Origin: Candidatus Xiphinematobacter sp.
GTDB lineage: Bacteria; Verrucomicrobiota; Verrucomicrobiia; Chthoniobacterales; Xiphinematobacteraceae
Direction of reading: 5' to 3'
DNA: 64,000 nt
Assembly: GCA_016766635.1 (NCBI GenBank)
Contig: CP068473.1
Location: forward strand, 678,673-742,672
The position numbers and the translations under genes were made by a program. The notes beneath the pieces are model-generated. The model saw only the letters and a program-made list of their open reading frames with translations, was not told where the DNA came from and did not search any database. Position 1 is the stretch's first letter. Every line of letters starts with the position of its first letter. Positions 1 to 64,000 of the stretch are shown here, one piece after another.

Positions 1-120
1 CCTATTTTTCGGAAAGGAAAGCAGGTTTACCAAGATGTAGGGATCCAAACGGTCCGCCGGCATGTCAAAGAGCAGCTCCAATATTTCCAACCAGGCATCA
101 AGCAGCTTCTCAATCCCCAT
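1..120 (-). CDS. Partial hypothetical protein, N-terminal 40 residues
   Basis: An open frame starts with ATG at 120 and runs leftward off the window without a stop. The visible product begins MGIEKLLDAWLEILELL and continues with an acidic, leucine-rich helix-like stretch and a PADRFDPYILVNLL segment, a composition typical of real protein. No clear ribosome binding site precedes the ATG, and I do not recognise the family. A competing frame covering 27-275 on the same strand is Cys/Trp/Ser-rich and looks like a shadow. The call rests only on composition and on the frame staying open to the edge. Confidence 0.4.
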   Translation of the reverse strand, partial: MGIEKLLDAWLEILELLFDMPADRLDPYILVNLLSFPKNR

Positions 121-343
121 GAATACCCAGTTGGAATGGAACTAAACTTGCACCGACAGAGGACCAATTCGTTCATCAGTATGCGCCAAGCCGCTACCTG
201 ACTACCTAATGGTCCCACGGCATCTGAAGGAATGTGGGAGTAAAAAGACCCCCCTGAATTTCCCGCACACGTCATGTTTCTTCTACTGTGCAGCAGCCTA
301 TAGCCGCGCGAGCAGTAAATCTTCCATAGTAGTGCTGCAACAT

Positions 344-1285
344 TTATGGAAGGGTGGTTTTTAAGACACAGGATCCTCCAACAATAGGAAGGATAGATAT
401 TTCGGAAGCCTGTGCGGGCACAAAGAAAAATTGACCAGCAGTGAAGCTACTTCCCCCGCAAGAGATACTTCCTTTGACCACTACGTAAATGGAAAACTTT
501 TTTTCATAGTGAGCCTGCATTGGTCTAGCAATCTCTAGAAAATCGACATGGAAAAACGGGCAGCTGGCAATTACAGCCTGTCCGGAGGGCTGCAGCCTTG
601 GCTCAAAATCTAAAAAATTGATTGATGCAAGTGACTCATGAATGTGCAAACGACGCGGAAGGCCATCAAGTCCACGTCGATCCCAATCATAGAGTCGGAA
701 GGTGGTATCGCTGTTCTGCTGAATTTCTACAATGACGCCCCCCCTCGCAGCGTGTAGTCTCCCGCTTGGAATAAAAAGCGAGTTGCCTGTTTCTACGGGG
801 AGTTTATGTAAGGCTTCTTCTATATGCCCCATGGCCAAAAGCAACTCAAAGGACCGTTTCGATGTACCTTTTTTGAGTCCTGCGTAGACTTTCGCTCCGG
901 AAGCGGTTTCCAGAAAATACCAAACTTCGGTCTTAGACTCTCCATTTAGCGCCTTAGCAACCCTTTCTGGGGGGTGCACCTGTACCGAAAGGCACTCCCG
1001 AACGTCTAGAAGTTTGCAAAGAATCGGAAAGCGAGGGGAAGGAGAGTTCACAAGGTGTGCTCCAAAAATCTCCTCCCTATGGCCCTGCCAAAGGGCATTT
1101 AGCGTCTCCCCTTTTAGTAGACCGTAACGTACCACGCTTTGGGCTTCTCTGCGGTCTACCACTTCCCATAGCTCCCCAACAGAAGTCCCATAGGGAATAA
1201 CTTTGCCGTAGGCATTTAGTTTCCCCCCCCCCCATACGCGTTTTACTGGAAGCGGCTCGAAAATTAAGGGATTTCCCGAGTACAT
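344..1285 (-). CDS. manA: Mannose-6-phosphate isomerase, class I
   Basis: Type I phosphomannose isomerase, a cytosolic zinc enzyme that interconverts fructose-6-phosphate and mannose-6-phosphate and feeds mannose or GDP-sugar synthesis for envelope glycans. The 313-residue length fits the short bacterial class. Visible signatures are the N-terminal RVWGGGKL, the metal-binding QVHP near residue 102, ESKTEVWY near 116, PSGRLHA near 173 and the QQNSDTTFRLYDWDR segment near 189. It is transcribed leftward, just downstream of alr on the same strand with a 40-bp gap. Oddity: the Gly codons of the WGGG motif lie in a run of 11 identical bases (1223-1233), a possible slippage site. Confidence 0.93.
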   Translation of the reverse strand: MYSGNPLIFEPLPVKRVWGGGKLNAYGKVIPYGTSVGELWEVVDRREAQSVVRYGLLKGETLNALWQGHREEIFGAHLVNSPSPRFPILCKLLDVRECLSVQVHPPERVAKALNGESKTEVWYFLETASGAKVYAGLKKGTSKRSFELLLAMGHIEEALHKLPVETGNSLFIPSGRLHAARGGVIVEIQQNSDTTFRLYDWDRRGLDGLPRRLHIHESLASINFLDFEPRLQPSGQAVIASCPFFHVDFLEIARPMQAHYEKKFSIYVVVKGSISCGGSSFTAGQFFFVPAQASEISILPIVGGSCVLKTTLP

Positions 1286-1325
1286 GGAGCACCATCCCCC
1301 AAGAGCAACTGCATTGCCGAACTAC

Positions 1326-2432
1326 TCATAGAAACAAACGTGCTGTCCTCCTAGGATGTATACGGGTTAGAATTTCCCACGCAGTAGTGCCTGCCCAACC
1401 TGCTATATCGGAAGCAAGGATTTCTTCTTCTCCATCTTTCCCAATCAAAACCACCTCCTCTCCGTAAAGGACGTCAGATAACTCAGAAACATCTACGATT
1501 GTGGAGTCCATAGTCACGCGCCCCACTACCGGACAGCGACGCCCACGGACTAAAACGAAAGCGGAGCTTCCGGAAAGGGAACAAGGATAACCATCGGCAT
1601 ATCCTGCAGCCAGGGTGGCCAGGCGCGAGGCCTTTGAGGTAAAGTACGTTCTCCCATAACTGACGCTACGTCCTTTTTCAACCTGTCGTATATTTACCAC
1701 GCGAGTTTTCCATGTAAGAACGGGTTTCAGGCGATATTGATGCCGACGGGGCACAGCAATTCCATAGAGAGCCAACCCAGGTCGTACTAAATCGAATGCA
1801 CTATCTGGAAATTCCAAAATCCCAGTGCTGCTTAGTACATGTAAGTAAGCTCCAGGAAATAATTTACGAAAAAAAGCCCTAGAACTCTCCATCCATTGGA
1901 GTTGCTGGTAACTAAATACTGGGTCCTCTTCCCAAACCGGGAGATGCGTCGCAATGGAATGAACCAATATCCCAGGAAGCCGCGCAAGCGTTTGTAGACA
2001 GCACTCCGCCTCTTCTTTCCAAATTCCCATCCTCCCCATGCCAGTATCAATTTTTATGCAAACACGCGCGGACCGCACTCCAGCATATTTCGCATACTCC
2101 ACTGTTTCCTCCAAACTTGAGACAGTGGCGATAAACCCCCACCCCACCACTTGCTGACGTTCTTCGGGAAGAACAGACCCCAGAATGAGGATATCATGGT
2201 CAGGAATAACTTTTCGAAGCTCAATGGCTTCTGAAAGACAGGCAACAGCAAAGGCCGTGGATTCATTTCTTAGTGCCGTGGCGACTTCAACTAACCCGTG
2301 ACCATAAGCATCTGCCTTTAAAACGCTTATAACACCACATTTGCGAGGCAGCCGCGAACGCAACTCTCTTAGATTAAATGCCAATAAATCTAGTTGCACT
2401 TCCGTCCAGCAGCGCAATGCCTTTGCCTCCAA
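1326..2432 (-). CDS. alr: Alanine racemase
   Basis: PLP-dependent racemase that makes D-alanine for peptidoglycan. At 368 residues it has the normal length. The PLP-binding lysine is in VLKADAYGHG (Lys39), the second catalytic base is the Tyr of SVSYGRTY (about 259), and GYADGYP near 277 is a family signature. The N-terminal TIM-barrel and C-terminal beta domain both appear complete. manA follows 40 bp downstream on the same strand, so the two may be cotranscribed. Together with murA this shows that a cell wall is still made. Confidence 0.96.
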   Translation of the reverse strand: MEAKALRCWTEVQLDLLAFNLRELRSRLPRKCGVISVLKADAYGHGLVEVATALRNESTAFAVACLSEAIELRKVIPDHDILILGSVLPEERQQVVGWGFIATVSSLEETVEYAKYAGVRSARVCIKIDTGMGRMGIWKEEAECCLQTLARLPGILVHSIATHLPVWEEDPVFSYQQLQWMESSRAFFRKLFPGAYLHVLSSTGILEFPDSAFDLVRPGLALYGIAVPRRHQYRLKPVLTWKTRVVNIRQVEKGRSVSYGRTYFTSKASRLATLAAGYADGYPCSLSGSSAFVLVRGRRCPVVGRVTMDSTIVDVSELSDVLYGEEVVLIGKDGEEEILASDIAGWAGTTAWEILTRIHPRRTARLFL

Positions 2433-2975
2433 GCTAGCCCCCCGTCACCGCCCCATTCTAGTTCCAAATGGGAGGGGCAGAAAGTACATAATCAGCATTG
2501 TAGTGAAAATTCACTGGAAGCTCCCCTCAGCACTGCCTTGATCCTAAAAACTCTAACCCCTGCATAGATAGAGGCCATTCGATCGAAGTCGTCTTTTACG
2601 CTACAACAGGGCTTTTGCATCTTTACATGAAAAAGTAGAGAAACCATACCAGTCCACTTCTTGTAAAAAGCGAGAGGGAACGGGTTATACTGACTTTAAG
2701 CTGCCTTAGCCATTATATGCGCGAGCCGTGAGGGTTTCTTCTCCCTCTTTTAACCTTTCCTGAGTCAAAACACGTGCCGTCATGATATGGATGTGAAGGC
2801 ATAGCCGTCCCAAGGGCTCGGCATTACTTCTGCTGACGCCCCCTGGTATAACTGTCTTCTATCTACTTCCCTTCACATGTTCTTTTATTAAGATGTCATG
2901 GCAAAGCTTTCAGCGTGAGGCATACTCTCCCTGCTGCGGTGGGAGGGATGTCCATTCCTCTCAGGGGTGATCTAA
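2433..2975. other. Intergenic spacer between divergent alr and riboflavin synthase
   Basis: About 540 bases without a recognisable gene. It must hold the promoters of the leftward alr-manA pair and the rightward riboflavin synthase gene. A 7-bp hairpin with one G-U pair (about 2926-2949) lies shortly before the riboflavin synthase start. I looked for the conserved FMN riboswitch sequence blocks there and did not see them. The rest shows nothing recognisable and may be eroded sequence. Confidence 0.5.
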
Positions 2976-3593
2976 ATGTTTACAGGCCTTATCGAAGAAA
3001 TAGGACGAGTGATAAGTTTGGAGAAACAAGCTGGGGGCCTTTCCCTGAGTGTCCGGGTTCCGAGGATAGCGCCTTCTTGCCAAATTGGGAATAGCGTTGC
3101 TATCAACGGCTGCTGCCTAACAGTAGTGGCGATTTCTAAAAACCAGGTAGAGTTTCTCCTGCTTCTGGAAACCCTTTCCCGTACCAACCTTGGAGATCTA
3201 CAGGCCGGAGACCACATCAATTGTGAACTTCCTCTTCTCGCAAATGGGCGGTTGGGGGGCCATTTCGTGCAAGGACACATCGACTGCACAGCACACGTGC
3301 TCTCCTCCAGCTACTCCGGCCAAGACTTTTGGGCTGAAATAGAAATCCCTCCAGCAGCTGTTCAATATCTGATCTTCAAAGGATCTATAGCAGTAAATGG
3401 GGTGAGTCTAACAATAGCCAAGCTGAAAAAGAGGTCTTTTGCAGTCTGCATCACCCCCCACACATGCGCACATACCAACTTGAGCGGCCTTCATAGAGGG
3501 GTACGCACCAATCTGGAGTTCGACATGGTAGCAAAATATATTGAACGCATGCAAGCCACGAGATCTACTGGTCGTTTGGCCGTCCAATCGTAG
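2976..3593 (+). CDS. ribE: Riboflavin synthase, alpha subunit
   Basis: Catalyses dismutation of two 6,7-dimethyl-8-ribityllumazine molecules to riboflavin, the last step of the pathway. The protein starts with the signature MFTGLIEEIGRV and has two homologous lumazine-binding barrels: residues 1 to about 95, and a second from HFVQGHIDCTA to about 190, containing VNGVSLTIA. At 205 residues it is full length. The gene stands alone, followed by tRNA-Cys; no other riboflavin gene is in the window. Confidence 0.95.
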   Translation: MFTGLIEEIGRVISLEKQAGGLSLSVRVPRIAPSCQIGNSVAINGCCLTVVAISKNQVEFLLLLETLSRTNLGDLQAGDHINCELPLLANGRLGGHFVQGHIDCTAHVLSSSYSGQDFWAEIEIPPAAVQYLIFKGSIAVNGVSLTIAKLKKRSFAVCITPHTCAHTNLSGLHRGVRTNLEFDMVAKYIERMQATRSTGRLAVQS

Positions 3594-3703
3594 GAATGCA
3601 AAGGCTATAGGTGAGTTGACTGTAGAGTCTACCAAAGATGGAATGAGGGATTTCAAAGTTGTACTTGCAGTAAAGTATGTCCTGGGTATTTAAAGGTAGC
3701 GGT

Positions 3704-3775
3704 GGCGGGGTAGCCAAGTGGTAAGGCCGGAGTCTGCAAAACTCCTATGCGACGGTTCGATTCCGCCCCCCGCCT
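3704..3775 (+). tRNA. tRNA-Cys (GCA)
   Basis: The cloverleaf folds by eye. The acceptor stem GGCGGGG pairs perfectly with CCCCGCC, the anticodon loop CTGCAAA gives anticodon GCA, and the T arm contains GGTTCGATTCC. The discriminator is U73, as expected for cysteine tRNA. The length is 72 nt without an encoded CCA. Confidence 0.96.
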
Positions 3776-3890
3776 TGCACCGATTCCACTGGAGCGCTGA
3801 AGGATCAACTTGGAAAGGCTTTGCTAGGCCACCTCGATTGGCTTCTGCACACACTTGTCCCTTTATTGGCCATGGCCGTTGAGGAAGGAG

Positions 3891-3921
3891 AAAAAGGGAA
3901 GGGGCTTCTAGGCGCCCCTTC
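3891..3921 (-). terminator. Intrinsic terminator of topB
   Basis: In the leftward direction GAAGGGGC and GCCCCTTC form a perfect 8-bp stem (3914-3921 with 3898-3905), followed by a short C/T tract ending in five Ts (3891-3895). The topB stop codon (3908-3910) lies inside the loop, so coding sequence runs into the terminator stem. Confidence 0.75.
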
Positions 3922-6349
3922 GGCGTTCCGGGAACTCGAACTTTATCTTTTCATCTTTCAAGACGAGGTAGGCAGAAAAATGACGGCCTCTCTTGGAGAT
4001 AAATTGAGAAATGAGGTCGGTCCTCCCAGTCTTTAAGACTTTAATCATTTGGTCTTGCGGAATTTCCTTCTGCAGGATCACCTTCCTAATATTCAGAGTA
4101 CACTCCCCTGCCAGCATCCTGTCACAACAATAGGAAGAGCCGGCATCATAAACCCCCCCTTTATGGCAAACTGGGCAAGAACCAATGATAGAGGTTAAGG
4201 AAGGAGCTGCCTGCTTCCTCCCCATTTCCGAATAGGAATCTCTAAAATCAAAACTTACCTTGAAGGTTTCATCTAGCCTGACTTTGGCCGTAAAAGAGTT
4301 CCCGTTTTTGCTGCGAAATCCCCCTAATGGACCAATGGATCCTGTTTCAAGTAGGATACGGATTTCCTCAGGAGTGAATTGCCTTCCAGCGACGCTTTTC
4401 CAGAACGAGAGCCCGCAGCTTTTGCACGCGTAAGCGTGGAGGGTCTCCAGGAAGCCCATGGTATGGCATTTAGGGCATTGAGCTTCTAAGTCCTGATAGT
4501 TTTTTTTCGATGAAATGGCGGAAAATCTTTTTGTTTTTTCCACAATTTTTTCTGCAAATCGGCGTATCTCCTTCATGAATGTCCCACGGTCAAATTGGTC
4601 CGCTTCCATGCGTTTAAGTTTATACTCCCATTCGCCAGTAAGTTCTGGAGAACATAGGTCCTGGATACCAATATCACGTAGTAAATTTGTCAGAGCGATG
4701 CCCTTAGCAGTGGCTATCAGTCTATGTCCCTGGCGTGTTACATAGCCATCGGTTGCCAATCCTTCAATAATTTGTGCCCGTGTGGCAGGAGTTCCCAGGC
4801 CGCGTTGGTGCATGGCTTCCCGTAACAGTTCTTCCTCAACCAATTTTCCAGCGCCTTCCATAGCAGTGAGCAATGTGGCCTCCGAATAACGTGCTGGAGG
4901 TTTGGTTTCGTTCTCAACCACCTCCATTTTTGTGGCAAAAACAGGCGTTCCTGCATGTATCGGAACAAGTACCTCCTTACTGGAGGACTGCTTGTCATAG
5001 ACAGCAAGCCAGCCCCAATCGACAGGGATTTTTTCCTCACTCTGAAAACTTTCTCCCTCCACGGTGGTGGTACGGGTAGTTAGTTGAAACTGAGCGGGAG
5101 GGAAAAAAACTGCAACCAGCCGGCGCCTGACCATATCATAAACCCTTGCTTCTATCTCATCTAAGTTTCTTGGTGTTTTCCCAGCAGTGGGAATAATGGC
5201 ATGGTGGTCGGTCACTTTTGCATTGTCAAAGACACGCTTGATTGGCCTGACCCAGTCTTGGGCCAGAGCTCTAGTAGCTTGGGTGTGCAACCTCTTCTCC
5301 TCAATGGAACCTAAGACGGAACGCACGGCAGGAAGATAGTCCTCCGGAAGATACCTAGAATCCGTCCTTGGATAAGTCAAAGCCTTATGGTGCTCGTAAA
5401 GCGCCTGCACAATTTGAAGCGTTCTGCGCGCACTGAGAGAGTAGCGAATATTAGCTTCTTTTTGAAGCGAGGTGAGATCATAGAGCAAGGGAGCACTTTG
5501 CGAAGATACTTTTTTTTCCTCAACTGCAATTCCTTGTCCCCCTTGACATCTAGCCTGAACGGCCTCTGCCTTTTCCTTCTCCCATAGTCTCTCTGCACGA
5601 GCGTCCTCATCACTGCCTTTTTGAAAGGAGGGATCGAACCATTTCCCCCAATACTCTTTCCCTTTACAAGCAAAGCTGGCCCGGATCTCAAAATAGACAC
5701 GTGGTGTAAAGGAACGGATTTTGTCCTCTCGCTCCACCAGAATGCTAAGCGTAGGCGTTTGTACACGCCCTACCGGAGTAAGTCGAAACTTCCCTGGCCC
5801 GGAGTTAAGAGCTGTCATTGCACGGGTTCCATTAATACCCACTAGCCAATCACCCTCAGAGCGACAAATGGCGGCCTCTCCTAACGGAAGAACCTCTCTT
5901 TCCTGGCGTAAGTTTTGGAAACCTACACGAATTGCCTCACTGGTCATGGATTGTAGCCAAAGCCTACGAGTTGGCTTTTGGTTTTCAGCAAGCTGCATAA
6001 GGTAGCGGAAAATGAGTTCTCCTTCACGCCCGGCGTCACAGGCGTTGATAACCTCAACAATATCCAGACGTTGAAGTAATTTACAAATTAGTTGAAAACG
6101 GCTTAGTGTCCTTTTAATCGGCTTCAGTCCGAAGCTAGAGGGAATGATAGGGAGACTAGAAAAATCCCATTTTCTACCTTTTTTGCCTGTCTCATTCGGC
6201 AAGCAAAGCTCAACGAGGTGGCCAATGGCGGACGTGACTACATACCGCTCGTTCTCAAAATAATCGTCCTTCTTGGATAATTTCCCGAGTGCACGTGCCA
6301 AACTAACTGCAACGTCGGGTTTTTCTGCAATGACAAGGCTCTTTCCCAT
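3908..6349 (-). CDS. topB: DNA topoisomerase III (type IA)
   Basis: Type IA topoisomerase that relaxes or decatenates DNA through a 5'-phosphotyrosine intermediate. The start is placed at MGKSLVIAEKPDVA, which matches the conserved Toprim-domain beginning of the family; an upstream in-frame ATG at 6391 would add 14 unconserved residues. The Toprim acidic motif is within NACDAGREGELIFRY and the catalytic tyrosine is in ALTYPRTDSRYLPED near residue 320. The C-terminus carries Cys4 zinc-ribbon-like repeats (CPKCH...CKSC and CPVCH...CC) and Topo C-repeats. At about 813 residues it is full length. Its stop lies inside a terminator hairpin. Confidence 0.95.
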   Translation of the reverse strand: MGKSLVIAEKPDVAVSLARALGKLSKKDDYFENERYVVTSAIGHLVELCLPNETGKKGRKWDFSSLPIIPSSFGLKPIKRTLSRFQLICKLLQRLDIVEVINACDAGREGELIFRYLMQLAENQKPTRRLWLQSMTSEAIRVGFQNLRQEREVLPLGEAAICRSEGDWLVGINGTRAMTALNSGPGKFRLTPVGRVQTPTLSILVEREDKIRSFTPRVYFEIRASFACKGKEYWGKWFDPSFQKGSDEDARAERLWEKEKAEAVQARCQGGQGIAVEEKKVSSQSAPLLYDLTSLQKEANIRYSLSARRTLQIVQALYEHHKALTYPRTDSRYLPEDYLPAVRSVLGSIEEKRLHTQATRALAQDWVRPIKRVFDNAKVTDHHAIIPTAGKTPRNLDEIEARVYDMVRRRLVAVFFPPAQFQLTTRTTTVEGESFQSEEKIPVDWGWLAVYDKQSSSKEVLVPIHAGTPVFATKMEVVENETKPPARYSEATLLTAMEGAGKLVEEELLREAMHQRGLGTPATRAQIIEGLATDGYVTRQGHRLIATAKGIALTNLLRDIGIQDLCSPELTGEWEYKLKRMEADQFDRGTFMKEIRRFAEKIVEKTKRFSAISSKKNYQDLEAQCPKCHTMGFLETLHAYACKSCGLSFWKSVAGRQFTPEEIRILLETGSIGPLGGFRSKNGNSFTAKVRLDETFKVSFDFRDSYSEMGRKQAAPSLTSIIGSCPVCHKGGVYDAGSSYCCDRMLAGECTLNIRKVILQKEIPQDQMIKVLKTGRTDLISQFISKRGRHFSAYLVLKDEKIKFEFPERRRGA

Positions 6350-7014
6350 CTGGAGGAGGATCTGGATCTTTCTTCCAGCTAATTCAGTCAACAGTCAACA
6401 GAGTATAGGTTGCTATAGTGTAGGCTGTGGACGAGCTACAAACGGGGGGCGACCCGTGGCATATGGGACACACACCCATCCGCTAATAAGGAAGGAAGGG
6501 CACGCACAGACCCAGAGCTGTCCACAGAGGGCAAAAGAGGTAGGAACGGTTTTTTGGCCAACCTTATCCCCGGATAGTGTAAATCAGACAGTAAAGCGAA
6601 TATGATTGCCCCACAATAAAATTTCAGGAGCCTTAGCTACGATGATCTTTCTTTTGATTTTAATGTCTAAGTCCCCCCATTCACGGACGGCATTATGGAA
6701 AAACTCACATCGCTAAGGCAGGCAAAAGTGTAACAATTTCTGCTGATTGTTATTTCAGTCCTTTCTTATCTAGAGTAGAAAGGGAAAGTGAGGGAGAGAG
6801 ACCCAGCAGTGGTTTACACAAGGAAGCAAACGGTGAGGAGGCCGGTCCCCCGTCTCTTGCTGCCTCGCGGTAGGTGGGGACCGTGAGTGGAGTGCGTGTG
6901 AGCCCCATTGGACGTTCTTGTCTCCCAGAACGGTAGTGCGGCTGGGTCCAGACTGATTGTCCAATTTGCTTTGACGTATGCCAAAAATTAACCTAAGGAC
7001 TTCCCTCGCCAGCT
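6350..7014. other. Spacer upstream of rpmE with inverted repeats
   Basis: About 660 bases between divergent topB and rpmE with no recognisable coding sequence. The left half shows nothing clear. A few matches to parts of a DnaA box (for example TTATCCCC near 6563) are isolated. The right half contains several strong inverted repeats, listed separately (6800-6965). Confidence 0.5.
6800..6965 (+). ncRNA. Candidate structured RNA or rpmE leader, identity unknown
   Basis: Nested inverted repeats suggest a folded transcript: GACCCAGC (6800-6807) with GCTGGGTC (6941-6948), and inside it CGGTCCCC (6843-6850) with GGGGACCG (6876-6883), which encloses a short CTGCC/GGTAG hairpin. A separate CGTTCT/AGAACG hairpin lies at 6913-6932, and ATTGGAC (6907-6913) matches GTCCAAT (6959-6965), which competes with the closing stem. 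It sits just upstream of rpmE, so it could be an L31 leader or an independent RNA such as 6S. I did not find the conserved sequence blocks of RNase P, SRP RNA or tmRNA. Strand is assumed from rpmE. Confidence 0.35.
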
Positions 7015-7254
7015 ATGAAAAAAAATATTCATCCAGAATATGAGATGACGGAGATTTCCTGCGCTTGCGGAGCAGTCTATCATACCCGCTCCACTAGGAA
7101 AAATGTTAAGGTCGGAATCTGTTCTGCATGTCACCCGATTTTCACTGGAGAGCAAAGATTTGTAGACACCGCAGGACGTGTGGAAAGATTTACCCGTCGT
7201 TATGGGAGCCTACACATCACCCGTCCCGCCAAGCCCAGGAAAGCTTCAGCTTAG
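7015..7254 (+). CDS. rpmE: 50S ribosomal protein L31
   Basis: Small protein of the large ribosomal subunit at the 5S/central protuberance side. At 79 residues it starts [19 protein letters not shown] and contains the family block [27 protein letters not shown]. The cysteines CAC near the start and CSAC later resemble the zinc-binding C+ type of L31. The C-terminal KPRKASA tail is short. prfA follows after about 100 bases, the common rpmE-prfA-prmC order of many bacteria. Confidence 0.96.
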
Positions 7255-7352
7255 TTCGTCTTCCAAAGCAGCTTTTTTCTGCAACGTGACGGGCCGCCCT
7301 CAACCTCCTTCGGCGCGATACCCCTTTCCTTGCACTAACCCATTCCTAGTCA

Positions 7353-8459
7353 ATGGATCTTTACCCGCTAATTGAAAAAAAAATCTCCCGACTTGCTGAA
7401 CTGGAACATGAATTGGGAAAGTCTGGGTTCTTCAGTAACACTACCTATGCGCGTCAGACCCTACGTGAACACGCTCATACTAAACATCTTGTGGAGACCT
7501 GGCAAACTTTGCTAGATACCCGCAGGCGTATCGCGGAAGACCGGACATTTGTGGACGGTGCCGACCGAGAGATAGCTGAACTAGCGCTCGCTGAGATTGC
7601 TGCGTTAGAATCCGACGAGGAGCACCTTGATCGGGAGGTCCGGGTCGGCCTTCTGCCACCGGTTATTGGTGAGGGTCGCAACGCCATTGTGGAAATCCGT
7701 GCTGGAACTGGTGGGTTAGAGGCCGCCCTTTTCGCTGCAGATCTGTACCGCATGTACTATCGATACTCTGAGGCCAATGGACTAAAGACGGAAACTATGG
7801 ACGTCAGAGAGAGTGAACTGGGTGGTGTTAAGGAGGTCACTTTTAAAATATCAGGGGAGATAGTTTTCCGCCAACTACGCTATGAAAGTGGAGTGCATCG
7901 TGTACAGCGTGTACCTGCCACAGAAACTCAAGGACGCATTCACACCTCCACAGCGACAGTGGCGGTACTCCCGGAGGCACAAGAAGTCGATATTGAGATT
8001 CCCCACCAGGACTTGCGTATTGAGGTCTGCCGGGCAGGCGGCCCAGGGGGGCAAGGTGTGAATACCACCGACTCTGCTGTCCAAGTACTCCACACCCCTA
8101 CTGGAAAGATTGTCCGCTGCCAAGATGGCCGTAGCCAACAACAGAATAAGGAGAGAGCACTCCAGATTCTCCGTAGCCGCCTCTTGGAAGAAAAGCGGCG
8201 AGAAGAGGAAAGGAAATACTCTGCTTATCGAAAGAACCTTATTGGTAGTGGCGGGCGCGAGGAAAAAATCCGCACCTATAACTTTCCGCAAAATCGCGTT
8301 ACCGACCATCGTGTCGGTCTTACTCTCTACAGTCTCGACCGCTTTATCGAGGGGGAAATTCGTGAGCTTGTTGAGGCACTCCAGAACCGAGACCTTGAGG
8401 AAAGAATTAAGCAGAGTTTTTGGACCAACTCCTCCCTTACCCCTGATGTGAATAGATGA
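7353..8459 (+). CDS. prfA: Peptide chain release factor 1
   Basis: Class I release factor that recognises UAA and UAG and triggers peptidyl-tRNA hydrolysis. The codon-reading tripeptide PAT is at about residues 188-190 (RVPATETQGRIH), and the catalytic GGQ is at about 231-233 (GGPGGQGVNTTDSAV), whose glutamine is the target of PrmC. At 368 residues it is full length. It overlaps prmC by the ATGA at 8456-8459, so translation is probably coupled. Confidence 0.97.
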   Translation: MDLYPLIEKKISRLAELEHELGKSGFFSNTTYARQTLREHAHTKHLVETWQTLLDTRRRIAEDRTFVDGADREIAELALAEIAALESDEEHLDREVRVGLLPPVIGEGRNAIVEIRAGTGGLEAALFAADLYRMYYRYSEANGLKTETMDVRESELGGVKEVTFKISGEIVFRQLRYESGVHRVQRVPATETQGRIHTSTATVAVLPEAQEVDIEIPHQDLRIEVCRAGGPGGQGVNTTDSAVQVLHTPTGKIVRCQDGRSQQQNKERALQILRSRLLEEKRREEERKYSAYRKNLIGSGGREEKIRTYNFPQNRVTDHRVGLTLYSLDRFIEGEIRELVEALQNRDLEERIKQSFWTNSSLTPDVNR

Positions 8460-9298
8460 CCATTTTGGATACGCTAATCTCCAGTTCGCGCTATTTGGCC
8501 AGGCACGGAGTGGAAAACCCTCGGCTCAATGCGGAGTATCTTCTCGCCTATACCCTAGGGAAAAGGCGCCTTGAACTCTATCTGGAATTTAGTCAGCATG
8601 TAGAGGGGGCAGAGCACAAACTCTTACGGGAGTTGATACGTTCCAGAGCGGAGCGTTACCCTCTTCAGTATCTCCTGGGTAGCTCGGAGTTTTTTGGACG
8701 TCAGTTCCTCTGTGACCGCCGGGCTATGATCCCGCGTCAAGAAACGGAACTTCTTATAGAGTTAGCCCTTCCATCTCTCCTCCATCTAGATGGGCCAATC
8801 GCCCTCCTAGATGTTGGGACTGGTTCTGGGGTCATTGCCGCGACTTTGGCTATGGAACTACCCTGGGCCTTTGTAGAGGCCACAGACATTTCTTCCAACG
8901 CCTTAACACTTGCTGCAGAAAATTTGAAAAAACATCATCTCGTAAAACGTGTTCAACTGCGACAAGTAGATCTTCTCCCAACGTGTGGAACTCATCGCTA
9001 TGAGGCAGTTTTTGCCAATCTCCCATATATTCCAACCGAAGAAATTGCGACCCTTCCTTTAGAGGTCCAACATGAACCCGTGGAGGCCCTAGATGGAGGA
9101 CCAGGAGGAATGACCAGCATTGGGCGCCTAATCGAAGCTGTAACAACCCGCCTCCATCCGGAGGGGTGGCTCTGGCTGGAAATTGGCAATCAACAGGAAG
9201 AGGCAGCTACATCTCTCTTAAGAAAGAATGGATTTGGTGAGACTAATGTCCACAGGGACTATAATAACTTTCCGCGGTTCATTTCCGCAAAAAAATAA
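8456..9298 (+). CDS. prmC: Release factor glutamine N5-methyltransferase
   Basis: SAM-dependent enzyme that methylates the GGQ glutamine of release factors. The N-terminal helical domain (about 1-90) is followed by a Rossmann methyltransferase fold with the SAM motif DVGTGSGVIA near residue 120. The family motif normally written NPPY is NLPY here (about 188-191, ANLPYIP). Length 280 is normal. The start overlaps the prfA stop (ATGA), and the neighbouring gene is the enzyme's substrate. murA begins 7 bp after its stop. Confidence 0.95.
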   Translation: MTILDTLISSSRYLARHGVENPRLNAEYLLAYTLGKRRLELYLEFSQHVEGAEHKLLRELIRSRAERYPLQYLLGSSEFFGRQFLCDRRAMIPRQETELLIELALPSLLHLDGPIALLDVGTGSGVIAATLAMELPWAFVEATDISSNALTLAAENLKKHHLVKRVQLRQVDLLPTCGTHRYEAVFANLPYIPTEEIATLPLEVQHEPVEALDGGPGGMTSIGRLIEAVTTRLHPEGWLWLEIGNQQEEAATSLLRKNGFGETNVHRDYNNFPRFISAKK

Positions 9299-9305
9299 TG
9301 TTCCT

Positions 9306-10577
9306 ATGGACAGGATCTTTATTCACGGTGGTCGTCCTCTCCGAGGGACAGTAAAAATTGGAGGTTCTAAGAACTCAGCACTACCCATCTTGGCAGCTAC
9401 CTTGCTGACCCGTGGCAAGTGCACCATTAGCCGTGTGCCAGATTTGAGCGACATCCACTATATGCTTACTATTCTGAGTACACTGGGCTGCGAAGTAGAA
9501 AGAGCCAGCGGCATTGTTCGGGTTTGCGCTCAGAAAATACGCACTCAGGCCCTCTACGATACTGTTCGGAAAATGAGGGCTTCTGTTTGCATCATAGGAC
9601 CTCTATTGGGCAGGGAAGGCGAGGCTACGGTTTCATTGCCAGGAGGATGTGTGATTGGGGATCGACCAATTGACCTGCACCTCAGTGGATTTGAGAAACT
9701 GGGTACAGCTATTCGAATGCAGGGAGGCAACATAAAAGCCTTGGCACCCCGACTTAGGGGTAGTACCGTTTTCTTGCGTGGCAAGCGCGGCTCCACAGTT
9801 CTGGGTACGGACAATGTTATGATGGCAGCTGTATTGGCCGATGGCATCACGGTGATTGAGGGTGCTGCTGAGGAACCGGAGGTTGTGGACCTAGCAAGTT
9901 TCCTTGTAAAAATGGGCGCCTGTATCAAGGGTGCTGGAACCTCCCGCATTGTGATCGAAGGCGTCAAAGAGTTATATGGGGCAGAACACGAAATCATTCC
10001 TGATCGGATTGAAGCGGGAACTTTTCTTGTCGCCGCCGCTATTTGTGGAGAAGGAGTCACAGTCCAACAGATTGCTCCTCAACACCTGCAAAGTGTCACC
10101 GAAACATTAAGAAAGATTGGGCTATGCCTAGAGATAGACACAGGCTCCATCACCCTCCATAAGAAGGGGAAAAGTCAACCACTTAAGGTTGACACCGAGC
10201 CCCATCCTGGCTTTCCTACAGACATGCAAGCCCAGATGTGCGCTCTCCTAAGTACCACGGAGGGTCTCAGTACCATAACGGACCACGTCTTTCCACGGCG
10301 TTTCATGCATCTTGCAGAGCTAAAACGCATGGGAGCTAACATTAAATTAGAGGGGGCTACCGCTACTATCCGGGGAGTACCCGTTCTTGGGGCAGCTCCG
10401 GTTATGGCCAGCGACCTACGGGCTTCCGCTGCCCTTATCCTTGCAGGACTGCAAGCAGAGGGAATCACCGAAGTCCACCGCGTCTATCACATTGACCGTG
10501 GCTATGAAAGGATTGACGAGAAGCTGAACGGCTTAGGGGCCTACATCGAGCGGGTGAAGACTTGTCTCCCCCGATAG
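9306..10577 (+). CDS. murA: UDP-N-acetylglucosamine 1-carboxyvinyltransferase
   Basis: First committed step of peptidoglycan synthesis: transfer of enolpyruvate from PEP to UDP-GlcNAc. The ATG at 9306 gives MDRIFIHGGRPLRGTVKIGG, the usual MurA beginning; an earlier in-frame ATG at 9228 would overlap prmC by 70 bases and is less likely. The catalytic Cys is residue 115 within LPGGCVIGDRPIDLHL, so the enzyme should be fosfomycin-sensitive in type. Two inside-out alpha/beta barrels are evident; length about 423 is normal. Confidence 0.96.
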   Translation: MDRIFIHGGRPLRGTVKIGGSKNSALPILAATLLTRGKCTISRVPDLSDIHYMLTILSTLGCEVERASGIVRVCAQKIRTQALYDTVRKMRASVCIIGPLLGREGEATVSLPGGCVIGDRPIDLHLSGFEKLGTAIRMQGGNIKALAPRLRGSTVFLRGKRGSTVLGTDNVMMAAVLADGITVIEGAAEEPEVVDLASFLVKMGACIKGAGTSRIVIEGVKELYGAEHEIIPDRIEAGTFLVAAAICGEGVTVQQIAPQHLQSVTETLRKIGLCLEIDTGSITLHKKGKSQPLKVDTEPHPGFPTDMQAQMCALLSTTEGLSTITDHVFPRRFMHLAELKRMGANIKLEGATATIRGVPVLGAAPVMASDLRASAALILAGLQAEGITEVHRVYHIDRGYERIDEKLNGLGAYIERVKTCLPR

Positions 10578-10688
10578 ATCAACATAATCCAGACAGAATA
10601 TAGCGGAGGAGTCCTTGAATTCTATAAGTCTTCGTGGGGCGGCGTCGTACAAGGGGATGAGGGTGCTATCACTCAGAATGAGTGCCGC

Positions 10689-11534
10689 ATGCTGTTGCGC
10701 TTTAGCTTGTTTGTGGTGAGCGCACCTGCCATTTTCATTGGTGATAGACAGCTAGGTGGGGATAGGCTCCTTTTCATACTTGGTCCGTGTGTGATTGAAT
10801 CACGCCCCTTTCTCATTCGAGTAGCCCAGAGGATCCGTAAGATTTGTGATAAGGAAAGAGCCCAATTTGTTTTTAAAGCTTCTTACGACAAGGCAAACCG
10901 CTCTTCTCACCAATCCTTTCGGGGGATTGGCATAAAAGAAGGTTGCAAGCTTCTCCAAGAGGTTGGACAAGAGATTGGAGCACCAGTCACCACAGATGTC
11001 CACTCTCCAGCAGAAGTGGAGGCTGTCGCTCCTTATGTCGATATGCTTCAAATCCCTGCTTTTCTCTGCCGACAGACAGACCTCATTCTTGCTGCTGCAT
11101 CCACTGGGCGTGTTGTAAACGTCAAAAAGGGTCAGTTTCTTTCTCCCTGGGAAGTTCGAAACATTGCTGAAAAATTAGAGAAGGGGGGGTGTAAAGGCTA
11201 CCTTTTCACCGAAAGGGGGACTACTTTTGGTTACAATAACTTGGTGGCAGATATGCGTTCCATTTTTTGGATACGCGAAATGAATTACCGCGTAATATTT
11301 GATGCTACCCATACGGTACAGCACCCAGGTGGTGCAGGAACAAGTAGCTCAGGAGATAGGCATCTAGTTCCCGTGTTAGCTAGAGCAGCTGCTGCTGCTG
11401 GTTGTGACGGCATCTTTTTGGAAACGCATCCTAATCCTGAATGCGCTCTCTCCGACGGCCTGAGCCAATTGCCACTTTCTAGACTTGCTCCCCTTCTTCG
11501 TACTCTCCAGGCTATTCATTCGTGCAATGCCTAG
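10689..11534 (+). CDS. kdsA: 3-deoxy-8-phosphooctulonate (KDO-8-P) synthase
   Basis: Condenses arabinose-5-phosphate with PEP to KDO-8-phosphate, a precursor of the inner LPS core. Signatures are FILGPCVIES near the start, FKASYDKANRSS around residue 63, DVHSP and GTTFGYNNLVADMRS. Length 281 is normal. The first 20 or so residues are unusually hydrophobic for this cytosolic enzyme, so translation might start a little downstream. It leads a same-strand run with the LPS-export genes, whose first member overlaps its stop codon. Confidence 0.95.
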   Translation: MLLRFSLFVVSAPAIFIGDRQLGGDRLLFILGPCVIESRPFLIRVAQRIRKICDKERAQFVFKASYDKANRSSHQSFRGIGIKEGCKLLQEVGQEIGAPVTTDVHSPAEVEAVAPYVDMLQIPAFLCRQTDLILAAASTGRVVNVKKGQFLSPWEVRNIAEKLEKGGCKGYLFTERGTTFGYNNLVADMRSIFWIREMNYRVIFDATHTVQHPGGAGTSSSGDRHLVPVLARAAAAAGCDGIFLETHPNPECALSDGLSQLPLSRLAPLLRTLQAIHSCNA

Positions 11535-11997
11535 GATTGTACTACTAGCAAATTTTCTCTGTTCCACCCTTGCCCCCTCCGGAGGATTAGCTCGTTTTGT
11601 CCCAAGTGGTAGACTGGATATTCCTGTTCCGCTAAATGAAGATGTTATTGGTATTCGGGTGCCCTACTACAATGAGATAGGCAAGTTAGAAGCGCAGTTC
11701 GATGCCCACTTTGTTTGTAGGATAGGTGAAGCCCGCGCCGCCTTTACAGATTTAGTAATCCATCTACTTGGAGAAAACGACTACTCGCTCCACATCGACA
11801 TACCTTCAGGTACCCTTAATCTTCACAGCCAAGTCCTTTTGGGCTGCGGTGGTGTCATCTTGCATCGCCATGGTGTGTGTGCTGTTGCCAGGAATGTCGT
11901 ATTTTCTGCGAGGGAACGCCTTGTTCGTCTCACAGGAGACGTGAGAGTAACCCTTCACCATGATCAACCGGTTGGAATTTCGAAGACTCGGAGATGA
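11527..11997 (+). CDS. lptC: Putative LptC-like LPS export protein
   Basis: A protein of about 156 residues beginning MPRIVLLANFLCSTLAPSG, which looks like a signal or anchor sequence, followed by beta-strand-rich sequence. I do not see a diagnostic motif; the call rests on position between kdsA and the lptA-like/lptB pair, on size, and on the secreted beta-rich character of LptC/LptA family members. The ATG at 11527 overlaps the kdsA stop by 8 bp; an in-frame ATG at 11485 is also possible. Its end overlaps the next gene by 38 bp. Confidence 0.6.
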   Translation: MPRIVLLANFLCSTLAPSGGLARFVPSGRLDIPVPLNEDVIGIRVPYYNEIGKLEAQFDAHFVCRIGEARAAFTDLVIHLLGENDYSLHIDIPSGTLNLHSQVLLGCGGVILHRHGVCAVARNVVFSARERLVRLTGDVRVTLHHDQPVGISKTRR

Positions 11998-12592
11998 CCC
12001 TCCCTCAGTACCTCTGTTCCTCCTCTACACCCTTCCATGTCATCCTACTTATACTTTTAATTGGACAACGGCGGTGATCCTCCTATTAATCATCCTCACC
12101 ATGTACCCAAGCGCTGTGTCTAGCCGATCAAACCTAGGAAACGGTTGTTGCTCCGCGATAGTGCAAGGCAGTACTGAGATCGCCTGCGCAAGGGAGGTTA
12201 TTTTTAGAGAAGGGGCCAGTATGGCTGAGTTCTTTGGTCAGGTTATTGTTAGAGATCCCCAATTTAAACTCTATTGTGATCACCTAATCCTTACCCTAAG
12301 AAAGGACCACCAAGGCATCCAACACGCTGAAGCGATCGGTAACGTGGTCGTCATTCAGGAAAATGCTCATCCCCATAGGCAAGCTGTTCGCTCTGTTGGA
12401 CGCGCTGGGCGAGTTCACTACAATCCCCTTACTGGAAGTCTTCTCCTCACTGAGTGGCCACAACTTTGGCAAGGAGCTAGCGGCCATATCGCCACAGGCA
12501 AAAAAACCAGAATGACTCTCAACAAAAGCGGACACAGCAACACCGTTGGACAAAACAAGACAGTAATTGTTGAAGAGTTGCAGGGTAGCTAG
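11960..12592 (+). CDS. lptA: LptA/OstA-like LPS transport protein
   Basis: A protein of 210 residues with a hydrophobic segment (TTAVILLLIILTMYPSAV, about 35-52) followed by a periplasmic beta-rich domain. The OstA/LptA-type pattern is visible in EVIFREGASMAEFFGQVIV, FKLYCDHLILTLRK and QHAEAIGNVVVIQ: repeated short strands with a 'GNV' style turn. It lies directly before lptB. LptA bridges the inner-membrane LptB2FGC complex to LptD. The long N-terminal extension before the membrane segment is unusual, and the true start could differ. lptF, lptG and lptD are not in the window. Confidence 0.75.
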   Translation: MINRLEFRRLGDDPPSVPLFLLYTLPCHPTYTFNWTTAVILLLIILTMYPSAVSSRSNLGNGCCSAIVQGSTEIACAREVIFREGASMAEFFGQVIVRDPQFKLYCDHLILTLRKDHQGIQHAEAIGNVVVIQENAHPHRQAVRSVGRAGRVHYNPLTGSLLLTEWPQLWQGASGHIATGKKTRMTLNKSGHSNTVGQNKTVIVEELQGS

Positions 12593-12613
12593 AAGTTTGC
12601 TCCAACTAAGAGA

Positions 12614-13396
12614 ATGGGAAGTGGTTGCTTTTCCTCCTGCCAATGCAATCGCGATAGCAATCCAATTCCAGCCCAGCATATCCTTTATACCGAAAAGTTG
12701 GTCAAGGTATTTGGTAGCCGTACCGTGGTTAATGGGGTGGATATTGGCGTTCGAGAAGGAGAAATTGTGGGTCTTCTGGGTCCCAATGGGGCTGGAAAAA
12801 CTACCACATTTTACATGATTGTGGGATTGACTCGTCCAGATAGAGGAAGAGTGTTTCTCAGAGGTCAAGATGTCACCAGCATGCCTATGTACCGTCGGGC
12901 TCGTCGGGGTATGGGGTATTTACCGCAGGAGGAGAGTATCTTCCGAAAGCTTACAGTGGAAGAAAATATCTTGGCTATTTTGGAGACAACTTCTATGAGG
13001 GCTGGGGAGCGTAGACAACGCTGTGAGCAACTTCTCCACCAGTTCGGTATTGGACACCTTGCCAAAAACTGCGCCCTAACATTAAGTGGAGGGGAAAAAC
13101 GGCGCCTTACTATCGCCAGGTCCCTGGTCACCAACCCTTCTCTCCTTTTACTAGATGAGCCGTTTAGTGGAGTAGATCCCATCGCAGTGCATGATATCCA
13201 GCAGATTATTACCAATTTGCGCACTTCTGGACTGGCCATCCTGATTACTGATCACAACGTACGAGCAACCCTTAACGTCGTAGACCGTGCCTACCTTATC
13301 TATGAAGGGCGAGTAGAAAGTGAAGGAAACAAAGATTTCCTTCTCAGGGACCCTATCAGTCGAAAACTTTACCTTGGAGACACGTTTACCATGTGA
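12614..13396 (+). CDS. lptB: LPS export ABC transporter ATP-binding protein
   Basis: Cytosolic ATPase that powers LPS extraction from the inner membrane. Motifs appear in order: Walker A GPNGAGKTT (about 55-63), Q-loop YLPQEESIFRKLTVEENI, which is typical of LptB, signature LSGGEKRRLTIARSL, Walker B LLLLDEPFSGVDPIAV, and H-loop LITDHNV. Length 260, with about 25 N-terminal residues (Cys/Ser-rich) beyond the usual start, so translation may begin later. Its TGA at 13394-13396 overlaps the GTG start of hprK. Confidence 0.95.
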   Translation: MGSGCFSSCQCNRDSNPIPAQHILYTEKLVKVFGSRTVVNGVDIGVREGEIVGLLGPNGAGKTTTFYMIVGLTRPDRGRVFLRGQDVTSMPMYRRARRGMGYLPQEESIFRKLTVEENILAILETTSMRAGERRQRCEQLLHQFGIGHLAKNCALTLSGGEKRRLTIARSLVTNPSLLLLDEPFSGVDPIAVHDIQQIITNLRTSGLAILITDHNVRATLNVVDRAYLIYEGRVESEGNKDFLLRDPISRKLYLGDTFTM

Positions 13397-14346
13397 CGAG
13401 TCAGTCCCATTTTATAACCGTTGAGCATTTTTATGCTACACAGATGCAGCACCTGGGACTCCGCTTGGAGAGCAGCTCACAAGGGATGGAGCGTAAGATC
13501 ATGGAACCCACTGTCAATCGTCCCGGTTTGGCTCTTAGTGGATTCTATAACTACTTTGCCTCTAAGCGGATACAGGTGATTGGCGCAGCCGAACAGAGTT
13601 ATCTGCATAGTCTCGCCGCAGCGCTTCTTGCTCGCCGCTTGCGTTGTCTATTTGCAAGCAACATCCCTTGCTTAGTGGTAGCACGAGGCTTTGAAGTTTC
13701 TTCACTTCTACTAGGTGAAGCACAATACCATGGGACGCCCGTTTTTTGCACTAATATGGTCACCATGCGGTTTATCAATGCGGCTACCATTGCACTTGAG
13801 TTTGAATTTGCCCCAACATCGGCCGAGCATGGTAGCATGGTAGACATTTTAGGTGTTGGAGTTCTTATACGTGGAGCCAGCGGAATTGGAAAAAGTGAAT
13901 GTGTACTTGGCCTTATCGAACGCGGATATAGCTTGGTTAGCGATGATATTACAAGAATCCGTTTTGTAGAAGGGCGCGAGCTAGTAGGTATGGCCTCCGA
14001 CATCACTAAATTCCATATGGAAGTTCGGGGAATTGGAATTATCAATGTAGCTGCGGTTTTTGGGATTGGTAGCGTCCGTCCTGAAAAAAGGGTCGATCTC
14101 GTCGTAACGCTGAAGGACTGGCGCGAACTGGAAGACGTGGATAGAATCGGACTAGACGTAAATTTCTATGATATCCTGGGGGTCAAAATCCCCCACATTG
14201 TACTACCTGTAAAAATGGGGCGCGATATGGGTAGATTAGTGGAGGTCGCTGCTCTAGACCAGAAACTGAAAAGCATGGGTTCAAACAGCGCAGTGGAATT
14301 TAACCAGCGGTTACTACAGATTATGAGTGTTCACCAAGCAAAGTAG
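13393..14346 (+). CDS. hprK: HPr kinase/phosphorylase
   Basis: Bifunctional enzyme that phosphorylates and dephosphorylates the regulatory serine of HPr. The P-loop GASGIGKSE is at about 162-170, followed by LVSDDITRI and the HprK/P signature MEVRGIGIINVAAVFG, with the C-terminal helix region KLKSMGSNSAVEFNQRL. The GTG start at 13393 overlaps the lptB stop; an ATG at 13444 is an alternative. It is followed immediately by its substrate ptsH and by ptsI, forming a complete regulatory phosphotransfer module next to LPS export. Confidence 0.95.
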   Translation: MTSQSHFITVEHFYATQMQHLGLRLESSSQGMERKIMEPTVNRPGLALSGFYNYFASKRIQVIGAAEQSYLHSLAAALLARRLRCLFASNIPCLVVARGFEVSSLLLGEAQYHGTPVFCTNMVTMRFINAATIALEFEFAPTSAEHGSMVDILGVGVLIRGASGIGKSECVLGLIERGYSLVSDDITRIRFVEGRELVGMASDITKFHMEVRGIGIINVAAVFGIGSVRPEKRVDLVVTLKDWRELEDVDRIGLDVNFYDILGVKIPHIVLPVKMGRDMGRLVEVAALDQKLKSMGSNSAVEFNQRLLQIMSVHQAK

Positions 14347-14348
14347 TG

Positions 14349-14645
14349 ATGGGATCACGCTTACATCAAAATAATGTAGCTTCTCTACGATTAGAAAAGG
14401 AAGTCACTATCCAGAATCGGGATGGGCTGCATGCTCGTCCAGCTGCCCTCCTTGTTAAACTTGCCAGAAGACACAACGTAGATCTCTGGGTAGAAAGAGA
14501 CGGAGAACGGGTCAATGGGAAATCAATTATGGGCCTTATGATGCTTGCTGCTTCTAAGGGGACTAAGTTGAAACTTCTTGCAGAAGGAGCGGGCTCTGAA
14601 AAAGCTATTTCTGAGATCCAAGAGCTTATATCCAAGAGCTTATAG
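14349..14645 (+). CDS. ptsH: HPr phosphocarrier protein with altered C-terminus
   Basis: Small phosphocarrier of the PTS. The active histidine is in GLHARPA (His28 here, equal to His15 of the family) and the HprK target serine in VNGKSIMGLMMLA (Ser59, equal to Ser46). Both sites are intact, so it can receive phosphate from Enzyme I and be modified by HprK. The last codons overlap a perfect 14-bp tandem duplication (14616-14643). Removing one copy restores a frame ending ELIDSRFGEE and a stop at 14666-14668, which resembles the usual HPr terminus; the present protein instead ends ELISKSL. An ATG at 14349 is preferred over a GTG one codon earlier. Confidence 0.95.
   Translation: MGSRLHQNNVASLRLEKEVTIQNRDGLHARPAALLVKLARRHNVDLWVERDGERVNGKSIMGLMMLAASKGTKLKLLAEGAGSEKAISEIQELISKSL
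14616..14643 (+). repeat. 14-bp tandem duplication at the 3' end of ptsH
   Basis: Two perfect adjacent copies of ATCCAAGAGCTTAT (14616-14629 and 14630-14643). The unit length is not a multiple of three, so the second copy is read in another frame and introduces the present ptsH stop codon. Confidence 0.97.
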
Positions 14646-14722
14646 ATAGCCGCTTCGGTGAAGAATGACCAAAATAAGTGGTCAGCGTCTAGTTATCTGC
14701 GCTTACTTATCCAGGTAAAAAT

Positions 14723-16510
14723 GTGATACAACATCCCGGCATGCAGAGTGGAGTAGAGAGGGAATGCTCCTTTTACGGGAGCTCCCTTGCAGAGGGGATC
14801 TGTTGTGGGAAGGCCTTTATTTATCGACATGAGGACGAGCAAACTCCCGTCCGGCAGGTTGCGCCGAAGGAACTTTCCCAGGAAGTTACAAAATTCGAGA
14901 TGGCACGTGTTGCTACTAGGGCTGAGATCTTGGGAATCCAGCGGAAAATTGCCAGTGCTGTTGGTGCAAGGGACGCCGGCATCTTTGAGGCCCACCTCCT
15001 TGTAGTAGAAGATCATACTCTTATTGATGAAGTTTTAAAAACGCTCGAGCGAGAATTGAAGAACGTTGAACACGTTTTTGATCAAGTGGTAGAACGCTAC
15101 TGTAAAACCTTACGTGATACCGGTGATCCGTATCTTCGCGAACGAGTATTAGATATTGAAGATGTCCGCAGGCGGATGCTTCGGCACATGTTGGGTAGAT
15201 TCCACCCCGCCAAGCTTGATGAAATTTCGAAAGGTTCTTCCGTCGTACTCGCCCGTAGCCTCTCTCCATCCGATGCTGCTTTCCTTTATACGTGCGCCAT
15301 ACTAGGCTGCGTAACAGAGATTGGCAGCAGAAATTCCCACACGGCAATCATTATCCGCTCGCTTAACATTCCATCCATTTTTGGGGTGGCAGATATTTGT
15401 GGGAAGGTCAGAACGGGTGATGAAGTTTTGCTAGATGGCTACAGGGGCATCCTTATCCATAACCCTGCAGCAGGGACGCTTGACTATTACGGAGAGCTTG
15501 CCAATCAGGAAGGGGCAGTGGCGGAACGTCTAGAATCTATCCGCAACACACTTTCCATCACTAGAGACGGATTCCACATTATTCTCTCTGCTAACATTGG
15601 GCTATTGGCAGAAGTGGAGGACGTCCACAAAAATGGGGCTGAGGGAATCGGTCTCTACCGGACAGAGTTTCTCTTTCTGAACCGCTCTATTCCTCCGTCT
15701 GAGGAGGAACAATATGAAAACTATCGCCTTGTTGCACAGCGTACAAAGCCGTATGGAGTCATTATCCGCACTGTAGATGCCGGAAGCGATAAGATCATCA
15801 AGAGTTTGCATATGGAAAAAGAACAGAACCCCTCCCTAGGCTGTAGGGCCATCCGTTTCTGCCTCCAGCACCCAATTTTTTTCAAAAAGCAGCTTCGGGC
15901 CATTCTGCGCGCTGCTGTCGAAACGAATATCCGCCTCCTATACCCAATGATTTCCGGTATTATCGAACTCCGCAGAGCAAACGCCCTGCTTAAAGAGTCC
16001 CAGACTGAGCTACAAGAGGAAGGCATACCGTTCCAGGAAAACCTGGAAGTAGGAATAATGATAGAAGTCCCCAGCGCGGCCCTGACCGCCCACATCCTAG
16101 CTGAAGAAGTAGATTTTTTCAGTATCGGAACCAACGACCTGACTCAGTATGCAGTAGCAGTAGACCGGGTTAATGAACAAATCGCGCATCTCTATGATCC
16201 TATGCATCCTGCACTTATTCGTCTTATCAAAATGGTAGTTGAAGCCGCACATACGCAGGGTATCTGGATAGGTCTCTGTGGGGAGATAGCCAGTGATATC
16301 CGACTTACTCCTCTACTTCTAGGTCTGGGCCTCGACGAACTCAGCGTTGGCGCTTCGCTTGTACCCCGCATTAAAAATGCTGTGCAAAGCTTAGATATGG
16401 AAATTTGCATTAACCTTGCCCACGCGTCTGTGCAAGCCCACTCGAGTGCTACGATTCTAGAAAAATGTCTTGCTGTTGCCAGGTCTCACTATAACGAACT
16501 TCTCACATAG
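14723..16510 (+). CDS. ptsI: PTS Enzyme I (phosphoenolpyruvate-protein phosphotransferase)
   Basis: Transfers phosphate from PEP to HPr. The phospho-histidine region is IGSRNSHTAII (His about 206). The PEP-binding C-terminal barrel shows GLYRTEFLF, NPSLGCRAIRF, MIEVPSAALTA, SIGTNDLTQY and the catalytic cysteine in GLCGEIASD near residue 518. Length 595 is normal for a stand-alone Enzyme I. The start is uncertain: GTG at 14723 follows a weak AGG, and ATG at 14741 is possible. It follows ptsH by about 78 bp. No sugar-specific EIIB/EIIC is in the window, which suggests a regulatory rather than transport role. Confidence 0.95.
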   Translation: MIQHPGMQSGVERECSFYGSSLAEGICCGKAFIYRHEDEQTPVRQVAPKELSQEVTKFEMARVATRAEILGIQRKIASAVGARDAGIFEAHLLVVEDHTLIDEVLKTLERELKNVEHVFDQVVERYCKTLRDTGDPYLRERVLDIEDVRRRMLRHMLGRFHPAKLDEISKGSSVVLARSLSPSDAAFLYTCAILGCVTEIGSRNSHTAIIIRSLNIPSIFGVADICGKVRTGDEVLLDGYRGILIHNPAAGTLDYYGELANQEGAVAERLESIRNTLSITRDGFHIILSANIGLLAEVEDVHKNGAEGIGLYRTEFLFLNRSIPPSEEEQYENYRLVAQRTKPYGVIIRTVDAGSDKIIKSLHMEKEQNPSLGCRAIRFCLQHPIFFKKQLRAILRAAVETNIRLLYPMISGIIELRRANALLKESQTELQEEGIPFQENLEVGIMIEVPSAALTAHILAEEVDFFSIGTNDLTQYAVAVDRVNEQIAHLYDPMHPALIRLIKMVVEAAHTQGIWIGLCGEIASDIRLTPLLLGLGLDELSVGASLVPRIKNAVQSLDMEICINLAHASVQAHSSATILEKCLAVARSHYNELLT

Positions 16511-17139
16511 GACTGACATTTTACCAGCCCTCTTACACACTCATAGCCAGGCCGGGAAGACATAGCACTTACAGAGGACATACCGTCTCGGGTTGTATGA
16601 AAATTCCCTGATGAGTTTCCCTGATATAGGGAGGCTGTGCTCGTATTCTCTATCGGAAAACATCTGAACTACCTGCGAAACGCTATGTTTTTCTCTTCTA
16701 GTTGAGGGCAGCATTCTGTACCAAAAAACCCACTTATTGTTTCTGTTTGTCTTGCTTAGAAAAAACAGGCTCTCTAGCTACAATGCTTTGTGTGTAAAGC
16801 CTTTGCACAAAAATATTGTTGAGCTGTATCCCATAAATCTCCTTTGCACTCCATCCCAAATTCGTGCGTTTTTTAGTTGCCTCTTCCGTATCCTATACGG
16901 CGGGGCTTCCGAAGCTCCTGCTCCAAAGTAGAAATTGTGCGATCTGTGCTAGGATCAGCTGCCGCTTGCTCGCCATCAACTTATCCCATTATGGGAATGC
17001 TTTTTTTGGAAGAAAAAAGGGGAATTTCCAGTTTTGCTTTTTTATAGGAACCGCCTGCTGTAGTCTCCGGGTTGGAGGCCTGGACTCTGTGAGATTCTCG
17101 AGCACAACTTACTCTGCTCCAAAAGAATAAGGAGTAATC
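16511..17139. other. Gene-free spacer between ptsI and tRNA-Ala
   Basis: About 630 bases with no recognisable coding sequence, RNA gene or terminator; several T-rich runs and an imperfect direct repeat around TTCCCTGAT near 16605-16626. Short open frames exist but have biased composition. I see nothing else in it. Confidence 0.5.
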
Positions 17140-17212
17140 GGGGCCATAGCTCAACTGGTAGAGCACCTCAATGGCATTGAGGAGGTTTGGGGTTCGAGAC
17201 CCCATGGCTCCA
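17140..17212 (+). tRNA. tRNA-Ala (GGC)
   Basis: The acceptor stem GGGGCCA pairs with TGGCTCC and includes the G3:U70 pair that marks alanine tRNAs. The anticodon stem CTCAA/TTGAG encloses the loop TGGCATT, giving anticodon GGC. The T arm has GGTTCGAGACC and the discriminator is A. The length is 73 nt without CCA. Confidence 0.96.
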
Positions 17213-17270
17213 CGCAGCCTAAGGAAGACCCGTGGGATTTAGATTGATGCCAAAAGAAGGGAGGATGGCA

Positions 17271-17732
17271 TCAGGAGATTTTCATACTAAAAAAGTCTTG
17301 AAAAACCTGCGTGTATACCTCCCATTTCATTGGATGCAGCCACTTTAGTTGAAATTCATCTGGACTAATCCAACGTAAAGAACGGAATTCATCTGAAGTA
17401 TCTCTCATTTTCAAAGGAACCCTCCCAGAGAGAAGCAGGGCGCGAAAGTAGTGCTGTCGCTGGCCAATGACCTCACCCTTCCTCCGTACTTTGGGAAAGT
17501 GGTACTGATAAGGACCGTTTGACTGATAGATTCGATAATGATGCGGGAGGAGGAAAATTTCCTCTTTGACCTCGCGGTAGAGCGCCTCTTCCAAACTTTC
17601 CCCACGACGAACCCCACCCTGGGGAAACTGCCAGCTCTCAGCTATATCACCTCGCTCGCCAATGAGGACTTGGCCATCAGCATTTTCTAAAATGAGGGCC
17701 ACGTTAGCTCGATAAAGGTATTGCATTAGCAC
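17271..17732 (-). CDS. rppH: Nudix hydrolase, RNA pyrophosphohydrolase (RppH) type
   Basis: Probable RNA 5'-pyrophosphohydrolase that starts mRNA decay by removing pyrophosphate from 5' ends. The protein begins YLYRANVALILENADGQVLIGER and has WQFPQGGVRRGESLEEALYREVKEEI, which contains the Nudix box (G-x5-E-x7-REVKEE) with the final conserved Gly replaced by Phe/Leu. The WQFPQGG prefix and the C-terminal SDEFRSLRWISPDEF block are typical of RppH. Length 153 is normal. It is the only leftward gene here, convergent with tRNA-Ala. Confidence 0.88.
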   Translation of the reverse strand: MLMQYLYRANVALILENADGQVLIGERGDIAESWQFPQGGVRRGESLEEALYREVKEEIFLLPHHYRIYQSNGPYQYHFPKVRRKGEVIGQRQHYFRALLLSGRVPLKMRDTSDEFRSLRWISPDEFQLKWLHPMKWEVYTQVFQDFFSMKIS

Positions 17733-17919
17733 AAGGCCATAATCTTATTCCCTTCATGCTGCACGGATGTAATTATTTCTCAATTCTTTTTGTAAGATGC
17801 CACGTAATTTTGACTTGACTGGGATAAATAGATGGGAGTCCCAGCAATAATCTGCTACCATACATGCCTGTATACTTCTTCCCTTATTACGCTTTTTTCT
17901 TGTTTGGTTCTCTGATACC

Positions 17920-19110
17920 GTGAAGTTCCTTGTTCTTTCCGCTAGCCATGGAGAGGGTCATAACACTGCTGCTAGGAATGTTTGTGACGCCATTCTGAGT
18001 GAGTCCCCGTGTGCTGAGGTCTTTGTGATGGACCTTTTTGGAATCGCCCTTCCTCGTCTTAATCACTGGATACAACGCTGCTATTCTCTAGCTATCAATC
18101 AATTCACTTTCTTGTGGAAAGTAGCATTTCTCGCCTTTGATCGGGAAGGAACTGTGGAGGCTGTACTTCCCCTCTTTAGGCTCGTTAAACATGAACTCAG
18201 TAGGCAGATAGAGGCGCTCAGCCCAAACATTATTGTCTCTACATATCCTCTTTATAGCTTTCTTATCAGAAGAGTGCGTAAGCACTCCGAGGCCGCCCGG
18301 GTACCGTTTGTCACAATCGTAACGGATTCAACAATCGTTAATTCAGTATGGTACCGTTACCAGTCAGATGCTTTCGTAGTCGCTGACGGGCCCACAGCTA
18401 GAGCGCTTTTGTCGCGCGGCGTGGCACTTGAGAAGATACATGTGCTTGGATTTCCCGTTAGCTTGGATTTTGAAAACATTGTGCCTTTACCACAGTCAGC
18501 ACCTCCTCCGTGGAAGATTCTCTTTTTACCATCAACTCGAGTGGCACATTCCCTTCGCGTTGCAAGGCTACTCCTGGCGTTGCCAGATGTTTACCTAACA
18601 ATTCTTTCGGGTAAACATCCTCACGTGGCAGAAACTGTCCGAGATAGACTTAATTCAGAGAGACTGAAAATTTTCGGCTGGACAAAGCAAGTGCCACAGT
18701 TACTTGCCTCTCACCATCTTTTCATTGGTAAGGCAGGAGGTGCGATAACTCAGGAGGCCATAGCTGCTCAATGTCCGGTGGTCGTCAGTCATTTTGTTCC
18801 AGGACAGGAAGAGGGCAACATTCGATTGATTGAAGGAGCTAAAATTGGAACCCTCGCCACAGGATCAGTTGCCAACGTAGGTAATGCGGTAGTCAGAGCG
18901 TTTTCTGAAGACGCAGTCCTGTGGAAGTTTTGGAAAAAAAACATAGTTAAAGTGGGCTATCCCTCAGCTTCTCGCAGAATTGCCAAGCTATTACTCAAGA
19001 TGGCGGTATTCTACCCTCATCCCTCTGACCTTCACTTCCATTATGCCCCTCCTTCGTGCCCCCAAGGGCTGCAGTCTTCTTGTTGTGCACTCGTAGCTCA
19101 AACTGGATAG
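17920..19110 (+). CDS. MGDG synthase/UDP-glycosyltransferase family protein
   Basis: Probable processive lipid glycosyltransferase that moves a sugar from a UDP donor to a lipid acceptor at the membrane. The N-terminal MGDG-synthase domain starts KFLVLSASHGEGHNTAAR, whose HGEGHN motif binds the lipid or phosphate side. The C-terminal GT-B donor domain has LPSTR, the FGWTKQVPQLLASH segment and GKAGGAITQEAIAAQCPVV, which is the typical nucleotide-sugar signature. It has 396 residues from a GTG start. The last 23 bases of the frame overlap tRNA-Arg: its stop codon lies in the tRNA D-loop. The final 15 or so residues look unconserved. Confidence 0.85.
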   Translation: MKFLVLSASHGEGHNTAARNVCDAILSESPCAEVFVMDLFGIALPRLNHWIQRCYSLAINQFTFLWKVAFLAFDREGTVEAVLPLFRLVKHELSRQIEALSPNIIVSTYPLYSFLIRRVRKHSEAARVPFVTIVTDSTIVNSVWYRYQSDAFVVADGPTARALLSRGVALEKIHVLGFPVSLDFENIVPLPQSAPPPWKILFLPSTRVAHSLRVARLLLALPDVYLTILSGKHPHVAETVRDRLNSERLKIFGWTKQVPQLLASHHLFIGKAGGAITQEAIAAQCPVVVSHFVPGQEEGNIRLIEGAKIGTLATGSVANVGNAVVRAFSEDAVLWKFWKKNIVKVGYPSASRRIAKLLLKMAVFYPHPSDLHFHYAPPSCPQGLQSSCCALVAQTG

Positions 19111-19161
19111 AGCATCGGCCTCCGGAGCCGAAGGCTTCGGGTTCGAATCCCGACGAGTGTA
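19088..19161 (+). tRNA. tRNA-Arg (CCG)
   Basis: The acceptor GCACTCG pairs with CGAGTGT (a closing G-U), the D stem is GCTC/GAGC, and the anticodon stem TCGGC/GCCGA with loop CTCCGGA gives anticodon CCG. The T arm contains GGGTTCGAATCCC. The length is 74 nt without CCA. The 5' 23 bases are shared with the end of the upstream glycosyltransferase gene. Confidence 0.95.
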
Positions 19162-19445
19162 GTTTTTTTCAAGTTGCTACTGATCTCACGCTCCCCCTGG
19201 GCTGGCTAACTAGGATAGGAAAGTTCCTGGGACAAGCGATGGGGGGGAACATTCTCCAAGTTCCTTGAATTTCCTCTTAATTTCTTCTTACTTACCGTCT
19301 GTCCGAGCAATCTTTGACTAGAAAGACACAAAACCAAAAAACTAGATTGAATAACACGGGACCAACTAAGGAGTGCCTTGTCCGCTATCCTGTTTATTTG
19401 GAAAACATAAGACCCATGGAAGGCTACCCTACCGTTAGGAGGTGT

Positions 19446-19799
19446 TTATAGGTAGGATCTAGCGTTTGCCACCGATCGATAGAGGAACTCGCTTGCTGAC
19501 GCGAAAGCTGAGCACCGGTCATAGAGAGCAGCAAAGCACTTCCATACTCCGCCCGCATGAGCAAGCACATGGAACACAGCGTCCGCCCCATGGCGGCATC
19601 TTCCACTACTCTCCAGAAACTGAACTGAGTTCTCAAATCCCAGCTCAGAAATTCCCAGATACTTCTGGTCTGCGATGATGGTCTGACGAGATATATAAAA
19701 AACTCTGTCTCCCGTAACTCTACGCCAACGTAACACCTGACGTCGGCAGAAGTGACACTCGCCGTCAAAAATTAAAATAGGATATGGAGCAGTTATCAA
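19446..19799 (-). CDS. DCC-family (DUF393) thiol-disulfide oxidoreductase-like protein
   Basis: Short protein of 117 residues that starts MITAPYPILIFDGECHFCRRQV, matching the DUF393 DxxCxxC signature (FDGECHFC) near the N-terminus. Downstream, the SRQTIIADQKYLGI and GADAVFHVLAHAGGVWKCFAAL segments match the usual pattern of the family. The two cysteines suggest a thioredoxin-like redox role, but the family's substrate is unknown. It is convergent with tRNA-Arg and divergent from the rhomboid-like gene, with only a 40-bp gap. An overlapping leftward frame (19424-19768) is a shadow. Confidence 0.82.
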   Translation of the reverse strand: MITAPYPILIFDGECHFCRRQVLRWRRVTGDRVFYISRQTIIADQKYLGISELGFENSVQFLESSGRCRHGADAVFHVLAHAGGVWKCFAALYDRCSAFASASEFLYRSVANARSYL

Positions 19800-19839
19800 A
19801 GGATTAGAAGATTATAAATATAAAGAGAAGGTACTCAAA

Positions 19840-20688
19840 TTGCTCAGCTGGAATAAAAAAGGCACAACACGCCCAAATACGGCCACCTCTCCAGGGAAAA
19901 TCTATATGCATATGAATTGGAAAGAAAAAATTGAGGACAAAGTGAGTTGGATTGCTATCCCGAGATTACTGCGGTGTATATCAGTGGCTCAACTTCTAGT
20001 GTTTATCCTGGATAAGCTAGTACCAGGATATTTGGAATATCTGGCTCTGGATCCTTCTGCTATTCTGCGCGGCCAGGTATGGCGGATTGTCTCTTGGACA
20101 TTCATCCCACAAACCATGAGCTATCTCTGGATTCTGTTTTCCGTCTTATGGCTCTGGTTTCTTGGAGACTTTCTGGAAAGCAGTTGGGGCACGTTACGTA
20201 CAAACGCATTCTTCTGGCTAGGTGTAGTAGGGGGTGTATCTGCCGCGTTTGTAACCCAGAACAGCGGAAGTATGTTCAATTGGTACCTTAATCTTTCGAT
20301 CTTGTTTGCATTTGCTACTCTGAGGCCAGAATACCCAGTCTATTTCCTCTTTCTACCTTGCAGAGTCAAGTGGCTGGCATGGGTTGGCTTTTCCCTCCTC
20401 ACCTACTCTTTCTACCTTTCTCCCATCTTGGGTAAAGTAGCTATGATCCTATCCTTTGGAAACTACCTCGTTTTCTTTGCCCCGGCTATCCTGCGGGAGG
20501 CTCTCCAGGGGGGAGGACTTTACAGGCGCCGAGCACAATTTTTTCCGAACCTAGAAGAAACTCTGCACTACTGCCGCACTTGTGGCGCAACAGAAATTTC
20601 TGCTCCAGACATAGACTTCCGAGTTTCTTCCAACGGCCAAGAATACTGCTCAAGACACTTGCCATCTACTCCCACTATTAAACGCTGA
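19840..20688 (+). CDS. Rhomboid-like membrane protein, probably non-catalytic
   Basis: Multi-spanning protein of 282 residues (translation may start at the ATG for MNWKEK, residue 25). It has the rhomboid-type layout: a first helix, then LRGQVWRIVSWTFIP (the WR motif), LWLWFLGDFLESSWG, several further membrane helices and a cytosolic tail with a zinc-ribbon-like CRTCG...YCSRH. The position where rhomboid proteases carry the catalytic GxSG reads as NSGSMFNWYLNLSILFA, and I see no matching catalytic histidine helix, so it may be a pseudoprotease of the Derlin/iRhom kind. Function is not known. It faces rho tail to tail. Confidence 0.7.
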   Translation: MLSWNKKGTTRPNTATSPGKIYMHMNWKEKIEDKVSWIAIPRLLRCISVAQLLVFILDKLVPGYLEYLALDPSAILRGQVWRIVSWTFIPQTMSYLWILFSVLWLWFLGDFLESSWGTLRTNAFFWLGVVGGVSAAFVTQNSGSMFNWYLNLSILFAFATLRPEYPVYFLFLPCRVKWLAWVGFSLLTYSFYLSPILGKVAMILSFGNYLVFFAPAILREALQGGGLYRRRAQFFPNLEETLHYCRTCGATEISAPDIDFRVSSNGQEYCSRHLPSTPTIKR

Positions 20689-20703
20689 AATACTAGAAAG
20701 GAC

Positions 20704-20720
20704 TCCCTATTGTATGGGGA
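20704..20720. terminator. Possible bidirectional terminator hairpin
   Basis: TCCCTAT and ATGGGGA form a 7-bp stem with one G-U pair and a 3-base loop between the convergent rhomboid-like gene and rho. There is only a weak T-rich stretch on the leftward side, so its action as a terminator is uncertain. Confidence 0.35.
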
Positions 20721-20773
20721 ATGATTCGTCTCGATTTCCGGGTGAGTTTACAGAGAGGCATCTCGTGCAGACC

Positions 20774-22099
20774 TTAAATACCGCGTAGCCCGACTAGTAA
20801 TAACTCGGCATTTGTACGTGTAGTCTCAAGATTGGCAGCGAAAATTTGCATGGCTTCTGCTGCAGGTAGGCCGGAGAGTTGCCTTCTAAGAAGAAGCACA
20901 CGCTGATACTCATCTGGATGATAGAGCAACTCCTCCCTACGGGTACTCGATTTAACAATATGGAGAGCGGGAAAGATGCGCTGTTCAGCAATGGTACGAT
21001 CCAAGTGCACTTCCATATTTCCAGTGCCCTTAAATTCCTCGAAGATAAGGTCATCCATGCGGCTTTGGGTATCGATGAGAGCCGTGGCAAGAATAGTTAA
21101 GCTTCCCCCTTCTTCAATATTTCTTGCAGCACTAAAAAACTTTCTGGGTCGGGTGAGAGCTTTAGAAGCAACGCCGCCACTCATCGTCCGATCTTTCTTT
21201 GGTCTTAGATTGTTATAGCCGCGAGCCATCCGCGTAATACTGTCCAGGAGGATCACAACATCCTTTCCTAGTTCTACAAGGCGCTTAGCCCTTTCAGCAA
21301 CTAGTTCGCAAACCTGAACATGGCGAGTAATCGGTTCATCAAAAGTGGAACTGATAACTTCAGCTCGCACATCTCTTCTTAGATCAGTGACTTCCTCTGG
21401 TCGCTCATCAACGAGGAGGAGAATGAGGTGCACATCACAGTGGTTGGCAATAATTGCTCGTGCAATGTCTCGCATGAGCATGGTTTTCCCTGCCCTTGGC
21501 GGGGAAACAATTAGTCCGCGCTGCCCCCTCCCAAGCGGGGCAATAATGTCCACAGCTCGGACAGCAATGGAGGGATATGCTCTGTTCTCCAGAACAAGGC
21601 GCCGTTGTGGGAAAATAGGGGTCAACTGCTCGAAGTCCTTCGCAGCCGTCCAATTGGTAGCCTCAACCCCTTCGATGGTATGCACGGACTTAAGGACTAA
21701 GCCACCCCCTCTATCCATTGCCGTACAAATACTACCATGAATTTCTAGGCCAGGCTTGAGCGAAAATTGCCGGATAATTGTAGCGGGAATTTGGACATCC
21801 TCCACATTCGGCTTAAAGTTGAAAAGTGATGACCGCAAAACACCGTGGGTTCCACTTATTTCCAACATCCCTCCCCCTGCCACTATCTCTTGGACAGCGA
21901 GAGCCGAACGGACAAGATCTAAGACCAGGTAATGCCTGGACACCTCTGGCCGCATGCGGATATTTCTCCTTCTCGCTAAGTCTATTAGCTCCTGTAGAGA
22001 CTTCTTCTGCAGGAAATCTAGCGAAAGGACTCCTTCTCGTTTTTGGCAGGGTGCGTACAGTGGCGATTCGCGTCCTGGAGGGAGTTTCGCTTTAACCAT
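20774..22099 (-). CDS. rho: Transcription termination factor Rho
   Basis: Hexameric RNA-dependent ATPase that ends transcription. It starts near [21 protein letters not shown] (Rho N domain), then has the RNA-binding cold-shock-like domain ([16 protein letters not shown] ... [16 protein letters not shown]), the Walker [10 protein letters not shown] at about 199-207, the Walker B segment [16 protein letters not shown], the Q/R-loop region [11 protein letters not shown] and the secondary RNA site. At 441 residues it is full length, without the large insertion seen in some high-GC bacteria. It overlaps the end of coaE by 8 bp, so the two are one transcription unit. Confidence 0.97.
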
Positions 22100-22700
22100 A
22101 GCGTTTAGTTAGATAGCCAGCTGTCACACGGGCTTGTTCGGTAAGTAATCTGGGTGGCCCATCATTCCATACTACCTCATGTGCACGGCGCACCTTTTCT
22201 TCTGCTGGAAGCTGCACGGCAATCATCTTGCGGGCAAGCGAATCGCAGATACCTCGCGAGGCTAGGCGCCGCAGTTGTGTAGCAAAAGAGCAGGCTATCA
22301 CCATGATAAAGTCGCAAGATGTCTCCCAACCTGTCTCGTAGAGCAGAGGAAGCTCTGCTAAAAGTTTGCGGCCCAGTACTTTAGAACGGACCACCTGCGC
22401 CATCCATATCCCCCTTACGCGGGGATGAAGAACACGTTCTAACTGCGCTCGACAACAAGGATCAAAAAAAATTCGAAGGCGCGCCTGTGCACGGTCTAAT
22501 TTTCCTCCTACATATATCTCTCTTCCAAGTACCTTTTCAACTTCCGCCCGCACTTCCCTTGATCCATTCAACAACCTCGAGGCACAAGCGTCTGCATCAA
22601 ACCATTCGGTATCTTCCAAAAAAATAGAGAGATGTCGACGGAAAGAGGTTTTTCCTGAAGCAATACCTCCAGTAATAGCAACAATAGGTGCAGTGCACAT
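22092..22700 (-). CDS. coaE: Dephospho-CoA kinase
   Basis: Last step of coenzyme A synthesis: phosphorylation of the 3'-hydroxyl of dephospho-CoA. The start is set at MCTAPIVAITGGIASGKTS; the open frame extends 57 codons further upstream to 22871, but without conserved sequence. P-loop GGIASGKT (about 11-18), the substrate-binding FDADACASRLL, HPRVRGIWMAQ, and ELPLLYETGWE are typical. About 202 residues, normal. The stop overlaps the rho start. The upstream extension is odd and may be a remnant. Confidence 0.93.
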   Translation of the reverse strand: MCTAPIVAITGGIASGKTSFRRHLSIFLEDTEWFDADACASRLLNGSREVRAEVEKVLGREIYVGGKLDRAQARLRIFFDPCCRAQLERVLHPRVRGIWMAQVVRSKVLGRKLLAELPLLYETGWETSCDFIMVIACSFATQLRRLASRGICDSLARKMIAVQLPAEEKVRRAHEVVWNDGPPRLLTEQARVTAGYLTKRYG

Positions 22701-23170
22701 TGCGTGTGAAGGGATTGTATTGCGTGGCAAATGACAGCCGAAAGGCTCTAGGCTCTCTATGAGCTTTCTCTGGAGCAGACCCGTGAGGCAAAGAGAAGTT
22801 AGGTTGAATGCGTCACAATCATTGGGGACAGAAAGCAAGCACGCGGTACCATCGACACCTAAGTACTGCATGCGCCGGAACCTCTCGCTCTGGTCCTACC
22901 AAAGTGGAGAGGTGGAGTTGATGGCGGGACAGATGTCATCCAAAAATCCTCAAGACGCACGGTGGAGATAAGCATTTACAAGATTCCACACACATGCCGC
23001 CTGAAGCTCGGTGTTGCTTTCCTTACTTCCTTCCCCTCCCTCAGTTACAGGAACAAGATTCACGCACCACTTTCGTAAATCCACACGCATATTACCGCCG
23101 CATATTGCGGATGTCTCATCGCGCTCAAAAGTAGTTTTCGCACAAAATTATACTTAGCAATTGTGGGGGA

Positions 23171-23241
23171 AGCGGGTAGAGGGAATCGAACCCTCCTAAC
23201 CAGCTTGGAAGGCTGGAACTTTGCCACTAAGCTATACCCGC
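23171..23241 (-). tRNA. tRNA-Gly (TCC)
   Basis: Read on the minus strand the acceptor GCGGGTA pairs perfectly with TACCCGC, the anticodon stem CCAGC/GCTGG encloses CTTCCAA giving anticodon TCC, and the T arm has GGTTCGATTCC. The discriminator is U, as usual for glycine tRNAs. The length is 71 nt. Its 5' end is repeated just upstream as a tandem array. Confidence 0.96.
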
Positions 23242-23263
23242 GTATACCCGCGTATGACCCGCG
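23233..23263. repeat. Tandem repeats of the tRNA-Gly 5' end
   Basis: TATACCCGCG is repeated at 23233-23242 and 23243-23252, followed by a variant with one extra base at 23253-23263. The first copy contains the tRNA-Gly acceptor 5' strand, so the array is a partial duplication of the tRNA end. Confidence 0.9.
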
Positions 23264-23319
23264 TAAGAAGCCTTCAATTGGATGGCCCAATAGACCAGAA
23301 TAGTCAACCCTTTTGAAAA

Positions 23320-23341
23320 AAGTTTACCTTAAGTTTACCTT
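23320..23341. repeat. 11-bp tandem duplication
   Basis: AAGTTTACCTT occurs twice in perfect tandem (23320-23330, 23331-23341) in the non-coding region between tRNA-Gly and ilvB. Confidence 0.95.
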
Positions 23342-23468
23342 ATGGGGGACAATGTAAGGGAATGTAGCCAGTCGCTAGCCGTCTTGCACGCCTGTGCCCC
23401 GCCTCAGTGCCCACCGGAAATAACTCTCTTCCAGACTCAGAGATTACCGCCAGCAGCTTTTTTCCCCT

Positions 23469-23499
23469 GCAGAAGGCTTTCTTCTCCAAAGCCTTCTGC
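23469..23499. repeat. Perfect 12-bp inverted repeat (hairpin)
   Basis: GCAGAAGGCTTT (23469-23480) and AAAGCCTTCTGC (23488-23499) are separated by 7 bases. The stem would be very stable as RNA. No T tract follows in either direction, so it is not a standard intrinsic terminator; role unknown. Confidence 0.9.
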
Positions 23500-23995
23500 T
23501 GCCCGCATCCCAAAGATCATTAGGGATGGATAGGAGATCCTTCTGAAAGGCCGCTTTTCCGACGCCCAACCTTGTTTACCGTCACCGCGTGAAAGACATT
23601 AATTAATTATCATAGAAACTCCGAGTTCAAATCACTTTGCATCGACGCTTAAGGAAGCTATACGATGCCATCGTGGCTCATTTATTGGGACAGCGGATAC
23701 TCCCTTTTCCCTCTTCTTATTATTGTGTCCTAGGACCTTAGTTGGCAAGAGGAGATATCTGCTCACCGTGGTGAATCCTGTGAAGTGCTAAAGTGTTTGT
23801 GAGTCCACGCTCATCCATCTGGTGGAGAATGCCTCGGCTTTGTGGTTCGTAGCTAGGCCAAGTTAGCCCCGTAAACCTTTAGCTCTTGCCCTTACTGCTG
23901 TTTACACACTATGCTATTGTCCAGCGCCGTGGACAGTTTTTGTTCTAAGTTACGGTGAGTAACCTTTTTAATAAAGACCGTGTAAAAAGACCGTT

Positions 23996-25789
23996 ATGGA
24001 TTCCCCTACCCCTCATCCCCATGTTTCCGGCATACCTGTATGCGAGCGTTCGATTTCTAGCGGGGAGGCAAATGGGGCTGAAATACTTGTTAGCTGCTTG
24101 GAAAGAGAGGGGGTGGAAGTTATTTTCGCCTATCCGGGCGGCGCTTCCATGGTCATTCACCAGGCGCTGACGCAGTCTCGAAAAATTCGAGTGGTTCTCC
24201 CACGTCATGAACAGGGAGGTATATTTGCAGCGGAGGGATACGCTAGGGCAAGTGGACGAGTTGGAGTTTGTATGGCTACCTCTGGCCCAGGGGCTACAAA
24301 TCTAGTTACTGGCATTGCCGACGCGTTCATGGATTCAATTCCACTAGTGGCCATTACAGGTCAAGTCCCTCAGTCGATGATTGGACGCGGCGCTTTTCAG
24401 GAAACGGACATCGTCGGAATGACACTGCCAGTAGTGAAGCATAGCTACCTGCTCTGCAATATCCAGGACATTCCTGGAACGGTGCAAGAGGCTTTCTATA
24501 TCGCCCAGTCTGGACGTCCCGGGCCAGTACTAATCGATATCCCAAAAAATATTCAGACTCAAAGGGCCTCTCCAAAGTATCCGTATCCGAGAGAGATCCA
24601 CCTGCGCGGGTATAATCCGGTTGTGCAAATTGAGGACCAGGTTCTCTATGAGGTAATCCAACTAATTGAGCGGGCTAAATGCCCAATGATCTACTGTGGG
24701 GGTGGGGTAGTTTCTGGTAATGCCAGTCAGGAACTGTTTGAATTCGTCGAGCGTACGCAGATCCCAGTTGCAACTACCCTTATGGGTATCGGCTGCTTCC
24801 CAGAAACTCATCCTCTTTCCCTCAAGTGGCTTGGCATGCATGGTACAGTTTATGCTAACAACGCGGTAAACGAAGCTGACCTTCTTCTGGCAATCGGAGT
24901 TCGATTCGACGACCGCGTTACGGGCAAGTTTGAGGAGTTTTGTAAGCATGGCACGATCGTCCACATTGACATTGACCGCTCCGAAATTAACAAAAATCGG
25001 ACGGTACAAGTTGCTATCCTCAGCGATTTAAAGTACGCCCTATCCAGGGCAAACTACCTCTTGTCCCAGATGGGAAGCAGTCGAATTACCGCGGGTTTCG
25101 ACCGTTTCGCGCAATGGTATGAACGGATTGGAACATGGAAGAAGCAGTTTCCACTTACATTCAAGGATACTGATGATCTGATTCAGCCTCAGTACGTCAT
25201 CCGTTTGCTCGATGAGTTAACTCATGGCGAGGCTATTCTTACCACAGGGGTAGGGCAACATCAGATGTGGGCCGCCCAGCACTACCAGTTCACTTGTCCA
25301 CGTACCTTTCTAACCTCAGCTGGTCTCGGCGCCATGGGGTTTGGCTATCCAGCTGCTATGGGTGCCAAAATTGCCCGCCCAGGCAAACAGGTAATTGACA
25401 TCGATGGTGATGGATCACTCCTAATGAACATCCAGGAATTAGCCACTGCCCACATCGAAGGAATTGCTGCTAAAATTGTCATCCTTAATAACCAGCATTT
25501 AGGCATGGTAGTCCAGTGGGAGGATCGTTTTCACAGCAGCAACCGCGCTCATACCTTCCTTGGTGATCCTAAAGACCTTAAACGCATCTATCCTGACTAT
25601 GTGACAATTTGTAAAGGATTTGGGGTGCAGGCGGAGCGTGTTTGTCACAAATGCGATCTTCGTGCTGCCATTCAACGCTTACTGGACAGTAAAGAGGCTT
25701 ACGTGTTGGATGTCATGGTACCGTATACAGAACATGTGCTCCCAATGATTCCTGCGGGTATGACTTATAGGGACGTCTTAACTGAATAG
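23996..25789 (+). CDS. ilvB: Acetolactate synthase, large (catalytic) subunit
   Basis: ThDP-dependent enzyme forming acetolactate or acetohydroxybutyrate, the first shared step of valine, leucine and isoleucine synthesis. Motifs: VEVIFAYPGGASM with the catalytic region near residue 45, RHEQGGIFAAEGYARASG with the ThDP-activating Glu, GPGATNLVTGIADAFMDS, GRGAFQETDIVG, and the ThDP motif GDGSLLMNIQELAT. At 597 residues it is full length. No small regulatory subunit (ilvN) or other ilv/leu gene follows: a terminator-like hairpin and then priA come next. The N-terminal 25 residues are unconserved and a later start is possible. Confidence 0.95.
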   Translation: MDSPTPHPHVSGIPVCERSISSGEANGAEILVSCLEREGVEVIFAYPGGASMVIHQALTQSRKIRVVLPRHEQGGIFAAEGYARASGRVGVCMATSGPGATNLVTGIADAFMDSIPLVAITGQVPQSMIGRGAFQETDIVGMTLPVVKHSYLLCNIQDIPGTVQEAFYIAQSGRPGPVLIDIPKNIQTQRASPKYPYPREIHLRGYNPVVQIEDQVLYEVIQLIERAKCPMIYCGGGVVSGNASQELFEFVERTQIPVATTLMGIGCFPETHPLSLKWLGMHGTVYANNAVNEADLLLAIGVRFDDRVTGKFEEFCKHGTIVHIDIDRSEINKNRTVQVAILSDLKYALSRANYLLSQMGSSRITAGFDRFAQWYERIGTWKKQFPLTFKDTDDLIQPQYVIRLLDELTHGEAILTTGVGQHQMWAAQHYQFTCPRTFLTSAGLGAMGFGYPAAMGAKIARPGKQVIDIDGDGSLLMNIQELATAHIEGIAAKIVILNNQHLGMVVQWEDRFHSSNRAHTFLGDPKDLKRIYPDYVTICKGFGVQAERVCHKCDLRAAIQRLLDSKEAYVLDVMVPYTEHVLPMIPAGMTYRDVLTE

Positions 25790-25810
25790 GGAATTAGCTT
25801 CTGGGAAGGT

Positions 25811-25850
25811 CTGAAGTCACTTCCCATGAAGGGACTTCAGGTGCTGTTTC
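25811..25850 (+). terminator. Probable terminator of ilvB
   Basis: CTGAAGTC (25811-25818) and GACTTCAG (25833-25840) form an 8-bp stem with an inner CTTC/GAAG helix, followed after a few bases by a T-rich tract. It lies 20 bases after the ilvB stop. Confidence 0.55.
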
Positions 25851-25891
25851 TTTCCCGTGCGTGACTGAAAATAGGGGTTGGACAGCTTAGG

Positions 25892-28153
25892 ATGCCCGTG
25901 GTTGCCAAAGTTGTGGTAGGTCGGTCCACAGGAAGGGCGCTAGACTACCTCGTCCCAAGACTGCTACAAATTCAGGTGAGGGCGGGAACACGCGTCCTTG
26001 TCCCCCTTCGTACGCGTGTCGTTCAAGGGATCGTTATTGATATTTCTAGCTCCCCTGGAAACGAGTCGGAGAAGGGGTTGCGTGCTATCTGTGAAGTAAG
26101 CGACGCCCCCTCAATTCAACCCGTTCTAATCAGTCTGGCGCATTGGATGGCCAAGTACTACTGTTGCTCCTTGGGAGCAGCACTACGATGTGTGTTGCCA
26201 TCTGTCTTGCGTAAGGCGCAGGTGCGGACGCTACCCAGAAGGGGATGCTATATTTTCAGGTCGGCGCGCGAGATAGATGCTAATGAACGCTCTCTCCTAG
26301 AGGAGAAAGCCCCTTGCCAGGCACGGTTGCTACTCAGTCTACAGCATCCAGAGAGAAAACTGACACTTGCCGATGCGGAAAAAAGGGTGAAACGAACCAG
26401 TACGTTGGCTCATGGCACCAGTACGTTGGCTCATGGCTTAGAGCGGCGCGGACTAGTCTGCATTGAGAAGGAACAGGTGTACCGACATTCCCACGGTAAA
26501 GAGCTTTGCTCACAAAACAGGGCATCCGAGTTAAGTGCAGAACAAAAGACAGCTTTACGGGAAGTGGCTGCATGCATCCGAGACCCCGAACATTCCAGGC
26601 CGATACTTTTATACGGAGCAACCGGAGCCAGCAAAACTGAGGTTTACCTGGGTGCAATTGAGGAAACCCTACGCCTTGGTCGTACCGCGATGGTGCTTGT
26701 GCCGGAAATTTCATTAACCCCTCAAATATCGGAGCAGCTTAGATCCCATTTTCCCTCTATTCAAGATCAGGTAATAGTCTTGCACAGTCACCTCTCCAGA
26801 GGTATCCGCGTCGATGCGTGGCAGAAAATCCATTCTAAACAGGTCCGAGTTGTGATTGGGGCACGCAGTGCCGTTTTTTCCCCGATAAATGACCTTGGTC
26901 TAATCATTGTAGATGATGAACATGAAGCTGCTTACAAGCAGGAGGAATCTCCTAAATATCACGCAAGAGATATAGCTGTTTTGAGAGCCAGCCAGGAGAA
27001 ATGTGCCATTCTGTTGGGCAGTGCTACCCCTTCACTAGAAAGCTTCCTCAACACACGTAACGGCAAGTACCATCTCCTTCGATTAGGGAGTCATATAGAC
27101 AGCTGTTCTTTGCCTGTTATGCGCATTCTAGATCTCCGACAACTAAGACGCTTAGGGGGGCGGCGGCAGCCTATTCTCAGCGAACCACTATGCTCAGCTA
27201 TTCAAGAGCGTTTAAATCGCCGTGAGCAGACCATTCTATTCCTTAATCGTCGTGGATTTTCCACTGCAATGATTTGCACTATCTGCGGCCATGTTTGCCA
27301 GTGCCCTAATTGTAGTCTCTCCATGACCTATCATCACACGGGGAGACTAATTTGCCACCTTTGCAGCCACACAGTTCCATCTCCCTCAAAGTGCCCGTCT
27401 TGTAGAGATTCTTCCATTCGTCATACGGGAATAGGCACACAAAAAATCGAGGAAATTTCCAGACAGCTCTTTCCTACCGCTCGTATTGTGAGGGTAGATG
27501 CCGACTCTATGACGCGGAAGAATGCTTATGAAGAAGTGTTAGAGCTCTTCAAACTCGGCCAGATTGACCTATTGATTGGTACACAGATAATCGCTAAAGG
27601 CCTTCATTTTCCCAACGTAACTCTTGTTGGCGTTGTAAACGCTGACTTCAGTCTTCATATAACGGACTTTCGCGCAGGAGAACGAACTTTCCAGCTCCTT
27701 ACCCGGATAGCCAGCAGTATTAGAAGAGGAGCGATACGGGGAGAGGTTCTCATACAAACATTCACCCCATTTAGCCCTTATATCAAATTTGCCTGTCAAC
27801 GAAATTATGAGGGCTTTTTCGAGCAAGAGATACGATTTAGACGGTACTGTGGACATCCCCCATTTTCCCATCTCATTCTCCTCACATTACGTTCCAGCTC
27901 GCGAGAGCATGCCGATTCTCTTGCCAAGAAAGTGGCTCATGAATTAGCTGCGACGCTACCGCCCACAGTTAGAATAGGTGAAGCTGTACCGGCTCCCCTG
28001 CAAAGAGTGAAAGGAAAATTCCGATTCCACCTTGCAATTCGCGCCAAAGGGATTTCCGTAGTTGCACGAGCCTTAAGGATGACTTTGGATAAGTTATCCA
28101 TCCCATCGGATGTGGCTCTTTCTGTAGATGTAGATCCCCACCAACTCCTTTAA
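25892..28153 (+). CDS. priA: Primosomal protein N' (PriA helicase), divergent
   Basis: Replication-restart helicase of 753 residues with normal domain order: N-terminal DNA-binding domain, ATPase lobe 1, zinc-binding insertion (CTICGHVCQCPNCS ... CHLCSHTVPSPSKCPSC) and lobe 2. The DEAH-type box reads DDEHEAAYKQEE. Two ATPase motifs differ from the family norm: Walker A reads GATGASKTE (about 242-250), with Ser247 in place of the glycine before the lysine, and motif VI reads TRIASSIRRG (604-613) where VAGRAGRG is expected. Residues 169-175 and 176-182 are an exact 7-residue duplication caused by a 21-bp tandem repeat. The frame is intact, so the gene may be functional but weakened. Confidence 0.9.
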   Translation: MPVVAKVVVGRSTGRALDYLVPRLLQIQVRAGTRVLVPLRTRVVQGIVIDISSSPGNESEKGLRAICEVSDAPSIQPVLISLAHWMAKYYCCSLGAALRCVLPSVLRKAQVRTLPRRGCYIFRSAREIDANERSLLEEKAPCQARLLLSLQHPERKLTLADAEKRVKRTSTLAHGTSTLAHGLERRGLVCIEKEQVYRHSHGKELCSQNRASELSAEQKTALREVAACIRDPEHSRPILLYGATGASKTEVYLGAIEETLRLGRTAMVLVPEISLTPQISEQLRSHFPSIQDQVIVLHSHLSRGIRVDAWQKIHSKQVRVVIGARSAVFSPINDLGLIIVDDEHEAAYKQEESPKYHARDIAVLRASQEKCAILLGSATPSLESFLNTRNGKYHLLRLGSHIDSCSLPVMRILDLRQLRRLGGRRQPILSEPLCSAIQERLNRREQTILFLNRRGFSTAMICTICGHVCQCPNCSLSMTYHHTGRLICHLCSHTVPSPSKCPSCRDSSIRHTGIGTQKIEEISRQLFPTARIVRVDADSMTRKNAYEEVLELFKLGQIDLLIGTQIIAKGLHFPNVTLVGVVNADFSLHITDFRAGERTFQLLTRIASSIRRGAIRGEVLIQTFTPFSPYIKFACQRNYEGFFEQEIRFRRYCGHPPFSHLILLTLRSSSREHADSLAKKVAHELAATLPPTVRIGEAVPAPLQRVKGKFRFHLAIRAKGISVVARALRMTLDKLSIPSDVALSVDVDPHQLL
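26396..26437 (+). repeat. 21-bp in-frame tandem duplication in priA
   Basis: Two perfect adjacent 21-bp copies (26396-26416 and 26417-26437) encode the heptapeptide TSTLAHG twice. Because 21 is a multiple of three, the reading frame is kept. Confidence 0.97.
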
Positions 28154-28242
28154 GGCTTTAAGGCTCGGAAGAAAAGGTCTTTTCTAATCTATGTCTTGTA
28201 TCCTTTCCTCAGCTTGACTCCTTTCTTGCATCTATCCTTCCC

Positions 28243-30591
28243 ATGGTCAGGCTAACGCTTGCTCTTTTACTGATCCTGCTTATTAGCTTACCGCTGGGGC
28301 TGACTTTCCTCTGGGGCGCTGGGTTTGGAGAGATGGTGAAACGCCGTGTCGGGCTTGCCTTGGAAAGAGACGGTTTTCAAGTTCAGATTGAACGCCTTTC
28401 CTTTAGCCCATTTCGGGGCCTCATTGCAAAGAATGCCGTCCTAAAATCCACCAAGGGAAATAGGTTATGCTTATGCGCTCGCGTTAGACACCTTACTTGC
28501 TCACTGAGTATCAGCCGATTTCTTTTGGGAAAGTCTCTTGTCAAGGAAGTACAGCTAGACGGCGCTTCGTTGGATATTCCTCTACCGGAGGAGGCAGAGA
28601 GGCATTTGTCTATTCAAGACCTGAGCGCTAAAATACTTCTGCAATCCGGCTGTCTGAGGCTTTCTACTGCAGAATTTACTTTTAGAAACATCCACTTTGT
28701 GGTCAGTGGTTCCATTCGTAACCCATTTTTATTCCAATTTCTAGCGAGTGCTTTGTCACAGCAGCCCAACGGGACTAACTGGAAAATGATAGAGTGCGCG
28801 GCTAGAGCGTTGGGAAAAATCCGATATCTAGATAAACCAGTCCAAGTAGATGTGGTAGTGGAAGGCGACCCCACTGCTCCACAGATGTTCCAGGTACACA
28901 AGATAATCCTTCATGGAAAGAATATTCGATACCGCGGTATTTTTCTTCGGGAACTGGAATTGAGAGCCCGTTGCACTAACGGAGTTTTGGAAATGCATAA
29001 ACTGTACATAAGAGATACGGAAGGTACCCTCGAGGGGTCTGGGATAGTAGATTCTCTTACCTCAAAGGGGAAGTTTACAATAAGTAGCTCTCTCAATCTG
29101 CGGCCGCTCCTTACGGAATTCTTTCCGCGTAATAGGCTTCAGAAGTTCGTCGTGCCAAAACTGCAAACAGGAGCTTCTTCTCAAATTGACTTTACAACGC
29201 ACCTCTCCTGGGGTAGAGACCATCCGCGATACACGGTCTTCGGATCTGTGGTCATGTGCAAGTTCTTTTATGGTAAGTCTTTCTTGCACCGCCTAGAGCT
29301 AGGCTTTCTGTTCGAAAATGGGCAATGGTTTATACGGGATTTACTCGTTCAGGGTCGCTCTGGCATGCTCCGTGCGGACGCTCAGAAGACCAAAAAGCTT
29401 CTTCGAATTCAGCTTGGTAGCACCCTAAATCCAAAGGAGTTCTCCGACTTCTTCGGTCTAAAGATTCGCAAGCTTCTGGAACAGACGCAATTTCTAGATG
29501 CGCCCAGGCTTACTCTCCGGCTCAGTGGCCGCACACTAGACCTTCTTTCTGGTCGGGGAGAATTGAGCATTGGTCGTACTTCTGTGCGCGGCGCGTGGGC
29601 AGATTATGGTTTTTCCAAGATTGAAATCATTCCTCAGTCTATTACCTGTCGTGACTTTGAGGTGCAATGCAAGAAGAGCAGAGGGTCTGGAACCCTTTCC
29701 TATAACTTTAGAAATGGGCAATTGTGCCTACATAACATTGTTTCCACGTTGATGCCAGAAGATGTCATGCTTTGGCTTAGCCCACAACTAGCGCAGGCAG
29801 TCTCTCCTTACAGATTTCACTCACCTCCCATTATCTTAGCGGACGGATACCTACACCCCTCCAGTCCTCACCTTAACGCCCTTTCAGTGCGAATCCGTTC
29901 CCAGGCTGGACTAGACTATGATCTGTTTGAGCGGACACTGTGCTTTGGAGCCACTCGAGCCATAGTACATGTCGAAGGTAGCCAGGTAAAAGTACGGATC
30001 CCCTCCGCGGCGCTTTTTCAGGGCTCGGTGGCCCTGCAAGCCAATGTTCACTTTAACATCTCTCCCCAACCAACTTGCGAACTAGATGTTCGTCTTTCTC
30101 ACGTCGAGTGTTCACGTCTTACAGAGCTCTTTTTCGGCTACGCTAAGTCCAATGGGTTTTTAAGCGGAAACTACCGCTTTCGAGTCAGTGCGGATGGGAA
30201 AGCAGGCATGCTGGGTAGCGGTTATATCCGTATTGAAGAAGGTAGTGTCCTCTCGGTTCCATTTCTTAGACCTCTTTCTCCCATCTTAAATCAGATTATT
30301 CCTGGTATTGGGTATGAACCTGCGAGAAGGGCCTACGTAGCCTTTCAAGTTGAGAATCGGAAAGTGACTACTAAGAACCTGCAGCTAACTGGACCAGGAT
30401 TTAATCTACTAGGACGTGGAGATTTTGACTTTTTTACTGGAAAGATAAACATGACCGTCCGGGTTAATGCACAGGGAGTCCCTGGAATGGTACTCCTTCC
30501 AGTCAGTAAGCTGCTAGAATTCGAATCAAGGGGTACACTCTTGCAACCAGAATGGCAACTTAAACGACTTAAACCAATGATCCGGTTCTAA
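28243..30591 (+). CDS. AsmA-like / AsmA-C domain membrane-anchored protein
   Basis: A protein of 782 residues with one N-terminal membrane anchor (LALLLILLISLPLGLTFLWG) followed by a long, beta-strand-rich periplasmic region. The FQVQIERLSFSPFRGLIAKNAVL start and the C-terminal segment with GYEPARRAYVAFQVENRKVTTKNLQLTG..GRGDFDFFTGKINMTVRVN resemble AsmA-like C-terminal domains. Such proteins (YhdP, TamB and relatives) are thought to form bridges carrying phospholipids to the outer membrane; a role here is inferred from that family. No close functional neighbour. The start lies about 90 bp after priA. Confidence 0.7.
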   Translation: MVRLTLALLLILLISLPLGLTFLWGAGFGEMVKRRVGLALERDGFQVQIERLSFSPFRGLIAKNAVLKSTKGNRLCLCARVRHLTCSLSISRFLLGKSLVKEVQLDGASLDIPLPEEAERHLSIQDLSAKILLQSGCLRLSTAEFTFRNIHFVVSGSIRNPFLFQFLASALSQQPNGTNWKMIECAARALGKIRYLDKPVQVDVVVEGDPTAPQMFQVHKIILHGKNIRYRGIFLRELELRARCTNGVLEMHKLYIRDTEGTLEGSGIVDSLTSKGKFTISSSLNLRPLLTEFFPRNRLQKFVVPKLQTGASSQIDFTTHLSWGRDHPRYTVFGSVVMCKFFYGKSFLHRLELGFLFENGQWFIRDLLVQGRSGMLRADAQKTKKLLRIQLGSTLNPKEFSDFFGLKIRKLLEQTQFLDAPRLTLRLSGRTLDLLSGRGELSIGRTSVRGAWADYGFSKIEIIPQSITCRDFEVQCKKSRGSGTLSYNFRNGQLCLHNIVSTLMPEDVMLWLSPQLAQAVSPYRFHSPPIILADGYLHPSSPHLNALSVRIRSQAGLDYDLFERTLCFGATRAIVHVEGSQVKVRIPSAALFQGSVALQANVHFNISPQPTCELDVRLSHVECSRLTELFFGYAKSNGFLSGNYRFRVSADGKAGMLGSGYIRIEEGSVLSVPFLRPLSPILNQIIPGIGYEPARRAYVAFQVENRKVTTKNLQLTGPGFNLLGRGDFDFFTGKINMTVRVNAQGVPGMVLLPVSKLLEFESRGTLLQPEWQLKRLKPMIRF

Positions 30592-30697
30592 ATAAAAGGG
30601 AACTGTCAGAATAGTATCAGAGTGTTAATACCTCTCTATAGAGGGCACTTCGCGATAGCAACCCAAATTTCCCGTCTAAAAACAGAAGGCGGCCTTT

Positions 30698-31135
30698 TTA
30701 TCTTTCTTCCTTACCTGAAGCCTTGAGGAGTAGTACTGGAACCCCTACCCGGTGACGAACACGGTCGACAGTATTTCCGTAAATCAAATCTCCCAAAAAG
30801 CGGTGTCCGTGGGTAGACATGGCTATTAGGTCTACTTCACGCTCCCTGGCAACCCGGACGATCTCATTTGAGGGCTCACCCATAGCAAGTTCATAATTGC
30901 AATTAAGGCCTCCATTTTGAAGGGCCTGTGCCACAGACTGAAGGTATCTCAGATCGTTTTTCATCTCTTCGCTCTCAGTGAGATTTAGCTGATCGTAATT
31001 TCTAGCTACCCATCCGCTTGCTACATGGAGGAGATGTAAGTGTCCACCAGTTGAGTGAGCCAACCGGCAGACGTGCCCCAAAATTGTAGAGTCTGCCACA
31101 CTATTTTCCAAGGGGATCAATATGTTATGGTACAT
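30698..31135 (-). CDS. Universal stress protein, UspA family
   Basis: A 145-residue cytosolic protein with the UspA fold: MYHNILIPLENSVADSTILGHVCRLA at the start and VDLIAMSTHGHRFLGDLIYGNTVDRV RHRVGVPVLLLK at the end. The nucleotide-binding pattern G-x2-G-x9-G-(S/T) is only partly kept (GHRFLGDLIYGNT). Some members bind ATP and assist stress survival; the exact job is unknown. It is convergent with the AsmA-like gene and followed upstream by a long gene-poor spacer. Confidence 0.9.
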   Translation of the reverse strand: MYHNILIPLENSVADSTILGHVCRLAHSTGGHLHLLHVASGWVARNYDQLNLTESEEMKNDLRYLQSVAQALQNGGLNCNYELAMGEPSNEIVRVAREREVDLIAMSTHGHRFLGDLIYGNTVDRVRHRVGVPVLLLKASGKEER

Positions 31136-31849
31136 GGGTAGTCGGTGCCGGTAGCACCAGAGGAGGGAGGCAACAGTATAGCCCCTCTCTCACAAGGAAA
31201 ACAAAAGTTTTGCATGGATCATTGTCCTCACCCTACCTTCCTAATGTAGGAGCAGTTGTTTCGTGTCTACAAATGTTTCGAGATAGGACTGTCGGAAGCA
31301 TTGCCGCTATTATCTAATAAAGCCTTGTTGCTTTCTGGATTTGATCTCTCTTCTAAAAAAAGAGACGACTAATGGCATTAATAGGTATCGAGAAATACTC
31401 AGAAATTCCTGTGGAAAGTGAGATGACAATACTTGCCTGGACAAAATAAGCTAAGGCTTTAGTAAAAGTCTAAAGTCAGCGTGGCAGGATGGATGCAATT
31501 GGAGGGCAGCTTAGACAAGCTTAGGTTGCGCGGTAGCACGTGCTTGTTGCGTTATCATAGATAGATCGCTTAATAATCCGCGACTCTGTTTTTGTTAGCA
31601 TCCCAGACAGGAGTCCTCCAGCATTCCACGGTAATAGTATACACTAACCTCAACGGCATAACAGCGTATGAGGGCTTTCCCCATAAGGGTGGAAAACATC
31701 CGGGCATTTCTTTGCCAAGTTGATGGAATACTTCTACAGCCATTAGACTAGGGGGCGCCTGAGCTTTCTCTTTTAGTATGGCTTTGGGAAAGCGGGGGAG
31801 AGTAGACAAAGCCACCAAACCTCAGGAAAGAACTTTCCTATGGAGCGCA

Positions 31850-31869
31850 ACCGACTCTGACCGACTCTG
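31850..31869. repeat. 10-bp tandem duplication
   Basis: ACCGACTCTG occurs twice in perfect tandem inside the spacer between uspA and the IHF/HU gene. Confidence 0.93.
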
Positions 31870-32030
31870 CAGGTATCACATGGAAATAGTAGAAGCTACC
31901 AAAGAACAGCAAAGGGGAGCACGCTTCTGCCTTACATGATCTGTACTTGGTTACAGAACCTGGTCCATGAGTTCTGGTGATATAAGTGATATACAAGTCT
32001 GCCTGAAAATAGATGCATTTACTATGCATT

Positions 32031-32048
32031 AAACTACATAAACTACAT
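32031..32048. repeat. 9-bp tandem duplication
   Basis: AAACTACAT occurs twice in perfect tandem, just downstream of the leftward IHF/HU-family gene. Confidence 0.92.
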
Positions 32049-32101
32049 ATTAATAACTACCAAGACCGAGAAGACTAGTCGCCTCTTTCTTATTCATCGA
32101 T

Positions 32102-32425
32102 TCACTGGGAATGCTTTTTTAGTTCCTCAGTCCGTAGTATTACACGGCGCTGCATAACTCTACCCGGCCTAAATTTTACCGCCGCGCGGGCCGGAATAAC
32201 CACATCTGTTTCCGGCTTATTAGGGTTGCGCCCGATCCTCGCTTTTGTCAGCCTGACCTCAAATACGCCGAAGTTGCGTAATTCTACGTCTTGCCCCTTG
32301 GCAAGGGATGCAATGATGTGGTCCAGGGTCTTTTGTATCACTCGGGAAACATCCTGTTGTACCAGATTAAGTTCTTCACTGATGCTTAGTACCAGATTGC
32401 GCTTAGTAAGGTTGCCTAGTTTCAT
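32102..32425 (-). CDS. IHF/HU-family DNA-binding protein
   Basis: Nucleoid protein of 107 residues that bends DNA as a dimer. It begins LTKRNLVLSISEELNLVQQDVSRVIQKTL (dimerisation helices), then GQDVELRNFGVFEVR, the beta-arm with GRNPNKPETDVVIPARAAVKFRPGRVMQ. The NPxT-like tip and length beyond 90 residues favour the IHF branch over HU, but which subunit cannot be told. The basic C-terminal tail (RRVILRTEELKKHSQ) is slightly longer than usual. Confidence 0.9.
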   Translation of the reverse strand: MKLGNLTKRNLVLSISEELNLVQQDVSRVIQKTLDHIIASLAKGQDVELRNFGVFEVRLTKARIGRNPNKPETDVVIPARAAVKFRPGRVMQRRVILRTEELKKHSQ

Positions 32426-33236
32426 TACTTCAAATTACTAATTTAGTAGTTACTTCGTTGTCTCCTACGAGCGGTGAGTATAAGTCACGTGATATGCTGT
32501 TGCAATACTGAGGCTATATCCTATCCAGAATGGATTATGGTTGATGTAGAACTTGTTTTCAAGTAGCACCACAGGTGCCATTTGCACACTGGCATAGGGA
32601 AAGAATAGGAGAACCAGGAGAACCGGAACGTTAGATTGCTCTGTCATTGCCAATGTGCTGTGTGACGGAATGGGAATTAAACTAAGGTGGATTAACCAAG
32701 TAGCCAAGTAGAGGGGTTGGTAAAAAAGGTCTTGTCTCCGGAATAGACGCATTGGCTTCCGTAATTTTCTTCCGGGTGGGTTCCACATGCTTATACTCAA
32801 ATAAGGTCGGCACGCTGCGGAAGTTACAGCGAGACTATTCCGGTAGCAAATCGTAGGGGGTGATTATCCCCCAGCCCTCCGTATTGGATTATCCTCCGAG
32901 AAATATTCCGATACGTACGTTAGGTGAAGGGGCGGGGAGTGTAGATTGCCTGCCAGGGGCTACCCGAAGGGAATGGAAGGTAGAGCCGTCCCGTTTCAAC
33001 GAAAATTAGCCCCATTTTATCCACTTGGCATTCCCCCCTACCAAGGCAGGTAGAATCCTTCCTCTTTTGGCTTCGCACCACTCTAAAGGATGAATTAATG
33101 CGAAAACTAGAGTAGCTGGCCAGTGGGGGAATATGCTGGTACCATGCTGTCACTCTCCTCCTGTAGAGATGTACCCATTCCCTTCTCCATTTAATGGGAA
33201 AAGTGTTGTCTTCTCCTTACGCTCCCGCGTAATGAC
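32426..33236. other. Long spacer between IHF/HU gene and cox operon
   Basis: About 810 bases between divergent genes. It should hold the promoter of the respiratory operon. Visible structure is limited to a 9-bp tandem duplication (32607-32624) and a small GGGGG/CCCCC hairpin around 32856-32872. A leftward frame of 111 codons (32465-32800) is hydrophobic in part but not recognisable. Confidence 0.5.
32607..32624. repeat. 9-bp tandem duplication
   Basis: AGGAGAACC occurs twice in perfect tandem in the spacer upstream of the cytochrome oxidase operon. Confidence 0.92.
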
Positions 33237-34376
33237 TTGAAGATGGAGACTTTCTGGAGAAAGCGCGGTTGTACAGTGGTGCAGGCAGTGTTTTGCAAAT
33301 GCCGCGTGGTGCTCGCTACGCTTCTGTTTATCGGGATGCTTTGGACTCCAAGACTAGCTGTCTCCGAGATCAATATGGTTCCTAACAGTTTTCATCCCTG
33401 CTCTGTTCCTGCACGCGCCATTTATGAGCTCTCTGTACTGGTACTGGCAATTTGCTCAGGGATTTTTGTGGTGGTCACAGCAGCACTTTTATTTGTGGTA
33501 GTACGTTATCGGAGACGTCCTACGGATGGTACGCAGGAACCTCCTCAAATCTACGGCAGTTCTCAAATTGAATTAGCTTGGACAGTAGTTCCCATTATAA
33601 TTACGCTCGTGCTGATTCTAGTGACGGCCCGCACTATTGGAGAAATTCAGAACAGAAACCTTCCGGAAGATGCATTGATAGTGGAGGTAACAGGGCACCA
33701 GTGGTGGTGGGAAGTAGGCTATCCCCAGTATGAGGTGAAGACAGCAAATGAAATCCATGTGCCGGTCAGTTCTGCTGCTCATCCTGCGCCTACTCGAATC
33801 GTGTTGAAATCTGCAGATGTACTTCATAGCTTTTGGGTACCACAGCTTGCTGGGAAGATGCAATTGGTCCCTAACAGAACTAACATGACTTGGATCGAAC
33901 CTCTGCGAACGGGAGTCTATTTGGGAAGTTGTGCCCAATACTGTGGAGCCCAGCACGCCTTTATGCTGCTGCGTGTGATAGTGCATACGCCAGAAGAGTT
34001 TCAATGTTGGATCGCTAGCCAAAAGGGGCTTTCTACTCGATCTAGGCCATTAGCTATAGCAGCCACTTCGCATGGAACCCCTAGCCGGGGCGGTATAGAC
34101 CCGGCAGCTAGTGGAAAAAAAACGTTCTTTTCAACTGCCTGTATAAACTGCCATCGAATTAATGGGACCGCCGCGGAGGGTACTCTTGGACCGGATTTAA
34201 CACATCTAATGAGTCGACATACCATTGGAGCAGGGGTAGCCGAAAATACGCATCAAAACCTTGTCGCCTGGATACGTGACCCACAGCTTCTAAAGCCAGG
34301 TTGCTTTATGCCAGACATGCACTTGACTCCATCCCAAATCCATGAAGTCGTGGCTTATTTAGAGACCTTGCGATAG
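33237..34376 (+). CDS. coxB: Cytochrome c oxidase subunit II with fused cytochrome c domain
   Basis: Carries the CuA centre that takes electrons from cytochrome c, here with its own C-terminal haem c. Order: signal peptide (about 20-42), membrane helices near 65-90 and 115-135, the cupredoxin domain with VTGHQWWWEVGYP and the CuA ligands CAQYCGAQHAFM near 230-240, then a cytochrome c domain with CINCH near residue 301 and the axial Met probably in the CFMPDMHLTP segment. This is the caa3-type arrangement. The ATG codes MKMETFW; coxA starts 13 bp after its stop. Confidence 0.95.
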   Translation: MKMETFWRKRGCTVVQAVFCKCRVVLATLLFIGMLWTPRLAVSEINMVPNSFHPCSVPARAIYELSVLVLAICSGIFVVVTAALLFVVVRYRRRPTDGTQEPPQIYGSSQIELAWTVVPIIITLVLILVTARTIGEIQNRNLPEDALIVEVTGHQWWWEVGYPQYEVKTANEIHVPVSSAAHPAPTRIVLKSADVLHSFWVPQLAGKMQLVPNRTNMTWIEPLRTGVYLGSCAQYCGAQHAFMLLRVIVHTPEEFQCWIASQKGLSTRSRPLAIAATSHGTPSRGGIDPAASGKKTFFSTACINCHRINGTAAEGTLGPDLTHLMSRHTIGAGVAENTHQNLVAWIRDPQLLKPGCFMPDMHLTPSQIHEVVAYLETLR

Positions 34377-34388
34377 GAAGAACAGTTG

Positions 34389-36077
34389 ATGGAAAACAGA
34401 TTGGGCGCCCAGACTGATGCTATCTCTACAAAGATGGGGATGGAAAAGCAGTTCCTTCCAGGTCTAGTCCAGGAACTTGTTTATACGGTTGATCATAAGA
34501 AGTTAGGAATGATGTATCTTGGATCTGGTCTAGTATTTTTTGTATTAGCGGGGATAATGGCGGCCGCTATTCGTGTCCAGTTAGCTGTTCCTAACAACCA
34601 TTTTCTTAATCCAGGTACGTTTAATCGGTTTTTTACTATGCATGGCACCACTATGGTCTTTCTGGTCGGCATGCCACTGATACTGGGACTAGCGAATTAT
34701 CTTGTTCCTATCATGATAGGAACAAGAGACATGGCTTTCCCGCGGTTAAATGCATTTGGTTTTTGGATATTTTTATTCAGTGGGTTTTTACTTTTCTTCA
34801 GCTACTTGGGTGGGTCTGGGGTTTACGGTACGGGGTCTGCCCCAGATGTTGGTTGGTTTGCCTATTCACCCCTAACAGCCAAGGCATTTTCTAGGGGGCA
34901 TAGCACAGATTATTGGACTCTTTCCCTCCTGGCTGGCGGTATTGGGAGCGTGGCCACGGCCATTAATCTATTAGCCACCATTTTTTGCTTGCGCTGTAGG
35001 GGAATGACACTCAACCGAATGCCCCTTTTTGTGTGGCTTAATGCGGTTGTGGCGTTCCTCATCATTCTTGCGATGCCTCCGCTTTCTGCTTGCCAAATTA
35101 TGCTATGTCTGGACCGCTACCTAGGGGCAAAGTTTTTCGACACTCAAGCGGGAGGCTCCGCCATTCTCTGGCAACACTTTTTCTGGATCTTTGGGCATCC
35201 AGAAGTCTATATCCTTATCCTACCTGCGTTTGCCATTGTCTCGGAGATCATCCCAGTGTTCTCGCGTAAGCCCATTTTTGGATATCCGGTTATGGTAATG
35301 GCGAGCGTGATGATCGCCTTCATCAGCCTTGGAGTTTGGGCGCATCACATGTTCACTGTGGGAATGAGCTCTATCAGCAACACCTTCTTTTCTGCCTCCA
35401 CCTTTATCATAGCTGTCCCGACTGGAATTAAGATTTTCAATTGGATTGGCACAATGTATGGAGGCAAGCTCCGCATGGAGCTACCGTTACTGTTTTCTAT
35501 CGCATTCCTGTTCCAGTTTCTAATTGCTGGCTTGACAGGAGTTATGCTCGCCACCACGCCCTTTGACTGGCAGCTCAATGATTCTTATTTTGTCATTGCC
35601 CACTTCCATTACGTTCTTGTCGGTGGACTACTTTTTTCCATCTTCGCAGCCTTTTACTACTGGTATCCGAAAATGATCGGCCGCATGTTGGATGGGACGA
35701 TGGGGCGTTGGCATTTTTGGCTATTCCTCGTCGGATTCCACCTGACTTTCTTTCCCCAACACATCATGGGCATCCTGGGGATGCCCCGACGCATCTATAG
35801 CTACCCCGCAGACCGCGGATGGGAAGCTGGCAATCTTCTCTCCAGCGTGGGTGTCGTCTTTCAAGCTATGGGGATCCTAGTTTTTTTAACTAATCTGTTT
35901 TACTCCTATTATAGGGGGAAAAAGGCTGGAGATGACCCTTGGGATGCGTGGACATTAGAATGGGCGACTACCTCCCCACCTGCTGAGTATAATTTCGAAA
36001 AATTGCCGGAGGTTCGTAGTGCACGGCCACTGTGGGATTTGAAGCATCCAGATGAGCCGGATTGGAAGCATAACTGA
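34389..36077 (+). CDS. coxA: Cytochrome c oxidase subunit I
   Basis: Catalytic subunit with 12 membrane helices, haem a and the haem a3-CuB oxygen-reducing site. Key residues seen: haem a His in TMHGTTMVF, GHPEVYI with the CuB His-Tyr pair, AHHMFTVGM with the two other CuB histidines, and the axial histidines in HFHYVLVGG. The E of HPEVY marks a type A (mitochondrial-like) proton path. 562 residues, full length. The ATG at 34389 is preferred over TTG three bases earlier; an AGGAAG lies 12 bp upstream. Confidence 0.97.
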   Translation: MENRLGAQTDAISTKMGMEKQFLPGLVQELVYTVDHKKLGMMYLGSGLVFFVLAGIMAAAIRVQLAVPNNHFLNPGTFNRFFTMHGTTMVFLVGMPLILGLANYLVPIMIGTRDMAFPRLNAFGFWIFLFSGFLLFFSYLGGSGVYGTGSAPDVGWFAYSPLTAKAFSRGHSTDYWTLSLLAGGIGSVATAINLLATIFCLRCRGMTLNRMPLFVWLNAVVAFLIILAMPPLSACQIMLCLDRYLGAKFFDTQAGGSAILWQHFFWIFGHPEVYILILPAFAIVSEIIPVFSRKPIFGYPVMVMASVMIAFISLGVWAHHMFTVGMSSISNTFFSASTFIIAVPTGIKIFNWIGTMYGGKLRMELPLLFSIAFLFQFLIAGLTGVMLATTPFDWQLNDSYFVIAHFHYVLVGGLLFSIFAAFYYWYPKMIGRMLDGTMGRWHFWLFLVGFHLTFFPQHIMGILGMPRRIYSYPADRGWEAGNLLSSVGVVFQAMGILVFLTNLFYSYYRGKKAGDDPWDAWTLEWATTSPPAEYNFEKLPEVRSARPLWDLKHPDEPDWKHN

Positions 36078-36107
36078 AAAAAAGTATGGCTTACCTGTGC
36101 TATATTC

Positions 36108-36713
36108 ATGAATAACGATACGCTGGGTGAACTTTCATCATCTCCTACCGCCGAGTGGGGGCTGCCCTCTGTGAGAAGGGTGGCTATGCTTTCTCTCATC
36201 TCTGCAGAGAGTGCCCTGTTTTGCATCTTTCTCATTGCCTACGCATTTTACATCGGTAAAAGCCTGAACCCACCTTCTCCAAAAGAAATCCTCGAGTGCC
36301 CTACCTTTGCCTCCATGGCTTTGTTATCGAGTAGTGCGACTATCGCTTTCGCCGAAAGGGCGCTTCAAAGGGGTCGATTAGTAAGGTTTCACTGCTGGTG
36401 GCTGATTACTATCCTCCTGGGAGTAACTTTTCTAGGATACACGGCCTACGAATGGTACGAGCTCATCTGTCATCGCCACTTTACACTTGCCACAAACGTT
36501 TTCGGCTCTACTTTCTATTCGCTCATAGGACTTCATGCCAGCCATGTCATTGCTGGTTTATTCCTACTCTTGCTTGTTTTTGTTATGAGTCTCATAGGGA
36601 AAATTAGGTCGGAGCATCATGAACACGTGGAAATGGTGGCTTGGTATTGGCACTTTGTAGACGTAGTCTGGGTAGTCGTCTTTGTTACTGTCTATGTGAC
36701 TGGTGGTCAGTAG
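36108..36713 (+). CDS. coxC: Cytochrome c oxidase subunit III
   Basis: A 201-residue membrane protein with about five helices, the short bacterial form of subunit III. Typical segments are RRVAMLSLISAESALFCIFLIAYAFYIG, GSTFYSLIGLHASHVIAGL and HVEMVAWYWHFVDVVWVVVF. It stabilises the oxidase and its proton uptake. It lies 30 bp after coxA and just before the membrane protein gene at 36737, consistent with one operon. Confidence 0.93.
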   Translation: MNNDTLGELSSSPTAEWGLPSVRRVAMLSLISAESALFCIFLIAYAFYIGKSLNPPSPKEILECPTFASMALLSSSATIAFAERALQRGRLVRFHCWWLITILLGVTFLGYTAYEWYELICHRHFTLATNVFGSTFYSLIGLHASHVIAGLFLLLLVFVMSLIGKIRSEHHEHVEMVAWYWHFVDVVWVVVFVTVYVTGGQ

Positions 36714-36736
36714 AGCCAGGAATTTTCTTTCCGTAT

Positions 36737-37573
36737 ATGTCAAAATCGCTCGATTCTCAGGAGGCAGTTTCCGTTCGGTTACCTGCACCAACTCCGTGGC
36801 CCATGATAGCTGCATTTGCCGTAGTCCTTCTCTTTGCTGGACTGGTAACTAACTTGGTAGTCTCCTTTACCGGGCTCCTTTGTGCGGCAATAGCGTTCGT
36901 TGGTTGGTTTGTGGATGTCTTTCCTTACCCACGGCATGAGGTGGTAGAATTAAAACCCCTGGAGGAACGGGCTGTGCCGGTACCGATGTCGGAAGGCACT
37001 ATCTCCTACCTGCAAGGAAAATACCAAGTCCAGGTTCCAATATACGTGCACAGCTATTTTTCCGGAGTTCTTGGAGGAGTATCTGGCGGGATTGCAATGG
37101 CAGCCGTAGCTATGACTTTTGGGTATCTGGAGGGAAGTATTTGGTACCCAATCAATCTAGTAGCCACGGCCAGCCTACCTAATCTAGGGGTAATGGGTAA
37201 AGAGGCTCTCATGCAATTCCACTTTTCAGCTCTCTTGGTGGGTATTATGGTCCATGTTTCCCTTTCTGTCTTAGTCGGGCTTTTATATGTGGCCCTGCTA
37301 CCAACCCTTCCAGCAAAGTTCGGATGGATCTGGGGAGGTATTGCGGCGCCTCTTGTTTGGAGCTCCTTGGTCTATTCCTTCCTAAATGTTGTCAACCCCG
37401 CACTTGCAGTGCACATCTCTTGGCCTTGGTTCATCCTCAGCCAGGTGACGTTTGGTTTAGTGGCAGGGACCGTAGTGTATAGGTCTGCTAGGATTGGCAC
37501 CAGGCAGACCTGGCCTCTTGTAGATAAGATGGGTGTAGAAGGAATGCGTAAAAGGAATGAGATACCTCCGTAG
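36737..37573 (+). CDS. Membrane protein of the cox/bc operon, unknown
   Basis: The ATG at 36737 gives a 278-residue protein with an N-terminal hydrophilic stretch, then paired helices (PMIAAFAVVLLFAGLVTNLVVSF, LLCAAIAFVGWFVDVFPYPRHEVVEL) and four or more further helices with glycine-rich turns (YVHSYFSGVLGGVSGGIAMAAVAMTFG). I do not recognise a named family; similar-sized membrane proteins of unknown role sit between oxidase and bc genes in some PVC bacteria, which I recall but could not check. The stop overlaps the following cytochrome c gene by 17 bp, so it is translated as part of the operon. An in-frame ATG at 36641 overlaps coxC and is less likely. Confidence 0.75.
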   Translation: MSKSLDSQEAVSVRLPAPTPWPMIAAFAVVLLFAGLVTNLVVSFTGLLCAAIAFVGWFVDVFPYPRHEVVELKPLEERAVPVPMSEGTISYLQGKYQVQVPIYVHSYFSGVLGGVSGGIAMAAVAMTFGYLEGSIWYPINLVATASLPNLGVMGKEALMQFHFSALLVGIMVHVSLSVLVGLLYVALLPTLPAKFGWIWGGIAAPLVWSSLVYSFLNVVNPALAVHISWPWFILSQVTFGLVAGTVVYRSARIGTRQTWPLVDKMGVEGMRKRNEIPP

Positions 37574-38261
37574 GAAAGCTGTGGATGCAGGTAAGCAACT
37601 TACGTTGTCGGCCATGGCATGGCTGTATGTCACGGTAGGTGGAATGCTTTTCCTGGGAGGCTGTAGGATGCCTGGTAGACCAGCAGTTACCAGTTTGTGG
37701 AGGCCTCCGGAATCCAATTTGGACTTTCATAGCCTCTATGCGACCAACTGTATTGCCTGTCATGCAGACCGGAGAGGTGTGATTTCCCCAGTCATCAATC
37801 TGAACAATAGTACGTACCTCTCTTTGATCGCTCCGGAGAGAATGTACCAGGTAATTGCTGATGGCGTTCCAGGGACGGCCATGCCAGCGTTTTCGGAAAA
37901 AAGAGGGGGCCGGTTAACCGAGGCACAGATTAATGTACTTGTAAAAGGGATTTATGCATGGGCATCCCCTGGGGAAACATCCCAATCACTACCTGCCTAC
38001 ACTGCTCCCTTAGGGAATGCCGAACACGGAGCAACTGTATTCTCCACATATTGTGCTCGTTGTCATGTAGGGGATACAAGAACCAAAGTATGGGGATCAA
38101 TCACAGAGTCTTCTTATCTAGGACTGGTATCCAACCAGTATTTGCGAACGATTATTATTTCTGGTCGCCCGGAGGTTGGTCATCCAAACTGGAAAGAGTT
38201 ATCGCCAATGTCTGCTCAAGATGTATCGGATGTGGTAGCTTGGATGGCTAAAGAACGTTGA
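37557..38261 (+). CDS. Diheme cytochrome c, probable lipoprotein
   Basis: A 234-residue electron carrier. A signal segment ends with GGMLFLGGC, a lipobox, so the protein is probably anchored to the membrane by a lipid on that cysteine. Two haem c sites follow: CIACH near residue 64 and CARCH near residue 165, each in its own cytochrome c domain with later methionine candidates (GTAMPAF and SPMSAQD). Its place between the oxidase and the Rieske/cytochrome b genes suggests it carries electrons from the bc complex to CoxB. Confidence 0.92.
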   Translation: MRYLRRKAVDAGKQLTLSAMAWLYVTVGGMLFLGGCRMPGRPAVTSLWRPPESNLDFHSLYATNCIACHADRRGVISPVINLNNSTYLSLIAPERMYQVIADGVPGTAMPAFSEKRGGRLTEAQINVLVKGIYAWASPGETSQSLPAYTAPLGNAEHGATVFSTYCARCHVGDTRTKVWGSITESSYLGLVSNQYLRTIIISGRPEVGHPNWKELSPMSAQDVSDVVAWMAKER

Positions 38262-38368
38262 ATAGAATGGCAGGGAGAGGGTTATTTCTTTAGAATGGGG
38301 GGTGATTTGCGCGTCACAAGGGCGTAACCCCTAATTGCGGAATGATCATGTCCAACAGGGGATGAAAG

Positions 38369-38932
38369 ATGAATAACAGCAAGACCACTGGTCGGAAGGG
38401 CTCCACTGAGATGGCAGGAGACGGTAGATTCTGCGATAGGACCCAGTCCTCCCGGCGTGACTTCCTACTAAAGGTGGGCATTGGGCTAAATATTGCCGCT
38501 GGGATTATGGTGGGTATTCCGATAGTGGGGTATATTTTTTCCAGTTTTATCAAGAGGCCTACACTCCATTGGATCGCACTTGGAGAGATCGACTCTTTTC
38601 CGGAGGAAGAGACACGACTTTCGAAATATAGGAACCCAACCCATCGCCCCTGGGATGGGGCAATTACGGAAATTCCTTGCTGGGTCCGCCGGCTAAAGGG
38701 AGATGTTTTTCAGGTTTTTGCCATTAACTGTACCCATCTAGGGTGTCCCGTGCGCTGGTTTGCCGAATCCAAACTCTTCTTTTGTCCGTGTCATGGAGGA
38801 GTTTACTACCAAGATGGTTCCAGGGCGGCTGGCCCCCCTCCACGAGGCCTATTTGAATATGAAACTAAGATTGAGGAGAAGAAGCTCTGGATCAGAGGCG
38901 GTGTCCTCCCGACTCTAGCGAATGTTTCTTAA
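38369..38932 (+). CDS. Rieske iron-sulfur protein
   Basis: A 187-residue [2Fe-2S] subunit of a quinol-cytochrome c reductase. The N-terminus has a Tat-like motif SSRRDFLLKVGIG followed by a membrane helix. The cluster is held by CTHLGC and CPCHGG, spaced as in Rieske proteins, with the conserved GPPPRGL loop after it. The gene starts about 100 bp after the diheme cytochrome and stands before cytochrome b, the normal Rieske-cytochrome b order. Confidence 0.96.
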   Translation: MNNSKTTGRKGSTEMAGDGRFCDRTQSSRRDFLLKVGIGLNIAAGIMVGIPIVGYIFSSFIKRPTLHWIALGEIDSFPEEETRLSKYRNPTHRPWDGAITEIPCWVRRLKGDVFQVFAINCTHLGCPVRWFAESKLFFCPCHGGVYYQDGSRAAGPPPRGLFEYETKIEEKKLWIRGGVLPTLANVS

Positions 38933-39031
38933 GGGCGCACCCTGAGGATACCTCATTGCAGGGCAAGGAAGAAACAGCAAGTGCTAAAATAAGGTGAGAA
39001 GTCAACGCCTTCAAACATTGGCTTACGGGTG

Positions 39032-40483
39032 ATGGTTGTGATGCGAGTACTGCGAGACGCGGCTTTTTGGCTTGATGACCGCCTGCACGTTTCCCATATG
39101 TTCAGGGAGACGGCGGGACATCCGGTCCCAAAAAGTTCCGCAAGTTGGTTCTACGTCTTTGGCAGTGCAACGCTGCTATGCTTGGCTGTCCAGGTTGTAA
39201 GTGGGATGTGCCTAGCCTTAGTCTACATACCTTCTGGTTCAGAAGCTTATTCTACGCTGCGCTACCTAACCATCTATCAAGAGTTGGGATGGTTCCTGCG
39301 GGGTATGCACTGTTGGGGATCCAATTTCATGGTCGTTCTCATGGCATTGCATATGACTCAGGTATTTCTCTGGGGCGCTTATAAATATCCTAGGGAGATG
39401 ACATGGATTTCCGGATGTGCCCTACTAGCCCTCACTCTTGGACTGGCTTTTACGGGACAGATCCTCCGCTTCGATGAAGACGCCTACTGGGGGCTAGGCA
39501 TCGGTGCTTCCATTCTTGCGCGCGTGCCCCTCTTAGGAGATCAGCTTGTCCACCTTGTATTAGGGGGAGGGATTATTTCGGCGGATACCCTTTCGCGCTT
39601 CTTCGCCTTACACGTGTTTGTACTTCCTGGACTGGCATTAGCCATCATTGGGCTCCATTTATATCTAGTAGTTTTAAAGGGTATCAGTGAGTATCCAAAA
39701 CCAGGGACACAAGTTAGAAAGGCCACCTACGACGCTGAATATCGCACCATTCTGGTAAAAGAGGGTATTCCATTTGTTCCAAGGGCGATTGGTAAGGACT
39801 TAATAGCCGCTGCAACTGTTTTATTTGGTATTGTTATCTGCGCGGCGATCTTTGGACCAAAGGGTCCCATGGGACCACCTATCCCAACACAGATTGATTC
39901 CGTACCCCGTCCAGATGCTCCCTTTATGTGGCTTTTCGCTTTGGCGGCGCTACTGCCAGACTACATGGAGGATGTGGTCATTTTAGGTGCTCCATTGCTT
40001 TTTGGGGGCTTGTTACTATCACTTCCATTCCTTTCTAACGAAGGAGAAAAGAGTTGGAGGAGACGTCCCGTTGCCGTCTTGGCGGTGGTTCTCATTTATC
40101 TCTCCGTTGGACTATTGACTTACTTAGGATACACTGCTCCGTGGTCGCCGGACATGAATGCTTGGACAGCCGCGCCTATTCCCCTAAAGTTCTTGGAAGG
40201 TCGCACTCCTCTTGAGCTTGCCGGCGCTTCCATTCTACAGTTCAAGCAGTGTCGTAATTGCCACGCTCTTGGTGGCATAGGAGGACACCGTGGCCCAGAC
40301 CTGGCAGACGTTGGGACTCGTCTAACGGCGCAGCAGCTAACTCGTCAAATCCTTCAGGGGGGTGGGAATATGCCCGCCTACGGGAAAAACCTTAGCCCTT
40401 ACGAGATAAGGGCACTAGTGGACTATATGGTTACCCTACGTCCAAAACATATTCCTGCCACGCGTGGATCCATCCCCCCATGA
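39032..40483 (+). CDS. Cytochrome b fused to a C-terminal cytochrome c
   Basis: The membrane core of the bc-type complex. N-terminal helices carry two pairs of haem b histidines: GMHCWGSNFMVVLMALHM and FFALHVFVLPGLALAIIGLH. The QILRFDEDAYWGLGIG loop stands in the cd region of cytochrome b, and the lower part (HPGEFGTP-like loops) is followed by three more helices. The C-terminus (about 400-480) is a cytochrome c domain with CRNCH and NMPAYGKNLSPYE. Length 483. It starts at ATG 39032 (GTG one codon earlier also possible). The fusion ties the quinol site to a haem c. Confidence 0.93.
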   Translation: MVVMRVLRDAAFWLDDRLHVSHMFRETAGHPVPKSSASWFYVFGSATLLCLAVQVVSGMCLALVYIPSGSEAYSTLRYLTIYQELGWFLRGMHCWGSNFMVVLMALHMTQVFLWGAYKYPREMTWISGCALLALTLGLAFTGQILRFDEDAYWGLGIGASILARVPLLGDQLVHLVLGGGIISADTLSRFFALHVFVLPGLALAIIGLHLYLVVLKGISEYPKPGTQVRKATYDAEYRTILVKEGIPFVPRAIGKDLIAAATVLFGIVICAAIFGPKGPMGPPIPTQIDSVPRPDAPFMWLFALAALLPDYMEDVVILGAPLLFGGLLLSLPFLSNEGEKSWRRRPVAVLAVVLIYLSVGLLTYLGYTAPWSPDMNAWTAAPIPLKFLEGRTPLELAGASILQFKQCRNCHALGGIGGHRGPDLADVGTRLTAQQLTRQILQGGGNMPAYGKNLSPYEIRALVDYMVTLRPKHIPATRGSIPP

Positions 40484-40640
40484 TAGTTGCTCTAAAAAGC
40501 CTGTGGTCGAGCTTTGTACCTTCCGTCAACAAGGTTATGGGATATAGCGCGCCTGGTTTTCTTAAGGAACAATTTTTTCGTTCATCGACATTTGTCTGCG
40601 GGAAGTCTTCTACCACTCAGTACGAGAGGCTGAATGTTCC

Positions 40641-42929
40641 ATGGAACAGGTAGCAGAAGCCGCAATACTTTCCTGGAGTTGGGAGCCAGCAGTCGTGTTT
40701 CCCCTCTTCTTCTTCCTATTGGTCTACAGAAGGGGGTGGAGAAAGCTGCGTATTACGGCTCCCTCCCGCTTCCCACTCTGGCGTTTTCTCTGCTTCTCGG
40801 GCGGCCTGCTAATCCTATTTTTGGCTATTTGTTCTCCTCTAGATACTTTTGGGAACCTCCTATTGCAAGTACACATGGTACAGCACCTGCTGCTCACAAT
40901 GGTAGTACCCCCATTCTTGCTTCTCGGGTTTCCCTATCTACCAATTCTACTCGGACTTCCCCGGAGGCTGGTTTCCAATATTCTGGGGCCGTTCCTCTCC
41001 TGGAAGGCATTAAAGACGCTCGGAAAATTTCTGACACACCCAACGGTGTGCTGCGTTTTATTTCTTTCTTCAAATATCCTTTGGCATATACCTTTTTTCT
41101 ACGAAGCGGCACTTCAATTTCCCACTTGGCACAAAATAGAACATGCTTGCTTTCTGTGGACTGCTCTACTTTTCTGGTGGCCGGTTGTCCAGCCGTGGCC
41201 CAGCCAGGCCCGTTGGCCCCGCTGGACAATGGTGCCCTATTTGCTTGTAGCAGACCTTCAAAATACCATCCTCTCTGCCTTTCTTTCTTTTTGTGACCAT
41301 GTCCTTTACCCTACGTACTCCGTAGCTCCACGCATAGGCGGGATCAGTACTTTAGAGGATCAAGCAGCCGCCGGGGCCATTATGTGGGTACCCGGTTCTA
41401 TCGCCTTCCTAGTCCCTGTCAGTCTGATTGTCTTTCAGTTTCTCAGTCCGCAAAGATCGGCAGCTTCCCCACCTACAGCGGTTGTTCGTAAATCTTCTCC
41501 TAAGGGCCCTTTTGATCTCCTAAGGACTCCGTTAGTTGGCAGCCTTCTGCGCAGAAAAGCCGTTCGCAGATCCTTACAGGTGACCTTATTAATGCTGGCA
41601 ATCTTAGTTATAGTAGAAGGGTGGTGGGGGCCACAATTCGGTCCAATGAATCTCGCTGGAATTTTGCCTTGGACGCACTGGAGGGGATTGACTGTGATGG
41701 GACTTCTGATTGCCGGGAACCTCTTTTGCATGGCTTGCCCTTTTACCCTAGCACGCGACTTAGCACGGAGACTTCTTCCGTTCCGGCGTCGGAGCTGGCC
41801 AAAACGGCTGCGTGCTAAGTGGATTGCAATAGGGCTGCTAGCTCTTTTTTTCTGGGCCTATGAGGCCTTCAGTCTATGGGACTCCCCCAAGCTAACGGCA
41901 GGGATAATAGCTGGGTATTTTTTACTGGTGGTGCTGATAGATGTTCTCTTCAAGAATGCGGCTTTTTGCAAGTATGTTTGCCCCATTGGGCAATTTCACT
42001 TTGTGCAATCCCTTAACTCCCCCCTACAAGTACAGGTGCGAGAACCATCCGCGTGCGCATCGTGCCGCACCTATGAGTGTATTCGGGGGGATAATGCTAT
42101 GGAAAGCAAGAGAAAACATCGTGGCTGTGAGCTGCTTCTTTTTCAGCCGCACAAGCATGGGAACATGGACTGTACATTTTGTCTGGATTGCGTGCAGGCA
42201 TGTCCCAAAGACAACGTTGGTTTAATTGTTTCATCTCCATGGAAAGAATTGATACTGGACTCCAGACGCTCTGGAGTAGGCAAGTATTCATGCCGCTTCG
42301 ACCTGGCGGTACTCATTGTAGTTTTGACATTTGGAGCATTTGCGAATGCCATGGGTATGGTGACGCCAGTCATCCAATGGGAAAACGCGATGAAGACCTC
42401 GTGGGGATTTTCATCCACACTTCCGATAGTCACAGCGTTCTACATTTTGGCGCTGCTCGTTTTGCCAATAATCACAACAAGCCTGGCAGTGTGGCTGAGT
42501 CTACGGTTAGGGGAACTCCAAGAAGGCTGGAAGCAAATCTTTTCCCAATTTGCCGTAAGTTTGGTTCCCATAGGATTCGGGATGTGGCTTGCCCATTTTC
42601 TTTTTCACTTCTTTACAGCCTCACACACATTTATCCCGGCTTTTCAGAGAATTTTTTCTGATATAGGATTTCCCCTTCTAGGAACACCTAATTGGTCTAT
42701 ACGCTCTTGGGCCTTCCCAGGGTTGGTAGGCTGGGAACTGTTTCTGCTCGATCTTGGACTGCTAGCAGGGCTATTCGTGGCGTGGGGGCGTGCGGGTCTT
42801 TTTGGCTCAAAGACTTCCCGGCTAGGGGCATTTCTTCCGTGGGGGGTACTCATCTTTCTAATGTATTTAGCCGGCGTATGGACCCTCTTTCAACCTATGG
42901 ATATGCGTGGCACCATGGCAACAAACTAA
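40641..42929 (+). CDS. CtaG (caa3 assembly factor) fused to membrane polyferredoxin
   Basis: A 762-residue two-part membrane protein. Residues 1 to about 275 match CtaG: VHMVQHLLLTMVVPPFLLLG, LTHPTVCCVLFLSSNILWHIPFFYEAAL and HKIEHACFLWTALLFWWPVV, a family involved in copper delivery and assembly of caa3 oxidase. Residues about 300-600 resemble NapH/CcoG-type ferredoxins: CMACP (near 363), CKYVCPIGQFHFVQ (near 443), CASCRTYEC (near 472) and CTFCLDCVQACP (near 511), with helices between. The last 150 residues are more helices. I see one uninterrupted frame and no internal start signal, so it appears to be a real fusion. It ends the operon. Confidence 0.88.
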   Translation: MEQVAEAAILSWSWEPAVVFPLFFFLLVYRRGWRKLRITAPSRFPLWRFLCFSGGLLILFLAICSPLDTFGNLLLQVHMVQHLLLTMVVPPFLLLGFPYLPILLGLPRRLVSNILGPFLSWKALKTLGKFLTHPTVCCVLFLSSNILWHIPFFYEAALQFPTWHKIEHACFLWTALLFWWPVVQPWPSQARWPRWTMVPYLLVADLQNTILSAFLSFCDHVLYPTYSVAPRIGGISTLEDQAAAGAIMWVPGSIAFLVPVSLIVFQFLSPQRSAASPPTAVVRKSSPKGPFDLLRTPLVGSLLRRKAVRRSLQVTLLMLAILVIVEGWWGPQFGPMNLAGILPWTHWRGLTVMGLLIAGNLFCMACPFTLARDLARRLLPFRRRSWPKRLRAKWIAIGLLALFFWAYEAFSLWDSPKLTAGIIAGYFLLVVLIDVLFKNAAFCKYVCPIGQFHFVQSLNSPLQVQVREPSACASCRTYECIRGDNAMESKRKHRGCELLLFQPHKHGNMDCTFCLDCVQACPKDNVGLIVSSPWKELILDSRRSGVGKYSCRFDLAVLIVVLTFGAFANAMGMVTPVIQWENAMKTSWGFSSTLPIVTAFYILALLVLPIITTSLAVWLSLRLGELQEGWKQIFSQFAVSLVPIGFGMWLAHFLFHFFTASHTFIPAFQRIFSDIGFPLLGTPNWSIRSWAFPGLVGWELFLLDLGLLAGLFVAWGRAGLFGSKTSRLGAFLPWGVLIFLMYLAGVWTLFQPMDMRGTMATN

Positions 42930-42982
42930 GCGTGAGCGCAAGTGGCTTCCTAGTTGCCTGTTTCTTTGTATCGCAACGTCCC

Positions 42983-44095
42983 TTAGTCCAGGGATTGACC
43001 AGCATTAAGCTTTTGCAGGGCTGGTAAAACGAATAGACCGTCTTTTCGGATGAGTTCGCCGTCGAACCACACCTCCCCTCCACCATAGTCTGCCCTCTGG
43101 ATGGATACCATGTCCCAGTGGATACGGCTTTTGTTACCGTTTCCTCCCGTAGAATAGGCTTGGCCCGGAGTAAAGTGAAAAGAGCCTGCGATCTTCTCGT
43201 CAAAAAGGATGTCACGAATAGGGTGCAGAATGTAAGGATTGAGTCCTAGCGAGAATTCTCCGATATAGCGGGCACCGGTGTCGGAATCCAAAATTTCATT
43301 GAGCTTCTGCGCATTGCTGGAGGTAGCTCTTACTATTTTACCCGCCTTAAACTCCAGATGAATGTTGTCAAACGGGACGCCCTGATAGATCGTTGGAACA
43401 TTGAAATGCACATGCCCCTCAACACTACGTTTTCTTGGACAGGAAAAGACTTCTCCGTCTGGAATGTTTCTTTCCCCGCTGCACGTCACAGCTCCAATTC
43501 CCTTTATGCTGAAGCGGAGGTCAGTCTCTGGTCCGACCAGACTAACCTTGTCAGTTTTTTCCATCAAACTTCTTAGGGCCTCCATAGCAGGCAGCATACT
43601 TGAATAGTCAAGGGTACAGACCCGGAAATAGAAATCTTCGAATGCTTCAGTGCTCATTTGGGCCTGTTGAGCAAATGAGGACGTGGGGCAGCGGAGCACT
43701 ACCCACTTAGTCTTGTTAACTCGGCAGTCCACAACGTGGCGCATCATCCCAGCAATGAGCGCCATGTTATCCTTCGGGACGTCTATCAGCTCCGTCGTGT
43801 TGTACCCTCCCCGCAAAGCGATATATGCTTGCATTTTCTTTATGCGAACCAGCGCCACGGCCCGGCAAACATCCAGTTGTGACTGGCTAACGGTAAGGGC
43901 CAATTCACGAGCAATCTTTGAACGATGCAATTGGACAAAAGGGATCCCCCCTTTAGAATGTACTGCACGAATAAGCGCGATGACCGCCTCATCTGAGACA
44001 TCAAAAGCATCTATTAATACTCGTTCCCCAGCTTTTAGGTGTATGGAGTATTCGACAAGACATTTGGCTAATTGATCATAGCGAGGGTCACTCAT
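42983..44095 (-). CDS. Aminopeptidase, M29 family (AmpS/PepS type)
   Basis: Cytosolic metallo-aminopeptidase of 370 residues. It starts [26 protein letters not shown], the usual M29 beginning. Metal-site regions are visible in [12 protein letters not shown] (Glu), [13 protein letters not shown] (Glu), [11 protein letters not shown] and [10 protein letters not shown] (His). Such enzymes trim N-terminal residues from peptides and recycle amino acids. It is leftward, convergent with the end of the respiratory operon. Confidence 0.9.
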
Positions 44096-45128
44096 GCGTA
44101 CATGCGGGTCCCGACTCTGCCTCTACCCATCCATTCGCCATCGCACTGGTGCGGTGGCATTGTTGGTGTTGGTATTGTAAGTACATAGTAGTAGAAGATA
44201 CCGCACGTTAGCAGCAGCACAGCCTCTGGGTACTGCACCCCTATCACAAAGAGGCTTATCGCGGGAAACTTTTTCTTTGGCAAAGAAGTTTTACGAAAGG
44301 GCTTCTGTTGTACCATAGTCCAACAGTCCTACTCAGGGTCCGCGCAAGCGCGCTAACCCCTGGGCCCCTGGACCTCCGTAGATGGAAGGGAGAGAGCGGC
44401 GCATGCCACAAGATGTCGTCGCGGCAGTCTGACATTCAACGTGGCATCAAGGCACCGTTTTTTTTCTCCGGCAACTTGGTAGACCTTCCCAAGGTATTTG
44501 TATGTTTGTGGGGCAGTACTCTGTGGATAGATTGGTGGAAGAGGTCGATAGTACCTGAAGAGATAGACGTGATCGGGCACATATTTAGATTTTAGATTTT
44601 TGGCGGTTATCGCAGGTTGTCTTGCAAGGACCCTCCAGGAGGTGCGTGCGTCCGCATTGCGTTTACTCTCCACTCTAAGCGCCAGGTTGCTTAGTCTTTT
44701 TTTCCTTGTAGAGAGCAAGGAGTAGAGCAAGACAAGTGGTGTTTGTCGCGACCGGCTTTCGGTAAGTTCTAACAAACACTTAGTCTCTAAGAAACGCTTC
44801 GCAGCAAAAAAGTCTATGCTTCCATGGCTCTCGCTATGCACGGTGGAATAGAGGAAATTTATTCCGATTCGATGCTGAGCAACCAAGACCTTTTGTGCAA
44901 TACCGCGAGGTTTGGCTGCAATTCTGGACTACTCTGCTGCCAAGAATTTCCTGCAAATTATGCCATCATTCTACCATAGTAGGTCCCTCCTTCTGGCAAT
45001 GAAGGGAGGATTCTGGAACAAATGGACTTGGTAAGTGCTTACTTTGAGCTCTTTAAGGAGGGAACTCATATTAGGCTTATGAAGTTGTTGACATGTCTTT
45101 ACATTGTAGATTTACCTCTTCGGGAACA
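44096..45128. other. Long gene-poor spacer upstream of metK
   Basis: About 1030 bases between the divergent aminopeptidase and metK genes. The leftward open frame 44353-44886 (177 codons) is not recognisable and has an odd, basic composition. A 7-bp tandem repeat lies at 44584-44597, and a TTGACA hexamer occurs near 45087, a possible -35 element of metK. I do not see the conserved core of a SAM or SAH riboswitch. Confidence 0.5.
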
Positions 45129-46295
45129 ATGCCTCGCCAATTCGTCTTTTCCTCTGAGTCTGTAGGAGAGGGACATCCCGACAAGGTGTGTGATACAATT
45201 TCCGATGCCATTTTAGATGCTTGTTTAGTTCAAGATGAGGAGAGCCGTGTCGCCTGTGAAATCTATGCAAAGAGTAATCTGCTGGTAATTGGGGGTGAGA
45301 TCACAACACAGGCCGAGGTGACTTACAATGAAGTTGCCAGGAGGGCAATTCGGGAAATTGGATACACAGATGATGAGGATGTTTTCCACGCTGATAAGGT
45401 ATTCATTGTCAATGCCATCACAAAACAAAGTGAAGAGATCCCAAGAGGGGTGACCAGAAGGGTTAGCGGAAGGAGGTTTGAAGAACAATGTGCTGGTGAT
45501 CAGGGCTTGATGTTTGGTTATGCCTGCATCGAAACTCCAGAACTAATGCCAGCGCCTATTATGTTTGCGCACCGTCTTGACGGTGAATTGACTCGCCTAC
45601 GTAAGCAGGGGGGAATCGGCTGGTTGAGGCCTGATACCAAAAGTCAAGTTTCCGTCGTTTATACTGGGAATAAGCCCACTGCCATCTCTAGCGTAGTGGT
45701 TTCCACACAGCATACCCCGAATATCTCTCAAAAAGAGATTAGGTCCTTTGTCATTGAGGAAGTGGTCTGGAGGGTACTGCCTCCAGAACTGCTTAACAGC
45801 AGGACGCGTTTTCTGATCAATCCTACCGGAAGCTTCGTGATAGGGGGGCCCCAAGGCGATGCGGGGCTCACGGGGAGGAAAATTATTGTGGATACTTACG
45901 GCGGTATGGGACGACATGGTGGAGGGGCCTTTTCTGGAAAAGATCCATCCAAAGTAGACCGTTCTGCAGCCTATATGGGGCGCTACGTAGCAAAGAACGT
46001 AGTGGCTGCTAGAATAGCAGACCAGTGTGAGATTCAACTTGCTTATGCTATTGGGTGTGCCGATCCGGTGAGTCTGCACATAAATACCTTTGGAACATCG
46101 AAGGTGGATGAGGCGCGTATCGAAGCTGCTGTAAAAGCTGTTTTTGGGTTTAGGCCAGCCGAGATTATTAAACATCTAGATTTGCTTAGACCTATCTATT
46201 CTAAAACCACTAACTATGGGCACTTTGGTAAAGTCAGCGGGGAATTTTCCTGGGAAAGGACTGACAAAGTAGACGATCTCCGAGAGGCTATATAA
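45129..46295 (+). CDS. metK: S-adenosylmethionine synthetase
   Basis: Makes SAM from methionine and ATP. The start is placed at [22 protein letters not shown], the conserved N-terminus; an earlier ATG at 45093 adds 12 unlike residues. Motifs seen are [10 protein letters not shown], the ATP-binding DQGLMFGYA and [18 protein letters not shown] near the C-terminal domain. About 388 residues, full length. ahcY follows after 33 bp, making a SAM use-and-recycling pair. Confidence 0.97.
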
Positions 46296-46328
46296 ACAAG
46301 AATAAGAACCAACAAGGACTTGGGTCCT

Positions 46329-47756
46329 ATGAATGCTGAAACCCTAATTTTCCATCGGGTAGACTATCAAGTAGCAAACCTTGCGTTTGCCAACTGGGGA
46401 CGCAAAGAAATTACTATGGCCGAGCATGAGATGCCAGGACTCATGGCGCTTCGAGAGAAGTGGGGTGGAAAAGAGCCCCTGAAAAATGTGCGGATTACTG
46501 GATTAGTCCATATGACCGTCCAAACAGCGGTACTTATCGAAACCCTCTGCAGACTAGGTGCTTCTGTACGTTGGGCAAGCAGCAATATTTTCTCCACGCA
46601 GGACCACGCTGCAGCTGCCATTGCCAAGGCAGGAGTGGCTGTTTTTGCGTGGAAGGGGGAGACGCTGGAAGAATATTGGCAATGTGCTTATCGATCCCTC
46701 TGTTTCCCAGGGGGAAAGGGGCCTCACCTCATTATAGATGATGGTGGGGATGCTACTCTTCTCGCACATAGGGGATATGAACTAGAAGAGGGTAGCGATT
46801 GGGTGCATGCTCCGTCCATAACTTCAGAGGAAGTCATCATCAAAAGTCTACTGAAGCAAGTCCGTGTAGAGACTCCTCTCCGCTGGCATGAGATTGTCAG
46901 GGAGTGGTGTGGAGTTGCTGAAGAAACCACTACCGGCATCCGCCGCCTGTACAAGATGTTGGAACAAGGGAGACTCTTGGTACCTGCCATCAATGTTAAT
47001 GACTCTGTCACTAAGGCGAAATTTGACAATTTGTATGGTTGCCGCGAGTCCATAGCAGACGGAATCAAGCGTGCTACTGATGTGATGATTGCTGGAAAGG
47101 TCGTCGTTGTTTGCGGGTATGGACCTGTAGGTAAGGGGTGTGCACATGCACTCTACAGGTTTGGTGCACGCGTAGTTGTCACAGAGATTGATCCTATCAG
47201 TGCCCTGCAAGCAGCAATGGAGGGGTTTGAGGTTGCTCGTATAGAGGAATTGCTTGGAAGAGCTGATATTTATGTGACTGCTACTGGTAATCGCGACGTC
47301 ATAACTCTAGAACACATCCTTGAAATGAAGGACCAGGCCATCCTCTGTAATATTGGGCATTTTGATAACGAGATTCAAGTAGACCGCTTAAACCGACACC
47401 CTGGGGCAACCAGGTTAAACATTAAACCGCAGGTAGACTGTTATGAACTCCCAGGCCGCCAGATTTACCTGCTGGCAGAAGGGCGTTTAGTCAATTTGGG
47501 ATGTGCTACCGGACATCCTAGCTTTGTGATGTCTAATTCCTTTACGAACCAGGCACTTGCACAGATTGATCTGTGGGAAAACCGCGACCAGTATAAGGCT
47601 GGAATTTATCGCCTGCCTAGGCATTTAGATGAAGAAGTCGCTCGTTTGCATCTGGGAAAAATTGGAGTTCGGCTCACACAATTAACACCTGCTCAGGCGG
47701 ACTATCTCGGCGTGCCTGTAGGAGGACCATATAAGCCCGAACACTACCCTTATTAA
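46329..47756 (+). CDS. ahcY: Adenosylhomocysteinase
   Basis: Reversibly splits S-adenosylhomocysteine, a methylation by-product, into homocysteine and adenosine; uses bound NAD. Motifs: [23 protein letters not shown], the NAD-binding [27 protein letters not shown], and [14 protein letters not shown] and the C-terminal KPEHYPY. Length 475 is normal. The ATG at 46329 has an AAGGA about 10 bp upstream; a TTG at 46320 is less likely. It shares a transcription unit with metK. Confidence 0.97.
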
Positions 47757-48027
47757 GCTGAACTCTACCTACATGGCTCTCCACCATATCCCGTTGATCC
47801 ACTTTATTTCTCACCCCCACGGTATCTTTCTCGGTTTGCGCTTGCTTGGGAATGGAGATTACCCAGGGTCAATTCTCCAAAGAGAAGGTCGGTCCTCTCC
47901 TATTTTTTATTTGTAACCAATGTGAGAAGAGAATTTCAGCAGGAGTCATTTTGGAGCTAGCCCAACAAAAATGCACAATGAAAGAAGAGAAATGGCTGGG
48001 ACGGTGGCTAGGTTTTGCGAATTCCAA

Positions 48028-49131
48028 TTATCCCAGGAAGAAATGCCGAATTTGGGCGCAGACGAACTCGACTTGCTCTCTCGTTAGCTCAGGATAGATC
48101 GGAAGGCTGAGACACTCAGCCGAGGCACGTTCAGCTGCTGGGAAATCACCAGCTCGGTATCCAAGGGAAGTGTAACATTGCTGCAGATGCAGTGGCCGTG
48201 GATAATGCACGGAACACTCTATTCCCCGCTGCAACAGAAATTTCTTGAGTTGGTCGCGTTTGGGATGTCGTATGGTGTACAGGTGCCATGCGCTCCTGTA
48301 GCCTCGTGGCTCAATGGGAAGACGCAGCGGTACGTCCGCCAACATTTGGGAGTATAGCTCCGCGATCCGGCGCCTAGCTTCAGTCCAGGCCAGCAGACAC
48401 TTCAGCTTAACACAAAGCACTGCAGCTTGAAGTCCTTCCATCCGATAGTTGTAACCAATTTCATCATAATAGTAACGTCGTCTTGTCCCATGCTCCCGAA
48501 GCGCTCGAGCACGAGCCGCGAGGGCTGCGTTATTGGTGAGAAGAGCTCCTCCTTCCCCAAAAGCCCCAAGATTCTTCGCAGGATGGAAACTAAAGCAGGA
48601 TAGGATGCCAAATGAGCCCACTCTGCTTCCATGGTACATGCCCCCATGTGCTTGGGCTGCGTCTTCTACCAAAGGTAGTGAATGGGCACCAGCAACTTTT
48701 AGAAGGTGAGATAGGTCACAGGGCAGACCATAAAGATGTACTGGAAGAATAGCCTTAGTCCTCGAGGTGATGGCCTTTTCCACTTGTGCAGCATCGATGT
48801 TAAAAGTGGGATCTTCGATATCCACATATACTGGTCTTGCGCCCATGTAGGAAATGGCCCAACTAGTGGCTGCAAAGGTATACGGTGTGGTAATAATCTC
48901 ATCCCCAGGTTCTATACAGAGAAGACGAAGAGCAAGATGTAAGGCGGAGGTTCCACTGTTGACCGCTATGGCATACCGTACGTTGCAGAATCTGGAAAAT
49001 TGCTGTTCGAAATCTACGACATCGGGCCCTAGGCAAAAGCTGCAGCGTTCTATAGTTTTGCTCATCGCCCTCTCGAGTTCCCGGCGTATAGAGGCAATCT
49101 GCAGGGGAAGGTTCAAACGAGCGATTTTCAT
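48028..49131 (-). CDS. DegT/DnrJ/EryC1/StrS-family aminotransferase
   Basis: PLP-dependent aminotransferase of nucleotide-sugar metabolism. From the start MKIARLNL it has 367 residues. Substrate and PLP sites: AIAVNSGTSALHLALR, TTPYTFAATSWAISYMGARPVYVDIE, VEDAAQAHGG and the PLP lysine in SFHPAKNLGAFGEGGAL (Lys186). The C-terminal CSVHYPRPLHLQ is typical of enzymes acting on UDP-keto sugars (WecE, ArnB or WbpE-like), but the exact sugar cannot be told. No other sugar-biosynthesis gene is adjacent. An upstream region with interleaved inverted repeats precedes it. Confidence 0.9.
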   Translation of the reverse strand: MKIARLNLPLQIASIRRELERAMSKTIERCSFCLGPDVVDFEQQFSRFCNVRYAIAVNSGTSALHLALRLLCIEPGDEIITTPYTFAATSWAISYMGARPVYVDIEDPTFNIDAAQVEKAITSRTKAILPVHLYGLPCDLSHLLKVAGAHSLPLVEDAAQAHGGMYHGSRVGSFGILSCFSFHPAKNLGAFGEGGALLTNNAALAARARALREHGTRRRYYYDEIGYNYRMEGLQAAVLCVKLKCLLAWTEARRRIAELYSQMLADVPLRLPIEPRGYRSAWHLYTIRHPKRDQLKKFLLQRGIECSVHYPRPLHLQQCYTSLGYRAGDFPAAERASAECLSLPIYPELTREQVEFVCAQIRHFFLG

Positions 49132-49466
49132 AAATTCTCGTGTCAACGCTTAAGAAAAAGGGGCTCAACGAGTAAAAGATTGTTTCATTTATGAACGTTT
49201 TGCTCATCCTACCTTATTAGGCGCGAGTGGCAAGGAACTCTGGTGTTTTAGGCTGGTACATTGTTGCCACTAATAGTTGACTGGTCCTAGTTAACCAGTC
49301 AGCATTAACTAGGGAGTGGTCCCCAAACGCCTATCCTGTCAAAAAGGATAAATACTGCTCCTGGCAATTTGACTTAGCCTCACCGAAAATGGCTTATTAA
49401 TGGCCTGGTGTGTCTCTCTCGGGAGGAAGAGGACGCTTGAGCACACTGCGGAAAGGCACTGATACC
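49132..49466. other. Spacer between pyrF and the DegT-family gene with alternating repeats
   Basis: About 335 bases with no coding sequence. It contains interleaved inverted repeats (49278-49313) and another small hairpin TATCCT/AGGATA (about 49332-49350). Both genes are leftward, so this region lies downstream of pyrF and upstream of the aminotransferase gene. Confidence 0.6.
49278..49313 (-). promoter_or_regulatory. Interleaved inverted repeats, possible RNA switch
   Basis: TGACTGGT (49278-49285) pairs with ACCAGTCA (49294-49301), while CCTAGTTAA (49286-49294) pairs with TTAACTAGG (49305-49313). The arms alternate A-B-A'-B', so the two stems cannot both form as simple hairpins. On the leftward transcript this would be in the leader of the DegT-family aminotransferase gene. 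Function is inferred only from geometry. Confidence 0.4.
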
Positions 49467-50198
49467 CTAGCGCTCTCCTTCCCTTGAAGCAAAGCCTACC
49501 ATCATTATTTCTCTCTTGATCCTAAGTAGTGCCTCAAGAGGCGATAGCGCGGTAATGATTGGTCGCCCGATGACTAACCAGTCAGCCCCTAATTGGGCCG
49601 CCTGAAAGGGGGTGAGAAGGCGTCTTTGGTCGTCTTCTCCGGAGGCCCAAGTTGGCCGAATTCCAGGTGTCACAATTTGAAGAGAATTACCGAAGAAGTT
49701 CCTTAGGGGGAGGATTTCCAATGGACTTGCAACCACACCTCCCCTCAGATATCTTACAGCGAGACTGGCAAGCCGGATTACTTGTTCTTCTATAGTTGAA
49801 GAGATCCCAGTAATAGTAAGAGTATTCGCGTCGCAACTTGTGAGGACGCTTACTCCTACTAAAAGAGTCGAGGTTCCCTCCACACTTTGGGCAGCTGCTG
49901 CTAGCATGTCGGCCCCACCACAAAGATGGACAGTTATTAGGTCTGCTCCAAGAGCGCATGCGAATGCTACGGCTTGAGCCACTGTGTTAGGAATATCGTG
50001 AAACTTTAAATCCAAAAAGACCCGTACCCCTATAGCTTTCAATCTCTGTACCGCTTCTGGTCCTTCACGCATGAAGAGTTGCAAACCTACCTTGAAGGCA
50101 TCAGCCTCGGATCGAAGCATTTCTACGATTCGAATAGCGTCATGTAGCGTGTGCACATCCAGCGCCACGGCGATTTTTGTCTTCGTCAGACTATGCAT
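49467..50198 (-). CDS. pyrF: Orotidine 5'-phosphate decarboxylase
   Basis: Last step of UMP synthesis. The 243-residue protein begins TKIAVALDVHTLHDAIRIVEMLR, then has the catalytic FLDLKFHDIPNTVAQA (Asp-x-Lys-x-x-Asp) and the phosphate-binding ends VTPGIRPTWA and ADWLVIGRPIITALSPLE. All key residues are visible. The gene is divergent from ispE with about 20 bp between starts, so their promoters must overlap the opposite gene. Confidence 0.96.
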   Translation of the reverse strand: MHSLTKTKIAVALDVHTLHDAIRIVEMLRSEADAFKVGLQLFMREGPEAVQRLKAIGVRVFLDLKFHDIPNTVAQAVAFACALGADLITVHLCGGADMLAAAAQSVEGTSTLLVGVSVLTSCDANTLTITGISSTIEEQVIRLASLAVRYLRGGVVASPLEILPLRNFFGNSLQIVTPGIRPTWASGEDDQRRLLTPFQAAQLGADWLVIGRPIITALSPLEALLRIKREIMMVGFASREGER

Positions 50199-50221
50199 CT
50201 TTTTGTATGAAATCGAGAAGA

Positions 50222-51073
50222 ATGGAACTGTACCCTCCGGCTAAGGTCAATCTCTTCCTAAAGATTGTTGGACAAAGACCTGATAGATACCATGAGATTA
50301 GAACGCTGGTTACCCTCCTAACATTGAGGGATGTCCTCCACATAGAACTAACTTCAAGTCAGGGGATTCTTTTGGAATGCAACGACCCCATCGTTCCATC
50401 TGACAGCACCAACCTAGCCTTTATTGCTGCTAAATTCTATCTAGAGGCAGTCGGTTCCGGTCTTGGCGCCCGTATTACTCTGGAAAAACGCATTCCAATA
50501 GCCGCCGGATTAGGCGGAGGTAGTAGTGATGCAGCCTTTGTGCTGCTTGCCCTTGATGCGCTACACAAGCACCCATTGGGGTTAGGGATTCTTCATTCCA
50601 TTGCCGCGAGCATTGGCTCGGATGTTCCCTTCTTTTTTTTAGGGTGGAGGATGGCTTGGTGTCACGGACGGGGAGAAATTTTGGAGGCAGCAAAATTCCG
50701 TTACTCCGAAGACCGTTTAGCGGTGCTAATAAAACCCCCATTTCCAGTGGAAACTCAGTGGGCCTATCGGCGTTGGGCCAACGCGAGAAAGATGCCAGAC
50801 CTCCCCTATTACCCACAACCTTCTCCATGGGGTGAACTCTACAACGATCTAGAGATACCAGTTTTTGAAAAATTCCCCCTCCTGGGCCTTATTAAGCAAT
50901 GGCTGCTGAGTCGACCAGAGACAGAGTCCGCTTTAATGTCTGGCTCAGGTCCAACGCTCTTCGCGATCCTACGACAAGGGGCTTCCTCGCGTCAACTAGA
51001 GGCTGCAGCTACCTCAGAGCTTGGGAATGATCTTTGGATGCACACTTGCAAAGTCCGGCTACCCAAATCTTAG
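50222..51073 (+). CDS. ispE: 4-diphosphocytidyl-2-C-methyl-D-erythritol kinase
   Basis: GHMP-family kinase of the non-mevalonate isoprenoid pathway. The ATG at 50222 gives MELYPPAKVNLFLKIVGQRPDRYHEI, the conserved start; ATGs at 50177 and 50207 are in frame but earlier. The ATP-binding loop IPIAAGLGGGSSDAA lies at about 92-104, GSDVPFFFLG follows, and the C-terminal SGSGPTLFAIL motif completes the fold. About 283 residues, normal. Confidence 0.95.
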   Translation: MELYPPAKVNLFLKIVGQRPDRYHEIRTLVTLLTLRDVLHIELTSSQGILLECNDPIVPSDSTNLAFIAAKFYLEAVGSGLGARITLEKRIPIAAGLGGGSSDAAFVLLALDALHKHPLGLGILHSIAASIGSDVPFFFLGWRMAWCHGRGEILEAAKFRYSEDRLAVLIKPPFPVETQWAYRRWANARKMPDLPYYPQPSPWGELYNDLEIPVFEKFPLLGLIKQWLLSRPETESALMSGSGPTLFAILRQGASSRQLEAAATSELGNDLWMHTCKVRLPKS

Positions 51074-51437
51074 AAGGTGGAAATATGCTCTGTTTCCTCA
51101 GCCTTCCTCGCAAGAAAGCAACAAAAACCTGCGCGCGATCGTAAGCCCTGGAACCCGGGGCTCCGCCCGGTAATCCTTCGCCCTTTCTGTCTGCCATCTT
51201 CACATGCCAAAAGAGGTTTAGCCACATTCTTTAATCTGGCGCATATTTACGAAAAGCTAGAGACATCGTGCCTGTCTCATTCTGAGCTCAGTCTAATTCT
51301 ACGCTCGCGAATTATTACTAAGAATATTGTGTGATTGCCTTTTGGCAGGAACGTCGTTTCGAGCTCTTCTCAGGTAAGTTACCACCAAATAAAGAAAAGG
51401 ATGTTTTGGGCAACGCAGCCGCTTTTTCTCCGCAGGC
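51074..51437. other. Convergent spacer between ispE and terC
   Basis: About 360 bases with no recognisable gene or strong repeat. A rightward 85-codon frame (51077-51334) begins 4 bases after ispE but is Arg/Lys/Ser-rich without recognisable features, and is left out. Confidence 0.5.
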
Positions 51438-52382
51438 CTATCTGGCACCTTTCTTAGGGGCTGCCAAAACGAGGGAGGCCAAAACGGAACCTGACAAAAG
51501 AGCAAGAATTACAGCGAGGGATTGCACCACACCTACGCACAGTGCCGTGTGACCAAGTATCATCTTTAGCCCAATGAACACTAAGGTGGCAGCAAGCCCC
51601 AGGTGCAAGAAGCGAAACCGGTCTACACAATCTGCCAAAGCAAAATACATTGCCCGTAGCCCCAAAATCGCGAAGGCATTCGACGTCAGAAGGACAAATG
51701 CGTCACAAGTCACCCCTAGCGTGGCGGGAATGGAGTCAATTGCAAAGACTAGATCCGTTGCTTCGACAATCAACAATATGACAAATAAGGGAGTCGCCAG
51801 GATTGCACCATTCCCGTAGATGAAAAAAGAGCTATCATGGAAGTCTTTTGAGATCGGAAGGCATTTTCTTACCCACCTTTCTACCAAAAAAGCAAAGGAA
51901 CGTTTGCTTGGCTGTGAAAGCATACGCACTCCTGCTACTATCAATACCCCTCCAAAAAGGTAAGTAGCCCATTGAAAGAAATGTAGAACCTGGAGGCCAG
52001 CGAGGATAAGCACGGCCCGCATTCCCAGCGCTCCAAGCACCCCCCAGAGTAGGACGCGGCGCTGCGCGGCGCCCTCCACCTGGAAATGGCGAAAAATGAG
52101 GGCAAATACAAACATATTGTCTAGGCTCAGGACTATCTCTACAAGATAAGCAGTCAAAAATTCTAGCCCAGCAGATTGCTGTAATTTTAGCGTCTCATAC
52201 CCGCCAACCCATCCCATATAAATTCCTGCATTGAAGATTGCAGCCAGTCCCACACGGAGCGCTATAGCAAACAAAGCTGAATGGAAACCGACAGCACCTT
52301 TACATCGGAGTGCCCCTAGATCCAAGGCGAACAGGATTGTGACAAACCCCCCAAAGACTATCCACCAATACCAAGCCACCAT
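51438..52382 (-). CDS. TerC/Alx-family integral membrane protein
   Basis: Membrane protein of 314 residues with about seven helices. The TerC signature is clear: the acidic motif in FLTAYLVEIVLSLDNMFVFALIF and the second in LLIVEATDLVFAIDSIPA, both with membrane-embedded acidic residues. Members are linked to manganese or tellurite handling and to redox/envelope stress; here the role is inferred from family only. I looked for the yybP-ykoY riboswitch upstream and did not find it. Confidence 0.92.
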   Translation of the reverse strand: MVAWYWWIVFGGFVTILFALDLGALRCKGAVGFHSALFAIALRVGLAAIFNAGIYMGWVGGYETLKLQQSAGLEFLTAYLVEIVLSLDNMFVFALIFRHFQVEGAAQRRVLLWGVLGALGMRAVLILAGLQVLHFFQWATYLFGGVLIVAGVRMLSQPSKRSFAFLVERWVRKCLPISKDFHDSSFFIYGNGAILATPLFVILLIVEATDLVFAIDSIPATLGVTCDAFVLLTSNAFAILGLRAMYFALADCVDRFRFLHLGLAATLVFIGLKMILGHTALCVGVVQSLAVILALLSGSVLASLVLAAPKKGAR

Positions 52383-52510
52383 AGCGTACTTTATTGTGTA
52401 GGTTCTACCACTACTTTCCAGTCAATTCCTGAGGGTCAGTTCGGATGACTCACAAAATTCCCCTTGTAGGTACTGGGTTGCTGATCTACCCTGGCCTCAG
52501 TAAGTCGAAT

Positions 52511-52584
<74 letters not shown>

Positions 52585-53268
52585 GTGTTCCCGTCCTCCT
52601 TTTCCGTTTCCCCGACTTGGTCCCCACCTCCCTGTAGGGGCTCTTCTCAGTGGGTGGGGATAGAGGGATAGTCTGGGTGACCGCTGGTAAAAGAGCTGGT
52701 AAGGAGGAAACCTGGTGGTGCGCACCGTGTTTTTTCCATGGAATGTTTCCGAGGAACGTCCGTGGTTTGGAAAGTGTTACAGGGAAGGGTACCTGCAGGC
52801 CCTTCGCGGGGAGGTGATGTGTGCATAAACTCCACCCCTACTTCCACCTGCCAAGCGGGACATGTCCGACCAAAGGGGGGCATGTCCTCCCGCCTAATCA
52901 ATTTGTAGGGGGAACCGGGTGTCATCTCAGGCAAGTTGTGCGTGTCCCTACCCCCAATAGAATAAAAGCGACCAGACTGTACGTTATTCCAGCAACGTAT
53001 GGGCGTTCTCCCATACTAAGTTTGCTCCTGTAACTAAGTTTCTCTTGACTCAGTTTCTTTATTGCCTTCTGCCCATTATTGCAAGAAGGTTAGAGCATGG
53101 TGTTGTTCCTGTCTTGGGAATACGTCGTTTTGGTTGGGTCGCGTCGAAATTGGATTGGATGTCTTCTTGGAAGTTTCCGATTGGCTGTAGCCTCGAGTCT
53201 GTGCTGACTGCGGGGCAGCTTGTGCCTGTAATCAAGGCCATCGACAACCTGCAGACGTTTCCGAGTAA
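52585..53268. other. Spacer between tRNA-fMet and ptsN
   Basis: About 680 bases. The first part holds several GC-rich segments but none of the conserved blocks of RNase P RNA, SRP RNA or tmRNA. The last 225 bases contain a possible short coding sequence (listed separately). Confidence 0.45.
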
Positions 53269-53272
53269 ATGA
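53045..53272 (+). CDS. Possible small hypothetical protein overlapping ptsN
   Basis: A 75-codon open frame that ends in the TGA of an ATGA overlap with the ptsN start, as in translationally coupled genes. The predicted sequence is mildly hydrophobic (FLYCLLPIIARRLEHGVVPVLGI) and ends AIDNLQTFPSK. I do not recognise it, and it may be a chance frame or the remnant of a longer gene. Confidence 0.28.
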   Translation: MTQFLYCLLPIIARRLEHGVVPVLGIRRFGWVASKLDWMSSWKFPIGCSLESVLTAGQLVPVIKAIDNLQTFPSK

Positions 53273-53727
53273 TGTTAGCTAACCTTTTATCTGCCCAGCA
53301 GATCATCCTGGAGATGAAGTCCACTAAGCGGTGGGAGGCTATTACGGAGTTAGCATCCCTGTTGGTCCAGCAGGGAAAGATTGAAAAAAAAGATAAGCAA
53401 AACATCCTGCAAGCTTTGCGGCAAAGAGAAGAAACAATGAGTACCGGTATTGGTTATGGTATAGCCATTCCCCACGCCTCGTCGGAATGTGTCTCTAGTG
53501 TGGTTGCTGGCTTCGGAAGGTCCTCCAAGGGCATCTCTTTTGATGCTTTGGACAATGCTCCAGTATACTTCATTGTCCTTTTCATCGTGCCAAGCAGCCA
53601 GTTCCAAATCCATCTTCGCACCCTTGCGGCCATTGCTAAGTTTCTGAATGACAAAACTGTGCGAGACGGTCTAGCTAAGGCTAGGGACGTACAACAAATT
53701 TTAGGCGTGTTTACAAATCGTATGTAA
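53269..53727 (+). CDS. ptsN: EIIA-Ntr type PTS regulatory protein
   Basis: Phosphoacceptor of the nitrogen-type PTS with 152 residues. The phospho-histidine is in GYGIAIPHASSE (His69). The family pattern AITELASLLVQQGKI, REETMSTGIG, PVYFIVLFIVPS and HLRTLAAIAKFLNDKTVRDGL is complete. EIIA-Ntr usually has only regulatory targets. Together with hprK-ptsH-ptsI elsewhere in the window it gives a phospho-relay from PEP to a regulatory output. argS begins about 40 bp downstream. Confidence 0.93.
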   Translation: MMLANLLSAQQIILEMKSTKRWEAITELASLLVQQGKIEKKDKQNILQALRQREETMSTGIGYGIAIPHASSECVSSVVAGFGRSSKGISFDALDNAPVYFIVLFIVPSSQFQIHLRTLAAIAKFLNDKTVRDGLAKARDVQQILGVFTNRM

Positions 53728-53765
53728 TTCTGTTTGCTGTACCCTGTACCATTTGCCCTATTTCC

Positions 53766-55478
53766 ATGAATCTCTCCTTACGTGAGGAGCTGATGGCTCG
53801 GCTTGGTGAAGCTCTTACAGAGCTTGGACTCCCGGTAGATTCCATCGAAATTTCCCCAGCCACAGCGACTCATTTCGGGGATTACCAGTCAAACACTGCC
53901 ATGGTGTTGGCTAAATCCCTCCGGGAGGACCCAAAAACAGTTGCTGCGCAAATCCTCTCCCACATGGATGTTTCTAGCCTTAGCCTCCAGCCGAAAATCG
54001 CCGGAGCAGGATTTCTGAATTTTCGCATCCTAGATAGCCATCTTGTTCGACATCTAATGCGGCTCTCCCGTGATCCCCGCCTTGGCGTCCCTTATGCGCT
54101 CTCTCCCAGGCGGATCGTGATCGATTTTAGTTCCCCGAACGTGGCTAAACCCATGCATGTCGGACACATTCGCGCTACGGTCCTGGGCGATGCTCTTGCT
54201 CGCATTGCTCAATTTATTGGGCATAAGGTCATTACAGATAACCATGTTGGGGACTGGGGTACTCAATTCGGCAAGGTGATCTATGGCTGGAAGCACTTCC
54301 TGGATGCGGATTACCTGAATCGCAGACCTATAGCTGAGCTAGTACGTCTCTATCGGAAGGTTAATCGTCTAGAGGAGGAAGATCCAAGTGTTTCTGGCAG
54401 AGTACGCGAAGAGTTAGTTCTACTGCAGCAGGGTAGCCCTGAAAGTCTTTCCATCTGGAGCAAAATTGTCGAGCTTTCATGGAAAGAGTTTGAGGATGTC
54501 TACAAGACCCTCGATATTCATTTTGACCACCGGTTGGGGGAAAGTTTCTATAACCATGCACTCTCTCCTCTGGTAGAGCGTTTACTAGCTGCAGGTATAG
54601 CTCAGTCAAGTCGAGGGGCCGTCTGTGTCTTCTTCCCAGGAACTCCCAAGCTCACAGATAAGCCATGTATGGTTAGAAAAAGCGATGGGGGGTTCCTATA
54701 TGCTACTACAGACCTTGCTACACTAGAATACCGAGTCGGTACTTGGAATCCAGATGCTATTTGGTATGTGGCGGGTGCTCCGCAATCTCTTCATTTTCAA
54801 CAGGTTTTTGAGATAGCGCGCCAATTGGGCATTCAGGCTGAACTAACTCACATTGCTTTTGGCAGTATCCTTGGAAAAGATCGTAAGATGATGAAAACCC
54901 GGGCTGGCGACAATGTTCCGCTGGCCGACCTCCTCCAGGAGGCTATTACCAGAGCTATCCAGGTCGTAGGGCAGAAAAATCCCTCACTTTCTACTGAAGA
55001 GAAGATGGAAGTGGCGCGCACGATTGGTATCGGTGCAGTGAAGTACGCCGAACTTTCCCAAAATCGCCTTACTGACTATGTCTTCTCCTGGGAGAGAATG
55101 CTCTCTTTTCAGGGTAATACTGCGCCGTATCTCCAGAATGCCTACGTGCGCATCCGGTCGATTTTCAGAAAATTGCAAGGCACCTTACCAGAACCTTCTA
55201 CTTTTCACCTCCATGTCCCTGAAGAGCGCGTCCTTGCTCTCAGGCTTCTTCAATTTGGAGAAACAGTCCCGAGAGTGCTAGAAGACTTTCGGCCTAATCT
55301 TTTAGCAAATTACCTCTTTGGGCTTGCAAATGCCTTCCACAGCTTCTACGAAGCTTGCCCTGTGCTAAATGTAGAAGAGAAACTCCGCCAATCTCGCCTG
55401 ATTCTCTGCCAACTTTCTGAGCGGATACTTGATAAGGGGCTATCCTTGCTGGGAATCAATTCCCCGAAAAGAATGTGA
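53766..55478 (+). CDS. argS: Arginyl-tRNA synthetase
   Basis: Class I synthetase that charges tRNA-Arg. N-terminal additional domain (about 1-110), then the ATP-site motif HVGH at 131-134 within KPMHVGHIRATVLGDALARI, HVGDWGTQFGK, and the GILGKDRKMMKTRAGD segment in place of KMSKS (as usual for ArgRS, the lysine is not strict). The C-terminal anticodon-binding helical domain ends near residue 570. Full length. Confidence 0.97.
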   Translation: MNLSLREELMARLGEALTELGLPVDSIEISPATATHFGDYQSNTAMVLAKSLREDPKTVAAQILSHMDVSSLSLQPKIAGAGFLNFRILDSHLVRHLMRLSRDPRLGVPYALSPRRIVIDFSSPNVAKPMHVGHIRATVLGDALARIAQFIGHKVITDNHVGDWGTQFGKVIYGWKHFLDADYLNRRPIAELVRLYRKVNRLEEEDPSVSGRVREELVLLQQGSPESLSIWSKIVELSWKEFEDVYKTLDIHFDHRLGESFYNHALSPLVERLLAAGIAQSSRGAVCVFFPGTPKLTDKPCMVRKSDGGFLYATTDLATLEYRVGTWNPDAIWYVAGAPQSLHFQQVFEIARQLGIQAELTHIAFGSILGKDRKMMKTRAGDNVPLADLLQEAITRAIQVVGQKNPSLSTEEKMEVARTIGIGAVKYAELSQNRLTDYVFSWERMLSFQGNTAPYLQNAYVRIRSIFRKLQGTLPEPSTFHLHVPEERVLALRLLQFGETVPRVLEDFRPNLLANYLFGLANAFHSFYEACPVLNVEEKLRQSRLILCQLSERILDKGLSLLGINSPKRM

Positions 55479-55623
55479 CGGCGGTGTAAGAGCAGTGGCG
55501 ATTCACTAGGGGGACACAACTTCTTTTGCATGGAACGTGTGTTCCTTCAACTAGATCTTGTCCACAAAAAAATAGGAGAAAATTATAGTCCTTCCATGGC
55601 GGAAGTCTGTATACACTGCCTGG

Positions 55624-56754
55624 ATGGGCAGTTGGTTTGGAGAGGCGTTTCGAGTTAGCACTTGGGGTGAGTCCCACGGAGGAGGTGTGGGAGTGGTCAT
55701 TGATGGCTGCCCCCCCCGTCTTCCGCTTGTTGAAGGGGATATCCAGACAGAACTGGACCGTAGGCGTCCTGGCCAGAGTGACATCGTAACCCCCCGCAAG
55801 GAAGAGGATAAATGTTCCATTCTCTCCGGTGTTTTTCGTGGGGAAACGTTGGGTACGCCTATTTCCATTTTAGTGCCGAATACGGATGCACGTCCCGAGG
55901 CATACTGTGGGATAGAAACTGTTTATCGTCCTTCTCATGCTGATTATACCTACCAGGCAAAATATGGTATCCGTAACTGGCAGGGGGGTGGACGTGCCTC
56001 TGCAAGGGAGACTATCGGCCGAGTAGCAGCAGGAGCGGTGGCGAAGAAGGTCCTTCAAGCGCTGTATCCTAATTGGGAGGCTCTAGCTTATGTAGTATCC
56101 CTTCACGACATTCAGGCCAAGGTAGATACAAGTTCTATCCAGCGAGAATCCATAGAGAAAAGTATAGTTCGCTGTCCGGATATGGCAGTTTCCTCCGCCA
56201 TGGAGGCGCGGATCCGTGAGGTCCGTCTGGAGGGGGATTCTGTGGGTGGTGTCCTTGAGTGCGTTGTCCGTGGGACTCCACAAGGGTTAGGAGAACCAGT
56301 TTTCGACAAACTGGAAGCCGACCTAGCCAAGGCTATGCTTAGTTTGCCGGCTACCAAGGGATTTGAAATTGGGTCCGGATTTGCGGGGACCCGGCTTAAG
56401 GGATCATGCCATAACGATCCCTTTCGGATGGAGGGAGAAACAATACGTACCCTTACTAACCGCTCTGGTGGGGTGCAGGGGGGTATCTCCAATGGAGAGC
56501 CAATTTTTTTTCGTGTTGCCTTTAAACCTACTGCCACTATTGCGCGTGAGCAGAGTACCGTGTCTATCGCCGGAGAGAGTGTACGCTTAGTCGTACATGG
56601 TCGCCATGATCCATGTGTTCTTCCACGGGCCGTCCCTTTAGTGGAGGCAATGACGGCATTGGTACTCTGCGACCATCTTATGCGTCAGAAGGCACAGAGC
56701 ATCTTGCATGCGTGCGAAAGAGCGTCAGACGTAAACCGGCCTTCCTCTGACTAA
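55624..56754 (+). CDS. aroC: Chorismate synthase
   Basis: Final shikimate-pathway step: EPSP to chorismate, needing reduced flavin. The start [30 protein letters not shown] is the family beginning with the catalytic His in [43 protein letters not shown] and [18 protein letters not shown] are also present. Length 376 is normal. A 7-C run lies in the 5' region (about 55709). Followed by a terminator. No other aro gene is nearby. Confidence 0.96.
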
Positions 56755-56790
56755 GTGGGATGGGTTACACTATCTCCATTCCAAATGGAG

Positions 56791-56815
56791 AGCGGGTTTT
56801 CTGTGGCCCGCTTTT
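56791..56815 (+). terminator. Intrinsic terminator of aroC
   Basis: AGCGGG (56791-56796) and CCCGCT (56807-56812) form a 6-bp stem followed by four Ts, 36 bases after the aroC stop. A second hairpin, CTCCAT/ATGGAG, is directly before it (56774-56790). Confidence 0.65.
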
Positions 56816-57072
56816 CCTTCTAGTGGAGTCCCACCCAACATAACATCAGCCGGGCAAAAATTGGCGGGGAGAACAAAGCAAGGCGGGTTGGAATGGTCAC
56901 GGAGGGTACAAAGAGGTCACACATACAGAGTGGCACACAAGCAAGAAGCGAGAATGGATGCCGGGAGCCTCCCTCAGGGGGTACCCTTGTGTGAGGAAAA
57001 GCCCCCAAAAAAGCCCTTCGATAAAAATTCTCTTCTACTTAGGATATGGGCTGCCTCATAGTGTGGCTTCGT

Positions 57073-58530
57073 ATGTCTTTTCCGTACATTGCTACGATCG
57101 GACTTGAGGTCCATGTCCAGCTCAAGACGCACTCAAAGATGTTCTGCTCCTGCCCGGTAAGCTTCGGAGCTGAGCCAAACACTAACCTTTGCGCCGTGTG
57201 TCTTGGCTTACCAGGCGCTCTCCCCGTAATGAACGAGGAAGCCCTCCGGATGACTGTGCTTACCGGTCTCATGTTTGGATGTACAATTGCTCCCGTCTGC
57301 AAGTTCGACCGAAAGAATTACTTCTATCCAGACACGTCCAAGAACTACCAAATTTCCCAATATACACAACCCTTCTGTCGTGGAGGTACTATTCCTCTTT
57401 ACGAGCAAGCGTACCCCAAGGATGTACAAAAATTCGTTTCTACTCCTAACAAACGTATCCGACTTTCCCGCATCCACCTTGAGGAAGACGTGGCTAGGAG
57501 CTTTCATCTGGAGGCGTCTACTGGGATAGACTTTAACCGGTCCGGAACTCCTTTGCTAGAAATCGTCTCCGAGCCAGATATTGCCTCTCCCGAGGAGGCT
57601 TTTGCTTGCCTCACGGCTCTTAGGCAAATTCTTCTCTATGGAGATGTAAGTAGCGCAGATATGGAAAAGGGCCAGTTACGTTGCGATATTAACGTCTCCT
57701 TGCGTCCCAAAAATTTTGGTGCGTTGGGGACTAAGGTGGAAATCAAGAATCTCAACTCTATCAGTGGAGTGCGCCGTGCTCTGACCTTCGAAATTCGGAG
57801 ACAGATAGGAGTTTTAGCTGCCGGCGGTACCTTACAGCAAGAAACGCGGAGGTGGAATGATGCGTTAGGAGAAACTCAGCTTATGCGCGCCAAGGAGCAG
57901 GCACATGACTACTGCTATTTCCCAGATCCGGACTTAATGCCTGTCCGGACGACTCAGTTAATTGAGCAAGCCCTTCACCAACTGCCTGAACTGCCGGAAG
58001 CCAAGCGTTCTCGCCTTGTAAAGCAATACAACCTCGGCTCCTATGATGCTGGGGTACTTGCAAGCAACCCTGCACTTTCTCGATTCTTCGAGGAAGCGGC
58101 AAGAACAGCTACAAAGCCTAAGGTTGTTGCTAATTGGATGCTCAATGACTTCCTTAGTGCTCTTTCCGAGGAATCACTAAAAGTGTCTGATTGCAAATTT
58201 CCGCCCTCATCACTTGCTGAACTAGTTGACTTAGTTGAAGCAGGAGCCATCAATGGCCAACAGGCAAAGGAAGTGTTCATAGAAATGTTCGAATCAGGCA
58301 AATCTCCCAACACCATCGTTAGGGAGAGAGGGCTCCGGCAGGTTAGTGACACCGTTGTCATTGGGACACTATGTGAGGAGATAATTGCTCAAAATCCGAA
58401 CCCAGTAGCCGATTTCCGCTCCGGAAAAACTGCCGCCCTTAACTTCCTTAAAGGGCGCGTAATGCGGCTTTCCAAAGGCAAAGCCAACCCAAGCCTTGTT
58501 GGGGAAGTCCTTGTCCGTAAGCTCTCTTGA
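57073..58530 (+). CDS. gatB: Asp-tRNA(Asn)/Glu-tRNA(Gln) amidotransferase subunit B
   Basis: Subunit that activates misacylated Glu-tRNA-Gln or Asp-tRNA-Asn for amidation. The ATG at 57073 gives SFPYIATIGLEVHVQLKTHSKMFC; an ATG at 57046 is in frame but adds 9 unlike residues. Typical segments: NTNLCAVCLGLPGALPVMNE, FDRKNYFYPDTSKNYQISQY, RIHLEEDVARS, GTPLLEIVSEPDI, RCDINVSLRP and the C-terminal tRNA-binding GatB/YqeY domain from about 330. 485 residues, normal. Subunits A and C are not in the window, so the genes are dispersed. Confidence 0.96.
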   Translation: MSFPYIATIGLEVHVQLKTHSKMFCSCPVSFGAEPNTNLCAVCLGLPGALPVMNEEALRMTVLTGLMFGCTIAPVCKFDRKNYFYPDTSKNYQISQYTQPFCRGGTIPLYEQAYPKDVQKFVSTPNKRIRLSRIHLEEDVARSFHLEASTGIDFNRSGTPLLEIVSEPDIASPEEAFACLTALRQILLYGDVSSADMEKGQLRCDINVSLRPKNFGALGTKVEIKNLNSISGVRRALTFEIRRQIGVLAAGGTLQQETRRWNDALGETQLMRAKEQAHDYCYFPDPDLMPVRTTQLIEQALHQLPELPEAKRSRLVKQYNLGSYDAGVLASNPALSRFFEEAARTATKPKVVANWMLNDFLSALSEESLKVSDCKFPPSSLAELVDLVEAGAINGQQAKEVFIEMFESGKSPNTIVRERGLRQVSDTVVIGTLCEEIIAQNPNPVADFRSGKTAALNFLKGRVMRLSKGKANPSLVGEVLVRKLS

Positions 58531-58537
58531 ATAGCAA

Positions 58538-59271
<734 letters not shown>

Positions 59272-59356
59272 TGCCGGCGGAGGGACTTGAACCCACACAT
59301 CTCTTAAAGATACCAGATTTTGAGTCTAGCGCGTCTGCCAATTCCGCCACACCGGC
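59272..59356 (-). tRNA. tRNA-Leu (CAA)
   Basis: On the minus strand the acceptor GCCGGTG pairs with CGCCGGC (one G-U), the D arm is GCGG-type and the anticodon loop CTCAAAA gives anticodon CAA. A long variable arm and the A73 discriminator are as expected for leucine. The T arm has GGTTCAAGTCC. 85 nt without CCA. Confidence 0.95.
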
Positions 59357-59444
59357 CTAAAGCACCGAGCCCGGATTGTAGCACACACGCGTTGCGTGCT
59401 CATACAAGAACTTTGTGACCACCGTAGAGTTTTTACCATTGACT

Positions 59445-59464
59445 TGACCAAGTCTGACCAAGTC
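59445..59464. repeat. 10-bp tandem duplication at the end of the UbiD-family gene
   Basis: TGACCAAGTC occurs twice in perfect tandem; the gene's stop codon falls at the end of the second copy, so the duplication is at or just beyond the coding end. Confidence 0.92.
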
Positions 59465-60968
59465 ACACTGCTTTGCATGGTGCTTCCATGAATTTGTCTG
59501 CCCAGGTTCGAATTTCTGGGGACATACAAATAGGATCTGGCCATCTGCGTGTATATCCTTCAGTAGGAAATTTGCGTGTTGCATCAAATCCCATATGTGT
59601 CCCCAGCGTAGCAGCTATCGGTGCGTGATCCAGAGCATCACTTGGATTTTTGACGACGCTTGTATCCCTTTGAGGATCTGTGTTGGCACAGAGGCGAAAG
59701 AGTACCTCGCTCGTATTGTGGACATCACAATCCTCATCGACAACTACAACGTACTTGCTGAACATCATTTGCCCCATCCCCCACAGACCATGCATAATCT
59801 TATATGCCTGCCAGGCATATCGCTTGCGGATGCTCACGAAGAGGAGGTTGTGAAACACACCCTCTGCGGGAAGGGCAATATCCCTGATCTCAGGAAAGTT
59901 CATCTGGAGAATTGGTAAAAAAATACGCAGAATGGCGGTGCCCATATAGAAATCTTCCATAGGAGGCATTCCAACGATAGTTGTCGGATACACTGCCTCT
60001 TTCCGGTGTGTAATCGCTTGTAGATGAAAAACAGGATAGTCATCCACTGGGGTGTAAAACCCAGTGTGATCCCCAAAGGGACCTTCTGGACGTAGCTCTC
60101 CTGGTTCTACGTAGCCTTCCAAAATGAAGTCAGAATGAGCTGGCACATCAATGTCCATTGTTTCACATCTCACGAGATCTACAGGATGCCTTCGAATCAA
60201 TCCGGCGAGGAGTAACTCATCCAAGCCATCCGGCAGAGGTGCAGTTGCTGCAAAAGTAAGAGCAGGATCTCCACCTAGTGCCACAGCTACTGGCATACGT
60301 GTCTTTCTTGCAAGATGGCCTTCTCCATGGCGAGCTGCAACCTTGTGTACTTGCCAATGCATACCGGTCGTGAGGCCATCATATACCTGCATTCGATATA
60401 CACCTATGTTTCTTTCCCCGCTGTTTGGATCCCTCGTATACACCGTTGGAAGGGTAATGAATCGGCCTCCATCCTGAGGCCAGCACTTTAAGATTGGTAA
60501 TGATCCAAGTGAGAAAGGTAGTGCTTGCGTATCCGTGGAGCCATCGAAGCGATAAATAACCTCTTTGCAGGGGCCTTTGGAAACACGTTTAGGGCGGCCG
60601 CGGATTAAGCTGCATCCTCGATGCAGTAGTGCTGCAATGGCCTCGCGTAATCCATTTATTGGCTTAACTTTAAGGAGGGAACGTATCTGTTCAACTAATT
60701 CCTCTATGGAACTCCTCCCCAATGCTAGAGCTACGCGTCGGTATGAACCCATTGTATTAATTGCCAGCGGAAAGGCGGACGGCTTCCCATCAATGAGAGG
60801 CTGGTCAAATAGCAGAGCTTTCCCCCCTTCCGGAGCTTTCATTTCCCTGTCTGCTAGTTCAGTGATTTGTAGATTGGTATCCACTGGTGTTACAATGCGC
60901 TTAAGCTCACCAGCAGCCTCCAGAGTCTGCAAGAATCCAGAAAAAGATGTGTACGACCCGTTTGACAC
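59463..60968 (-). CDS. UbiD-family decarboxylase (prenylated-FMN type)
   Basis: A 501-residue enzyme of the UbiD group, which uses prenylated FMN to decarboxylate aromatic or unsaturated acids. Family signs: LLFDQPLIDGKPSAFPLAINTMGSYRRVALALG, the YRMQVYDGLTTGMHWQ strand, EGYVEPGELRPEGPFGDHTG, GMPPMEDFYMGTA and VVDEDCDVHNTSEV. The full length suggests an active enzyme. In related bacteria such genes act in ubiquinone or menaquinone synthesis; which one cannot be told here. The stop lies at the edge of a 10-bp tandem duplication (59445-59464). Confidence 0.88.
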   Translation of the reverse strand: MSNGSYTSFSGFLQTLEAAGELKRIVTPVDTNLQITELADREMKAPEGGKALLFDQPLIDGKPSAFPLAINTMGSYRRVALALGRSSIEELVEQIRSLLKVKPINGLREAIAALLHRGCSLIRGRPKRVSKGPCKEVIYRFDGSTDTQALPFSLGSLPILKCWPQDGGRFITLPTVYTRDPNSGERNIGVYRMQVYDGLTTGMHWQVHKVAARHGEGHLARKTRMPVAVALGGDPALTFAATAPLPDGLDELLLAGLIRRHPVDLVRCETMDIDVPAHSDFILEGYVEPGELRPEGPFGDHTGFYTPVDDYPVFHLQAITHRKEAVYPTTIVGMPPMEDFYMGTAILRIFLPILQMNFPEIRDIALPAEGVFHNLLFVSIRKRYAWQAYKIMHGLWGMGQMMFSKYVVVVDEDCDVHNTSEVLFRLCANTDPQRDTSVVKNPSDALDHAPIAATLGTHMGFDATRKFPTEGYTRRWPDPICMSPEIRTWADKFMEAPCKAV

Positions 60969-61207
60969 GTGACAGTTGTACCGCCCCTGTAAGCTTGAAG
61001 GAAGGGGAATTTTCTCTAGATGGCACCCATCTGAATTTCTCTCTATCCAGGTTACTGGACTTAGGCCCTGCTCTAGAAAGTGAAAAATTTAGTGGAACTT
61101 CTTCCACGAGGGTTTTTGTCTACTAGATTGATAAAAACCCCTTTATGCACATGCCTTCCTGCCACACACTTGATGCCGGAGGCAAAAAAACTTGCTATCC
61201 GCAGCAC

Positions 61208-61224
61208 GGCAGGCTTAGCCTGCC
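61208..61224. repeat. 7-bp hairpin upstream of tRNA-Asp
   Basis: GGCAGGC and GCCTGCC flank a 3-base loop 12 bases before tRNA-Asp. No T tract follows. Function unknown; it might be a terminator remnant or processing signal. Confidence 0.6.
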
Positions 61225-61235
61225 CAAGAGTTGAG

Positions 61236-61309
61236 GGAGCCTTAGCTCAACTGGTAAGAGCGCTGCCCTGTCACGGCAGAGGTTGCGGGTTCGAGCCCCG
61301 TAGGCTCCG
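61236..61309 (+). tRNA. tRNA-Asp (GTC)
   Basis: Acceptor GGAGCCT pairs with AGGCTCC, anticodon stem CTGCC/GGCAG with loop CTGTCAC gives GTC, the T arm is GCGGGTTCGAGCCCCG and the discriminator is G, as expected for aspartate. 74 nt without CCA. Confidence 0.96.
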
Positions 61310-61670
61310 TGTGTCGGCCCTTAGCTTTTGGGGTGCCAATCCCTTCCTTGGAATTCCGATGGGCCCGACTGTTGTAGGGAAGGTGGTAGCACTTTTACTT
61401 TTGTAAAGAAAGAGGATGGGGCCCTTGTAGAGGGCCGTCAGGGGCTCTGGTTACCCTGGTGTTCTTTCTGACAAGACCCCCCCCACTCTCTTGGCGGGAG
61501 AGAAAACCGCTATCCTTCCTTGTCCAGTAGAACTTAACCTCCGTGAGGCCTTGCCTCCTGACGGGCTCATCCCTTTCTAAGTTCTAAGTCGACTCCGGCT
61601 TCTAACCCTGGGTACCATGCGATGGGGAACCGCGGTAGGTAAAGTGGGCGTTGCATATCAATTCCATTTC
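61310..61670. other. Spacer downstream of tRNA-Asp
   Basis: About 360 bases up to the end of rmuC. A run of eight Cs (near 61482), a small GAGAG-type hairpin at about 61491-61507 and a 7-bp tandem repeat (61575-61588) are the only features. No gene is supported. Confidence 0.45.
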
Positions 61671-62945
61671 TCATCCTTTTTCCTCAAGATCCCTCCCTGC
61701 TACTGGTGTGGCTCCCGGAACCGCTAAACAAGGCATATCTTCAATCTGCTTTGGCGAACCAACAGTTTTGTCACCACTTACAACTCCTAAAGTACGAAAT
61801 TTACGTGCACTCACCAATACACGGCTTTCCAAGCTACGGGAAGCTTCGTTAAAAGAACGAACCGCTGAGGAAAGTCCTGTGGCTACCTTATCCATGTGTG
61901 AAGCAAAGACCGTCAAGCGGTTATAGAGTTCACGGCCTAACTCACCGATAGAACGGGCATTGTCCGCAGTTTTCTCCTGCTGCCAGCTATAATACACTGC
62001 CCGTAGCAGAGCAATGAGAGTAGTGGGAGTAGTCAAAATAACGCATCCCCTTGCTGCTTCCTCAATGAGCTCTGGATAAACTTGCAAAGCAGCTCCGAAG
62101 ACGGCCTCCATGGGCAGGAAAAGTACGACGAATTCCGGCGTGTGCTCAAACTGCTGCCAGTATGCCTTGCGCGCAAGCTGTTGGATATGCGTCTTTAATT
62201 GGTTTGCATGTCGACGTAGGGCCGCTTGCCGAGCTTCTCCCTCTTGTAAATTCAAGGAGTCTAGATATGCTGCCAAAGGCACTTTAGAGTCCACTACTAC
62301 CTGTCGATTCCCAGGAAGATGAACTATTAAATCCGGCCGAAACTGTTTCTCTTCGGTTTGAACATTTTTCTGCTCAGTAAAGTCGCATTTATCGAGCATG
62401 CCTGCCAATTCAACGACGCGACGCAGCTGCATCTCCCCCCATTGACCACGGGCCTGGGGTTCACGCAGGGCTCGAACTAGATTAGAAGTCTCTCCCTGAA
62501 GGCGGAGCTGACCTTCCCCTAAACTACGCAGCTGCTCGACCAGCTTTTCGTAAGCACCGACACGTTGCTTCTCAACGCTATGGACCTCAGCTTGGAATTT
62601 GTCCAGCGTTTCGCGCATAGGCTTCACGGATTCCTCAATACGCCTATGGTGCTCAGCCAAGTCCCGATCAGCAATCTCCAAGAATGACCTGTTATTCTCC
62701 ACCAGTGCTTGTCGAGAAAGTGCTTTAAATTCATCTGATAGCATTTTACGAGCATCCTCTAGGAGGGAGGCACCTTCCGTGGCGGTATTGCGCTCACACT
62801 CTAGCGCTTTGCGCAATTGGGCAAGTTCTATGTCCAACCTGTGAGCTTCTCCCAAGAAGTGCGCTTTGCAAACGGACCACGTACAGAATGCCACACTGCT
62901 CACTAGAAGAAGAACAAGAATAATGAGAGAAAGTGCCCAAGTCAT
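61671..62945 (-). CDS. rmuC: DNA recombination protein RmuC
   Basis: A 424-residue protein with an N-terminal membrane anchor (LSLIILVLLLVSSVAFCTWSVCKAHF), a long coiled coil (about 35-170, rich in Glu/Gln/Lys) and the RmuC nuclease-like domain: GQWGEMQLRRVVELAGMLDKCDF, RPDLIVHLPGNRQVVVDSKVPLAAY, PEFVVLFLPMEAVFGAAL and SPTTLIALLRAVYYSWQQEK-type segments. It limits inversions and is thought to act on DNA structures. The gene stands between tRNA-Asp and transketolase, on the minus strand. Confidence 0.93.
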   Translation of the reverse strand: MTWALSLIILVLLLVSSVAFCTWSVCKAHFLGEAHRLDIELAQLRKALECERNTATEGASLLEDARKMLSDEFKALSRQALVENNRSFLEIADRDLAEHHRRIEESVKPMRETLDKFQAEVHSVEKQRVGAYEKLVEQLRSLGEGQLRLQGETSNLVRALREPQARGQWGEMQLRRVVELAGMLDKCDFTEQKNVQTEEKQFRPDLIVHLPGNRQVVVDSKVPLAAYLDSLNLQEGEARQAALRRHANQLKTHIQQLARKAYWQQFEHTPEFVVLFLPMEAVFGAALQVYPELIEEAARGCVILTTPTTLIALLRAVYYSWQQEKTADNARSIGELGRELYNRLTVFASHMDKVATGLSSAVRSFNEASRSLESRVLVSARKFRTLGVVSGDKTVGSPKQIEDMPCLAVPGATPVAGRDLEEKG

Positions 62946-63128
62946 AGAAAAAATCGGTCCTACGCGCCGCTGCGTAGCGCCTAGCCCCCCCTTGAAGAAC
63001 CTAGTTTGCTAAGTTACCGTTACCGTACGTGCTCTCTCCCTCGTTCTCCCATTGCATTCACTAACCAATCCCACTCCAATCTGGAGTTACATTACAACAG
63101 TTATACAGGGTCAAAGAAACTCCCCAGG

Positions 63129-64000
63129 TTAACGCATATTCAATACAGCAGATGTCAGTGACTGCGCTGCCCCTATTATCGCCTCTGCTGTGATTCCTAG
63201 CTCTTGAAGCACTACAGCGCCGGGAGCACTTAGCCCAAACTGCTTAACAGAGATTGCTCTTCCATCTAATCCAATATGCCTGAACCAAGGGTCTGCAACA
63301 CCAGCTTCGATAGAAATCCTCCGACGGACCGATTTAGGCAGCACTGCCTCCTGGTAGTCGGGCGACTGGCGTTCAAACCGCTCAAAGCATGGCATAGAGA
63401 CCACCCTTGTCCCTTCGCCCAATTGTGCTGCTGCCTGCAATGCCAGCTGGAGCTCACTTCCAGATGCGAGTAGGATAAGGTCGAGAGGTGTCGTCTCCTT
63501 CCTTGCAACATATCCACCAAGCAAGGGGCCGTCTCTGCGGTCTCGAATAGAGATACTGTGAAGGTTGGGGACACTTTGGCGAGACAGTGCCAAAAGAGTG
63601 GGGCCGTCTCCTCTGGAAAAAGCTGCCGCAAAAGCCCCCGCAGTTTCCTCTGGGTCGGCAGGGCGAATGACGTCTAGATTGGGAATGCACCGGAGAGCCG
63701 CAAGTGTCTCCACAGGTTGATGTGTTGGACCGTCCTCACCAACTCCGACAGAATCGTGAGTGAAGAGGTACACCACCGGAACCCGCGATATTGCGGCGAG
63801 GCGGATGGCGGGCCTTCCGTAATCACTAAACACTAAAAATGTAGCCCCACTGGCACGAAAAATCCCATCGTAGGCAATTCCGTTGAGAGCACCACACATG
63901 GCATGCTCGCGGATACCAAAGTAGAGGTTGCGCCCTAATCGGTTCTTACGGGTAAAGTTCCCCCCGCCTTGTATGTAGTTCAGCGTAGAGCCGTGTAGAT
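63129..64000 (-). CDS. tkt: Transketolase, C-terminal part (gene continues past the window)
   Basis: Thiamine-diphosphate enzyme of the pentose-phosphate and related pathways. About 290 C-terminal residues are visible; the frame is open to the right edge. The upstream codons read [21 protein letters not shown], the conserved GRNIHFGVREHAM motif, followed by [18 protein letters not shown], the substrate and ThDP region [23 protein letters not shown], and the C-terminal domain to ALVLNMR-type end (SAVLNMR). Reading continues beyond 64000. A shorter frame from the ATG at 63899 is only an artefact of the window edge. Confidence 0.95.

Follow-up and report, generated by a model that had tools for sequence, protein, structure and literature searches.

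A 14-bp tandem duplication at the 3' end of ptsH and the altered HPr tail of Candidatus Xiphinematobacter P23

Here we ask whether the unusual end of the ptsH gene in the Candidatus Xiphinematobacter genome P23 reflects a genuine mutation and, if it does, in which lineage it arose, how old it may be and what it has done to the phosphocarrier protein HPr. P23 (CP068473; 917,278 bp in a single contig), a bacterium that lives in nematodes, is among the isolates for which the name 'Candidatus Xiphinematobacter luci' has been proposed (PMC7857533), and the locus lies in a 64,000-nucleotide stretch of that contig, referred to below as the window. We judge it likely that a real 14-bp duplication of the P23 lineage shifted the frame of the HPr tail, leaving a functional, near-neutral variant, and that it belongs to a larger set of such duplications in a reduced genome from which mutS and mutL are missing.

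The duplicated unit and the new end of HPr

Read directly, window positions 14616-14643 consist of ATCCAAGAGCTTAT twice, adjacent and with zero mismatches, and base 14644 also matches. The two plus-strand copies occupy 14616-14629 and 14630-14643; the unit is present once in the related genome XipG, and the added copy is indistinguishable from the original. Six perfect tandem copies with a period of at least 10 occur in the real window, compared with none in 12 dinucleotide-preserving shuffles. The ptsH gene itself (14349-14645, plus strand) encodes an HPr of 98 amino acids ending in EIQELISKSL from an ATG at 14349 that aligns with the XipG ATG, an alternative GTG start at 14346 being possible. 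As 14 bases do not make up whole codons, the added copy shifts the reading frame in the last ptsH codons. The first-pass annotation had described two perfect adjacent copies, an ELISKSL ending and, with one copy skipped, a restored ELIDSRFGEE, and the plus strand reads exactly so, with a TAG stop at 14643-14645 in the present frame and a TGA at 14666-14668 in the restored one. The former end (IDSRFGEE, 14643-14668, plus strand, in the other frame) is thus a relict, now untranslated, that is homologous to the IESRFGEE-stop of XipG. Residue by residue, DSRF has become SKSL and GEE is gone; the exchange of the seven residues DSRFGEE for SKSL is a small change and looks mild.

Upstream of this tail, the protein reads as an ordinary HPr. 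Encoded by a single gene in the P23 genome, it matches the Pfam PTS-HPr family (PF00381; curated cut-off 23 bits) at 99.9 bits over profile positions 2-80 of 81. The GLHARPA (His site) and NGKSIMG (Ser site) motifs are present and unchanged, in keeping with the earlier claim that both phosphorylation sites are kept, and the His, Arg and Ser columns are invariant across 34 HPr sequences. The structure predicted by AlphaFold2 from 34 sequences, with a mean pLDDT of 87.2, places helices at residues 29-41, 60-66 and 83-95 of 98, so that the predicted structure has the HPr fold with three helices and a complete C-terminal helix. Superposed on E. coli HPr (1poh, 85 amino acids), the model yields 84 aligned columns for a target length of 85 and a TM score of 0.91 by target.

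Comparison with HPrs of known structure bears on how much has been lost. In an ungapped alignment of the 99-residue query that begins at GTG 14346, residues 17-96 pair with residues 3-82 of the 85 in the E. coli chain and three residues remain in both; by this alignment, the C-terminal end of P23 HPr coincides with that of E. coli HPr. The two share fold and end point, whereas they are only about 33% identical in structural alignment and the E. coli protein ends there without any duplication. The duplication had also been put forward as a gauge of how much of HPr can be lost, a proposal we set aside because a protein that ends where E. coli HPr ends probes no new limit. The top match among solved structures, the HPr of Thermoanaerobacter tengcongensis (3le1, 88 amino acids; 49% identical structurally), differs in retaining an LIESKF end and three more residues, which P23 HPr does not.

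Polarity and age of the duplication

XipG (the Idaho Grape isolate, G003; 915,884 bp, CP012665) is the nearest relative compared and is placed in the same genus. The gene order hprK-ptsH-ptsI is common to both genomes and the two HPrs are 84% identical over P23 query residues 9-96. XipG DNA is colinear with that of P23 on both flanks and has exactly 14 bases fewer at the duplication site, such that it carries one unit and an HPr ending in ELIESRFGEE where P23 carries two units and ELISKSL. Two more distant, larger-genome members of the genus (G001 and G002) likewise end in ELIESRFGEE, bearing out the expectation that relatives have an FGEE-type ending. Among 103 distinct HPrs, mostly from Verrucomicrobiota, the residues after the NGKS serine number 42 in 89 sequences, 43 in nine, 44 in three, 75 in one and 39 in P23 only, and 99 of the 103 have Phe at the position where P23 now ends in Leu. 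An SKSL ending is excluded for the sister XipG and for the 101 other HPrs. The single unit at a colinear site in XipG and the P23-only count of 39 post-serine residues therefore show, as first proposed, that a derived duplication moved the stop; it arose in the P23 lineage once that lineage had diverged from XipG.

That the event is recent or dated, as the first-pass annotation further held, does not follow. Dating by identity between the copies was rejected, since the single XipG unit is identical at 14 of 14 positions to both P23 copies despite about 0.4-0.9 synonymous changes per site between P23 and XipG in the genes compared; copy identity is thus without age information. All that follows is that the duplication is younger than the P23-XipG split. 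Given the repeat itself, it is reasonable to suppose that the lesion may be reversible.

We also considered that the second copy could have been created at contig joining, in which case the living P23 symbiont would have a normal FGEE end. The P23 assembly was produced by metaSPAdes on merged paired short reads, with contigs laced by overlap (PMC7857533), and joins of this kind can duplicate short overlaps; furthermore, the P23 tail is seen in no other HPr examined. However, even the smallest of the k-mers used (25-115) exceeds the 14-bp unit in length, such that the assembly graph should separate one copy from two, making an error unlikely, and similar perfect duplications occur throughout the sampled P23 sequence as well as in the separately assembled XipG. 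We therefore regard an assembly artefact as unlikely.

The phosphorelay around the altered HPr

The hprK, ptsH and ptsI genes are consecutive on the plus strand, each with full Pfam domains. Specifically, hprK (13393-14346) encodes an intact HPr kinase/phosphorylase of 317 amino acids (Hpr_kinase_N 109.9 bits, Hpr_kinase_C 194.8 bits), and ptsI (14723-16510, although its start may be ATG 14741) encodes an intact Enzyme I of up to 595 amino acids with three Pfam domains. The single intact EIIA left (PTS_EIIA_2; 53269-53727, plus strand, 152 amino acids; PF00359, 114 bits) is the likely phosphate acceptor of HPr. Searches for three further families, EIIC (PF02378), PTS_IIB (PF02302) and EIIA-man (PF03610), gave no match in P23 or XipG, and the membrane EIIC and EIIB that define a sugar-transporting PTS were accordingly not found in either genome with PF02378 and PF02302. 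Because of these missing matches we read the relay of P23 and XipG as probably regulatory. The apparent absence of a permease is shared with the nitrogen PTS of Proteobacteria, a resemblance in working and not in membership.

A second EIIA-type gene (P23 G000:C1:42722-43529) is broken across three reading frames in P23 and shows, along with other differences from XipG, insertions of 5 and 2 bases; the XipG copy is intact, encodes 275 amino acids and adjoins a P-type ATPase gene, and the P-type ATPase reading that adjoins the broken P23 EIIA is also fragmentary.

It is conceivable, if quite improbable, that the altered tail marks early decay of HPr, with a phosphorelay of waning importance in P23 and a tail change that lowers activity. 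The lack of PTS_EIIC and PTS_IIB matches in both genomes and the frame-broken second EIIA, intact in XipG, would fit such decay, as would a P23-XipG dN/dS of 0.185 for the ptsH body (from only 82 codons), about twice the values for hprK (0.094) and ptsI (0.086). Yet hprK, ptsI and the EIIA at 53269 (dN/dS 0.038) are intact with low ratios, from which these partner genes appear to be under purifying selection, and the active-site motifs of HPr are unchanged. Nor are body substitutions clearly faster in P23, where three are derived, compared with two in XipG and five that are ambiguous; on these sequences, any acceleration of the HPr body in P23 would not be a clear one.

We hold as very doubtful a more elaborate proposal, namely that the conserved tail was lost together with a partner that it served in the permease-less HprK-HPr-EI-EIIA relay, and that, through the repeat, long and short alleles go on converting into one another within symbiont populations. 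Ribosomal frameshifting near the new stop, by which some long, FGEE-ended HPr would still be made, is scarcely credible: the old end does remain readable in the -1 frame, but a young event would leave the relict intact without any selection, and a programmed form was rejected on direct reading, the bases before the stop (GAGCTTATAG) being without an X-XXY-YYZ slippery heptamer.

Frequent short tandem duplications and the missing mutS and mutL

Returning to a real duplication in the P23 lineage, its setting is one in which similar events are common. In sampled stretches, rather than whole genomes, P23 (264 kb) has 16 perfect tandem duplications with a period of at least 10, XipG (275 kb) also has 16 (nine of which fall within one 75-bp minisatellite, leaving 8 loci) and seven non-reduced relatives together have 6 in a pooled 735 kb. 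The density in P23 is about seven-fold higher than in the non-reduced relatives (p = 8e-6); a joint P23 and XipG p-value is unusable, as it counts the minisatellite nine times, and the P23-alone value is unaffected. Perfect head-to-tail copies spanning 10-21 bp, common in P23 and rarer in XipG, are a likeness that the ptsH case shares with other short duplications in reduced symbiont genomes, and the ptsH duplication exemplifies a mutational habit that is general in P23.

Other examples lie within the window. In priA, a perfect 21-bp tandem duplication at 26396-26437 adds seven residues (TSTLAHG twice), XipG being 21 bases shorter there; this copy is in-frame, whereas the ptsH copy shifts the frame at the extreme end of a retained gene. 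A 10-bp tandem repeat at 23233-23265 accompanies a net 21-bp insertion relative to XipG, and an 11-bp tandem repeat lies at 23320-23342. On a larger scale, about 32.1-52.6 kb is inverted relative to XipG (window about 31144-53195), and the breakpoint region at 31.1-33.2 kb aligns poorly and holds several short tandem repeats.

Neither P23 nor XipG gave a match to MutS (PF00488) or MutL (PF01119), and all seven relatives tested matched both; XipG has been reported to be without almost all mismatch repair genes (PMC4607532). Loss of mismatch repair may underlie short duplications of this kind. Mismatch repair is known mainly for its action on loops of a few bases, however, so its loss may not account for duplications of 14 bp; their density may also stem from lower coding density or GC.

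Taken together, the course of events that we favor would begin during replication with strand slippage or a switch of template, the most likely source of the 14-bp copy, which would have shifted the frame in the final ptsH codons and exchanged DSRFGEE for SKSL. HPr would remain functional, a judgement that follows from its predicted fold, both phosphorylation sites, the retained partner genes and an end that matches the E. coli one, and the mutation was probably tolerated as near-neutral; it has many counterparts among the short tandem duplications of this reduced genome, whose missing mutS and mutL may have favored them. Against near-neutrality, the lost tail is conserved (its Phe, as above, in nearly all HPrs compared) and may therefore have a role; the ptsH dN/dS exceeds those of hprK, ptsI and eiiA, with the caveat of its few codons; and the SKSL allele is known from one assembly.

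Overall, the mutation looks real, specific to one lineage and mild, and the HPr that carries it is an ordinary one. Taken alone, the event is minor, a frame-shifting duplication at a gene end that leaves a protein length known from E. coli. It nevertheless provides a clean case, with known polarity, of the kind of mutation that builds up where a symbiont genome lacks mismatch repair, and the SKSL end of P23, as a natural replacement of a conserved tail, could be used to ask what that tail is for.
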